Part shown: one piece after another, positions 1-37,919 of the stretch | Layout: each line of letters begins with the position of its first letter | Position numbering within the stretch: the stretch's first letter is position 1 | Virus record (IMG/VR): IMGVR_UViG_3300023301_000035 | Span: 1 to 37,919 of that record | Length of the DNA stretch: 37,919 nucleotides | Source: a virus | Strand: one strand, 5' to 3' | Program-made: the position numbers and the translations under genes | Notes under the pieces: generated by a model | The model's database searches: none | What the model saw: the letters and a program-made list of their open reading frames with translations, nothing else | What the model was told of the DNA's origin: nothing

Positions 1-152
1 TAAATGAAGCTGTGGTAGCGGTCAATACAGCGCTTAATGGCTGATAAATAGTATCGAAATACGTCTTTAGAGCCAGTTTGATGTTGGCCCAGGTAATCTT
101 TTTGTCAGTTCCAGTAGCAGCGTCACCTGTATCTGAAACGTCTGTAGTCATG
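1..152. repeat. Left copy of 152-bp terminal repeat
   Basis: Positions 1-152 match 37768-37919 in the same orientation except at 127 (C/T), 137 (A/C) and 140 (G/A). Both copies lie inside a minus-strand tail-fibre reading frame. Joining the two ends directly creates a stop (TTT ACA TGA), while overlapping the copies gives one continuous fibre frame. This is most simply the overlap of a circular or permuted genome assembled from a mixed population. A true direct terminal repeat or an intragenic tandem repeat is less likely. Confidence 0.85.
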
Positions 153-208
153 TATAAATCACCGTCAGCTGGTGAACTCAGTTCGTTTCTGTCAGGTAGT
201 ATTGCCAT
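1..208 (-). CDS. Tail fibre protein, N-terminal part (runs off the left edge)
   Basis: The frame starts at the ATG at 208-206 and reads leftward off the window. The N-terminus begins MAILPDRNELSSPADG, followed by a segment equal to the start of the frame at the right end (36965-37919), with one G/S difference. Merged, the protein would be about 336 aa. The motif KKITWANIKLALKTYFDTIY resembles repeats seen in trimeric phage fibre proteins. There is no Shine-Dalgarno site; a TATAAT box lies exactly 8 nt upstream of the ATG, so a leaderless mRNA is predicted. Role inferred: distal tail fibre or adhesin shaft. Confidence 0.7.
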   Translation of the reverse strand, partial: MAILPDRNELSSPADGDLYMTTDVSDTGDAATGTDKKITWANIKLALKTYFDTIYQPLSAVLTATTASF

Positions 209-222
209 ATATAAATATTATA
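209..222 (-). promoter_or_regulatory. TATAAT -10 box 8 nt before the fibre start
   Basis: TATAAT on the minus strand at 222-217, then 8 nt, then the ATG of the fibre gene. Unlike most other members of this promoter class, it is not preceded by TGN (GGG here). The spacing puts the transcript start at or next to the ATG. Confidence 0.55.
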
Positions 223-400
223 CCCTATTTTTATCAACCCAAACGCCAGCAGCTGTGGCTTGTGCGAAAACAAAATCTTGACCATTAGAAAATACAAAAT
301 CAGTACCGTTGGAAAACACAAAGTCTATTTCTGGTGTACCAGCAATATTTTTATCAGACCAAATCCCTGTATTTTTTACTTTGTCTACGAAATCAACCAT
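218..400 (-). CDS. Small protein with DFVFSNG repeats (60 aa)
   Basis: Start chosen at the ATG at 400-398 because an extended -10 box ends 7 nt upstream; the upstream in-frame ATG at 421 lies on the far side of that box. The product is 60 aa with a threefold short repeat (DFVFSNG, DFVFSNG, DFVFAQ) flanked by IWSDKN and VWVDKN, so the chain looks like repeating beta strands. It lies directly before the fibre gene on the same strand, and its stop overlaps the -10 box of that gene. A fibre-associated or structural accessory protein is plausible; no family is recognised with certainty. Confidence 0.6.
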   Translation of the reverse strand: MVDFVDKVKNTGIWSDKNIAGTPEIDFVFSNGTDFVFSNGQDFVFAQATAAGVWVDKNRV

Positions 401-416
401 TAACAAAATTATAACA
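401..416 (-). promoter_or_regulatory. Extended -10 promoter, leaderless type
   Basis: Minus-strand TGT-TATAAT (416-408) followed by 7 nt and the ATG at 400. It lies just past the terminator hairpin at 423-445, so it starts a fresh transcript for the 60-aa gene and the fibre. Confidence 0.6.
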
Positions 417-422
417 TACAAA

Positions 423-445
423 AAAGATGGGTTATGCCCATCTTT
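423..445 (-). terminator. Rho-independent terminator of the left operon
   Basis: Stem AAAGATGGG / CCCATCTTT (9 bp) with loop 432-436. Read on the minus strand it is followed by a run of T (TTTTTTG). The stop codon of the 64-aa gene (434-432) lies in the loop. Confidence 0.8.
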
Positions 446-626
446 CGTTTATCTTTTTGATTGTATCTTCAGTGTACATTTTGGCTGGGCCATGAGCTGT
501 CTCTTTTACCGTGTGTGAGTAACGAGCAAGTACGTTGGAAACGCTGGCCTTGTCTTTGTATGGTGCGCCGGTGTTTGTAAGTAGTAGTTCGTTGCGAAAG
601 ATTTCTCCAATTGTGTATTCGTTCAT
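432..626 (-). CDS. Hypothetical protein, 64 aa
   Basis: Last gene of the operon that starts at promoter 1860-1888. The 64-aa product (MNEYTIGEIFRNELLLTN...) is soluble, mixed-charge and without transmembrane segments; I recognise no family. The upstream gene stops 4 nt away with no Shine-Dalgarno site between them, suggesting coupled re-initiation. Its stop codon sits in the loop of the terminator hairpin, a compact operon end. Confidence 0.65.
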   Translation of the reverse strand: MNEYTIGEIFRNELLLTNTGAPYKDKASVSNVLARYSHTVKETAHGPAKMYTEDTIKKINERWA

Positions 627-629
627 AAG

Positions 630-812
630 TTATTTTAGGTTTAAGATTTCTTCTACGGTTTTGAATTTTCTGATAATTTTGATTGCATCAGCAACACCAT
701 CAAGATAAGTGCTAAATTCCTGTTTAGGAAACGTAAAGCTGCCATCTTTTTCAGTCTCTAGACAAGCATTTTGTAGCTTATACAAATCTCTGATTTCTTT
801 TTTTGTTGCCAT
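630..812 (-). CDS. Hypothetical protein, 60 aa
   Basis: Begins MATKKEIRDLYKLQNACLET and is a predicted soluble helical protein. It starts 2 nt after the stop of the 52-aa gene (815) and ends 3 nt before the next ATG (626), so it is tightly packed in the left operon. No recognisable family; existence is supported by operon packing. Confidence 0.65.
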   Translation of the reverse strand: MATKKEIRDLYKLQNACLETEKDGSFTFPKQEFSTYLDGVADAIKIIRKFKTVEEILNLK

Positions 813-814
813 AA

Positions 815-973
815 TCAGTTTGTTAGTTGTGCGAATAATTTCTTCTTGTACCCTTCAGCTTCACGCCAGTTTCTGAAAATATCACCAGCAGTATCTTTGA
901 AATAGACTTCATAATACTGCTGGTGACCAATCAGAATTTGCCTGGTGGCTATCCAGTGCCAACTTCTAGGCAT
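815..973 (-). CDS. Hypothetical protein, 52 aa
   Basis: ATG at 973-971, stop TGA at 817-815. The 52-aa product starts MPRSWHWIATRQ and is rich in aromatic and basic residues. Its start overlaps the end of the upstream gene by 8 nt and its stop is 2 nt from the next ATG, filling an otherwise empty 150-bp gap in the operon. No family recognised. Confidence 0.6.
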   Translation of the reverse strand: MPRSWHWIATRQILIGHQQYYEVYFKDTAGDIFRNWREAEGYKKKLFAQLTN

Positions 974-1508
974 CAGTTTTTAGTTTAGCAACCAAGTTGT
1001 CTACGAATGCTGAAGCTTCTTCATTGTTGTAGAAAACAACTTCAATCTGAATTGACCTGTATGAATTTGTTACTTCAAATTCTGTCCCTTTCAATTTTAA
1101 TCCAAGAGAATAAGCCAGTTTGGAACGCTCCTCATTTCTCTTTTTTTGACATCTCATATCTTCAGCATATCGTTTGTACTTATCGAATGAACAGATTGCT
1201 TTACTGAGAAGTTTTTCGATACTGATTTCACCTTCATCATTTGATTGAATAAATGATTTTGGTCCTGACTTGTTTTCAAAATAAATTCGAAACTTCTTAC
1301 TACCATAGTCATAGCAGGATTCATTCATCACACTGATTTCAAAAGGGTAACTAGAGTCACCCCCTGACCAAGGGGATTGAATCTTGGCGACTTTGTTTTC
1401 AGTGAACAATTTTTCTAAAGCTAGTGTAGTTTCAGAATTGTCTACAGTCTCATAATCACTACCCATTCGGGTTTTTCCAGTTTTAAATGTTGCGGTAAAT
1501 GTTTTCAT
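966..1508 (-). CDS. Hypothetical protein, 180 aa
   Basis: Starts MKTFTATFKTGKTRMG; soluble, mixed alpha/beta, with a Lys/Arg-rich middle (around residues 105-130, including RCQKKRNEER). Starts 2 nt after the preceding stop (TAA-TT-ATG) with no Shine-Dalgarno site. The first four residues (MKTF) match the 107-aa gene at 2200-2523, but no wider similarity is visible. Second gene of the operon driven from 1860-1888. Function unknown. Confidence 0.7.
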   Translation of the reverse strand: MKTFTATFKTGKTRMGSDYETVDNSETTLALEKLFTENKVAKIQSPWSGGDSSYPFEISVMNESCYDYGSKKFRIYFENKSGPKSFIQSNDEGEISIEKLLSKAICSFDKYKRYAEDMRCQKKRNEERSKLAYSLGLKLKGTEFEVTNSYRSIQIEVVFYNNEEASAFVDNLVAKLKTDA

Positions 1509-1510
1509 AA

Positions 1511-1801
1511 TTAGTCTTGGTTAACTGGTGAAACAGTGTGGTTGATAATGGTTTGTAGTAAATGGTTGTAGTCACCTGACTGAGCTTCAGTCATTACTTT
1601 CTCGATTGCTGATAGTGAGCAGCCATTTTTACGAGCAAGCTTAGTGAACCGGCCCAGGATAGCGAAAGCATTTCCATCTTCACCTTCAAGCTGCATAGGT
1701 ACTTCTAAACTTTCTACTTCAACGTAGTCACTTAGTTCCAGGATAGGTACTTGGGTGACGATTTCGCCGGTCTTGGTGTTTTTAAATAGTTGTGATGTCA
1801 T
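1511..1801 (-). CDS. Hypothetical protein, 96 aa
   Basis: Start chosen at the ATG at 1801-1799, because the longer frame reads through the promoter at 1860-1888 and would need a start upstream of the transcript. The 96-aa product begins MTSQLFKNTKTGEIVTQVPI and is acidic, with a C-terminal helical half. First gene of a five-gene operon ending at the terminator 423-445. Its about 52-nt leader begins with a stem-loop shared with two other leaders. No Shine-Dalgarno site. Function unknown. Confidence 0.7.
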   Translation of the reverse strand: MTSQLFKNTKTGEIVTQVPILELSDYVEVESLEVPMQLEGEDGNAFAILGRFTKLARKNGCSLSAIEKVMTEAQSGDYNHLLQTIINHTVSPVNQD

Positions 1802-1859
1802 AATTTTGATTTGGTTTAAGTGGTTAATTGGAGAAGGTCTTTCCCAACCTTCTATACTA
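1802..1859 (-). promoter_or_regulatory. 5' leader with 5'-terminal stem-loop (copy A)
   Basis: On the minus strand the RNA would start near 1853 with AGAAGGT, an 8-nt loop and ACCTTCT (1853-1847 / 1838-1832), a 7-bp stem beginning 6 nt after the -10 box. The later part, CACTTAAACCAAAT, recurs in the leaders at 2766-2816 and 3911-3962. Confidence 0.6.
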
Positions 1860-1888
1860 AGTATATCACAGTTGGCAACGGTTTGCAA
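1860..1888 (-). promoter_or_regulatory. Promoter copy A with dyad in spacer
   Basis: Minus strand: -35 TTGCAA (1888-1883), 17-bp spacer containing GTTGCCAAC, -10 TATACT (1865-1860). Near-identical to copies at 2823, 3651 and 3882. The dyad in the spacer is a likely regulator site. Confidence 0.8.
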
Positions 1889-1891
1889 GCT

Positions 1892-2197
1892 TTATCTTTC
1901 AGACATTAAGATGTTCACATCTTGTTTAGCGCTACGTAGTGCTTCAAACAGCATGGTGTGAATCCTGTCTAGCAGCTCCATTGAATGGATATTGATTGCG
2001 CCGTCTTGAAATACAGTAGTGTAATCATTTAGTGACTGAGCGCACAATAGCGAGAATTTTTGGTCTGCACCGCTGGCTGATAATGTTTCTTGGTAGTAGA
2101 CAGTCAACCAGTCCCGGTCAAGAGTCCACTTCATCTGGCCTTTCTTAATTTGAGTAAAGAAGAATTGGTCCATGAATTTTTCTATTTGGATTTTCAT
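1892..2197 (-). CDS. Hypothetical protein, 101 aa
   Basis: Begins MKIQIEKFMDQFFFTQIKKG, predicted soluble and mainly helical. Third and last gene of the operon from promoter 2823-2851; starts 2 nt after the preceding stop (TAA-TT-ATG). Its stop lies only 3 nt from the -35 box of promoter copy A, so transcription can read into the next operon. No obvious terminator between. Function unknown. Confidence 0.7.
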   Translation of the reverse strand: MKIQIEKFMDQFFFTQIKKGQMKWTLDRDWLTVYYQETLSASGADQKFSLLCAQSLNDYTTVFQDGAINIHSMELLDRIHTMLFEALRSAKQDVNILMSER

Positions 2198-2199
2198 AA

Positions 2200-2523
2200 T
2201 TAGTTTTGAGTTAGAAACTGAGTTTGTATTTTCTCTTCTACGCTACTCAGTGAATTGGTAATGTCTTGGTCAGTGTAACCTTCTTCATTTTCTGCATAAG
2301 GGTCAACGAAATCATTGTCAATGTGTTGAACCTGAGCGTTTTGGATTGCTTGCATCACTACGCCATATTCCAAATCTGTAAGTGTTGGATTGCTAGTGAC
2401 TTCACGCACAATCACTTCTTCAGAATGGTTGCAATAGTTCTGGCAATAAGTGACAGCGTCTGATAAGTTTTCTTTTTGGATGTACGACACATTTTTGCCG
2501 TTGATGATGATGAATGTTTTCAT
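2200..2523 (-). CDS. Hypothetical protein, 107 aa
   Basis: Begins MKTFIIINGKNVSYIQKENL, which reads as a short beta hairpin followed by helices, with an acidic C-terminal half. Middle gene of the operon from promoter copy B, separated by 2 nt from both neighbours (TAATTATG junctions). No family recognised. Confidence 0.7.
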   Translation of the reverse strand: MKTFIIINGKNVSYIQKENLSDAVTYCQNYCNHSEEVIVREVTSNPTLTDLEYGVVMQAIQNAQVQHIDNDFVDPYAENEEGYTDQDITNSLSSVEEKIQTQFLTQN

Positions 2524-2525
2524 AA

Positions 2526-2765
2526 TTATTTTAGTGGGTTATAGTCGTCTTGTAAGATTGTTCGGATAGCTTCACGGTCAACGCTGTCACCTTCAAACGG
2601 TTTGCCTGACTCGATGTACTGCATAGTTGCTTGATGGATTTGAGTGATGGTCACACCACCGCCTTCAAAATCGTTTGCATAAATGCCCACACCCTTGCCG
2701 TAGAAACTGTAAACGTAATTAACGAATTCAAAGATTTTAAATTTTGTGATTGAATCTTTTGTCAT
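2526..2765 (-). CDS. Hypothetical protein, 79 aa
   Basis: First gene after promoter copy B. The 79-aa product has a conserved-looking core, GKGVGIYANDFEGGGVT, followed by a helix and an acidic tail. The leader carries the shared stem-loop and a stretch running into the ATG that is nearly identical to the leader of the plus-strand gene at 3963. No Shine-Dalgarno site. Function unknown. Confidence 0.7.
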   Translation of the reverse strand: MTKDSITKFKIFEFVNYVYSFYGKGVGIYANDFEGGGVTITQIHQATMQYIESGKPFEGDSVDREAIRTILQDDYNPLK

Positions 2766-2816
2766 AATGATGATTTGGTTTAAGTGATAATTGGAGAAGG
2801 TCCTGCCTAACCCTCT
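2766..2816 (-). promoter_or_regulatory. 5' leader with 5'-terminal stem-loop (copy B)
   Basis: Stem 2816-2810 / 2801-2795 (AGAGGGT with ACCTTCT, one G-U pair), loop 8 nt, starting 6 nt after the -10 box as in copies A and C. The stem sequence differs from copy A but pairing is kept. Confidence 0.6.
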
Positions 2817-2822
2817 ATACTT

Positions 2823-2851
2823 AGTATAGCACGGTTGCCAACCGTTTGCAA
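2823..2851 (-). promoter_or_regulatory. Promoter copy B with dyad in spacer
   Basis: Minus strand: -35 TTGCAA (2851-2846), 17-bp spacer, -10 TATACT (2828-2823). The spacer centre reads GTTGGCAAC, the complement-swapped form of the GTTGCCAAC in copies A, D and E, so the dyad symmetry is kept. Confidence 0.8.
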
Positions 2852-2866
2852 GCTATATTATAGAAA

Positions 2867-2890
2867 TGACACAACTATTATGTCGTGTCA
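2867..2890. other. TGACAC/GTGTCA inverted repeat after the 215-aa gene
   Basis: TGACAC (2867-2872) and GTGTCA (2885-2890) form a 6-bp stem with a 12-nt loop, between the 2903 stop and promoter copy B. It may act as a weak terminator. The half-site equals the hexamer of the origin candidate at 19473-19759. Confidence 0.35.
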
Positions 2891-2902
2891 AATCTATGGT
2901 TT

Positions 2903-3550
2903 CTAGTGACCGTAACCAGCAGCGGTTTGGTACTTTGGTTTACCAACCCATAGTGAACCACTTTTGTAGCCATTGAATGAAACGTGTGTACCATCTTTCA
3001 CCCGGTACGTGCCATTCTCTTGTGAACGGTAACCTTCAGTGATGAAAGAATCTTTCACCGGCATGAGCGTATCTGAGTAGTCAGAATTTGATTCAACTCT
3101 TGAAGCATAAATGCGCATTAGTTCAACCGTTCGCTTGCCTGAAGTCTTGACCACTTGAAAGAAGTCAATGTTTGTCTGGTCGTACCCCCAAGATGTGTAG
3201 AGAATATCTCCAACTACTAGTGTTGATGGTTGCTCAGAAACTGACTTGCGGATAGCTTTTCTTTTTGATTCATTCTCAACATTCTGAACAATAGAATTGA
3301 TTTTCAGTTCACGTGATTCAACTGAATGAAATCGACAGTGAATCAATGGCTTGTTAGATTTTCCAACAAACAGCATCAGTGATGGGTTACCATTTGATTC
3401 GTACTTGTAAGCTACGATGCCACTTTCAGTAGCGAACAGCTCGTGTTCGATGTCAGTGAACCTTGCCACATACATTCCACGTGTCACTGAGAATTTGCGA
3501 ACGCTTGCTACGTTGCTGTTAAGTTTTTGTACTAATTCTTGTGTTGTCAT
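2903..3550 (-). CDS. Phage hypothetical protein with GDILYTSWGYDQTN motif (215 aa)
   Basis: Start set at the ATG at 3550-3548, downstream of promoter copy C; longer frames would cross the promoter. The C-terminal half (about residues 112-215) contains GDILYTSWGYDQTNIDFFQV, a signature I recall from uncharacterised phage and plasmid proteins that carry a compact beta domain of unknown role. The N-terminal half (MTTQELVQKLNSNVASVRKF...) resembles a separate alpha/beta module. Single-gene transcript with the shared stem-loop leader. Function unknown. Confidence 0.75.
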   Translation of the reverse strand: MTTQELVQKLNSNVASVRKFSVTRGMYVARFTDIEHELFATESGIVAYKYESNGNPSLMLFVGKSNKPLIHCRFHSVESRELKINSIVQNVENESKRKAIRKSVSEQPSTLVVGDILYTSWGYDQTNIDFFQVVKTSGKRTVELMRIYASRVESNSDYSDTLMPVKDSFITEGYRSQENGTYRVKDGTHVSFNGYKSGSLWVGKPKYQTAAGYGH

Positions 3551-3602
3551 AATTTTATTTTTGTTTAATTGTTTAATTGGAGAAGGCTTTTCGCAACCTT
3601 CT
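3551..3602 (-). promoter_or_regulatory. 5' leader with 5'-terminal stem-loop (copy C)
   Basis: Stem 3602-3596 / 3587-3581 (AGAAGGT with GCCTTCT, closing G-U pair), 8-nt loop, 6 nt after the -10 box. Same geometry as copies A and B. Confidence 0.6.
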
Positions 3603-3608
3603 ATATAC

Positions 3609-3637
3609 AGTATATACCCATTGGCAACTGTTGTCAA
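3609..3637 (-). promoter_or_regulatory. Promoter copy C
   Basis: Minus strand: -35 TTGACA (3637-3632), 17-bp spacer with GTTGCCAAT, -10 TATACT (3614-3609). Divergent from copy D, with 13 bp between the -35 boxes. Confidence 0.8.
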
Positions 3638-3650
3638 GCTTTTTAACCCC

Positions 3651-3679
3651 TTGCAAACCGTTGCCAACTGTGCTATACT
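3651..3679 (+). promoter_or_regulatory. Promoter copy D
   Basis: Plus strand: -35 TTGCAA (3651-3656), 17-bp spacer with GTTGCCAAC, -10 TATACT (3674-3679). Drives the 41-aa membrane peptide. Confidence 0.8.
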
Positions 3680-3754
3680 ATAGGTACAAGTAAGGAACAC
3701 TCCTGCACTCAGGTCGAGCCAATTTTATCAGCACCAATAATTCAAACTACAATT

Positions 3755-3880
3755 ATGAAAAAATTCAACTACAAAAAATTCTGGAAAAAGTATTTCATAA
3801 AACTAACTATGAAAATCTTTGACCTACTATTCTTGCTAGGCATTGGGTCAGCCATGGGCTTCCAACTCATCCGCTACTAG
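3755..3880 (+). CDS. Small basic membrane peptide, 41 aa
   Basis: ATG at 3755, stop TAG at 3878-3880. The N-terminal part is strongly basic (KKFNYKKFWKKYFIK) and the C-terminal part is one hydrophobic helix (IFDLLFLLGIGSAMGF), giving an N-in single-pass membrane peptide. It has its own promoter (copy D) and about 70 nt of leader, and ends right at the next promoter. No family recognised. Possible roles include host membrane takeover or superinfection exclusion; this is a guess. Confidence 0.55.
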   Translation: MKKFNYKKFWKKYFIKLTMKIFDLLFLLGIGSAMGFQLIRY

Positions 3881-3881
3881 C

Positions 3882-3910
3882 TTGCAAACCGTTGCCAACT
3901 GTGATATACT
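3882..3910 (+). promoter_or_regulatory. Promoter copy E
   Basis: Plus strand: -35 TTGCAA (3882-3887), 17-bp spacer with GTTGCCAAC, -10 TATACT (3905-3910). Starts 2 bases after the preceding stop codon. Confidence 0.8.
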
Positions 3911-3962
3911 TAGTATGTAGTCAGGTGGCTGCCACAATTATCACTTAAACCAAATCATCATT

Positions 3963-4094
3963 ATGAAGAAACAAAAAACACCAGAACAAATAATTGCCTT
4001 TCAAGAAAAGAACAAAAAGCATATTTCACTATTTGTTCAAGGTTTGAACCGGCAAGTTGCCCGGCGCATGAAAGAGAAGGGTGAAAAAAACTAA
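3963..4094 (+). CDS. Small basic protein, 43 aa (paralogue of 4091-4216)
   Basis: ATG at 3963, stop at 4092-4094. 43 aa, highly charged, with core KKHISLFVQGLN. The convergent gene at 4091-4216 encodes KRHAQIFVRGLN in the same relative place, so the two are probably paralogues. It is transcribed from promoter copy E; the last bases of its leader equal those of the 79-aa gene (2765). It overlaps its convergent partner by 4 bp. Function unknown; a nucleic-acid-binding or regulatory peptide is possible from its charge. Confidence 0.55.
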   Translation: MKKQKTPEQIIAFQEKNKKHISLFVQGLNRQVARRMKEKGEKN

Positions 4095-4216
4095 TTCTTA
4101 GTTTCCTTTTTCTCGTCAACTTTAGAGTCATTAAGACCACGCACAAAAATTTGAGCGTGTCTTTTTTGTTTAGCTTTTGCTCGTGCGAGCAATTCTTTAT
4201 TCAATGTAACCGGCAT
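4091..4216 (-). CDS. Small basic protein, 41 aa (paralogue of 3963-4094)
   Basis: ATG at 4216-4214 lies inside the last 20 bases of the 904-aa virion gene in another frame, so translation is probably coupled to it. The product begins MPVTLNKELLARAKAKQKRH and carries IFVRGLN like the convergent 43-aa gene. It is the last gene of the long virion transcript and meets the plus-strand transcript tail to tail. Function unknown. Confidence 0.5.
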   Translation of the reverse strand: MPVTLNKELLARAKAKQKRHAQIFVRGLNDSKVDEKKETKN

Positions 4217-6911
4217 ATTGTTCTGGTGTTATTGTACCCTCATCTAATAATCGTTTAGCAATCTCATTAAACTGCCCGGTCAGTTCTTCAACTGAAGGGT
4301 AGTTCGCCTTACTTGAAATAGTAGCATAGTCCACAACTGTTGCATACTTTGGCCCACCTAAGCTGTTATCCACGTAGTTGACTGTGACACCGTGCTTTTC
4401 TTCCAGTTCACGCACCACCTTTAGTGAATCAATATGATTTCCAGCCACCACCTTACTTGGCACAAGCCGGCCAGCTTCAGCTTCGTTGTTTAGCATTCGT
4501 GCTACCACACCATTTTCAAACGCATCTAGGGGGTCACGATATACATAATCAACTATGATGTCTTTGTTAGCAGCATGAGCTTCTTCAATCTTCCTCAAAG
4601 CTGACTCTATTGATGAGAGGTTTGAATCAAATACAAACGCTGCATCATCCATTTGTTCATTGACACCATTAAGTCCTTTTAAGGCTGAACTTTTCCCAGT
4701 ACCAGAACCACCAGCGGTCATAACTACCGTTTCACCAGGATTCTTCAAAGCTTCAGTGAAAGCCTTTTTAGATAGGTATGAGGATGGCTCTTGAACGGAT
4801 GCTGCATTACTTCCAACATATCCTTCATCTTTAAACAAAGTTCGGAAAAGGTCAGTGTTGATTACAGTTCCACCTTCAGTTTCAGCAATATTTTTATACT
4901 GAGCAAGTAATTCATCTTCTTGGTCCAGGATTTTGTTGAATGCTGCATCTTCAATCGCTTTATTTTCTGGTGTTAATGAAGGTTCACGTTCGAATGAATC
5001 GCTTTTGGATTGTCTAGCTACAGCAGCAGCTTCAGTTTTGGCTGCTGCTGATACTGCATCATCCTTCACTGTTTGCCCCGGCTTAAACGTACCTGGTGTT
5101 CCAGTACCTTCACCGATTGAATTGAGATACGCTTCGAATGATTCTTGAATTTCTTTCTGACTCGCTCGTGAACTCATGGCCCGGTCAAACAAGCCACCTA
5201 CGTTGAAGGTTGCTACGTCTGCTGCTGTACCGGCACTAGATTGATTAATACCACGTGTATTACTTCCACTGAAGCCACGTGTTGGTGTAATATCATACAA
5301 ATCTTCTAGCTGGTCAGTGACATAAATCAGCTTGTTTAGGTCTACCGTTGAAGCGTAACCATTGGCTTTAGCTGTATTAAGTACACCATCAATAACTGAT
5401 TGTGGCCGGTCTGCTGCATTTCCTAGTACTCGTAAAGCTACTTCACTAATCTTTAACTCTTTAGCTGATAGTTCATCAAGGTTTCCCTTGTAGCCAAGTA
5501 GCTTCACCATGTCACCAAGTGGTGTGGACATTTCTGCATACTGCTTTCGCAAGGCATTGTAATCAGCTGGCATCAATTCACCAACTTGCTGTCTAGCAAC
5601 ACCAGCAATCTTTGATACTTCATCACTGAAAGTCTTTTCACGCTTTTGAACCAAGTCAAAATCTTTTAGTGTTCGCTGCAACCATTTATCCAAATCAGCT
5701 TCAGAATTTAAAGTACCATCCGATAGTTGGTCATATAGTTTTTGAATCTGAGGTACGTCACCTGAAGCGAGCGTTCCAGTGTTTGGAATAATTTTTGCAT
5801 CCAAATCAAATTCTACTTGGTAAGTATCTCTCAGGTATTCATCAAACTGGCGAAAAGCCACCTCAGTATCAATGTTAGTTTCTGTGCTAAGTCCTTTTCG
5901 TCTTTCACCAAGTTGTGTACCTACTTTTTTTCGTTCCTCGATTATAAACTGAACCGGCTTCATGAACTCACGCCCGGCAATCACTTTTGGTTGCGGTGTG
6001 TTTGGTGTTGGGTCACTTTCTTTGGCTTTGGCTTGCTGTACCAATTCCCGGTAGATAGAAACTTCTTCAGGTGTTGAACGGTCAATCACATTGACTACTT
6101 TTTCATCTGCACCGTTCTTAATTAAAGTACCTTTTTCTTTGGGCATCTGAGCCATCCGGCGTGATTCACTCGCTGTTTCCTGTGCTTCACGTGAAGTTCG
6201 TGTGGCAAAGTCTTTGATTTGTGTAGCAGCACCTTTAACAGTATCAACCACTGGATTGCCAGCTGCTTCAACTGGATTTGCTGCTGTCAAAATGGCTTGT
6301 GCTGCATCCTGAGAAGTGCGTTCAACTACATCTTTACCGGCTGTTTTTGCACCGCTTCTGAGCGTGTTTTGGATGCTTCTGAGTCCCTGACTAGCTACTT
6401 GTTTCACCCCCACACCTCCGATACCAGCGGTCATAGTATTTGCTACTGGCGCAATAATATTGGTCAGTGTATATTTTTGTTCATCTGGCAAAGCTTCATA
6501 TTGCTTAACTGCCCATTTACCCCATTCACTGTTCAAAGCTGCTTCACCACCTTGGGCAATTGCTCCACTAAGCTGTTCTTCAAATTCAGGCGTAGTCAAA
6601 AGCCTTCCAGCACCCGTAATACCTTCAGCAGCTAAATTGACCGCACCAGAAATTGGCGCTGTAAGCGCACCAGCAGCACGTTGAGTAACTGAAAGTCCAG
6701 GTGTAGTGAAAGCTTCTTTAATATTCTTTCCAGTGTCACCGATAACCCCTAGTGAGTTTTTAAAACTAGTTGCAACATCATTTGGAATATCAGAAATAAC
6801 CCGGCCAAAAGTACTGCCTTGTTGATTTTGTTCTGGCACTCTTGGTGCTTTTGGATTGACTTGCTTTACTGGCAAACCCCTACCAAACTCTTTCATTGAA
6901 ACTCGTGTCAT
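4197..6911 (-). CDS. Large virion/internal protein with C-terminal P-loop (zeta-toxin-like) kinase domain, 904 aa
   Basis: Residues 1-170 include small-residue-rich amphipathic stretches (GVNLAAEGITGAG, IAPVANTMTAGIGGVGV) typical of ejected internal virion proteins. The middle is helical and charged. Around residues 730-742 is a Walker A motif (TAGGSGTGKSS), followed by VDYVYRDPLDAFENGVVARM, which resembles zeta-toxin/PezT-type P-loop kinases that phosphorylate UDP-sugars. Last large gene of the virion cluster and 2 nt from the 678-aa gene. Inference: a virion protein that may carry a nucleotide-kinase activity into the cell. Activity not shown; an ATPase role in DNA entry is an alternative. 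Confidence 0.7.
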   Translation of the reverse strand: MTRVSMKEFGRGLPVKQVNPKAPRVPEQNQQGSTFGRVISDIPNDVATSFKNSLGVIGDTGKNIKEAFTTPGLSVTQRAAGALTAPISGAVNLAAEGITGAGRLLTTPEFEEQLSGAIAQGGEAALNSEWGKWAVKQYEALPDEQKYTLTNIIAPVANTMTAGIGGVGVKQVASQGLRSIQNTLRSGAKTAGKDVVERTSQDAAQAILTAANPVEAAGNPVVDTVKGAATQIKDFATRTSREAQETASESRRMAQMPKEKGTLIKNGADEKVVNVIDRSTPEEVSIYRELVQQAKAKESDPTPNTPQPKVIAGREFMKPVQFIIEERKKVGTQLGERRKGLSTETNIDTEVAFRQFDEYLRDTYQVEFDLDAKIIPNTGTLASGDVPQIQKLYDQLSDGTLNSEADLDKWLQRTLKDFDLVQKREKTFSDEVSKIAGVARQQVGELMPADYNALRKQYAEMSTPLGDMVKLLGYKGNLDELSAKELKISEVALRVLGNAADRPQSVIDGVLNTAKANGYASTVDLNKLIYVTDQLEDLYDITPTRGFSGSNTRGINQSSAGTAADVATFNVGGLFDRAMSSRASQKEIQESFEAYLNSIGEGTGTPGTFKPGQTVKDDAVSAAAKTEAAAVARQSKSDSFEREPSLTPENKAIEDAAFNKILDQEDELLAQYKNIAETEGGTVINTDLFRTLFKDEGYVGSNAASVQEPSSYLSKKAFTEALKNPGETVVMTAGGSGTGKSSALKGLNGVNEQMDDAAFVFDSNLSSIESALRKIEEAHAANKDIIVDYVYRDPLDAFENGVVARMLNNEAEAGRLVPSKVVAGNHIDSLKVVRELEEKHGVTVNYVDNSLGGPKYATVVDYATISSKANYPSVEELTGQFNEIAKRLLDEGTITPEQYAGYIE

Positions 6912-6913
6912 AG

Positions 6914-8950
6914 CTATGGGTTAATTAATATTACTGAACCATCTGGTTGCATGATTCCTTGTCTACCGTAAGCATCTTCTATAACCTCGCCAACCACAAA
7001 CTGTTTGGCTGGTTCAGTTAGACTCGACTGGTAAGAACCGTATGAAGTGGGAACTGCTATCTCCACATCCTTAGCCGGTACATCAACTTTTGAATAACCA
7101 TATACAGTCAGTTGGTTTGAATTCAAATAATTATCAAAGTTTGTTTCCATCAAGCTGTCTAAACCTCTCAGTTTTACATCACCATTAGAACCAATTCCAA
7201 GTGAGTTGTTAAATGCACCTGGCACAAGTGCTGCATATCGGGCATATTCCTGCTCAGTAACAGCTGCACCAGACCGAGCCACCAGTAGTTTTGAAAGGAA
7301 TTCTTCACGAGCTTGCTCATATTGAGTCATGGCCTGTGAAGGCACAAGGTTTGAAGCTATACCTCCCACTAAACCAGTACCCCCAAAGTTGGTTCGTTGC
7401 GCTTCATCCCATTTTTCCATCATAAACGGCAAAGTGTCATTTACAATTTCATTCATAGCGGTAATACCTTTTGTGGCATCAGCTGAAAGTACTGTAGACG
7501 GCAATCCTGTGTTTCGACTCACGATTGCACCATCTGGCTTCGGTAGTGAGCGTGCCAGTTCTGCAACCGCGCCAACTGACATTCCTTTTGGTAGTCCTGT
7601 TGGTAATTTACCAGTAGCAGCGTAGTCACTGGCAAAAGCAATCATATCAAGTGATGGTGCTGTGTTATCTGGTCCAACAGTCAATCCTAGTGCTGAAATA
7701 GCTGCTGCATCACCAGCTGCTGCCCGGTCAAGTAGTTCACCTGTTTGGGTTCTTGATGCTGAAGCACGACTATTGGCTGCTGAAGCGTTACTCTGATTTA
7801 TGTTAGCCTGTTGAGCTTCCATCCGTAGTGCTAATTCAGAACCAGGTCGAACCTTAGCGTACAAAGTCACACCACCAGCTTCAACTTCAATCCCACCAGG
7901 AACTGGTGTTGGTGAAATGTCATAGCCAGCTTCAGTCAGACTATTACGCATTGCAGTTGTTTCTTCACGCTTTGCCTGAGCGCCCATCTTTGTTTTTACA
8001 CCATCAATACTATCAGTAAGAGATACACCAGCATCAGCCATAAATTGAGCTGTTTCAGGTGAAATCATTAACTCTTTGAGGTAGTCAGCTGTAGCTTGTG
8101 CTGATTCCACATCTTTAACAGCCAAATTGCGTTCAGTTGTAGCGATAGCTGCTTGTTCAGCATCTAAATTAATGAGCTTATTGTTGTTCAGTTCAAGAAT
8201 AGTGTTGTAATAACTCAATTCATCATTACGGTCAGCCACAACCGCTGCCACTGTGCGGTCAATCATAGCGTAGGCTTGGGTAATTTGACCGTTTCTAGCA
8301 TCCATTACCGCTTGAATCACACCGGCCCGGCCTTGTACATCTGCCATTGTTTTTGACAATGATTTTTGTAGCACCTTGCCTGAAACTTGTCTGCCGGTAG
8401 CAATATTAATAAGCTCATTACTTTGAGTTAGTAGTGAATCTAGTTCGTTGGTCAGTTTTTGATTAGCTTCAAAGTTTTCGTTGACCTTTAGTTTTTCACG
8501 CTGCTTCTTTTCTAAATCTTCACGAAATGGCTGAGTCAATTCCTTACCTTCTTCGAGAATTTTCTCTTGTTCTTTTTCTAGTTTTGCAATATCAACGTCT
8601 AAAGCAGAATTCTGAGTCTTTAAAGTCTTGTCAAGAGTGGCTCGACTTGAATCAACAGCACCCTGAATGCTGTTTGTATTGGCTGTAATCAGCGGTAGCG
8701 CTTCCGGCTCAGGCAAGTTGACTGTAGGTGCTGGCGCAAGGTTTGTAGCCGGTACAGGTGAACTTACAGGTTGTGCAAGTGCTGTTGATAGCTGCTGATT
8801 AGTCATCCCACTGGCTTGCTCTTGCGTAACTGGCGAATCCTTTTTTTCTGGTTGCTTAGTTTGACCAATCACTTCTTTGCTAGTTGTACCATCTTCATTT
8901 TTAGTAGAACGGATTCTTTCACCTGTTTCTAGTTTCGTGTAAATTGCCAT
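6914..8950 (-). CDS. Coiled-coil internal virion (ejection-type) protein, 678 aa
   Basis: Start set at the ATG at 8950-8948, which sits 9 nt after an extended -10 box. The N-terminus is followed by a Pro/Ala-rich linker and then long coiled coil (about residues 100-330, with stretches such as LEKEQEKILEEGKEL), then an Ala/Ser-rich region and a smaller C-terminal domain. Size, composition and place between the spike chaperone and the 904-aa gene fit the internal or ejection proteins of podoviruses. No catalytic motif seen. Confidence 0.65.
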   Translation of the reverse strand: MAIYTKLETGERIRSTKNEDGTTSKEVIGQTKQPEKKDSPVTQEQASGMTNQQLSTALAQPVSSPVPATNLAPAPTVNLPEPEALPLITANTNSIQGAVDSSRATLDKTLKTQNSALDVDIAKLEKEQEKILEEGKELTQPFREDLEKKQREKLKVNENFEANQKLTNELDSLLTQSNELINIATGRQVSGKVLQKSLSKTMADVQGRAGVIQAVMDARNGQITQAYAMIDRTVAAVVADRNDELSYYNTILELNNNKLINLDAEQAAIATTERNLAVKDVESAQATADYLKELMISPETAQFMADAGVSLTDSIDGVKTKMGAQAKREETTAMRNSLTEAGYDISPTPVPGGIEVEAGGVTLYAKVRPGSELALRMEAQQANINQSNASAANSRASASRTQTGELLDRAAAGDAAAISALGLTVGPDNTAPSLDMIAFASDYAATGKLPTGLPKGMSVGAVAELARSLPKPDGAIVSRNTGLPSTVLSADATKGITAMNEIVNDTLPFMMEKWDEAQRTNFGGTGLVGGIASNLVPSQAMTQYEQAREEFLSKLLVARSGAAVTEQEYARYAALVPGAFNNSLGIGSNGDVKLRGLDSLMETNFDNYLNSNQLTVYGYSKVDVPAKDVEIAVPTSYGSYQSSLTEPAKQFVVGEVIEDAYGRQGIMQPDGSVILINP

Positions 8951-8968
8951 ATTCAAATTATTATACCA
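8951..8968 (-). promoter_or_regulatory. Extended -10 promoter, leaderless type
   Basis: Minus-strand TGG-TATAAT (8968-8960), 9 nt, then ATG 8950. Gives the two internal-protein genes their own transcript inside the virion cluster. Confidence 0.6.
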
Positions 8969-8972
8969 TCTT

Positions 8973-9614
8973 CTAATCCAGTTTTTTATTTAAATCTTCA
9001 ACTTCTTTCGATAATTCTTGTACCGCTTTAACTAAAATTGGCACTAATTCGTCATACGAAACACCATACATAGTATCTTCTGAGCCATCAACAACTTCTG
9101 GTATGTACTCCATCAGTTCTTGCGCAACAAAACCAAGTTTTACAACATCTTCCCCTTTTTTAAATTTATATGAAACAGGTCTTATTTTTTTTATAGTATC
9201 CAAACCATATTCGATATCTTTAATATTTTTTTTTAACCGTCTATCAGAAGCTGTTGAAAAAAAGTATGAGCGCATGTATCCAAATGCTTTACTAGCAGAA
9301 CCTAGTACAGCACCACCACCAATACCACCAGCATCAATAGATGGAATAATTGCTCCAGTCAATGTGAACTCACCAGCAGCACCTAAAGCAATCATATCTA
9401 TATAGGCATTTCCATTTTCATCAACACGATTTAAGGCTATCTGCCCAGCAAGACCAACTCCTGTATTTATTGATTGAAAATTAAATTCTTCAGCATTAAA
9501 TGAGCGATTTTCTAAATCACCACCTTTAATTCTTTTGTTTTTATTCGTCTGAAGTCTGCCACGGCTCATTTGACGCTTAAGATTGCTTATATTTTTATTA
9601 TTTTGTTCAATCAT
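8973..9614 (-). CDS. Tail spike/fibre protein with S74 intramolecular chaperone, 213 aa
   Basis: The C-terminal 90 residues begin with SDRRLKKNIKDIEYGLDTI (from about residue 123) and end in a coiled coil; this is the hallmark of the peptidase S74/endosialidase-type intramolecular chaperone, which trimerises a fibre and then cleaves itself off with a Ser-Lys dyad (Ser123 and Lys128/129 here). The N-terminal 120 residues form a short beta-rich stalk. It lies 2 nt after the tail gene 9617-11875. Unusually short for a receptor-binding spike, so it may attach to or fold another fibre. Confidence 0.85.
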   Translation of the reverse strand: MIEQNNKNISNLKRQMSRGRLQTNKNKRIKGGDLENRSFNAEEFNFQSINTGVGLAGQIALNRVDENGNAYIDMIALGAAGEFTLTGAIIPSIDAGGIGGGAVLGSASKAFGYMRSYFFSTASDRRLKKNIKDIEYGLDTIKKIRPVSYKFKKGEDVVKLGFVAQELMEYIPEVVDGSEDTMYGVSYDELVPILVKAVQELSKEVEDLNKKLD

Positions 9615-9616
9615 AA

Positions 9617-11875
9617 CTATTCTTCATCTACAAAATTAACATGCAGATTTTCAATTACTGGTGAGTTGTTTCCATCGGTAACGAAAACAAACCTGGCTTG
9701 AAGTGAGCCGACTTCAGGAACTGTACCCATTCCACGCAACTGCAACAGTTTATCATTTAGCTGTTGTGGGTGAGTCACATATGCAGCGTAATTATTGCTG
9801 TATTGCATAGTCAGTGAAGTGTCAGCTGGCATTTCAATGTAGTCAGCTAGGATTTCTTTGACTGACTTGAATTTGGCCCGGTCAGCTGGTGAATTCAGTA
9901 CCATCGTTTCGATATACGCACCGTTATATTTCAAGCTCCAATTTAACTTATCAACACCTTGTGCGGTAGCTGATTTCCAGGATACGTAGACATCAAAACC
10001 TTGCACTACAATTGAACCAATCTCTATTCCGGCAAATTCACCAGAAGAAATTGGAAATGAAAGGTCCATTGTAATATTGTAGTCTTTTGAGTACTGACCG
10101 TATGCGTACACACCCTGAAGATTAGGATTTCCTTCTACATTAGTCAGACCAAATATTGGCACACCCATAAAGTAACCAACAGCATTAGCGTTCACCTTGC
10201 ATCGTGCTGTTTTTGAATAGACACCGGGAATTCGTTTGTGCTTTAGTAGTTTTTCTCCATCGTAGTAGTGCATCTGACCGGAATCACCCACAATGGCGTA
10301 TGTGTAATTATCTTCATCAAGAAAAGCGTGAATTTCATCTTCATATACAAAATCTTCACCATACCAAGTTGGTGATTCAGTATCCCATCGCAGTACACGT
10401 GATTTTCCGTTCACGTTGGTAGTACCAATTAGAAGGTCAACATCAAAGTTCTCCAAGATAGTGATTCGCTCAGGCTCTCGAATGCTAAAGTCTGACTCTA
10501 GTGTGATAACTCCGGCTTCATTTACTACACAAATCGTGTGTTTGTCACCAAAGTACAATCTGCCATTGGATTTCTTGACCGGGTGATACTTTTCATCACC
10601 GTTTTTAAACTGAGTTAAATAACCATTTTCATTTAAATTAGTAATATTTAGAATGTCAGCTACTGTTGTTCTTAATAACCAATCTTTGGTAGCAAAATAA
10701 ACATACTGAGTCATTTCATCATCAAAAGTATTTTCATCTGGTCCATCAGCACCATCAGGTACAGCAAATTCTTCAGCACCCAGCACCGTTACTATAGGGT
10801 CAGCATCAGCTTGACCACTTGGACCTAAATCATATTGAAATACTGTTTCAGGGCTATCTTGTGTACCTACATAAAATTTACTATTATCAGGTGAAGCATT
10901 TAGTCCAAAGTATACACCACTTGGCAATTTGTATTCATTTCTAAAAACAGCCGTAGTGATATCCCAAGGTGTGGTCATTTCATATTTTCTAAGAAAAGAA
11001 TTTGTAGTTGTAGCGATTATTGTTGTACCGTCTGAGGTGATAAACCCACCACCGCCGTATGTTAAATTAAGACCAGCACCAATATTAAACCCTGCTGTAT
11101 ATGTAGCTGAGGTGATATCCCACGCTGTGCTTAGGGTATATTGACGAAACTCTTGATTTGAACCATCCCATAAATACATTTCTGTACCATCTGGTTTGAA
11201 AACGATACCGTAAGCACGGCTAAATTGAGTACCAAAGTTGTAAGTGACACCAGTAGCTGAAGCTGTTGATATATCCCAAGCTGTAGACATTTCATATTCA
11301 ACAACATTTGTAGTACCCATATCTTCACAGATATAAAATTTTGTTCCACCTGGTTTGAAAAACAGGCCACGTGAATTTGTGCCGGTTGCAAAAGTTTTGG
11401 TAGCATACGTGGCTGTAGAAACATTATAGGCTTCAGTTAAGGTGTATTGAAAAATTGCATTACTAACGTTCAGTACATACATTGATAAACCATTATCTTT
11501 AAAGCAATGGCTTATTCCAATAGAACTTATTTGAGCTTCGTAATTTTTAGACAGACCACTATAAGTTGCGTTAGTAACTTTCATTTTAAACCCAGGAATC
11601 GTGAGTGAACCAAGTAAGGTAAAAGTATCAGCAACTTCACGCCAAATCTTTCCCGATTCACTAGAGAACCAAAGTGTTGAACCATCAGAAAGTGGCAATG
11701 AAACTTTACAAAGCTCATCAACTACAGCACCTGAAATCTTACTCAGTGCTTGGTTTGCCTGAATCGCACCAGGTTGTGAACGGTAATCAACACCAACAAG
11801 CCGGTGAGCTGAACCTAGCACACCTGACCATTTAGTGTCTGATAAACCCTGGATGCCGTTTGGAAAAATATTCAT
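9617..11875 (-). CDS. Tail nozzle/hub protein with beta-propeller repeats, 752 aa
   Basis: Residues about 125-350 contain four or five repeats of the form FKPDGT-x-MYL ... YTLSTAWDITSATY, recognisable as blades of a beta-propeller. The flanking parts are beta-rich, and the C-terminus (VENLHVNFVDEE-like end) resembles podoviral tail-tube B/nozzle proteins. Immediately downstream of the adaptor (1 nt gap) and upstream of the spike chaperone, the expected place for a tail nozzle. The exact homologue cannot be named by eye. Confidence 0.7.
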   Translation of the reverse strand: MNIFPNGIQGLSDTKWSGVLGSAHRLVGVDYRSQPGAIQANQALSKISGAVVDELCKVSLPLSDGSTLWFSSESGKIWREVADTFTLLGSLTIPGFKMKVTNATYSGLSKNYEAQISSIGISHCFKDNGLSMYVLNVSNAIFQYTLTEAYNVSTATYATKTFATGTNSRGLFFKPGGTKFYICEDMGTTNVVEYEMSTAWDISTASATGVTYNFGTQFSRAYGIVFKPDGTEMYLWDGSNQEFRQYTLSTAWDITSATYTAGFNIGAGLNLTYGGGGFITSDGTTIIATTTNSFLRKYEMTTPWDITTAVFRNEYKLPSGVYFGLNASPDNSKFYVGTQDSPETVFQYDLGPSGQADADPIVTVLGAEEFAVPDGADGPDENTFDDEMTQYVYFATKDWLLRTTVADILNITNLNENGYLTQFKNGDEKYHPVKKSNGRLYFGDKHTICVVNEAGVITLESDFSIREPERITILENFDVDLLIGTTNVNGKSRVLRWDTESPTWYGEDFVYEDEIHAFLDEDNYTYAIVGDSGQMHYYDGEKLLKHKRIPGVYSKTARCKVNANAVGYFMGVPIFGLTNVEGNPNLQGVYAYGQYSKDYNITMDLSFPISSGEFAGIEIGSIVVQGFDVYVSWKSATAQGVDKLNWSLKYNGAYIETMVLNSPADRAKFKSVKEILADYIEMPADTSLTMQYSNNYAAYVTHPQQLNDKLLQLRGMGTVPEVGSLQARFVFVTDGNNSPVIENLHVNFVDEE

Positions 11876-11876
11876 A

Positions 11877-12584
11877 TTACATCAAACTAGGGCCACGTGA
11901 AGTTTTTACCACATCGAAACTCGGCTCATCATCAATATCACGGTCCTGGAAATAATCATCAATGTCAGCTTCAATCTGAGTTATTTCATCGTTGATAGCA
12001 CCCAGCCGTTCACGGTTATAGATACCGCAATAAATCTTTGATGCGTAGAGTCCCGGTAGACGTTCGAAATCTTGGTTGAATCCAACTACCCAGTCAATAC
12101 TTGAAACTGTTGGCAAATCAATGGCTGCACCTGGCTGATACTCAATTTCCAATCCGGCTGTTGCGCCATAGTTTGGTGCTGGATATGGCATCAATGAAAA
12201 ACCAATTTTGTCATAGTGAGTAGGTTCACCTGAAGCATTCAGGATATCATCATTTGTTTTGTTTCTATCAAGTGGCAATAGTGTTTTCATTACTCCATCA
12301 CTACCTTTGATTCTTACTCTGAGAATCTTTAAGTGCTTTGTTTCTAGGCCGTAATTATCCTGACCGGCAACTAAATCTTTCACGGCAATTGGAATGGTAG
12401 TGCTGTTTGAACTGACATGCTTCCAGGTGCGGTCCTTCTTCATTATTCGAGAAGAAACTTTTGCCAATCCAAAAGCAAAGTTTCGCACCTTGTCTGCTAT
12501 TGGGTAAGTATTGTCATTTGTTGAACACACAAAGTCCATGTCTGAAACCAGGTCCTGGTTATCTGTATCACCATTGAAATTCAT
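11877..12584 (-). CDS. Head-tail adaptor (tail tube A-like), 235 aa
   Basis: 235 aa, first gene after the coat-gene terminator, with its own extended -10 box 8 nt upstream of the ATG. The sequence has a beta core (GFSLMPYPAPNYGATAGLEI) flanked by helices, and the C-terminal helix is acidic (DEITQIEADIDDYFQDRDID), as in podoviral adaptor proteins that line the portal exit. Assignment rests on size, predicted fold and position between coat and nozzle genes. Confidence 0.6.
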   Translation of the reverse strand: MNFNGDTDNQDLVSDMDFVCSTNDNTYPIADKVRNFAFGLAKVSSRIMKKDRTWKHVSSNSTTIPIAVKDLVAGQDNYGLETKHLKILRVRIKGSDGVMKTLLPLDRNKTNDDILNASGEPTHYDKIGFSLMPYPAPNYGATAGLEIEYQPGAAIDLPTVSSIDWVVGFNQDFERLPGLYASKIYCGIYNRERLGAINDEITQIEADIDDYFQDRDIDDEPSFDVVKTSRGPSLM

Positions 12585-12601
12585 ATAGCTAAATTATACC
12601 A
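12585..12601 (-). promoter_or_regulatory. Extended -10 promoter, leaderless type
   Basis: Minus-strand TGG-TATAAT (12601-12593), 8 nt, ATG 12584. Sits just beyond the coat-gene terminator and restarts transcription for the tail genes. Confidence 0.65.
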
Positions 12602-12611
12602 CACACAAAAA

Positions 12612-12625
12612 ACCCCATATGGGGT
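12612..12625 (-). terminator. Terminator after the coat gene
   Basis: Perfect palindrome ACCCCATATGGGGT, followed on the minus strand by six T. Placed 26 bp after the coat stop codon; probably limits read-through so coat is made in excess. Confidence 0.8.
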
Positions 12626-12650
12626 CTTAATGTGTTCAGTGGGCAATTGG

Positions 12651-13817
12651 TTACCAGCCTGAAACGTCTTGTGGTACTCGGTATGATGCAAGCGCTCCGT
12701 CTTGGAACATCTTTGCGCCAACTCCGATAATACCCTTTGGTAGTTGTGCGAATCCTTTTTCTTTTGAACCGATTTCCAGTTCCATGAATTGCATCACTAG
12801 GTCGATTGAACCTCGCATCGCAAGTAGAGAATCTTGACGTTGTGCAGAAACCACGTTTCCAACAGCTGTCATGTTTTCCTCAACCTTAATGTCTCCAAAT
12901 CCTGCTAGTCCAACATTTGTTGATGCTGAAGTTGCAGTAATCTTTCGCTTGTTTCGAATCATAAATGCTCCTACAGCGTCAAAGTCAACGTAAGTTGTAC
13001 CTGCACCAGCAGCACCATTGATAAGTGCAACAAGGTTTGCCTGAGTTGCAGCCGGGTTCGCACCAATCAGTACAGAACCAGCAGCAGCACCAGAAAGTGA
13101 AGCTACAAACTCAATCTTTCGGCCTAGAATTGTCCAGTCATCACCAGCTGTTGGCTGTGTAGCCATTGCTAGATTTGCTGAGAAAGGTAGGTTGTTGTTT
13201 TGAACAATTGTCCATCCCTTCCACGGTCCGATGATTCCAGTCTTACTCACCATGTCACCAAGTGGTGTTTCTCGTTGGTCACGTGCCTTTCGCAATAGTG
13301 CAACAGTTCGTGGTCCAAATACAGCTACTCGTTGGTTACTATCTGAAGGAATATCAAACGCACCTAGAGTACCAGCAGCATCTTCAAACACATCGTGAAT
13401 GTTTGTAGTGGTCAAAGCAACGTATGTACCACCATTAAACTTGTGTTCTGCATTCACAAACTGTGAAGTGAAGATTTGTTCAGTTCGGTTGATAAGACCT
13501 TCTCGAATTCCTTTTGTACTGTGACCAAGTAGGTCATACATACTCTGGTTTCGTTCAGTAATATCAATCACTTCAGCAGCAGTTGGGAAAGTATCAACTT
13601 CCAGTGTCTGCTTTTCAGCGGTCTTCTTGTCAAACGTGATGTCAGTGTGAGCTACGTAGTCATGAATTGACGGATTTGACAGAATTGGCCGGTGTGCCTT
13701 TCGTCCATCAGTACTAATTACTGAAGTGAGGTCTTGGTTTGCGAGGTAAAGTGCAGACGTTTCTGTATAGAAATCTGACTGTAGGTTACCCCAAAATTCT
13801 GCTTTTGCATCTTCCAT
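12651..13817 (-). CDS. Major capsid (coat) protein, 388 aa
   Basis: Start at the ATG at 13817-13815 (MEDAKAEFWG). Follows the scaffold gene and precedes a strong terminator, as coat genes often do. The segment LIGANPAATQANLVALINGA, within the second half, is a pattern I recall from inserted domains of HK97-fold coat proteins; RVAVFGPRTVALLRKARD and KEKGFAQLPKGIIGVGAKMF also fit a phage coat. It assembles the icosahedral shell around the scaffold. No Shine-Dalgarno site; the leader is AT-rich. Confidence 0.85.
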   Translation of the reverse strand: MEDAKAEFWGNLQSDFYTETSALYLANQDLTSVISTDGRKAHRPILSNPSIHDYVAHTDITFDKKTAEKQTLEVDTFPTAAEVIDITERNQSMYDLLGHSTKGIREGLINRTEQIFTSQFVNAEHKFNGGTYVALTTTNIHDVFEDAAGTLGAFDIPSDSNQRVAVFGPRTVALLRKARDQRETPLGDMVSKTGIIGPWKGWTIVQNNNLPFSANLAMATQPTAGDDWTILGRKIEFVASLSGAAAGSVLIGANPAATQANLVALINGAAGAGTTYVDFDAVGAFMIRNKRKITATSASTNVGLAGFGDIKVEENMTAVGNVVSAQRQDSLLAMRGSIDLVMQFMELEIGSKEKGFAQLPKGIIGVGAKMFQDGALASYRVPQDVSGW

Positions 13818-13858
13818 AAGCAATTTAAAGTTAAATTACGACTGGCTAAACAGTGCAA

Positions 13859-14518
13859 TTAGTCTCGTGCTTTTGAGCGTAACAATCGTGCCTCATCCCA
13901 TTCTGCCCTTCCTTCCTCAGTTGAGAAATTAAAGTCAGCTGGGTCAAGCGGTTGAGTTACGTCTACTGAAACACTAGACTTAGCACCAGCTTTGCCATTC
14001 TTTGCAGCATTGTTTACTTTTTGCTGTCGAGTTTCTTCTCCAATTTGGAACTGGATATAAGAATCTTGTTCAGCCTTACGGATTGAGATTCCTTTACGTT
14101 CAGCGATATCTTTGATTTCAGCCTTCAGCGCATCTGAATGGCTCATATCATCAAGGTCACGTTGCATAAATTCTTCTCGTGCCGCATTTCGTGCAGCTTC
14201 AGCTGGGTCAGCTGTTTCACCATCAGTTGACTTCTTAGCAGGTGTTTTGACTTCTGGTTTCTTACCTGAAATCTGGTCGCGCAAACTAATCTTTTGGCCA
14301 ATAGCCTTGGATAGTCTGCTTCGACTTTCGACATCACGTGTAACCATCTTGTCAATCATGTCTTTGTTAGACTCATTTTCCTCAATGCCTAAATCGGTAA
14401 TAAGTTTTGCTCTGACATCATCTGCACTCACTTCAGACTGCGCTTCTGTTTCTGCTGCCAATTCGTCAGCAGTTGGTGTGTGTTCTTCAGTATTCATAGA
14501 ATATATATTTTTGCTCAT
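13859..14518 (-). CDS. Capsid scaffolding protein, 219 aa
   Basis: Highly charged, helical, low in aromatics and located between the head genes and the coat gene. It has the usual scaffold layout: acidic N-terminus (EEHTPTADELAAETEAQSEV), basic middle (GKKPEVKTPAKK), coiled-coil part and C-terminal segment that would contact coat. An alternative ATG lies at 14497. The leader contains AAAAGGA about 11 nt before the ATG at 14518, one of the few Shine-Dalgarno-like sites in the late genes, and an extended -10 box at 14551-14559. Confidence 0.75.
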   Translation of the reverse strand: MSKNIYSMNTEEHTPTADELAAETEAQSEVSADDVRAKLITDLGIEENESNKDMIDKMVTRDVESRSRLSKAIGQKISLRDQISGKKPEVKTPAKKSTDGETADPAEAARNAAREEFMQRDLDDMSHSDALKAEIKDIAERKGISIRKAEQDSYIQFQIGEETRQQKVNNAAKNGKAGAKSSVSVDVTQPLDPADFNFSTEEGRAEWDEARLLRSKARD

Positions 14519-14550
14519 TGAGCGATTTTCCTTTTAAAAAGAGTTCAGTG

Positions 14551-14559
14551 TTTATAGCA
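14551..14559 (-). promoter_or_regulatory. Extended -10 box for scaffold/coat
   Basis: Minus-strand TGC-TATAAA (14559-14551) immediately next to the large stem-loop at 14557-14598, 32 nt before the scaffold ATG. Confidence 0.45.
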
Positions 14560-14598
14560 CTGGCGCTGAATATCGAGAGGGGTATCCAGCGCCAGTGC
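14557..14598 (-). other. 12-bp perfect inverted repeat before scaffold gene
   Basis: GCACTGGCGCTG (14557-14568) and CAGCGCCAGTGC (14587-14598) are exact complements with 18 nt between; three more pairs follow after one mismatch. No T-run follows on the minus strand, so an RNA-processing or mRNA-stability element is more likely than a terminator. Confidence 0.6.
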
Positions 14599-14607
14599 CA
14601 CAATGCA

Positions 14608-15024
14608 CTAAGCTTCTAGCTTCAGTCCCTTCTTCTTTCCATGCTTCTTTACAAAGTCTGCTGCCAGTGCTTTGTACTCTTTACCATGAGTAGATAGTGA
14701 GAAAGTTCGTGAAACATTGCCATTAACATTTACGACATTCACCACATTCTTATCAGTAGCTTTGATAGCTGGGTCAGTAAATTCTTTTGCCACACAAACC
14801 ATACCAGGGTTCTTCTTCTCAGTTCGTTCTGCATATGCTTTGGCGAGTTTTACAAAGTCCTTTCCGTGAGTCACCCCATTGAAAACTTTCACCAAGGCAT
14901 TATTTTGATAGACAGCATACCGGGTCACTTCGGGCCGACCAGAAACCAAGTCAACTTCTGAAGTTTCAATTGGTGCTGGTGTTACCAATTCTTTTTCTAC
15001 AGCCTTGTCATTTGTTTTTTTCAT
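14608..15024 (-). CDS. Head-region protein with internal duplication, 138 aa
   Basis: Start at the ATG at 15024-15022, 8 nt after an extended -10 box. The protein seems to hold two copies of one unit: LVKVFNGVTHGKDFVKLAKA (about residues 44-63) and VSRTFSLSTHGKEYKALAAD (about residues 102-121), each with a beta hairpin, THGK and a helix. Ends in a Lys-rich tail. Lies between small head genes and scaffold; possibly a capsid decoration or minor head protein. No family recognised. Confidence 0.6.
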   Translation of the reverse strand: MKKTNDKAVEKELVTPAPIETSEVDLVSGRPEVTRYAVYQNNALVKVFNGVTHGKDFVKLAKAYAERTEKKNPGMVCVAKEFTDPAIKATDKNVVNVVNVNGNVSRTFSLSTHGKEYKALAADFVKKHGKKKGLKLEA

Positions 15025-15041
15025 ACACAAAAATTATACCA
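15025..15041 (-). promoter_or_regulatory. Extended -10 promoter, leaderless type
   Basis: Minus-strand TGG-TATAAT (15041-15033), exactly 8 nt, then ATG 15024. Confidence 0.65.
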
Positions 15042-15049
15042 CATTAATA

Positions 15050-15307
15050 TTACGCAACACCGTACTTACTCGCTGCTTCTGCTTTCTTGTCACCAGGCTC
15101 ATCTTCTTCTTTGGCAAACGGTTCAAGTATTTTTAGCAAAACAGCACGAGCATGTTTTCTACCTTCAGCTGTAACCAAAGCGCCTTCTTTGGAAAAGTCT
15201 ATCAACTCCAAAGAGTCCAGGCCATCAATACATTCAAGAATATACTCTTGTAGTGAGCGCCAGTCTGAATTGGCCTTTAGGTTTTCGGTAACTTTTTGGG
15301 TGAGCAT
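15050..15307 (-). CDS. Hypothetical head-region protein, 85 aa
   Basis: Begins MLTQKVTENLKANSDWRSLQ; helical, acidic in the second half (KEEDEPGDKK). Its start overlaps the end of the 97-aa gene by 31 nt. Sits between portal and scaffold, so a minor assembly factor is plausible; no motif recognised. Confidence 0.65.
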   Translation of the reverse strand: MLTQKVTENLKANSDWRSLQEYILECIDGLDSLELIDFSKEGALVTAEGRKHARAVLLKILEPFAKEEDEPGDKKAEAASKYGVA

Positions 15308-15570
15308 ATTTGATGTAATACTTCGCTGATAAGTTTTATCTTTAGGTCCTGGCTTTTTAAATCTTCAACCAACACATTTCCACGTAAAGCTTTGATTTTT
15401 GTCTGAGCAATCGGGTCAAGATTTCTTTTAGCTTCGATATTAACTGCTTCAACTAGCTTTGATAATGTTTCTTGATTTTCACCAAACATTTTTACCAAAG
15501 TGTCAGCATCATTTTTTTCCTGATTCTCGTGCTTTTTAAAGTCCGTATCTTTTTGAAGTTCTTTTGACAT
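15277..15570 (-). CDS. Hypothetical coiled-coil protein, 97 aa
   Basis: Begins MSKELQKDTDFKKHENQEKN and is almost wholly helical and charged. Overlaps the 51-aa gene upstream by 35 nt and the 85-aa gene downstream by 31 nt, indicating translational coupling in this compressed stretch after portal. Function unknown. Confidence 0.65.
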   Translation of the reverse strand: MSKELQKDTDFKKHENQEKNDADTLVKMFGENQETLSKLVEAVNIEAKRNLDPIAQTKIKALRGNVLVEDLKSQDLKIKLISEVLHQICSPKKLPKT

Positions 15571-15691
15571 TATTTTTATGCTTATCCTCTAAAAATTTCT
15601 TTTCATGCTGAATCGGGTCAGTCATCTTCAGGTGCATAGCAGCTATCTCTTTATTTAACTGCTGCTGTGTGTTGTCATATTGGTCAGCCAT
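15536..15691 (-). CDS. Hypothetical small helical protein, 51 aa
   Basis: ATG at 15691-15689, stop at 15538-15536. It starts 2 nt after the portal stop with the same TAA-TT-ATG junction used elsewhere and overlaps the next gene by 35 nt. Product MADQYDNTQQQLNKEIAAMH... is helical with a basic C-terminus. Without it, the 120 bp after portal would be empty. Confidence 0.6.
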   Translation of the reverse strand: MADQYDNTQQQLNKEIAAMHLKMTDPIQHEKKFLEDKHKNNVKRTSKRYGL

Positions 15692-15693
15692 AA

Positions 15694-17466
15694 TTATTCA
15701 GCAGACACTGGTTCTTCCACATTTTGTGGCACTGACATATCTGATTTAGGTTTGCCTAGTGGTGAATCTGAACTTTGTTTTGGCGCACCAGCCTGTAGTG
15801 CTTCAGTTGAAACAGCTGGTGGTACTGGAATCCCTTTAGCTGCGTAAATCATGTCTAGCAAGTAAGCTGCTCGAATTGGGTCTTGCTCGAATTGAATCAG
15901 TTCTGAGATAGTCTGCACTTCTTCAGTTAGATAGTTTTCACCAGTAATAGTGACTCGCAATCTTGGTAAGACTGATTTCCAAATATCTTTAATATTTTCA
16001 ATCAAAGCTTCAGTCTGCTGGAACTCAATAAACTTAGACTCTTTTATAAACTGAGCCATTTTATTATCATGCGGTCCAATTTTGACTAAGTTGCTGATAT
16101 ACCAAGTATCAACGGCCATGCGCCGGAAACGGTCAATAAACATCGGGTCACCAGTCACACGAATAATGTCTTTGGTTTTCATACTACTTACGAGTTCCGG
16201 CAAGATGAATTTGTTGAACACTTGACGATATGCCAGGGTCAACTTTTGACGTAGGAATACATATAGCTTGTTAGCATTCACATCAATAGTTGCAACCGCA
16301 CGAAACGCTGTTTGCGCCGGCATGTTTTTACCTTGTACCACCTCATACGAGTTGGAAACATCATTCCATTGTTGAAGAATCTCATTACGGTCACGAATCA
16401 GTTGGTCAAAACCTTGTAAGCGCACTTCAATTTGTCTAATATCTTTTGACTTAATGAGCGAACCATTCTTCAGTTGGGTACGTAGGTTCTGCAATGTCTG
16501 TTGGTCTGAGTGACTAAACAGAATCTTTGATGCCCAATCAAGACCACGAGCAATCTGATTTGAAATATCGTTGTATCGAATCTGGTAGTCAAAGCCAAGC
16601 TCGTACAAACCTTCACGCCACCACTTACCGTTGTACTTACCCCGATGAGCTTCAGTAAAGTAGTCAGACATTTTGCCATCCATCTTTTCAGCAAACAGAA
16701 TGTGACGGTTAGCAGTCTTACCTTTCTTTAAACCAGCACCAACAATCCGGCACAAGATGTATTTGTTTTCATCACCGCCCTGTTTGCCTTGCGCTTCAAA
16801 TAATTCACGCTCAGTAATTTCACCAGTACGCCGGTATAGCTCGTACATCTTTTTACTTCGAACCTCACCCACCCCTTTTTCAGTAGCAGAAAAGAATGTG
16901 TTTCCACAATCTTGAATAACAGCATCAACGTTATCATATGTGCCGGCCATCGCTCGCAAGTCTCCCTGGCTCATGTAAAACCGTTCAATGATATCTGTAT
17001 CATCAACAGTTCGTGCTGTCTGATTAATGATAAACGTATTTGGCATGTCACAACTCTCATAGCCATCACCAGTTTTTCTGAAAAGAATATTTCCATTAGA
17101 AGAATAATCTTCAACTGACTGGTTCAGTTCCTCAGCTGAACCGTTTTCCCACATATACTCATCAATCGCTAGGTTGACCACATAGACAGCTGCAAAATCC
17201 TGAATTGGTGCGTTAGAAAAAACCAGAATGTGCTTAGTATCAAAATCAATATTCTTAATTTCACCATTAACCGCTGGATAAATAATATCAAACCAGTGTT
17301 CGTAGTCTCCATCTTCAGTAATTTTTCCAGTTGGATAGTCACGATTCCTAAACATTTGGATGCGCTTCTTCAGTTTGTATTCTGAGTATGCAATGCTCTC
17401 ATTGATATGAGTAACGCCGTGGATATACTCTTGAATTTCACTAGTGATGGTATCAAGTACTTTCAT
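15694..17466 (-). CDS. Portal protein, 590 aa
   Basis: Lies directly downstream of the terminase large subunit and has the size and layout of phage portals: helical N-terminus, beta-rich wing, a stem/clip region and a long C-terminal helix with Pro/Ser-rich tail (from about residue 545). Forms the dodecameric DNA channel at one capsid vertex, binds terminase and later the adaptor. Start ATG is 8 nt from an extended -10 box. Assigned by position, length and composition. Confidence 0.8.
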   Translation of the reverse strand: MKVLDTITSEIQEYIHGVTHINESIAYSEYKLKKRIQMFRNRDYPTGKITEDGDYEHWFDIIYPAVNGEIKNIDFDTKHILVFSNAPIQDFAAVYVVNLAIDEYMWENGSAEELNQSVEDYSSNGNILFRKTGDGYESCDMPNTFIINQTARTVDDTDIIERFYMSQGDLRAMAGTYDNVDAVIQDCGNTFFSATEKGVGEVRSKKMYELYRRTGEITERELFEAQGKQGGDENKYILCRIVGAGLKKGKTANRHILFAEKMDGKMSDYFTEAHRGKYNGKWWREGLYELGFDYQIRYNDISNQIARGLDWASKILFSHSDQQTLQNLRTQLKNGSLIKSKDIRQIEVRLQGFDQLIRDRNEILQQWNDVSNSYEVVQGKNMPAQTAFRAVATIDVNANKLYVFLRQKLTLAYRQVFNKFILPELVSSMKTKDIIRVTGDPMFIDRFRRMAVDTWYISNLVKIGPHDNKMAQFIKESKFIEFQQTEALIENIKDIWKSVLPRLRVTITGENYLTEEVQTISELIQFEQDPIRAAYLLDMIYAAKGIPVPPAVSTEALQAGAPKQSSDSPLGKPKSDMSVPQNVEEPVSAE

Positions 17467-17483
17467 GTCAATAAATTATACCA
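17467..17483 (-). promoter_or_regulatory. Extended -10 promoter, leaderless type
   Basis: Minus-strand TGG-TATAAT (17483-17475), 8 nt, ATG 17466. Located between the terminase stop and the portal start. Confidence 0.65.
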
Positions 17484-17491
17484 TACGAATT

Positions 17492-18859
17492 TTAAAGTCC
17501 ATGACGTTGTGAAGCGTTATTGACAAAGTTGGTATGAGCCATATGTTGTTCAGCCACAATGCGTTCTTCTTGCTCAGGGTTCACACCATCAATAACTGAA
17601 ACCGCTGCATAGCGCACCGCATCCATTGGGTCACTAAAGGTGTGATTCGGTATACCAAGTGATTCACCATCTTTGTTTTCTTTCCATGAGTAATTCTCAT
17701 ATGACTTCCAAGTGTTACGGCTACGCCGGGTTACTTTAATCTTGATGCCACTGACTACACTGATTCCATAATCAACTGAGCCTTCACCTTTTTCTACCTG
17801 AGTAATATTTACCCCTTCATCACGCAACGCTTCAATCAAGCGATTCTCATTAGTATCACTAAAGAATGGTGCTTTCTCTTTCTGGTTCAACAGCACCTGA
17901 GCAATGTATTCAGTTTTCAACTCAGTGCCATGCAACACCTCATCAACAATGTAGTAGCCATCATAATAGTACAAATTAATAGCAACCAAAGGGTCAGGAA
18001 ACCAGCCAAGGTCCATACCACCAGCTAACAGCTTTGCACCAAATGGTAACTCATCAATGATTTCCCAGCCAGAATAGATACGACCTCGCACAGTATCGGG
18101 ACATAGACCTTCTATCTTGTGCCAGTAGTAATCAGGTTTTCTATCTTTGTACCGTAAATACTTTTGAATAGTGAAGGCATCAAGATTGTTTTCATTGGAC
18201 CTGAAGTTAAAGTATAGAAATTCTGTATATGGTGAGACTTCAGGCTTTAGTACAGGCCGGGTGAATCCTGGTACTTCAGTTGGTTCAAGATTAAAGAATT
18301 CTTTGATTATCCAGTGATTCTTTGGTGGTGTGTTCAAACACATAACCACTGTTATTTCACCCTTTACTGTTCGTAGGGAATCATCCAGTTGCATAAACTC
18401 AGCTTCACCAATTTCCTCAGCTTCTTCAATGATGATGGTGTTGTAACTAGCAAGTGACTTCAACTTAGCTGAACGGTCACCAGAAGATGCTTTAAATCCC
18501 AGTGCATTAATACTGTTTACCTGCTCAGTGCCGTCTGGCTTCTTCATGGTGTAACGCATCTTCATTTCATTATCACCAATCCTTATGTTTTCTGAAATAC
18601 CTTGTTCTTCAACCCGGTCAACAATTTCTTGCCAAATAGATGAACGAATATCACCCTGGACCAAACGCATAATGGCACAACGTAAATACTCAGGCGCTAT
18701 CAGCTTTGCTAAAGCAAACTGACTAGCAACAAATGAGCGACCTGCACCACGACCACCCATCAAAATAATGTAGCGCACACCATTACGTTTTATAAATAGT
18801 GGTTTCCAGCAATCATTCACTTGCTGATTTACTAAAATACCTTTTTTAGCTGTCTCCAT
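17492..18859 (-). CDS. terL: Terminase large subunit (ATPase and nuclease), 455 aa
   Basis: Walker A GGRGAGRS (residues 35-42), Walker B TIIIEEAEEI (about 140-149), coupling motif LNTPP, then the RNase H-like nuclease with GMDLGWFPDP (about 280), SDTNENRLIEAL and the C-terminal acidic residue in HTFSDPMDAVRYA. It is the packaging motor that cuts concatemers and pumps DNA through the portal; the fold matches the Terminase_3/6 type. Start chosen at the ATG at 18859 (14-nt overlap with TerS); an upstream TTG at 18892 would add 11 residues. Confidence 0.95.
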   Translation of the reverse strand: METAKKGILVNQQVNDCWKPLFIKRNGVRYIILMGGRGAGRSFVASQFALAKLIAPEYLRCAIMRLVQGDIRSSIWQEIVDRVEEQGISENIRIGDNEMKMRYTMKKPDGTEQVNSINALGFKASSGDRSAKLKSLASYNTIIIEEAEEIGEAEFMQLDDSLRTVKGEITVVMCLNTPPKNHWIIKEFFNLEPTEVPGFTRPVLKPEVSPYTEFLYFNFRSNENNLDAFTIQKYLRYKDRKPDYYWHKIEGLCPDTVRGRIYSGWEIIDELPFGAKLLAGGMDLGWFPDPLVAINLYYYDGYYIVDEVLHGTELKTEYIAQVLLNQKEKAPFFSDTNENRLIEALRDEGVNITQVEKGEGSVDYGISVVSGIKIKVTRRSRNTWKSYENYSWKENKDGESLGIPNHTFSDPMDAVRYAAVSVIDGVNPEQEERIVAEQHMAHTNFVNNASQRHGL

Positions 18860-19418
18860 CAGAAGTTGTTTCGTTATTAGTTTGCGAGCCAAAGGTTATG
18901 GCGTTCCCTGCTATTGGCATCTGGTTACCTTCAGTATCTTCAGTGACATGGATATTTTTATCACTGAACCTCTTAGGTAGCATTTTGGATAGTTTCCACT
19001 TACGTACATCAGCACGCAATCGTGAGCGCTGGATGTGTTCAGTATTGACCACTTCATAATCATCGCCATTAGCATTTTTCCTAGTCATGTAATCGTTCGT
19101 ACCATCATCAGCGATATCTTCCAATTCATCAAACATATTCTCAGCTCGGACCACCAAAGCAGATTCGTACTGGTTAAAAAAGTTCCTCAAGTCAACACTC
19201 GCTGTTTCTACTGCACCATCAAGTACCCACGAGTGAACAGAAATTCGTGAAGGCATCTTTTCATCCTTACAAATAGTACGTAGTGATTCACCTTCAGTAA
19301 TTCTCAGGCAAATAGTTTTACCTAGTGCTGCGCTAAACTTTGTCGGCCTACCCATTTTCTTTTTGGCTGGCGCTGCCTTCTTCTTAGTGACAGCGCCGTT
19401 TTTCTTTGCTGTTTTCAT
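18846..19418 (-). CDS. terS: Terminase small subunit, 190 aa
   Basis: After a basic N-terminus comes GRPTKFSAALGKTICLRITE, then GESLRTICKDEKMPSRISV, the helix-turn-helix that small terminase subunits use to bind packaging DNA, followed by helices for oligomerisation (DIADDGTNDYMTRKN...). Start ATG at 19418 is 8 nt from an extended -10 box; an in-frame TTG two codons upstream is a worse choice. Recognises the genome for packaging together with TerL, whose gene it overlaps. Confidence 0.9.
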   Translation of the reverse strand: MKTAKKNGAVTKKKAAPAKKKMGRPTKFSAALGKTICLRITEGESLRTICKDEKMPSRISVHSWVLDGAVETASVDLRNFFNQYESALVVRAENMFDELEDIADDGTNDYMTRKNANGDDYEVVNTEHIQRSRLRADVRKWKLSKMLPKRFSDKNIHVTEDTEGNQMPIAGNAITFGSQTNNETTSDGDS

Positions 19419-19435
19419 ATGCAAAAATTATAACA
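19419..19435 (-). promoter_or_regulatory. Extended -10 promoter for terminase genes, leaderless type
   Basis: Minus-strand TGT-TATAAT (19435-19427), 8 nt, ATG 19418. Lies at the edge of the TGACAC-repeat region, so proteins bound there could also control late transcription. Confidence 0.65.
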
Positions 19436-19472
19436 CAGCTTTAATACAGCCAAGAAAAGAAGTGACGGTCAG

Positions 19473-19759
19473 ACTGACACCTGGGCGACTGACACTAGTT
19501 TTAAACTCTCCCCTATATATACACATATATACATATTATATATATATATATATATATAATAAAAAAGTGTCAGAGTGTCAGTTAGTGTCAGACCATGGCT
19601 AATTTAAAGGTTAATTTTGACTGACACTAGAAAAATTAGTGTCAGTTTTAGTGTCAGTATTTTAACATTACAACACAAAATAAAAGATTGTCATTTTGAC
19701 AATCTTTAAATCTGTTTTATGCTGTTTTTTAGACCCCTTTTTGACTGACAGTGTCAGTC
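19473..19759. other. Candidate replication origin: TGACAC iterons flanking an AT-rich tract
   Basis: The hexamer TGACAC occurs nine times: direct at 19475-19480, 19490-19495 and 19622-19627, inverted (GTGTCA) at 19567, 19575, 19585, 19639, 19651 and 19751. Most are extended to ACTGACAC. Between the first two and the rest is a 54-bp almost pure AT tract (19513-19566), a plausible unwinding element. At 19743-19759 is a 17-bp palindrome, GACTGACA-G-TGTCAGTC, touching the helicase stop codon. This is the only gene-free stretch over 300 bp and lies beside the SF3 helicase, so an iteron origin is the best reading. An operator array for the terminase promoter is the alternative. Confidence 0.65.
19683..19707 (-). 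terminator. Hairpin downstream of the helicase gene
   Basis: Perfect 10-bp stem AAAGATTGTC / GACAATCTTT with 5-nt loop. On the minus strand it follows the helicase stop by about 50 nt and is followed by TTATTTTGTG, so it may end the helicase transcript. It may also be a structural part of the origin. Confidence 0.5.
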
Positions 19760-21280
19760 CTAAAAATGAGTGCTTTTTTCACGAATTAAACCAACAGAAT
19801 TGAACTCAAAAGCATCTTTCAAACCAAGTCCATGCCACTCTTTAAATCCGTTACTATCTTTGTTGCTGTAGATTTTATCGAACTGAGAAAGTCCATGATG
19901 TTTCAACGCCATACCAAATCGTTGCGGTGTGAGTGAATCGCTGTACCTATCTGTAGCAAAATCTTGGTAAGCATCGAGCAACACTTTTGAAGATATAGTT
20001 CTTGCATGTTCGTCAAACACAAAATGGTAGTCTAAAAACTCAGACATTGTATTACTGCTGGTTTTGTATTCCTCAATCATTTCTGCATGTCCTTCAACTG
20101 TCACAAAGTCTTTCATCTTTCGCAAATCAGCTAGACCTTTAAGCATACGATTTAAAATACCACTAGCTTCAGCGTTCAGAATATTACGAATGTCATGGTT
20201 GACAGTCATGCTGTCATAGAATGAGTATTCCAAATGAATAAGTAACATTCGCCGGTATATACCCATTTCAGCTGACCGTGGTAACGTGTTTGCAGTCAAG
20301 ACGCACTTCAGCTGGTTACCAGGATAGACAAACCCACTAATTCCTTTACGTTCCACTTCAATATTCTGACCAGTCACTAGATTAATCAGTGAGTTACTCA
20401 TGTTGGACCGGGTGACTTCAACTTCATCAAACCAGCAAAGTTGTTTACCTACTAGTGATACCCCACCAAACCGGGCAAACGAATCAGTTGAAATCTTATT
20501 CAAGCTAGACTGCACCGCACAATCACCTAAGACATCGGACCAGCAATCGAGTAAAGTGGATTTTCCACTACCCGGCTTACCAATCAGCACTAGCATTTTC
20601 TGGTAAGTGATATCAGGTGTCAGCAGTAGACCTGAAAACTGGTCAATTGCTCGCACCTGGTCAGGTTTCAGTTGCATTTGTGTATCTAAAAAGTGGTCAT
20701 AGTTTTTACAGTTAGCATTCTTTTTATATGATACGGCACTAGAGCGTTTACTCAATCTGTCTGGTGTGTGCTTTTGGAACTTCAGTGTATCTACGTTCAC
20801 CCAACCATTCTTGGCATGAAACCAATCATCTTGGCTGTCAAAATCATCATAGTCTGAACCACGATTTAAAAACATAGCTCGATATTTAGACAGGATGTTC
20901 TTCACCGCAACTTCACTAGCAGTATCATCCAAACCGTCATCAACCATCATTTTGATGACCAGACCACGTACCGTTACAAAATTGATTTCGTCATACACAC
21001 CACTGTCTTCATTGTATAACCAGTACGTTTTGTCTTCACCAATTTCGAACCGTAGGTATGGGTAGATGTCTGCTACATACTTATGAAAGTGTAATTTGTG
21101 TTGGTTTTTAAGGATTTTTAAGAGCTTCACCCAGTCCTTATCACTGTAGTCAGCTTCTTCAAGATGTGTTAAATAGGCGGTTCTTTCGGGGGTATAATCA
21201 ATGTCTGCTATAGTTTCTATACCGTCAGCCAGCAATTCCTCATTGAGCTTTTGTAAATCTGATTGTTTTTTTGTAGACAT
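19760..21280 (-). CDS. SF3/D5-type replicative helicase, 506 aa
   Basis: Start set at the ATG at 21280-21278 (MSTKKQSDLQ). Residues about 60-215 resemble the D5 N-terminal domain. Walker A GKPGSGKST (about 233-241), Walker B CWFDEV (about 281-286) and the sensor/motif C region CVLTANTLPR mark a superfamily 3 helicase of the phage/plasmid P4-D5 family. Such helicases recognise an origin, melt it and load the host replisome. No archaeo-eukaryotic primase domain is present in this protein; a CHC2 zinc-finger protein is encoded separately at 22057. Transcribed toward the iteron region. Confidence 0.9.
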   Translation of the reverse strand: MSTKKQSDLQKLNEELLADGIETIADIDYTPERTAYLTHLEEADYSDKDWVKLLKILKNQHKLHFHKYVADIYPYLRFEIGEDKTYWLYNEDSGVYDEINFVTVRGLVIKMMVDDGLDDTASEVAVKNILSKYRAMFLNRGSDYDDFDSQDDWFHAKNGWVNVDTLKFQKHTPDRLSKRSSAVSYKKNANCKNYDHFLDTQMQLKPDQVRAIDQFSGLLLTPDITYQKMLVLIGKPGSGKSTLLDCWSDVLGDCAVQSSLNKISTDSFARFGGVSLVGKQLCWFDEVEVTRSNMSNSLINLVTGQNIEVERKGISGFVYPGNQLKCVLTANTLPRSAEMGIYRRMLLIHLEYSFYDSMTVNHDIRNILNAEASGILNRMLKGLADLRKMKDFVTVEGHAEMIEEYKTSSNTMSEFLDYHFVFDEHARTISSKVLLDAYQDFATDRYSDSLTPQRFGMALKHHGLSQFDKIYSNKDSNGFKEWHGLGLKDAFEFNSVGLIREKSTHF

Positions 21281-21298
21281 AATTTTATTAGCTCGTTT

Positions 21299-21307
21299 AT
21301 TGTAGCA
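21299..21307 (-). promoter_or_regulatory. Extended -10 box of the helicase gene
   Basis: Minus-strand TGC-TACAAT (21307-21299), 18 nt before the helicase ATG. Divergent from the plus-strand early promoter at 21352-21360. Confidence 0.5.
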
Positions 21308-21326
21308 CACCGCTGTTTTCAACAAC

Positions 21327-21335
21327 TGTGGATAA
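21327..21335 (-). other. Perfect DnaA-box match
   Basis: TGTGGATAA is the exact complement of the bacterial DnaA box TTATCCACA. It lies in the divergent intergenic region between the helicase and the early genes. A second exact match is at 33948-33956. Confidence 0.4.
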
Positions 21336-21337
21336 CA

Positions 21338-21360
21338 AGAACAATTTGTTCTGGTATACT
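21338..21360 (+). promoter_or_regulatory. Early promoter with AGAACAATTTGTTCT operator
   Basis: A 15-bp palindrome with 7-bp arms, AGAACAA-T-TTGTTCT (21338-21352), is followed directly by TGG-TATACT (21352-21360), an extended -10 box. It leads into the early operon starting at 21391. A repressor bound here would cover the promoter. Confidence 0.6.
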
Positions 21361-21390
21361 ATAGCTAAGGTTATTCAATAAGAAAAAAAT

Positions 21391-21624
21391 ATGAGCTTAA
21401 AAAAACTGATTCCTGCAATGCTCGTAGTCTTTACAGCTATAGCTGCAATTGCATTCTGCTTTTACCTATTGGTAACATCCATTTTAACACTAATCACTTG
21501 GTCCAATGCTTTTACTTGGGATTTAATTATCGCTTTATTGCACATTTCAGTAGTAACTGGAATCGTAGGTGGTTCAGTCATGATTGCTTTTGACTGGGAT
21601 GGATTTAAAAATGCCAATCGTTAG
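21391..21624 (+). CDS. Small membrane protein with two transmembrane helices, 77 aa
   Basis: First plus-strand gene after the early promoter (about 25-nt leader without a Shine-Dalgarno site). Hydrophobic segments at about residues 8-33 (AMLVVFTAIAAIAFCFYLLV) and 44-65 (LIIALLHISVVTGIVGGSVM) form a two-pass membrane protein with both ends probably inside. First-expressed small membrane proteins in phages often alter host envelope or exclude other phages, but no specific family is recognised. Confidence 0.65.
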   Translation: MSLKKLIPAMLVVFTAIAAIAFCFYLLVTSILTLITWSNAFTWDLIIALLHISVVTGIVGGSVMIAFDWDGFKNANR

Positions 21625-21802
21625 TATGCTGGAATTTCTAAGAAAAGAGCGCAACGAAACTATTTGGTTTTACCACAAGTACAAAGAATACAACGGTTCG
21701 CAGATTGCTGAAATGATGAATCTCGCTCGCAGCAACGTACACACCATTATAAAAAGTATGCCTGAGAACTGGGAAAGTTCCTGGGTTAAAAAGAAAGAGT
21801 AG
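21611..21802 (+). CDS. Small helix-turn-helix DNA-binding protein, 63 aa
   Basis: Starts at ATG 21611 (overlapping the previous gene by 14 nt) or at ATG 21626 right after its stop. The segment YKEYNGSQIAEMMNLARSNV, then HTIIKSM, has the spacing of a helix-turn-helix of the Hin/transposase-like type. As the only obvious small DNA-binding protein in the early operon, it is a candidate for the regulator of the palindromic promoters in this genome. This is inference from position and motif. Confidence 0.6.
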   Translation: MPIVSMLEFLRKERNETIWFYHKYKEYNGSQIAEMMNLARSNVHTIIKSMPENWESSWVKKKE

Positions 21803-21803
21803 T

Positions 21804-22079
21804 ATGAAAACTATCCAAACCCCTAACTTTACAACCGCTGAATCAGTTCGTGAACGATTACAAGAACGGCTGGAACTGACCGCTAGAAAAATGACTGAAG
21901 TTGGTTGTGCCAACGCTTTGATAGTTGTGACCGATGCTACCGTGGATAAGCAAACCATGTCAGTTCATCCTGGTGACATTCAGTCTAGTAAAGACCATTG
22001 CCACAACGATAGACGTACCGGCTCAAAATATTGTCAGACCTGTTCAGATACACACAATGCAATACCTACAAATAACTAA
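21804..22079 (+). CDS. Hypothetical protein with Cys/His cluster, 91 aa
   Basis: N-terminal helical half (ESVRERLQERLELTARKM) and C-terminal cluster HCHNDRRTGSKYCQTC that could bind zinc. Starts 1 nt after the previous stop and overlaps the next gene by 23 nt. Context among replication genes suggests a nucleic-acid-linked role; no family recognised. Confidence 0.6.
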   Translation: MKTIQTPNFTTAESVRERLQERLELTARKMTEVGCANALIVVTDATVDKQTMSVHPGDIQSSKDHCHNDRRTGSKYCQTCSDTHNAIPTNN

Positions 22080-22731
22080 AAAGAAAGGCATCTACTACGA
22101 TGTGGAATTCCAACCAGAAAAAATAAATCTCTCTGGCGCTTTAGCTTTGTTCGCACCCACTTTTGAAACTCTTGAAGAATTGAAGCAAGACCTAGTGAGC
22201 AACATGCAACACTCAGTCAGTCAGGTAAAAGCCAACCGGCCAATCTTTGGCACTCAGGATGAGATGGACCAGTGGTATAGAGACAACTTTGAAGTTGGTC
22301 AGGCTCGTGTATCAGATGAGCATTTTGAAAATATTATGGTCATTCGCACTGAGCTAAACCGTTTGCAGATTGAATCAATCACTGAGCAACCCCGGCGGTC
22401 AATGAAGCGCATCATCCAGCGCCAGCAACACTTGATGCAGCCGGCCAAGCGTCAAGGTGGTGTGACTGAAGAACAGATTGAATCAGCTCGTGAGTACCCC
22501 CTTGAAGAACTGGTTGACAGCCGTCAAATATTCAAAGCTGGCGGTAAGTGGCGCAGCAACTGTCATTGCCCACTTGTTGGTCATGAAGGTGAAAAAACAG
22601 CATCGTTCTACATTGATAAGCAAAACCGCTACAAGTGTTTTGGCTGTCACGGCAATGGTGATGCTATTGCTTTTGTGATGCAACGTGATGGTGTGAAGTT
22701 TGTTCAGGCTGTTAAAAGTTTGGTGAAATAA
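22057..22731 (+). CDS. DnaG-type CHC2 zinc-finger (primase) protein, 224 aa
   Basis: Start set at ATG 22057 (MQYLQITKKKGIYYDV). The C-terminal 65 residues (about 160-224) match the zinc-binding domain of bacterial primases: CHCPLVGHEGEKTASF, then YKCFGCHGNGDAIAFVM. This domain reads the primer start site. No TOPRIM catalytic domain follows, so the protein is a stand-alone zinc-finger module; the N-terminal 160 residues are unrecognised. It may recruit host primase catalytic activity or act with the SF3 helicase. Confidence 0.85.
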   Translation: MQYLQITKKKGIYYDVEFQPEKINLSGALALFAPTFETLEELKQDLVSNMQHSVSQVKANRPIFGTQDEMDQWYRDNFEVGQARVSDEHFENIMVIRTELNRLQIESITEQPRRSMKRIIQRQQHLMQPAKRQGGVTEEQIESAREYPLEELVDSRQIFKAGGKWRSNCHCPLVGHEGEKTASFYIDKQNRYKCFGCHGNGDAIAFVMQRDGVKFVQAVKSLVK

Positions 22732-22733
22732 AT

Positions 22734-22910
22734 ATGGGATTGCTCGATTATGAAGAACCAAAGAAAAGATACTCTAAGCCAAAGCCAACTGGTAAGTACC
22801 GGCGTGAGTCTGAAGAAAGCCAAGAACAGCGTGATGCTGAGTTGAATAACTTTGGCCGTGGTGAGGTGACTGAAGATTTTGGTGATAGTAATTTTGCAGA
22901 TAGAGTGTAG
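22734..22910 (+). CDS. Hypothetical charged protein, 58 aa
   Basis: ATG 22734 lies 2 nt after the primase-fragment stop. The product MGLLDYEEPKKRYSKPKPTG... is disordered in appearance, basic at the N-terminus and acidic at the C-terminus. Its stop codon forms the first bases of the -35 box of the next promoter. Function unknown. Confidence 0.6.
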   Translation: MGLLDYEEPKKRYSKPKPTGKYRRESEESQEQRDAELNNFGRGEVTEDFGDSNFADRV

Positions 22911-22936
22911 ACAAAACCCTAGCTAGGGTATATAAT
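22908..22936 (+). promoter_or_regulatory. Operator-promoter 1 with CCCTAGCTAGGG in spacer
   Basis: -35 TAGACA (22908-22913), 17-bp spacer carrying the 12-bp palindrome (22917-22928), -10 TATAAT (22931-22936). Drives the gene block from 22965. Confidence 0.8.
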
Positions 22937-22964
22937 GAATAGGTATTAATAACAATATATATTT

Positions 22965-23252
22965 ATGAAAAAATTAACCATCGGTTCATTCAAACGTCAC
23001 GGTGTGACAGGTAGTTTAGGGCACTATTTCAGTCACTTTATAGTAGATGGCCGGGAGGTGTGTTTAGAGTCTTGCTTTTCCGGCTACTGTGTAGCGATTT
23101 ATGATGCTACTGAGAATCAAGAAATTATTGGAGATAAAACCTGCACCAATATTGAAGGATATATGGATGCGTGTATTACACCGGGCTTTTCTATGCTCAA
23201 TGGTGAAGCTTTGGAAAAAGCGGTTGCTATTGCTAATGAAAAATTAAATTAA
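22965..23252 (+). CDS. Hypothetical protein, 95 aa
   Basis: First gene after operator-promoter 1, with a 22-28 nt AT-rich leader lacking a Shine-Dalgarno site. Begins MKKLTIGSFKRHGVTGSLGH; predicted beta-rich with several cysteines (CLESCFSGYC). No family recognised. Probably early expressed. Confidence 0.65.
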   Translation: MKKLTIGSFKRHGVTGSLGHYFSHFIVDGREVCLESCFSGYCVAIYDATENQEIIGDKTCTNIEGYMDACITPGFSMLNGEALEKAVAIANEKLN

Positions 23253-23253
23253 T

Positions 23254-23364
23254 ATGAGCATCTCAGTCAGCGTAGTTGTCCTTTGCACAATGTACAACAT
23301 GCTAGTGAGTAGGTGCGTACCGCCAGACTATTATCAGATGGAAGTAACACTTTGTAGTTTATGA
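23254..23364 (+). CDS. Small hydrophobic peptide, 36 aa
   Basis: ATG 23254 is 1 nt after the previous stop; its TGA overlaps the next ATG (ATGA). The N-terminal half SISVSVVVLCTMYNMLVS is hydrophobic and could insert in a membrane. Existence rests on the tight spacing on both sides. Confidence 0.4.
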   Translation: MSISVSVVVLCTMYNMLVSRCVPPDYYQMEVTLCSL

Positions 23365-23714
23365 CACTAGAAATAAAATCAGACATAATCACTGGGTACG
23401 TGCCATTTATCGAAAGTATGGGAGTGGCAAATGTCCTGGAAAGGATTATAAAAAAGCAAGATGAAATTATCCAACACATAAACAAGGTTGAAATAAAAGA
23501 CCGCAAAGCCATCCGTGAAGCAGTGGATCGAGAGAGAAAAGCCTGGACAGCCTTCGCAATAGTAGACCCTGCTTCTAATAATTACACCTACGATGGTTTC
23601 TTTATGACAAAAAAACAAGCAGTAGACGTATTACGGGATAGATACCAAGGAATGAAAGGACTAACTATTATTGAAGTAGATGTTGTACAAGCCTTAACCC
23701 CACCCACTAAATAA
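23361..23714 (+). CDS. Hypothetical protein, 117 aa
   Basis: Overlaps the preceding peptide by 4 nt (ATGA). N-terminal half helical and charged; C-terminal half contains YDGFFMTKKQAVDVLRDRYQ. No recognised family. Belongs to a run of small unknown genes (23254-25084) that looks like an accessory block. Confidence 0.65.
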   Translation: MTLEIKSDIITGYVPFIESMGVANVLERIIKKQDEIIQHINKVEIKDRKAIREAVDRERKAWTAFAIVDPASNNYTYDGFFMTKKQAVDVLRDRYQGMKGLTIIEVDVVQALTPPTK

Positions 23715-23719
23715 CACCT

Positions 23720-24028
23720 ATGTCACAAGACTACCCTACAGACCAAAACCTGAAGCGAATCGAGGAATGGGACTACAACGACTTTGAAAACCTAGCAAAG
23801 TTTGTGCAGTCTATCTGGTACTACGGAGAGGCCTACGCCCGACTTGAAGACTGGAAAAAAGACGAGATTGGTAGAGAATACCGACTGTTTCAGTTGATTA
23901 CTGGTGGCTGGAGTGGCAACGAAGATATAGTTTGTGCTCTCAATAACAATCAAATGTTCGATATGCTTTGCTGGCATACCAGCTCACGGGGAGGGCTGCA
24001 CATTTACCACATTAAAAAAATAACTTAA
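23720..24028 (+). CDS. Hypothetical protein, 102 aa
   Basis: Acidic, aromatic-rich (WDYNDFENLAKFVQSIWYYG) and soluble. Start preceded by AACACCTATG, the same start context as the next gene at 24037; no Shine-Dalgarno site. Family not recognised with confidence. Confidence 0.65.
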   Translation: MSQDYPTDQNLKRIEEWDYNDFENLAKFVQSIWYYGEAYARLEDWKKDEIGREYRLFQLITGGWSGNEDIVCALNNNQMFDMLCWHTSSRGGLHIYHIKKIT

Positions 24029-24036
24029 CAACACCT

Positions 24037-24417
24037 ATGACTAAGATACCAAGCGTAGAAGAGTTTGATGAGATATTTAGCGCAATTATGGGTTTAGAAA
24101 CAGACCCAGAAGGAACGTCAGATATGTATCTTATTAGAGACGAACACGACAATGTAATAAATGGTATTGATTTGATGCCAGAAAGAGAATTACTCAAAGA
24201 CTTCATGCGTAAGACCCTCACCGCAGACCGCACCGCCCTACTGACCGAGCTGAGGGAGAGTGGACTGTTGGAGGAGAAACCAAACATCCCTGTCTTGCCC
24301 GCAAGAGGTTCAAAGCCCTCTGAGTATCACAAGGCTGGTAAAGTTTGTGGGCACAACGACCTAGCAAGAGCAATCAAAGCCCACCTCGACGAACTTATTA
24401 ACCCCACTAGCGTATGA
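24037..24417 (+). CDS. Hypothetical protein, 126 aa
   Basis: Begins MTKIPSVEEFDEIFSAIMGL; helical, acidic first half, with a Gly/Pro-rich linker and a C-terminal helix. Stop overlaps the next start (ATGA) within a 15-bp sequence repeated at the next junction. Function unknown. Confidence 0.65.
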   Translation: MTKIPSVEEFDEIFSAIMGLETDPEGTSDMYLIRDEHDNVINGIDLMPERELLKDFMRKTLTADRTALLTELRESGLLEEKPNIPVLPARGSKPSEYHKAGKVCGHNDLARAIKAHLDELINPTSV

Positions 24418-24866
24418 CAGAAAAACTAAAAGCCGAAGCATATGTGAGGAAGCAGCGACCAGCACTGATGGAGTTGTCGTTTGGGTGTGAGGTGAAACTA
24501 ACTGTCGGGATAGTACATTTAGTGGAGTTGTTTTGCGAAAAAGATGGAGACTTCACAGCAACTTTTGTGTTGGATGGAGCAGGTATATTCAAATGTAGTT
24601 ACAGAATAGACGAAGTAGAAAACCTTAAAATCATCGGCCACTCCATCAACCTACAGGACTGGCTGGCGGTGTTGGAAAAATTAGACACTGTTGAAAACCC
24701 TATACACGTTGACTGGTGCGCTGAATGGTACAAAAAAGGTTGCTTAACAGTAACCTACTGTAAAGGTCACCCTATGATTAACAAGATTGTCACCTTTGAT
24801 TTTAGTACAGGTCAACCTAACTCACCAGAAGATTATAAAGCCTTTAACGAAATCACTAGCGTATGA
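24414..24866 (+). CDS. Phage hypothetical protein with IIGHSINLQDWL motif, 150 aa
   Basis: A beta-rich first half (LSFGCEVKLTVGIVHLVELF) followed by LKIIGHSINLQDWLAVLEKL. Proteins with an I-G-x-x-I-x-L-x-D-x-L stretch of this kind are common, uncharacterised members of phage accessory regions. Overlaps both neighbours by 4 nt. Role unknown. Confidence 0.65.
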   Translation: MTEKLKAEAYVRKQRPALMELSFGCEVKLTVGIVHLVELFCEKDGDFTATFVLDGAGIFKCSYRIDEVENLKIIGHSINLQDWLAVLEKLDTVENPIHVDWCAEWYKKGCLTVTYCKGHPMINKIVTFDFSTGQPNSPEDYKAFNEITSV

Positions 24867-25084
24867 CACTAACAGACAGGATGGAGAAGTTGAGGAGAAA
24901 ACCACATGTTGTTACTCAACCTGCCGAATACAAAGGTAGTGATGCAAATGTGTGGAGAGAGGGAGTTAACCAAGCCATAGACGCATGTATCGCCCTAGCC
25001 AAAGCCGAAGAAGTGGTGGCGGGGGATTGGGAAGCCCGCCTGGATGCGCTGAAGATGAAAGAAAGAGTGGAAAAGAAAACGTAA
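24863..25084 (+). CDS. Hypothetical protein, 73 aa
   Basis: Begins MTLTDRMEKLRRKPHVVTQP; helical and charged, with WREGVNQAIDACIALAK. Last gene of the accessory block before the Pif1-like helicase. Starts in the second copy of the repeated junction sequence. Confidence 0.6.
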   Translation: MTLTDRMEKLRRKPHVVTQPAEYKGSDANVWREGVNQAIDACIALAKAEEVVAGDWEARLDALKMKERVEKKT

Positions 25085-25099
25085 ATTAAATAATAAACT

Positions 25100-26341
25100 A
25101 TGAAGCAAGAAACTGCATTATCTCATTTAAAAGGACCAGAAAATATTTTCCTTACTGGGCAACCAGGAACTGGAAAAACGTATCTGATTAATCAGTATAT
25201 TAGTTGGTGCGTGAGCAACGGCATCATGCCTACCGTTACCGCTTCAACCGGCATCGCTGCTATCCATGTCAGGGGTAAAACGATTCATTCATTCGCTGGT
25301 GTTCGAAACGATAATTCACTGACCAGCCAAGACATTGAAGATATATTGGAAAACCCTTGGACACGTGACCGGCTATCCAAAGCTCAGGTGCTGATTATTG
25401 ATGAGATTTCAATGGTCAGTGCCAAGTTGCTCAATGTGGTTGATAAGCTCATGCGCGTTTGCCGGAATAGTGAGAAATCTTTTGGTGGTTGCAAGGTGAT
25501 TGTAGTAGGTGATTTCTTTCAACTACCACCAGTGAAAGGTGACTTTGCGTTTACCGGCGCTGCTTGGAAACAAGCTGATTTCAAAGTGTGTTATCTGCAT
25601 GAGCAATACCGTCAAAATGACAAAGTGTTCAATGATATTCTGACTGGCATTCGTGCCGGTGAACTGACCAAAGACCAAAAGCAAATTATTCGTGGCCGGG
25701 TAAAAGAAGATGTTTCAGAATTCGATAACGCTATCCGGCTTGATACCCACAATCAGAAAGTTGATACCATCAACGAAATGAAGCTGGACATGCTCGATGC
25801 GCCAGCCAAATCATACAAGATGAGCGAGCATGGAAATGAAAAGGTAGTCAAAGCATTGAAGGCAAACTGTTTATCACCAGAATTGCTCATTTTGAAAGTG
25901 GGTGCAAAAGTGATGTTCACTAAAAATGACATAGAAAAGCGCTGGGTAAACGGTACTCAGGCTGAAGTGGTTCAGCTTGATAATGACTGTGTAAAGGTAT
26001 TAATGCGCTCAGGTGTGACTGAAGATGTATACCCCGATGAATGGGCACAAACTGAAGGCTATGGCAAGAATGCCAAGGTGATTGCCAGCTTGATGCAGCT
26101 ACCATTGAAACTAGCTTATGCCATAACTATTCATAAGAGTCAAGGTATGACTCTTGATGAAGCGGTGATTGATGTGTCTCACGTGTTCGCTTGTGGTCAT
26201 GCTTATGTGGCAATCTCACGAGTACGTTCACTAGAAGGTATTCACCTACAGGGATTCCTAACCAAGAAATTCCTAGCGGTTGATGAATCAGTGCAGGATA
26301 TGGATGAAGTGTTTTTATCAGCCGGGATGAATGATGAATAA
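25100..26341 (+). CDS. Pif1/RecD-like SF1B DNA helicase, 413 aa
   Basis: Walker A TGQPGTGKT (residues 19-27), motif Ia TASTGIAA, Walker B VLIIDEISM (about 96-104), motif III GDFFQLPPV, and C-terminal AITIHKSQGMTLDEAV plus YVAISRVRSLEG identify a Pif1/Dda-family 5'-3' helicase. It likely helps replication or recombination by displacing proteins and secondary structure. About 15 nt from the previous gene, no Shine-Dalgarno site (AT-rich run before the ATG). Confidence 0.95.
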   Translation: MKQETALSHLKGPENIFLTGQPGTGKTYLINQYISWCVSNGIMPTVTASTGIAAIHVRGKTIHSFAGVRNDNSLTSQDIEDILENPWTRDRLSKAQVLIIDEISMVSAKLLNVVDKLMRVCRNSEKSFGGCKVIVVGDFFQLPPVKGDFAFTGAAWKQADFKVCYLHEQYRQNDKVFNDILTGIRAGELTKDQKQIIRGRVKEDVSEFDNAIRLDTHNQKVDTINEMKLDMLDAPAKSYKMSEHGNEKVVKALKANCLSPELLILKVGAKVMFTKNDIEKRWVNGTQAEVVQLDNDCVKVLMRSGVTEDVYPDEWAQTEGYGKNAKVIASLMQLPLKLAYAITIHKSQGMTLDEAVIDVSHVFACGHAYVAISRVRSLEGIHLQGFLTKKFLAVDESVQDMDEVFLSAGMNDE

Positions 26342-26344
26342 ATT

Positions 26345-26734
26345 ATGATGCGAGGTTACCAGTGCCAACATAAAACGGCCAAAAAGATTCTACAAACTCT
26401 AGGCTTTGACCCTAAATTAGCAATTCGTGGCTGGGTAATAAACCGCACTGGAGGTCTTAAAAATGATGGTGCGCCCATTCGTATGCACGCTATTGTACAA
26501 ACTACTGATGATGGAACTGAGTATATTGACATTCACGCTGACCAAGCTGGTCCAGGTGGTGTTCATGTCACTCAGCGCGGTAGACGTGCTGTTCGCTGGA
26601 ATCAGCTATTCTCACAAGTTGATGAAAGTGTGTGGTGTGATGTTGGTCAAAAATTAATAGCTCACTACGATGCTGTTGGTCCAGCTGTAGCAAAATATAA
26701 TTCAAAATTACCATATGGAAAAAGAAGAAACTAA
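26345..26734 (+). CDS. Hypothetical protein, 129 aa
   Basis: Begins MMRGYQCQHKTAKKILQTLG and has a beta-rich middle (RMHAIVQTTDDGTEYIDIHA). Starts 3 nt after the helicase stop. Two adjacent ATG codons make the exact start uncertain by one residue. No family recognised; context suggests DNA metabolism. Confidence 0.65.
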   Translation: MMRGYQCQHKTAKKILQTLGFDPKLAIRGWVINRTGGLKNDGAPIRMHAIVQTTDDGTEYIDIHADQAGPGGVHVTQRGRRAVRWNQLFSQVDESVWCDVGQKLIAHYDAVGPAVAKYNSKLPYGKRRN

Positions 26735-26849
26735 ATGCAAAACCGGCAATCACCATTTCGGGCCAACAGTGTCTGAGTGGTATGAGAAATGCTACCGATG
26801 TCCAGTTCTTAGAAAGAAGAAAAGTATTAGAGTTAAAGCCGTTAAATAA
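26715..26849 (+). CDS. Small zinc-binding-like protein, 44 aa
   Basis: ATG 26715 overlaps the previous gene by 20 nt; stop 3 nt before the exonuclease start. Cys8, His13/His14, Cys26 and Cys29 could make one zinc site (KCYRCP); the C-terminus is very basic (RKKKSIRVKAVK). Probably a small nucleic-acid-binding protein. Confidence 0.55.
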   Translation: MEKEETKCKTGNHHFGPTVSEWYEKCYRCPVLRKKKSIRVKAVK

Positions 26850-26852
26850 ATT

Positions 26853-27383
26853 ATGAACTACTACGCAATTGATGTTGAAACAACTGGATTGAACCCACAA
26901 GAAAGCTCACTAGCATCTATTGGTGCAGTTGATATTGAAACAGGTGATACGTTTTATGAAGAATGCCAAGCCTGGGATGGTGCATATATTAGCAGCACGG
27001 CGCTAAAGATTAATGGTTTTACTGAAGAAAATTTGTCTGATGAAAGTAAGTTGACTGAAGCTTTGTTGGTTATCAAGTTTCTTGACTGGCTACGAGAAAA
27101 GCCAATGATGATTGCTCACAATGCAGCGTTTGACCGTGACTTTATTGCAGCAGCAGCTGAGCGTGCCGGTGCGAAAAATCCGTTGAGCTTTCGTACAATT
27201 GATATTCATGCTATTACTCAGGTTGAAATGCTAAAGTGTAAATATGATGTACCAACAGTTCTTGGATTGAACAAGTGTCTGAATTATTTTCACCTACCGT
27301 CTGAGCCTACACCCCACAATGCACTGACTGGTGCAAGGTGTAACGCTGATATATTCAACATTATTACTGGTAAAAGAAATTAA
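26853..27383 (+). CDS. DnaQ-like 3'-5' exonuclease (DEDDh), 176 aa
   Basis: Exo I AIDVETTG (acidic pair at residues 7 and 9), Exo II AHNAAFDRDF and Exo III HNALTGARCNADI are the four acidic residues and catalytic histidine of the DEDDh family. It removes nucleotides from 3' ends, as a proofreading partner or in recombination. No phage polymerase is present, so it may act with the host enzyme. Confidence 0.95.
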   Translation: MNYYAIDVETTGLNPQESSLASIGAVDIETGDTFYEECQAWDGAYISSTALKINGFTEENLSDESKLTEALLVIKFLDWLREKPMMIAHNAAFDRDFIAAAAERAGAKNPLSFRTIDIHAITQVEMLKCKYDVPTVLGLNKCLNYFHLPSEPTPHNALTGARCNADIFNIITGKRN

Positions 27384-27384
27384 T

Positions 27385-28179
27385 ATGGGATTGAAAAAGG
27401 AAATACCAGTAGACCCACGTAACCTACTCACTTCATTTAATGAAGGTGAAGATATTTACTTTGATGAACCAACCCACGTGTACACTCATGCTAAGACCGG
27501 CAAGGTATTCAAGTCTGCTACCACATGGCTAAAAGGTTATGAGGACCAGTTTGACTCAGACCGTATCAGCGCCAGCTGTAGCAAGAAGTGGGGTATTCCA
27601 CAAGAAGATATTCTTGGCATGTGGGAAAGTAACGGTAACGCTGCTTCAGGCTTTGGTACAGCGATTCACGCTGTGATGGAACACTACTTTACCTACAAGA
27701 CAGTTGGCAAGGCGGTACAAATTTCAGCTGGTAAAGAGAAGAATGCAGCCCTACCAAATCACCCATTTCTACAACAGTTGATTTTTGATTTAGAAAAGGT
27801 ACGTGTTGACGGCGATGCTGTTCAAGAAGCTTTGGTTTCTTCATCTAAACTAGGAATTTGTGGATTGATTGATGATTTGTTTATTGTTGACCGTAAGAAA
27901 AAGATTTGCCGGATTCGTGACTACAAAATTACGTTTGACATCCTGGTTGAAAAGACTGATTTGAAAGCACCGTTTACATATCTTGGTGGTGCGAAACTTA
28001 GTAAGAACTTTGTTCAGCTATCATTCTATGGGTATCTCATGAGTCTCAGTGGCTGGACCATTGAAGGTGTTGATATTTACAACTGGGATGGAAGCTGGTC
28101 AGTTCACACTTTAGAAGGACCAAAGTTAATGAAAACTATGCTGCTGGTAGGCAGCGAATTGAGCAAGAAAAAGCGGTAG
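27385..28179 (+). CDS. RecB/Cas4-like PD-(D/E)XK nuclease, 264 aa
   Basis: Start set at ATG 27385, 1 nt after the exonuclease stop. GFGTAIHAVMEHYF supplies the conserved His of the RecB-type family; GICGLIDDLFIVD and IRDYKITFD supply the acidic and lysine residues of the PD-(D/E)XK core (about residues 153-185); QLSFYGYLM is the helical Gln-x3-Tyr signature. Likely an exonuclease for recombination or end processing. No Fe-S cysteine set is obvious. Confidence 0.85.
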   Translation: MGLKKEIPVDPRNLLTSFNEGEDIYFDEPTHVYTHAKTGKVFKSATTWLKGYEDQFDSDRISASCSKKWGIPQEDILGMWESNGNAASGFGTAIHAVMEHYFTYKTVGKAVQISAGKEKNAALPNHPFLQQLIFDLEKVRVDGDAVQEALVSSSKLGICGLIDDLFIVDRKKKICRIRDYKITFDILVEKTDLKAPFTYLGGAKLSKNFVQLSFYGYLMSLSGWTIEGVDIYNWDGSWSVHTLEGPKLMKTMLLVGSELSKKKR

Positions 28180-28188
28180 CTGTCTAGC

Positions 28189-28217
28189 TTGCACTTCAAC
28201 CCTAGCTAGGGTATACT
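28189..28217 (+). promoter_or_regulatory. Operator-promoter 2 with CCCTAGCTAGGG in spacer
   Basis: -35 TTGCAC (28189-28194), 17-bp spacer with the palindrome at 28200-28211, -10 TATACT (28212-28217). A 6-bp stem TATCAG/CTGATA (28224-28243) begins 6 nt after the -10 box, where the RNA should start. Drives the SSB-like gene. Confidence 0.8.
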
Positions 28218-28278
28218 AATTGCTATCAGCGCTTAGTCTGATAAGAATCAAAAAATAAGGTCATTAAGACAAAACAAT

Positions 28279-29076
28279 ATGGGATTAAAATCTACAAAAG
28301 ACCAAAAGCGTTATCTACAAATTCTAGCCGATGGAAAAATCCACGAGCGAGTTGATGAAGATACTGAAGGTGCAAAAATTCGAACCAAGAAAGACCAAGA
28401 CGGTACTGAAGAAGATGTCGTTGACAAAGACGGTAACGAAGTTTACGAGCTGACTTACCCTGGTCTTGAAGATGTAACTATCACCAAGATTCAATTCAGA
28501 GAAGGGTACGAAAGTAATATCAATATCAACATTGATATGTTTGATGAATATGATAATAATTTCTGTCTATCACTACTTGCTGCGAGTAACTACGGCGAGC
28601 GCTTCATGGAAGTGTTACCAAACATTGACCTGAACAAGCCAGTTGAAATTGACGGTTATGCCTTTACACCAAAAGGACAAACCAAGAAAGTTCGTGGTGT
28701 GACCATCAAACAAGATGGTGAAAAGCTTACCTCAGCGTTTGCTGTCAAAGAAAAAGATGAAGATTGGGAAGTGCTAGTTGAAGGTTTCCCAATGCCAGAT
28801 GCAAAGAAAGATTACAACAAGGGTGAACGATGGAAAATTTTCTTTGCTCAACGGCGTGAATGGGTGATGGAATACCTAGAAGAAAATGAATTCATTCTTG
28901 GTACAGATTCACCGGAAACTGAAGATGCTGATGATGAAGAACCAGAAGATGATGATGAAGAAGAAGTAAAGCCAAAGAAGAAAGCAGTTGCTAAAAAGGC
29001 TGTAAAGAAAACAGCCAAGAAAAGCAAGAAAAGCAAGAAGGGTGAAGAAGATGAAGATGAAGATGAAGCTTTCTAG
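28279..29076 (+). CDS. Probable single-stranded DNA-binding protein, 265 aa
   Basis: About 205 residues of beta-rich sequence are followed by an acidic stretch (TEDADDEEPEDDDEEE), a Lys/Ala-rich linker and a final acidic tip ending DEDEDEAF. An acidic tail ending in Phe is the protein-interaction tip of bacterial SSB and of phage proteins such as T7 gp2.5. Its own promoter and place after the nuclease genes support this. The core is not recognisably an OB fold by eye, so the call is inference. Confidence 0.65.
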   Translation: MGLKSTKDQKRYLQILADGKIHERVDEDTEGAKIRTKKDQDGTEEDVVDKDGNEVYELTYPGLEDVTITKIQFREGYESNININIDMFDEYDNNFCLSLLAASNYGERFMEVLPNIDLNKPVEIDGYAFTPKGQTKKVRGVTIKQDGEKLTSAFAVKEKDEDWEVLVEGFPMPDAKKDYNKGERWKIFFAQRREWVMEYLEENEFILGTDSPETEDADDEEPEDDDEEEVKPKKKAVAKKAVKKTAKKSKKSKKGEEDEDEDEAF

Positions 29077-29082
29077 TTATCA

Positions 29083-29157
29083 GTAGCGGTTATCACCGCT
29101 ACGCTGGTTGCTTAGGTTGTTGTCGCGACTCCCTTCAAGTAGCCGGCGTAGCGGTGA
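29083..29157 (+). ncRNA. Structured RNA element with three competing arms
   Basis: GTAGCGGT (29083-29090), ACCGCTAC (29095-29102) and a second GTAGCGGT (29148-29155). The middle arm can pair with the first (8 bp, 4-nt loop) or, as TCACCGCTACGC, with 29146-29157 (12 bp). The loop contains the palindrome GTCGCGAC. It lies between the SSB-like gene and the 84-aa gene, so it may be an attenuator, leader switch or small RNA. No protein-coding frame is evident in it. Confidence 0.5.
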
Positions 29158-29180
29158 GAACTAATTAAATAAATATTCTT

Positions 29181-29435
29181 ATGGAAGATACCAAAATGAC
29201 CGTTGACAACTTTTCAGATAGTACACGTGTGGCGCTTAAAGCTATCGCTGCTCAGGTCAATGACATGAAAAAAACACTTCAGTCAACCAAAGTTGATAGT
29301 GAAGTATTTGCTAACCTGACACTTTGTTATCGACATCTTGAAGATGCTTCAATGCGTCTTGGCAAAGTCAAACAATTCATGAATGATGGTGAGAGTATTT
29401 ATGACAAGAATGTTGTAGGTTCAGAACAAAAGTAA
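29181..29435 (+). CDS. Small phage protein with YRHLEDASMRLGK motif, 84 aa
   Basis: Two helices joined by a short turn; the second carries LCYRHLEDASMRLGKVKQ. Short phage proteins with an LEDA-x-MR-LGK helix are common near recombination genes. They recall the helical-hairpin fold of the Acb2/Tad1 cyclic-nucleotide sponges, but similarity is only suggestive. An alternative start is ATG 29196. Flanked on both sides by strong inverted repeats. Function uncertain; an anti-defence role is a hypothesis. Confidence 0.6.
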   Translation: MEDTKMTVDNFSDSTRVALKAIAAQVNDMKKTLQSTKVDSEVFANLTLCYRHLEDASMRLGKVKQFMNDGESIYDKNVVGSEQK

Positions 29436-29441
29436 AGCTAT

Positions 29442-29519
29442 CCCTAATTTTTAGGGTGCAGTAAACAACCACCACAAAACCACCTTGGTCGCACAAGTTT
29501 CAGTTTTGTTTACTGCACC
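29442..29519 (+). promoter_or_regulatory. Overlapping hairpins before the 195-aa gene
   Basis: CCCTAA-TTT-TTAGGG (29442-29456) is a 6-bp hairpin. Overlapping it, GGTGCAGTAAACAA (29455-29468) and TTGTTTACTGCACC (29506-29519) form an exact 14-bp stem with a 37-nt loop whose 3' arm ends 4 nt before ATG 29524. The two structures cannot form together, so start-site access may be controlled. Confidence 0.55.
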
Positions 29520-29523
29520 TTGT

Positions 29524-30111
29524 ATGCTATGGAAATCTGACCCCAACAAACTAGCACTGAAGATTCACGAGCGCATCATTTCAGAAAAACGTGATGTCAC
29601 TTATTCTGAACTGGAAGCAATGGCTAAAGCTAAAAACATTGACCTGAATGTGTTCGATGCAGCACTGGCGCGGTTGCATCGCTCAAAGAAAGTGAAGCAA
29701 CGGATGAAAGGTGGTGATATTATGTACACCGCAATAGCGAAACCAAAGAAAAAAGAGAAACCCAGGAAATCGTGTTTGGTTCAAATAACCCTTATTTCTA
29801 GCCCTTATTTTGAAGCTCAAATTTACCCCCTAAGCGACTTTAAAAGAGAAAAGGATGTATTGTACAGGTCCGGCGCGGTGGTCACACCGGGATACGGAGA
29901 AAATCGAATCTGGTTCTGTCCAACTGATATTGGATTGGAAAATGATGACTTGCCATTGCCACTTGACTCAGAAACTATCAATGCGTTCCCACAAATTCCT
30001 GATTGGGATTTATCCTGGATGTTTCTCAGACCAGACGAAATGCTAGAATTCAAAGCACGAGCCAAGAATATGCCATTGCATATGATGAAGAAAATACATA
30101 AGAAAAAGTGA
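29524..30111 (+). CDS. Winged-helix-like hypothetical protein, 195 aa
   Basis: Start set at ATG 29524; an in-frame TTG at 29485 lies in the hairpin loop and is less likely. Residues about 8-70 look like a winged helix: KLALKIHERIISEKRDVTYS, then ELEAMAKAKNIDLNVFDAAL, then ARLHRSKKVKQR and a beta wing. The C-terminal part (about 85-175) is unrecognised. Stop overlaps the VRR-NUC start (GTGA). A DNA-binding role is likely; target unknown. Confidence 0.6.
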   Translation: MLWKSDPNKLALKIHERIISEKRDVTYSELEAMAKAKNIDLNVFDAALARLHRSKKVKQRMKGGDIMYTAIAKPKKKEKPRKSCLVQITLISSPYFEAQIYPLSDFKREKDVLYRSGAVVTPGYGENRIWFCPTDIGLENDDLPLPLDSETINAFPQIPDWDLSWMFLRPDEMLEFKARAKNMPLHMMKKIHKKK

Positions 30112-30431
30112 GTACAAAAAAACACCTTCAGGACCAAGTGCTAAAGAAACTAGAAACGGCTGGCATTTTCTGTTGGCGGCAAAATAACAATGCAGTTTGG
30201 GATAAATCATTGAATAGCGGTTATGGCGGTTACCGGGCATTTGCTGGAATGAAAGGTGTGCCGGATATCATATGTATCATTGACGGTCAGTTTGTTGGTG
30301 TAGAAATCAAAGTAGGAAAAGACAAGCTCAGTACGGACCAGGTTTTATTTAAACGGCGCACTATACGCAATGGTGGTCAATATCTGGTAGTGAAACAGAT
30401 TGAGGATATTGACCCCTTGCTAAAACCCTAG
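30108..30431 (+). CDS. VRR-NUC endonuclease, 107 aa
   Basis: GTG start at 30108 overlapping the previous stop. Contains the whole small VRR-NUC fold: GYGGYRAFAGMKGVPDIICI (Asp53), VGVEIKVGKDKLSTDQ (Glu66, Lys68). Stand-alone VRR-NUC proteins of phages are nucleases of the PD-(D/E)XK class thought to cut branched DNA. Its stop codon TAG is part of the CCCTAGCTAGGG palindrome of the next promoter. Confidence 0.9.
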   Translation: MSTKKHLQDQVLKKLETAGIFCWRQNNNAVWDKSLNSGYGGYRAFAGMKGVPDIICIIDGQFVGVEIKVGKDKLSTDQVLFKRRTIRNGGQYLVVKQIEDIDPLLKP

Positions 30432-30445
30432 CTAGGGTATATAAT
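30417..30445 (+). promoter_or_regulatory. Operator-promoter 3 with CCCTAGCTAGGG in spacer
   Basis: -35 TTGCTA (30417-30422), 17-bp spacer with the palindrome at 30426-30437, -10 TATAAT (30440-30445), then exactly 8 nt and ATG 30454. Combines the operator class with the leaderless spacing. Confidence 0.8.
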
Positions 30446-30453
30446 AAGTAGGT

Positions 30454-30588
30454 ATGATATTAAACACAAAAGAAAAAATTGAGTTAGTCATTTATGGTAT
30501 TGCATCAATAGCTTTGATGATATTTATATTTTATATACTCACCATACTCACATTATTAGTAAACACAATTATTATTACTCATGGATAA
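30454..30588 (+). CDS. Single-pass membrane peptide, 44 aa
   Basis: Begins MILNTKEKIELVIYGIASIA; residues about 11-40 form a long hydrophobic helix (ALMIFIFYILTILTLLV). ATG lies 8 nt after a -10 box. Ends inside the start of the next gene (8-nt overlap). No family recognised; membrane location is clear. Confidence 0.55.
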   Translation: MILNTKEKIELVIYGIASIALMIFIFYILTILTLLVNTIIITHG

Positions 30589-30730
30589 TTCAGATTACCC
30601 AACATCACCCTATTCACAATCAGAAAAGATGCGAGTAATGCGTGATGTTGAAGCCAGCAGAATAACTGCTTTAAAAGAAGGCGATGAAGAAAGATTTAGA
30701 CAATTAGAAACTATTAAACTAAACAAATAA
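30581..30730 (+). CDS. Hypothetical charged protein, 49 aa
   Basis: ATG 30581, stop TAA whose last base is the first base of the next ATG. Product MDNSDYPTSPYSQSEKMRVM... ends in a charged helix. Supported by overlaps at both ends; function unknown. Confidence 0.55.
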   Translation: MDNSDYPTSPYSQSEKMRVMRDVEASRITALKEGDEERFRQLETIKLNK

Positions 30731-31347
30731 TGACTAAAACACTACCAGAAGTAAACGAAAAAGAACTGAAGAAAGTCCAACTGAATGTGACCAAAGTAGC
30801 CACCAACAGTCTTGCTTTAGCGATTAAGAATGACAAAGACATGAGCCAGGCTACTGAGCTTTTGTCACAATTAAATCTGAAGGCTGGTGAAATTAAGAAG
30901 GATAAAGAGAAACTGACTAAGCCACTAAACGCTGTCTTGAAAGATATTCGTGGCCGGTACAAGCCAATGGAAACCCAGTTGGAAAAAGGCATCAAGCATA
31001 TCCGTTCAGTTATGGGTATCTACCAAACAGAAAAAGAATTACAAGCTGAAGCTGAACGTGAGAAGATTGTTGCTCGTGTTGGTTCAGGCCGGGGTAAACT
31101 GAAGGTTGAAACAGCCGTCAGTAAAATGGCTGAAGTTACTGGTGCTGACGTAAAGGTAGCAGGTGAATCAGGTTCAGTTACTTTCAAGAATGATTACGAG
31201 ATAATTTCAGTGAACAAGCGTGAAGTGCCTGAAACTTTTCTAAGTGTTGATGAAGTAGGAATTCGCAAGTTGCTCAATGCCGGTGCTGAAGAAGTATTTG
31301 GTGTTGTGGCTAAGAAGATTAAAGTACCAATTAATAGAAGAAAATAA
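30730..31347 (+). CDS. Coiled-coil phage recombination-locus-type protein, 205 aa
   Basis: A long coiled coil (about residues 10-115, KKDKEKLTKPLNAVLKDIRG) followed by a small C-terminal domain with DYEIISVNKREVPETFLSVD and IRKLLNAGAEEVFGVVAKK. This arrangement is common in an uncharacterised phage family found next to recombination and single-strand-binding genes. Possibly a cofactor of the nuclease/SSB set. Starts in a 1-nt overlap with the upstream stop. Confidence 0.7.
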   Translation: MTKTLPEVNEKELKKVQLNVTKVATNSLALAIKNDKDMSQATELLSQLNLKAGEIKKDKEKLTKPLNAVLKDIRGRYKPMETQLEKGIKHIRSVMGIYQTEKELQAEAEREKIVARVGSGRGKLKVETAVSKMAEVTGADVKVAGESGSVTFKNDYEIISVNKREVPETFLSVDEVGIRKLLNAGAEEVFGVVAKKIKVPINRRK

Positions 31348-31361
31348 GTTATACTGAGTGT

Positions 31362-31541
31362 ATGTCTGAAAAAGAAATAACAATCAAACCACTATGTGCC
31401 TGTACTGAATGTGGTGCTGAAGTTGTACCTACAAAGAAAGAAGCTGGTCAGTTCCTGATTCAGTTTCGTAAAGCTGGGTACGATAAAGAAACATACACTG
31501 AGTATGGCAAAAGAGGTGGCCGACCTAGTAAAGAAAAATAA
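31362..31541 (+). CDS. Small zinc-ribbon-like protein, 59 aa
   Basis: Contains CACTECGAEVVPTKKEAGQF: a CxC-xx-C set near the N-terminus and a basic C-terminal tail (GKRGGRPSKEK) that resembles an AT-hook-like GRP element. ATG 31362 lies 6 nt after TATACT, so a nearly leaderless transcript is possible. Likely binds nucleic acid; function unknown. Confidence 0.6.
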   Translation: MSEKEITIKPLCACTECGAEVVPTKKEAGQFLIQFRKAGYDKETYTEYGKRGGRPSKEK

Positions 31542-31542
31542 T

Positions 31543-31737
31543 ATGGATAAAATACTACTTATTACTGGTTTCATTATAATCGTGTTAATAATGATTAGTC
31601 TAGTTTCAAAAGATGATTCTGTAGCAGCTCATGAGTCTGAGCTAAGATACTCACAAGAAATGAACAAAGCCTGTGAAGCACGGCGTATGTATCTTGAAGG
31701 TGTAGTTGAGCAGTACAGTATTAAAGTTGCCAGATAG
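31543..31737 (+). CDS. Single-pass membrane protein with periplasmic helix, 64 aa
   Basis: Start set at ATG 31543 (1 nt after the previous stop). Hydrophobic residues 4-21 (ILLITGFIIIVLIMISLV) are followed by a charged helical tail with one Cys. The N-terminal anchor plus outer coiled coil is like an inner-membrane spanin, but it is far from the lysis genes and no outer lipoprotein partner is seen. Uncertain. Confidence 0.55.
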   Translation: MDKILLITGFIIIVLIMISLVSKDDSVAAHESELRYSQEMNKACEARRMYLEGVVEQYSIKVAR

Positions 31738-31740
31738 CAT

Positions 31741-31845
31741 ATGCCATTTATCATTTTACTACTGCTGCTTATAGTTGCCCTACTATTTCCCCCAATTATT
31801 ATTGTGTATATTATTGGTTTTCTTGCCTTGTGTTTCGTTAAGTAA
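31741..31845 (+). CDS. Very hydrophobic membrane peptide, 34 aa
   Basis: ATG 31741, 3 nt after the previous stop. MPFIILLLLLIVALLFPPII followed by another hydrophobic stretch and FVK at the end; nearly all residues would lie in the membrane. Short but flanked tightly. Function unknown. Confidence 0.4.
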   Translation: MPFIILLLLLIVALLFPPIIIVYIIGFLALCFVK

Positions 31846-32083
31846 AAATCAGCACCTGATACACTACCCATCATCACAGTGCAAGATGATTGGTTTATTC
31901 CTACGAACCTTTGAAGCTTGGGCGAGTGTACTAGCAAAACCCAAGTGGAGGTTGATTAGAGAAAACTAGGCTACACACTCTAACGTAGGCGTAAGCCTAT
32001 CATCACAGTACAAGATTAATTTTGACCAAAAAATAGATGCTATAATTATTGCTAGATAAGCTCATTGACAAAAGGAAACCACC
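31846..32083. other. Gene-poor spacer with 18-bp direct repeat
   Basis: ATCATCACAGTRCAAGAT occurs at 31870-31887 and 31999-32016 with one difference (G/A at 31881/32010). A small hairpin TAGGC-GTAA-GCCTA lies at about 31986-31999. A possible 27-aa frame (31886-31969) is too short to trust. The stretch ends at an extended -10 box (32038-32046). It separates the SD-less early genes from the SD-bearing cassette, so the repeats could mark an insertion boundary. Confidence 0.4.
32038..32046 (+). promoter_or_regulatory. Extended -10 promoter of the 32084 cassette
   Basis: TGC-TATAAT (32038-32046), 37 nt before ATG 32084; the leader contains AAAAGGA 7 nt before the ATG. Confidence 0.5.
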
Positions 32084-32278
32084 ATGAAGAAATCAGCATG
32101 CGTTTGGTGCAGTGCCATTGTCAATGTCCGCGATGACTTTGACCAATGGAAAGATATGGTTGCTTGTTCAGACGGCTGCCGGGCAGCAGACTTGCTGTTC
32201 AGGCAGCATTTCTCAGATGAAGAAATGAACCGGCGTTCTCACTATCGCTTTCTCACTACTGGGGAAGACCATGACTAA
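32084..32278 (+). CDS. Zinc-finger-like small protein, 64 aa
   Basis: CVWCSAIVNVRDDF and ACSDGCRAADLLF give two Cys pairs (CxxC and CxxxC), a probable zinc site, followed by a charged helical tail. AAAAGGA lies at the proper distance before the ATG, unlike nearly all other genes here. The next gene overlaps by 8 nt. Base and codon use (CGC, CTG, GGC) look different from the neighbours. First gene of a four-gene cassette; function unknown. Confidence 0.6.
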   Translation: MKKSACVWCSAIVNVRDDFDQWKDMVACSDGCRAADLLFRQHFSDEEMNRRSHYRFLTTGEDHD

Positions 32279-32528
32279 AAACACTTTCAGTCGTTGGCTC
32301 AACCGTGTGACTGGCGGTAAAGACGAGCTTTTCTGCCATACGTTGTATATCAAAGCACGTGTGAATGGGGGCTTGTGGCTCGTTCTTGAGTGGCTCGTGA
32401 ATCTTGGCTTCCAACTGGCTCAGAAAGAGAAGAATCATGTGACCACCAACTACTACTGGCAGCGAGGTGTCTATCGTGAAGCGCAACAAAAAGAAAGCGT
32501 TACACAGGCGCAGAAAGGGAGTGCATGA
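32271..32528 (+). CDS. Hypothetical protein, 85 aa
   Basis: Begins MTKNTFSRWLNRVTGGKDEL; amphipathic centre (GGLWLVLEWLVNLGFQLA) and a polar C-terminus. GGGGAAG precedes the ATG by a few bases as a Shine-Dalgarno site. The centre could touch a membrane. No family recognised; second gene of the SD-bearing cassette. Confidence 0.6.
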   Translation: MTKNTFSRWLNRVTGGKDELFCHTLYIKARVNGGLWLVLEWLVNLGFQLAQKEKNHVTTNYYWQRGVYREAQQKESVTQAQKGSA

Positions 32529-32529
32529 C

Positions 32530-32703
32530 ATGACCAAGCTGAACAGATGCCAAAACCACCGCTGCCGGAAGTTCATTGAATCTCCGGCAACCTACTGCTC
32601 GTTCTATTGCAGGACGCAGCACTACGCTCACATCAAAAGGTGCTCAGATGAAGATACTACTGCTCGTGCTTTGCTTGGCCTTTCCAATACTGGGAATGGC
32701 TAA
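32530..32703 (+). CDS. Cys-rich zinc-binding-like protein, 57 aa
   Basis: ATG 32530 with AAAGGGAG 8-15 nt upstream; an in-frame GTG at 32467 would overlap the previous gene. RCQNHRCRKFIES and TYCSFYCRTQHYAHIKRC form a likely zinc knuckle of four or more cysteines. Overlaps the next gene by 56 nt in a different frame. Third gene of the cassette; function unknown. Confidence 0.55.
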   Translation: MTKLNRCQNHRCRKFIESPATYCSFYCRTQHYAHIKRCSDEDTTARALLGLSNTGNG

Positions 32704-32908
32704 AGGAATTACCCCACTAACTCAACCAGAAACGTGTGTTGTGGAAACTGTCCCTGGCACACTCGGCACATGTCAAATTCTTAAAGATGGTAACGGAGTA
32801 ATATGGCTAGTCTTCTGGGACGATACAAGACAAGTCCTCTTTATCCGTACAGTAATAGACGGCGAGCACGTCTACCTGTACAAACGCAAACTGGGAATCC
32901 CAGTATAA
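32648..32908 (+). CDS. Secreted/periplasmic small protein with signal peptide, 86 aa
   Basis: MKILLLVLCLAFPILGMAKG is a signal peptide with likely cleavage after GMA. The mature part (about 68 aa) is beta-rich (VIWLVFWDDTRQVLFIRTVI) with two cysteines. AAAAGG lies 8-13 nt before the ATG. Last gene of the cassette, followed by a terminator. A secreted phage protein in an early operon could act on the envelope; its role is unknown. Confidence 0.65.
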   Translation: MKILLLVLCLAFPILGMAKGITPLTQPETCVVETVPGTLGTCQILKDGNGVIWLVFWDDTRQVLFIRTVIDGEHVYLYKRKLGIPV

Positions 32909-32915
32909 AAACTAG

Positions 32916-32939
32916 CAGCCACCACGAGTGGCTGTTTCT
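32916..32939 (+). terminator. Terminator of the 32084 cassette
   Basis: CAGCCAC-CACGA-GTGGCTG stem (7 bp) followed by TTTCT on the plus strand. Confidence 0.7.
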
Positions 32940-32944
32940 ACCCA

Positions 32945-32961
32945 TGATATAATATTTATCT
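32945..32961 (+). promoter_or_regulatory. Extended -10 promoter, leaderless type
   Basis: TGA-TATAAT (32945-32953), 8 nt, ATG 32962. Plus-strand example of the class seen mostly before late minus-strand genes. Confidence 0.6.
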
Positions 32962-33120
32962 ATGCAGCATGATTTGCAATGGTTTGAAAACAGAGAATCA
33001 GTTTTTATGATTTTACCAGCCGGCAAGAAAGTGCCAGCCGATATAAAAGACAAAAATGAAGCGAAGTACTATTTTGATTTACAGATGAAGGGTTTTTTGT
33101 TTGAAGAAGTGTTACTATAA
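32962..33120 (+). CDS. Hypothetical protein, 52 aa
   Basis: MQHDLQWFENRESVFMILPA, then a Lys-rich loop and YYFDLQMKGFLFEEVLL. Mixed alpha/beta. Start fixed by the -10 box exactly 8 nt upstream. Last plus-strand gene before the terminator at 33257. Function unknown. Confidence 0.55.
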   Translation: MQHDLQWFENRESVFMILPAGKKVPADIKDKNEAKYYFDLQMKGFLFEEVLL

Positions 33121-33256
33121 ATACATATCTAGTTGAGAAGGCATTCGTGGGAGAATAGCCTATAGGCTCAATAGTGTTCTTTAAATACGATAACAGCCAT
33201 TGCCCAACAATGAGCGTGTGAAATACCTCAAAAAAAGACTCATACTAATGATTAAG
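33121..33256. other. Unassigned intergenic stretch with 12-bp palindrome
   Basis: AGCCTATAGGCT at 33157-33168 is a perfect palindrome. No convincing frame, tRNA or promoter is visible. It may be an operator or part of a short RNA ending at the terminator 33257-33285. Confidence 0.3.
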
Positions 33257-33285
33257 AAAAAACCACTTACTATAAGTGGTTTTTT
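33257..33285. terminator. Bidirectional terminator between early and lysis genes
   Basis: 13-bp stem AAAAAACCACTTA / TAAGTGGTTTTTT with a 3-nt loop; A-run on one side and T-run on the other serve both the plus-strand early transcript and the minus-strand transglycosylase gene. Confidence 0.85.
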
Positions 33286-33288
33286 CTT

Positions 33289-33768
33289 TTACAGATATTT
33301 TTTGTACAAATCTTGGTTGTAGCAACTCCAATCCTGGAATGGATAACCGCCGTATTTTATACGCTGGTCATAAATGTATTTTCCCAATCGAACGTTTGAA
33401 GCTGGATTAGTACGATAGTCACCGTACCCTAAACGTTGTGCTGTCTGCTCATGGTCAGGTGCATGAATTTGTAGTGGTCCAAAGCTTTGTTCCCGGCCAT
33501 AACTTAATGTGTGACCGCTTTGCACCTGTGCTTTGAGTACCCCACCACCAGATTCGCACTTGAAGGTGGCTACAGCCGTGTTTGGCATTTCATGGAATAC
33601 CTCACGTATCTCTTGTTCAATACGTTGAGCATTCCAGTTGTATACTACTTCAATACGTACTTCTTTTGGTTCTGGTTCAATTACCAGTTCAGATTCTGAA
33701 GCTTCAACATACTCATATAAGTATGGTGTTTTCAATAAATCAATTGCTATACCCCCAATTATACCCAA
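33289..33768 (-). CDS. Membrane-anchored lytic transglycosylase (lysozyme-like), start uncertain
   Basis: The region FKCESGGGVLKAQVQS, then SFGPLQIHAPDH and NVRLGKYIYDQRI, is the lysozyme-like transglycosylase fold, with catalytic Glu in CESGG (Glu72 from the TTG at 33768). It cuts the glycan strands of peptidoglycan. The frame is open upstream to 33873 without ATG, GTG or TTG, and that extension encodes a basic stretch and a full transmembrane anchor (REVIGGAVILGIIGGIAIDL). The true start may be a rare codon such as ATC at 33858, or a base may be wrong. The TTG start would cut the anchor. Confidence 0.75.
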   Translation of the reverse strand: MGIIGGIAIDLLKTPYLYEYVEASESELVIEPEPKEVRIEVVYNWNAQRIEQEIREVFHEMPNTAVATFKCESGGGVLKAQVQSGHTLSYGREQSFGPLQIHAPDHEQTAQRLGYGDYRTNPASNVRLGKYIYDQRIKYGGYPFQDWSCYNQDLYKKYL

Positions 33769-33928
33769 TATAACAGCACCACCGATTACTTCTCTTGTTA
33801 ATGCGCCAGTGAACCGGGCATTCTTTTTTAAGAAGCGTTTGGTTTTGTAGTGTTTGATATTTGTTGGTCTTAATTAGTAACGTAGCAACGAACTTATTTC
33901 GTGGCTACATATATATAATAACATAAAA

Positions 33929-33940
33929 CCCTAGCTAGGG
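33929..33940. promoter_or_regulatory. Fourth CCCTAGCTAGGG palindrome
   Basis: Same 12-bp palindrome as in the three operator-promoters, but the flanking -35/-10 matches are poor on both strands. It lies upstream of the transglycosylase frame and 7 bp from a DnaA-box match (33948-33956). It may be an operator without promoter. Confidence 0.65.
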
Positions 33941-33947
33941 TATTTAC

Positions 33948-33956
33948 TTATCCACA
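33948..33956 (+). other. Perfect DnaA-box match
   Basis: TTATCCACA. Isolated, 7 bp from the fourth palindrome; could be chance in an AT-rich intergenic stretch. Confidence 0.35.
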
Positions 33957-33966
33957 CATAAAAACA

Positions 33967-33991
33967 AACAGCACTGATAGTCAGTGCTGTT
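33967..33991 (-). terminator. Terminator after the holin operon
   Basis: AACAGCACTGA-TAG-TCAGTGCTGTT (11-bp stem), followed on the minus strand by TGTTTTTATG. About 40 nt after the holin stop. Confidence 0.8.
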
Positions 33992-34032
33992 GTTCATAAG
34001 GCAAAATCCTACTCCCACCGCTATTTACTATA

Positions 34033-34320
34033 CTACAATCCAGCCGGATTTTCTTCTTTCTTAGTTACTGACTTGGCAATAGAATATGGACCTGAAGCTG
34101 CAATCACAATGAAGTAAGCATTCATGACTGATTGAATCAAGAAGGAACTAAAGCTTTCAGCAGCCACTGAGGATGCCAATAATACGCCCAGGGTAAGAGC
34201 GAACACACCTAGTGCTACTAGTGTGTACTTCTCATCAATAAACGGCTTAATGGCCTGTAATACCCCCATTACAATACCTCCTAAGATAGCTAATACAGCC
34301 GCATCTATTTCTGTAAACAT
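34033..34320 (-). CDS. Holin-like protein with three membrane helices, 95 aa
   Basis: Hydrophobic segments at about residues 7-26 (AAVLAILGGIVMGVLQAI), 33-52 (LVALGVFALTLGVLLASS) and 60-80 (FLIQSVMNAYFIVIAASG), then a charged tail KKEENPAGL. Size and layout fit a class I holin that opens the inner membrane. Placed 2 nt after the amidase gene, in the usual lysis arrangement. Confidence 0.7.
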   Translation of the reverse strand: MFTEIDAAVLAILGGIVMGVLQAIKPFIDEKYTLVALGVFALTLGVLLASSVAAESFSSFLIQSVMNAYFIVIAASGPYSIAKSVTKKEENPAGL

Positions 34321-34322
34321 AA

Positions 34323-34871
34323 TTATAATTCGTTAATAGCCTTGCCTATTTCAATGAGCGCATTTTGTAAATGTTTTGCAGCTTCATTTGAATCAGACTT
34401 TGGCTTAATAGAAGTTTCGAAAACTTCTTTAATAAACTCATTTGTAATGCTACCACCAGGGCATGACTTATTTGCATACGCCCGGTGACCATTACAAAAC
34501 TTCAGACTTGGTGTGTTCTTTCGAATTTCAGCTACCGCTTCACGGTAGTAGTTTTCCATTGTAGGTGAAAGAGTCATCACATCATAGTTGCCTGAAATAC
34601 AGATACCATATGAATTCATATTCACCGGGTAGTTTGATGCGTGATACCCTTCAACGTCTAAGTCACGTGCGTAACCCCAGCCGTCACTAGCAACCAAAAT
34701 ATGATAAGCAATATCAGGAAAATCACCACTTGAACGAGGTTGTGCATATTTTAGATATAAGTTTTTATAATGAGTGTCCTGGTAAATCCTACGCATTTCA
34801 GCCAAGGTGAGAAGTCTCGCATCAGCGCCGTGGTGAGTTATGAGAAATTCTGGGTTTGATATCATACGCAT
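34323..34871 (-). CDS. N-acetylmuramoyl-L-alanine amidase (endolysin), 182 aa
   Basis: ITHHGADARLLTLAEM, then DIAYHILVASDGWGYARDLD, SYGICISGNYD and FCNGHRAYANKSCPGG define the amidase_2/PGRP fold of T7 lysozyme type. The zinc ligands would be a His at residue 13/14, His about 128 and Cys about 137. Cuts between sugar and peptide of the cell wall. Start ATG 34871 or ATG 34865; both overlap the end of the upstream gene. Confidence 0.9.
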   Translation of the reverse strand: MRMISNPEFLITHHGADARLLTLAEMRRIYQDTHYKNLYLKYAQPRSSGDFPDIAYHILVASDGWGYARDLDVEGYHASNYPVNMNSYGICISGNYDVMTLSPTMENYYREAVAEIRKNTPSLKFCNGHRAYANKSCPGGSITNEFIKEVFETSIKPKSDSNEAAKHLQNALIEIGKAINEL

Positions 34872-35335
34872 TCTTTAATTTTAAAAATATTACTTTGTAT
34901 TAAAGGCACATCATCACGAACGATTCCTTTTATAATTATACTAAGTCTCAATACCCACTGATAGTTACCTGAATCTAAATCACCAGGAATGTTTTGAATT
35001 ATGGTGACAATACCATCTTCTGAGATTTCAAGAAATGGTGTTTTTACTTCATCAGTAATTTTAGTTTGCATTCCACGTTCAACCAAAAAAAGTTCCTTCA
35101 CCACCGTTGCATCATATCCATTTTCAGTTCCATACACCAAGCGTGTAAAAACAATATTTTGCTTTTTATCACCTATGCAGATATCTTCAGCAACAAACTG
35201 TTTTAGTTCAACAAAGTTCGATATATCAGCGTGTCGAATATAGGCTTCAGCCGTTTGGTTGTACACAAAATTACCAGTTAAAAGTACAATTAGTACAATT
35301 ACGGTATTCAGCATGTAATTAGTAAAACCTTGCAT
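34862..35335 (-). CDS. Membrane-anchored hypothetical protein of the lysis operon, 157 aa
   Basis: N-terminal helix (about 9-25, NTVIVLIVLLTGNFVYN) anchors a mostly beta extracytoplasmic domain with two Cys (DICIGDKK and KIKECV), possibly forming a disulphide. Overlaps the amidase start. Position suggests an envelope-disruption or lysis-control role; no spanin features are clear. Confidence 0.65.
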   Translation of the reverse strand: MQGFTNYMLNTVIVLIVLLTGNFVYNQTAEAYIRHADISNFVELKQFVAEDICIGDKKQNIVFTRLVYGTENGYDATVVKELFLVERGMQTKITDEVKTPFLEISEDGIVTIIQNIPGDLDSGNYQWVLRLSIIIKGIVRDDVPLIQSNIFKIKECV

Positions 35336-35336
35336 A

Positions 35337-35609
35337 TTATTTTATTTTGTTAATTATACTTCCAATTACTTCAGAAGTCTTGATGCCTAGCAAGTTTCCT
35401 ACCGCACCCATACCAGCAGCATTAAAGAAGATAGACAATTCTCTATCCTGAAGGTAGGCAATCATAGCAAAAGACAACCAGCTTACCAGTATCAAAATTG
35501 CTATCTTTTTTTCTAATGTAGTGTCACGCCGGGTAAGTAAAAAATGCGAAAAGAAACCAGCAAGGTAACAGAGAAAACCGATGGCGATGATTAGTGGTGA
35601 AAGTATCAT
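35337..35609 (-). CDS. Small multi-pass membrane protein of the lysis operon, 90 aa
   Basis: Hydrophobic segments at about residues 3-24 (LSPLIIAIGFLCYLAGFF) and 33-53 (KKIAILILVSWLSFAMIAYL), with a Gly-rich C-terminal stretch. First gene of the lysis operon; could be a second holin or a pinholin. ATG is 6 nt from an extended -10 box. Confidence 0.6.
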   Translation of the reverse strand: MILSPLIIAIGFLCYLAGFFSHFLLTRRDTTLEKKIAILILVSWLSFAMIAYLQDRELSIFFNAAGMGAVGNLLGIKTSEVIGSIINKIK

Positions 35610-35624
35610 AGTTAAATTGTAGCA
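35610..35624 (-). promoter_or_regulatory. Extended -10 promoter of the lysis operon
   Basis: Minus-strand TGC-TACAAT (35624-35616), 6 nt, ATG 35609. Confidence 0.55.
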
Positions 35625-35628
35625 CGTG

Positions 35629-36534
35629 TTACATCATCATAATGACTCCTCTACGAGCATCTTGGTCTGCTGGGCCACCTCCACTAGCTACCATTGTGAA
35701 AGTACCACTTGATGTAAATGTATGGATTGTTTGCCCACCTGATGTTGTAACAGTCCCTCCTGTAGAAGAAGTAGATACACCGTCTGAGCCGTCTGTTTTG
35801 TAGGCGATGATTACGATACCTGAGCCACCGTTACCACCGTTGTTATTTGTTTGACTACCAGCACCACCACCGCCACCCCCTGTGTTTGCAGTTGCTGAAT
35901 TACTTGTTGAGGTTCTGCTTCCTGCTCCGCCGCCTGCGGAAGCTGTACCGGCTGTACCACTAGGCCAAACACCCGCTCCTCCTCCTCCTGCTCGTAAAAC
36001 TGCTGTGCCTGAAACAGAACTACTTAAACCAGCACCTCCATTTCCACCATTAGAACCGCTACCATTTCCACCTACTGCACCTGCACCACCGCCCGCTCCA
36101 GCCCCATAGTTTGGAGGCCCGTTAGCTGAGTTTGTTCCCTCACCCCCTGTGTTACCCTGTCCTGCTGTACCTGACCCTGGCACTGTCGCCGCTTTAGTTC
36201 CCTGTCCAGTACCGTTACCACCTCCGCCTGAGCCACCATCTGCCGCCACAATTACGCTACCATCACCGTTACCACCCAAACCTCCACCTCCTCCAACAGA
36301 AGTTATAGTAGAAAATATAGAGTCACCACCATTCACACCAAGCGTTGCGACATCATTAAAAGTTGTCCCACCACTTCCTCCATTACCTACAGTAATAGCA
36401 TAAGATTGAGCGGTTACAATAAAAGAAGTATTGGGTTGGTAGCCACCAGCACCACCTCCACCAGCACCGCCAGCTAGTCGAAGAGCGCCCCCTCCTCCAC
36501 CACCAGCAACAACTAATGTATTTACATTAGCCAT
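35629..36534 (-). CDS. Glycine-rich tail fibre/adhesin protein, 301 aa
   Basis: Almost the whole protein is glycine (GGGGGGALRLAGGAGGGGAG and many similar runs), with short variable loops, then TSSGGQTIHTFTSSGTFTMV. Glycine-rich fibres of this kind form polyglycine-II lattices at the tips of phage fibres, as in T4-like gp38 adhesins, and the loops contact receptors. It lies downstream of the fibre gene and the 138-aa gene. GC content is locally higher because of Gly codons. Confidence 0.8.
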   Translation of the reverse strand: MANVNTLVVAGGGGGGALRLAGGAGGGGAGGYQPNTSFIVTAQSYAITVGNGGSGGTTFNDVATLGVNGGDSIFSTITSVGGGGGLGGNGDGSVIVAADGGSGGGGNGTGQGTKAATVPGSGTAGQGNTGGEGTNSANGPPNYGAGAGGGAGAVGGNGSGSNGGNGGAGLSSSVSGTAVLRAGGGGAGVWPSGTAGTASAGGGAGSRTSTSNSATANTGGGGGGAGSQTNNNGGNGGSGIVIIAYKTDGSDGVSTSSTGGTVTTSGGQTIHTFTSSGTFTMVASGGGPADQDARRGVIMMM

Positions 36535-36537
36535 AAA

Positions 36538-36954
36538 CTAAATAACGTCTAGGTACTCGACCTTGATATTAGCATCAAGGAATGTTTTAGCGTCTGCAAT
36601 CTTTTTGTTGAGCAACGTAAGTCGTGCCCCTGTAAGAAATGCCTTTTCATTAAGTTTCTCAAGTTGCTCTAAACGGTAGTAGGTTTCTAGCCAAAGTGCT
36701 TGAGCTTTCTCGGCTGCTGTGCGAGTGTCTGCTACTGGTGTAGCTACAATCTCCTTTTCCACATTGTCTTCTGTCTTTAGAAGTTTAGCAGTAGTAAGAG
36801 ACTCGGCTACTTGTTGGGTACGGTGAAAGTACCCCTGCTTATCTTGTGGGATAAAGGTTTCTGTTTGGGTATCTACTCCGTCAGAGTATGAGACTGTGAC
36901 TTCTAGTCGTCCATCTTCTAATTCTCTTTTGCTTGTTAGTGTTGCAATGTACAT
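36538..36954 (-). CDS. Fibre-associated hypothetical protein, 138 aa
   Basis: Start chosen at ATG 36954 (MYIATLTSKRELEDG), 10 nt after the fibre stop; the longer frame overlapping the fibre gene is less likely. N-terminal beta part, then helices (EKAQALWLETYYRLEQLEKL) at about residues 85-110. Position between fibre and tip protein fits a fibre assembly or chaperone protein. Confidence 0.65.
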   Translation of the reverse strand: MYIATLTSKRELEDGRLEVTVSYSDGVDTQTETFIPQDKQGYFHRTQQVAESLTTAKLLKTEDNVEKEIVATPVADTRTAAEKAQALWLETYYRLEQLEKLNEKAFLTGARLTLLNKKIADAKTFLDANIKVEYLDVI

Positions 36955-36964
36955 ATTATTTATA

Positions 36965-37919
36965 TTAAATGAGTAACCATTCGTTCGTCTGAATTTTCTG
37001 AACAACTCGACTTCCGTGTTGCTCTCCGATAGCTGCGGTTACTGAGGCTGGTGCGTTTATTGTAACACCTGCACCGGCTGCGATGGTGGTAGAGCCAGCA
37101 CCCCCTTGGGTAATGAATACTTTAGTCCCTACTGGTAGAGCAACGTCAGCGTTTGGTGGAATTGTTATTGTGTTGGCAGCCGCGTTGTTCATTGTAACCC
37201 CCAGCAGGTACTCATCGCCTATTACTAGGGTGTAGGTAGTACCTGTTTGAGTGTTGACTGCGCCACGTGGTTGCACATATAGAGTGTCAAAGTACGCTTT
37301 GAGTGTGACCTTTACGTTGGCCCAGGTGACCTTCTTCAAAACGTTTGCAGCTGCACTGTCAGTAAATGAAACTGTGTCAGCATCAACTGGTGTAGTCTTG
37401 GCTGTTTTAGCAAATAGAATAGTGGCTAATTCAATATTACCAGTTGCGCCATCAACACTTGTGACCGCATCGGTAGCATCCAATTGAGTCCAGTTGGCTG
37501 CGTAGACGGTAGCTGAAGCATTATCAACCGTAGCAATCAAGCGGTCACCGGCTACGAACGTCACACCATCAACTGTACCACCAACAGAAACTGTGTAGAA
37601 AAATCCTTTCTGAGCAGAACCAGCACCGGGAAAAGAACCAGCTGAAGCATCCCAGTTGCCTTCATAAGACATACCGTTGGCCAAAGCAGCAATATCAGCT
37701 TCCATCTGGTCCAAATCTACCCCCTGAGTGACCGTAATAAATCCCAGCTTGTCAGCCATCGCTGTAGTAAATGAAGCTGTGGTAGCGGTCAATACAGCGC
37801 TTAATGGCTGATAAATAGTATCGAAATACGTCTTTAGAGCCAGTTTGATGTTGGCCCAGGTAATCTTTTTGTCAGTTCCAGTAGCAGCGTCACTTGTATC
37901 TGACACATCTGTAGTCATG
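36965..37919 (-). CDS. Tail fibre protein, main part (runs off the right edge)
   Basis: The frame is open to the right edge; its true start is probably the ATG at 208 after merging the 152-bp repeat. Two copies of a TWANxK-x4-YFDT motif (KKITWANIKLALKTYFDTIY and KKVTWANVKVTLKAYFDTLY) lie about 190 residues apart, with a Gly/Ala/Thr-rich beta part between and a C-terminal domain ending in VVQKIQTNEWLLI. Such sequence fits a trimeric fibre with modular repeats. It binds the host surface. Confidence 0.75.
   Translation of the reverse strand, partial: MTTDVSDTSDAATGTDKKITWANIKLALKTYFDTIYQPLSAVLTATTASFTTAMADKLGFITVTQGVDLDQMEADIAALANGMSYEGNWDASAGSFPGAGSAQKGFFYTVSVGGTVDGVTFVAGDRLIATVDNASATVYAANWTQLDATDAVTSVDGATGNIELATILFAKTAKTTPVDADTVSFTDSAAANVLKKVTWANVKVTLKAYFDTLYVQPRGAVNTQTGTTYTLVIGDEYLLGVTMNNAAANTITIPPNADVALPVGTKVFITQGGAGSTTIAAGAGVTINAPASVTAAIGEQHGSRVVQKIQTNEWLLI
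37768..37919. repeat. Right copy of 152-bp terminal repeat
   Basis: Matches 1-152 except at 37894 (T for C), 37904 (C for A) and 37907 (A for G). One of the three changes alters an amino acid (G/S); the others are silent, as expected of natural variants of one coding sequence. Confidence 0.85.

Follow-up and report, generated by a model that had tools for sequence, protein, structure and literature searches.

A putative iteron origin beside an SF3 helicase gene in an uncultured phage, and different repeat words on a shared layout in its relatives

The stretch of DNA analysed here, referred to as the window, comprises all 37,919 nt of record IMGVR_UViG_3300023301_000035, a phage from an environmental sample, and coordinates refer to it unless a relative is named. 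In the window a 335-bp gap separates two minus-strand genes, one encoding a D5/SF3-type helicase that is the presumed initiator (19760..21325; identified by Pfam, PHROG and profile matches) and the other a terminase small subunit of the Sf6 type (18846..19424; Pfam PF20901, 1.8e-27). Most of the gap is occupied by an array of short repeats in both orientations (19473..19756), located directly 3′ of the helicase gene. The initial annotation had placed this array at the switch between the virion genes and the helicase, but because helicase and terminase are on the same strand there is no strand switch at the array; the divergent switch lies near 21.3-21.5 kb, as does the cumulative GC-skew minimum.

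The helicase ORF is 521 aa long from a TTG start codon; the length of 506 aa given previously corresponds to an internal ATG at 21280. Its Pfam matches are to D5_N (1.9e-8) and DUF5906 (1.1e-13), and it also matches PHROG primase families (phage primase/helicase), although no primase catalytic domain was found by Pfam in the 521 aa. Profile comparisons matched it to the putative primase orf382 of phage Sfi21 (E 2e-8), to the helicase of Pseudanabaena phage Pan4 (E 6e-14) and to the alpha protein of P4 (E 6e-5), the last match extending into the C-terminal region, while profile searches of PDB sequences returned nothing meaningful. A structural model of residues 412-521 (AF2, pLDDT 85) predicts a winged helix at approximately residues 446-521 (19763..19990, minus strand), which is presumed to be the iteron-binding domain. 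Only the C-terminal domain was taken into a structure search, because the full-length model was poor (pLDDT 41). Among the closest solved structures are winged helices of the RFX type (Z 8.4), the C-terminal end of the ASFV PrimPol (Z 7.5) and the origin-binding domain of P4 alpha (1ka8), matched over 85 residues with a VIA Z of 6.9. This modelled likeness is no more than suggestive; unrelated winged helices also reach Z 6.9, and values below 8 can reflect a common arrangement.

The array contains nine copies of CTGACAC, seven of which read ACTGACAC. Their TGACAC cores are at 19475, 19490 and 19622 on the plus strand and at 19567, 19575, 19585, 19639, 19651 and 19751 on the minus strand, so the nine hexamers in both orientations, mostly extended, that had been listed earlier are all present where they were reported. 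Across the whole genome TGACAC shows no enrichment (28 occurrences, 25 expected), whereas the array packs nine copies into 287 bp; the highest count was four among 300 dinucleotide-shuffled genomes and three among 2,000 shuffled versions of the helicase-terminase intergenic region. When pure A/T words are set aside, ACTGACAC and its overlapping forms make up the top 8-mer cluster of the genome. No second repeat array comparable to ori1 of P4 was found elsewhere in the genome, and the DnaA box TTWTNCACA does not occur in 19424-19760, the nearest being at 21327. Copy number varies within the strain group, since the stretch to the right of the A/T tract holds three iterons in the near-identical strains L006, L007 and L008 but two in the window and in L005. 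A TGACAC inverted pair, 18 bp apart, is located at 2867-2890, inside the gap at 2765-2903.

The repeats surround an A+T-rich core (19511..19566, delimited by base composition). Its first 54 bp (19511-19564) contain six G/C; they overlap both the lowest-GC 54-mers of the genome, which start at 19513-19515, and its longest pure A/T run (34 bp, 19533-19566), and the 54-bp tract described in the initial annotation is thereby borne out. An A+T-rich element inside a repeat array is characteristic of origins of the P4, Sfi21 and SaPI type, and from its composition the core is presumed to be the unwinding element. At the helicase end of the array, a 17-bp palindrome consisting of two iteron half-sites (GACTGACAgTGTCAGTC, 19743..19759) abuts the helicase stop codon (TAG on the minus strand, 19760-19762), as had been noticed earlier, and an iteron pair near this position is also present in the relatives L004, L012, L017, L018 and L021. 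Between the palindrome and the core, a perfect 11-bp hairpin with a T-rich tail (19683..19707, minus strand) has the form of a terminator and is probably the intrinsic terminator of the helicase transcript. At the right flank is a composite, TGACGGTCAGACTGACAC (19463..19480, plus strand), that sets the TGACGG of other lineages beside the window's own word, and similar composites are found in L004 and L018. Towards the terminase gene, the array is bordered at its outer edge by a 17-nt block on the minus strand (19446..19462; ACAGCCAAGAAAAGAAG as read on the plus strand), the 14-nt core of which is kept in L005, L008, L012, L018 and L019 despite a different following gene; outside this phage group, a scan with the block matched only contigs that lack a related helicase.

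Relatives were drawn from one phage record (MW202577.1, a circular genome of 39.6 kb from Manatee Spring, here L004), from viral contigs and from one contig of a metagenome-assembled genome (MAG). In seven helicase lineages, namely the window and relatives with 60-69% identity, the helicase gene is followed directly at its 3′ end by an array, and its word differs: ACTGACAC in the window, ACAGACAC in L012, TGACGGAYA in L004, L018/L019 and L021, GGTGAAYA in L017 and GGTGGATA in L020. The word of L027 is GGTGACGG, and its contig ends inside the array. By eye, several of the words are closed by a related half, RAYAST(A). Reading from the helicase stop codon, the common plan is a +- pair, a ++(+)- group, a + or ++(+) group, the A/T tract and a final -- group. 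Sites of the seven lineages share position and orientation with a mean fraction of 0.79, compared with maxima of 0.58 in controls with random positions and orientations and 0.67 in controls with shuffled orientations. The exceptions are that L020 lacks the first pair, one half of the first pair is imperfect in the window, the right flank of L018 consists of other forms of its word, and the lowest-GC stretch is weaker in L018 and L020. The likeness among lineages is partly a matter of inheritance by shared descent, and the layout has persisted while the words changed. More distantly, L031 (53% helicase identity) has no short-word array but tandem repeats of approximately 32 bp (GCAACCTGAGTCGGTACGTTAGTACCATATAC) at 5507-5650, directly after the helicase gene, and no array was evident by eye for distant phage helicases encoded near a DNA polymerase gene (Arthrobacter phage Warda, Vibrio phage 142E35-1).

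Several known systems share features of this arrangement. The annotation of P4 places crr immediately after the 3′ end of alpha, with a terminator between the two, and the type 1 repeats of crr run in both orientations; in the window, too, repeats of approximately 8-10 bp and of either orientation directly follow a D5/SF3 helicase gene, and a terminator-like hairpin lies between. The winged helix of P4 alpha binds the origin repeats (PMC4234260), and the window helicase is predicted to end in a winged helix that is presumed to do the same. P4 differs in that alpha is a fused primase, whereas the window encodes a separate CHC2 zinc-ribbon protein, and in having two repeat regions (ori1 and crr), whereas one was found in the window. 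The window's ACTGACAC matches the P4 iteron GGTGAACAGT at 4 of 10 positions, but the consensus of L017 matches it at 9 of 10 and one L017 copy at all 10; a random 14-mer reaches at least 9 of 10 with p of approximately 0.0003, a value not corrected for how many lineages were compared. The iteron word shared by L017 links these phages to P4.

Phage Sfi21 of Streptococcus thermophilus is also about 40 kb in size. Its annotated origin, 302 bp long, immediately follows the 3′ end of the gene for an SF3-type putative primase and has an A/T tract surrounded by GTAACT/AGTTAC repeats of both orientations; the word and the host are different, and no common origin sequence was seen. This 302-bp noncoding element (PER) is reported to serve as an independent replication origin and to interfere with infecting phage (PMC6356513). 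The C-terminal domain of the SaPI Rep recognises origin iterons directly downstream of its own gene; Cch2 of SCCmec, which is related to the D5_N helicases, likewise uses its C-terminal domain to bind repeats that follow its gene (PMC7581432). Both the SaPI Rep/ori and the SCCmec Cch2/putative ori thus resemble the window in having iterons downstream of the initiator helicase gene, although for the window binding is presumed; they differ in belonging to a satellite or island rather than to a phage that encodes its own virion, and in their words and hosts. Pseudanabaena phage Pan4 has a homologous helicase gene and, after it, GGGGAAGAT/GGGAGGATA repeats of both orientations, but these words are G-rich, there is no long A/T tract and the region carries no origin annotation. 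Plasmid iteron origins of the RepE, TrfA and pSC101 types consist of head-to-tail direct repeats served by a non-helicase Rep, with DnaA boxes. The window resembles them in that repeats adjoin an A+T-rich, presumed unwinding element, but differs from them in having repeats of both orientations (three plus, six minus), an SF3 helicase as the presumed initiator and no DnaA box in the array.

The 335-bp gap is interpreted as a replication origin of the P4 crr, Sfi21 ori or SaPI type, putatively bound by the C-terminal winged helix of the helicase itself, with a probability that we place at roughly 85% by analogy and from sequence and model. The reading is supported by the linkage of array and helicase and the conservation of the layout across lineages, by the non-random clustering of the repeats and by the predicted winged helix. 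The proposal of the initial annotation, an iteron origin for a D5/P4-type helicase, gains from the P4 and Sfi21 parallels, from the recurrence of the array in relatives and from the resemblance of the predicted domain to that of P4. At such an origin, the winged helix would bind the CTGACAC iterons. The iteron groups beside the A/T tract point inward from both sides, an anatomy that would place helicase complexes on both flanks for loading in opposed directions; the tract would then melt, and the SF3 motors, as expected of their class, would load and unwind. The forks would probably be extended by the host replisome, because no DNA polymerase gene was found. Cumulative GC skew, which had been suggested as a check, has its minimum at approximately 21.4 kb, away from the array; because this minimum follows transcription at the divergent promoter, the skew does not decide the position of the origin. 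The site is a candidate replication start for a group of uncultured phages, approximately 38-40 kb in size and apparently devoid of a DNA polymerase gene.

The earlier description of a polymerase-less phage fits the finding that none of 30 ORFs scanned with Pfam matches a DNA polymerase, and the lack of the gene may be called likely, but no more than that because small ORFs were outside the scan and part of the genome may be missing from the record. Among the early genes are those for a Pif1-like helicase, a DnaQ-like exonuclease and the DnaG-type CHC2 zinc-ribbon protein (21934-22731; Pfam, with no TOPRIM match), which may be a partial primase or a primase that works with the helicase. The protein encoded at 28279-29076, with no Pfam or PHROG match, has a long acidic C-terminal tail ending in F and looks by eye like a single-strand-binding protein.

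Other functions can be proposed for repeats in this position. The packaging sites cosB of lambda and pac of SPP1 are located near terS, and the array is just upstream of the terminase small-subunit gene, so that the repeats might be a TerS recognition site of either kind. This is very improbable, because the array stays with the helicase when terS is exchanged. L018 and L019 share the helicase (99%) and the array (approximately 92%), but the N-terminal regions of their TerS proteins are unrelated and only the C-terminal tails match; L006 and L007 keep the array words and 98% helicase identity with a diverged TerS N-terminus; and the ORF next to the array has no family match in L021 and is on the opposite strand in L017. 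Sequence comparison thus indicates that the terminase small-subunit gene is outside the putative origin module, as a neighbour that is exchanged in relatives. The intergenic position of inverted repeats upstream of late genes would equally suit an operator or promoter array through which a phage or host regulator controls transcription of the terminase and late genes, and in L004 a small ORF annotated as a transcriptional regulator (43 aa, 20379-20510 of that genome) lies between the array and terS. No ORF like this regulator was recognised in the window's gap, however, and an operator would not usually have nine sites around a pure A/T run of 34 bp. The initial annotation had also suggested that the sites control the terminase promoter; this is countered by a crude scan that found no sigma-70-like site on the minus strand of the gap, although that may not be the host's promoter type, and by L017, in which the array sits between ORFs that converge on it. 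A purely regulatory role is given the slimmest chance of the readings considered, while autoregulation of the helicase through the array would be compatible with an origin.

A different objection concerns the initiator rather than the site. An origin of the same type might be recognised by another protein, such as a small HTH-like one whose gene diverges from that of the helicase, with the helicase recruited secondarily; small ORFs that look HTH-like by eye are divergent to the helicase gene in L012, L017, L020, L021 and L027. The one such ORF tested had no PHROG match, and no counterpart was recognised in the window. Moreover, the array always follows the 3′ end of the helicase gene, and the helicase itself carries a predicted winged helix similar to the origin-binding domain of P4. 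A separate initiator is therefore improbable, and recognition by the helicase itself remains the preferred reading.

With the gap read as a helicase-bound origin, the type of site is already known, and what is new is the series of changed words on a constant layout. Word turnover is fast: the helicases of L004 and L012 are 84% identical and are sisters in the tree (support 95/97), yet their arrays use different words, TGACGGAYA and ACAGACAC, at 7-10 sites each; in the tree as a whole, array words do not track helicase phylogeny. Traces of foreign words are present: TGACGG at 19463-19468 beside ACTGACAC in the window, a single copy of ACTGACAC in L004, and TATCCGTC as a palindrome half in L006/L007. 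These patterns could be explained tentatively by origin recoding, in which every one of the 7-10 sites acquires the new word but keeps its position and orientation, even where sister helicases are 84% identical, and foreign words survive singly in the flank or palindrome; recoding might set up mutually exclusive replication types in co-infecting phages, comparable to plasmid incompatibility. We consider this a possibility worth stating, though on balance a doubtful one. If it is true, the recognition code of a P4-like winged helix could be read from this natural series. Fixed sites with changing words beside initiators that are 60-84% identical constitute a natural mutational series for helicase-origin co-evolution; no residue-to-base code is claimed, because the sequences are too few.

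The only match in a cellular genome is L027 (JANLIJ010000158.1, 3 kb), a contig of a Candidatus Kaiserbacteria MAG that carries a 62% identical relative of the helicase together with a GGTGACGG array. It offers a weak hint of a host among the Patescibacteria, which searches of 777 genomes, 380 from its phylum and 397 from its order, did not confirm, as they returned no further close match.
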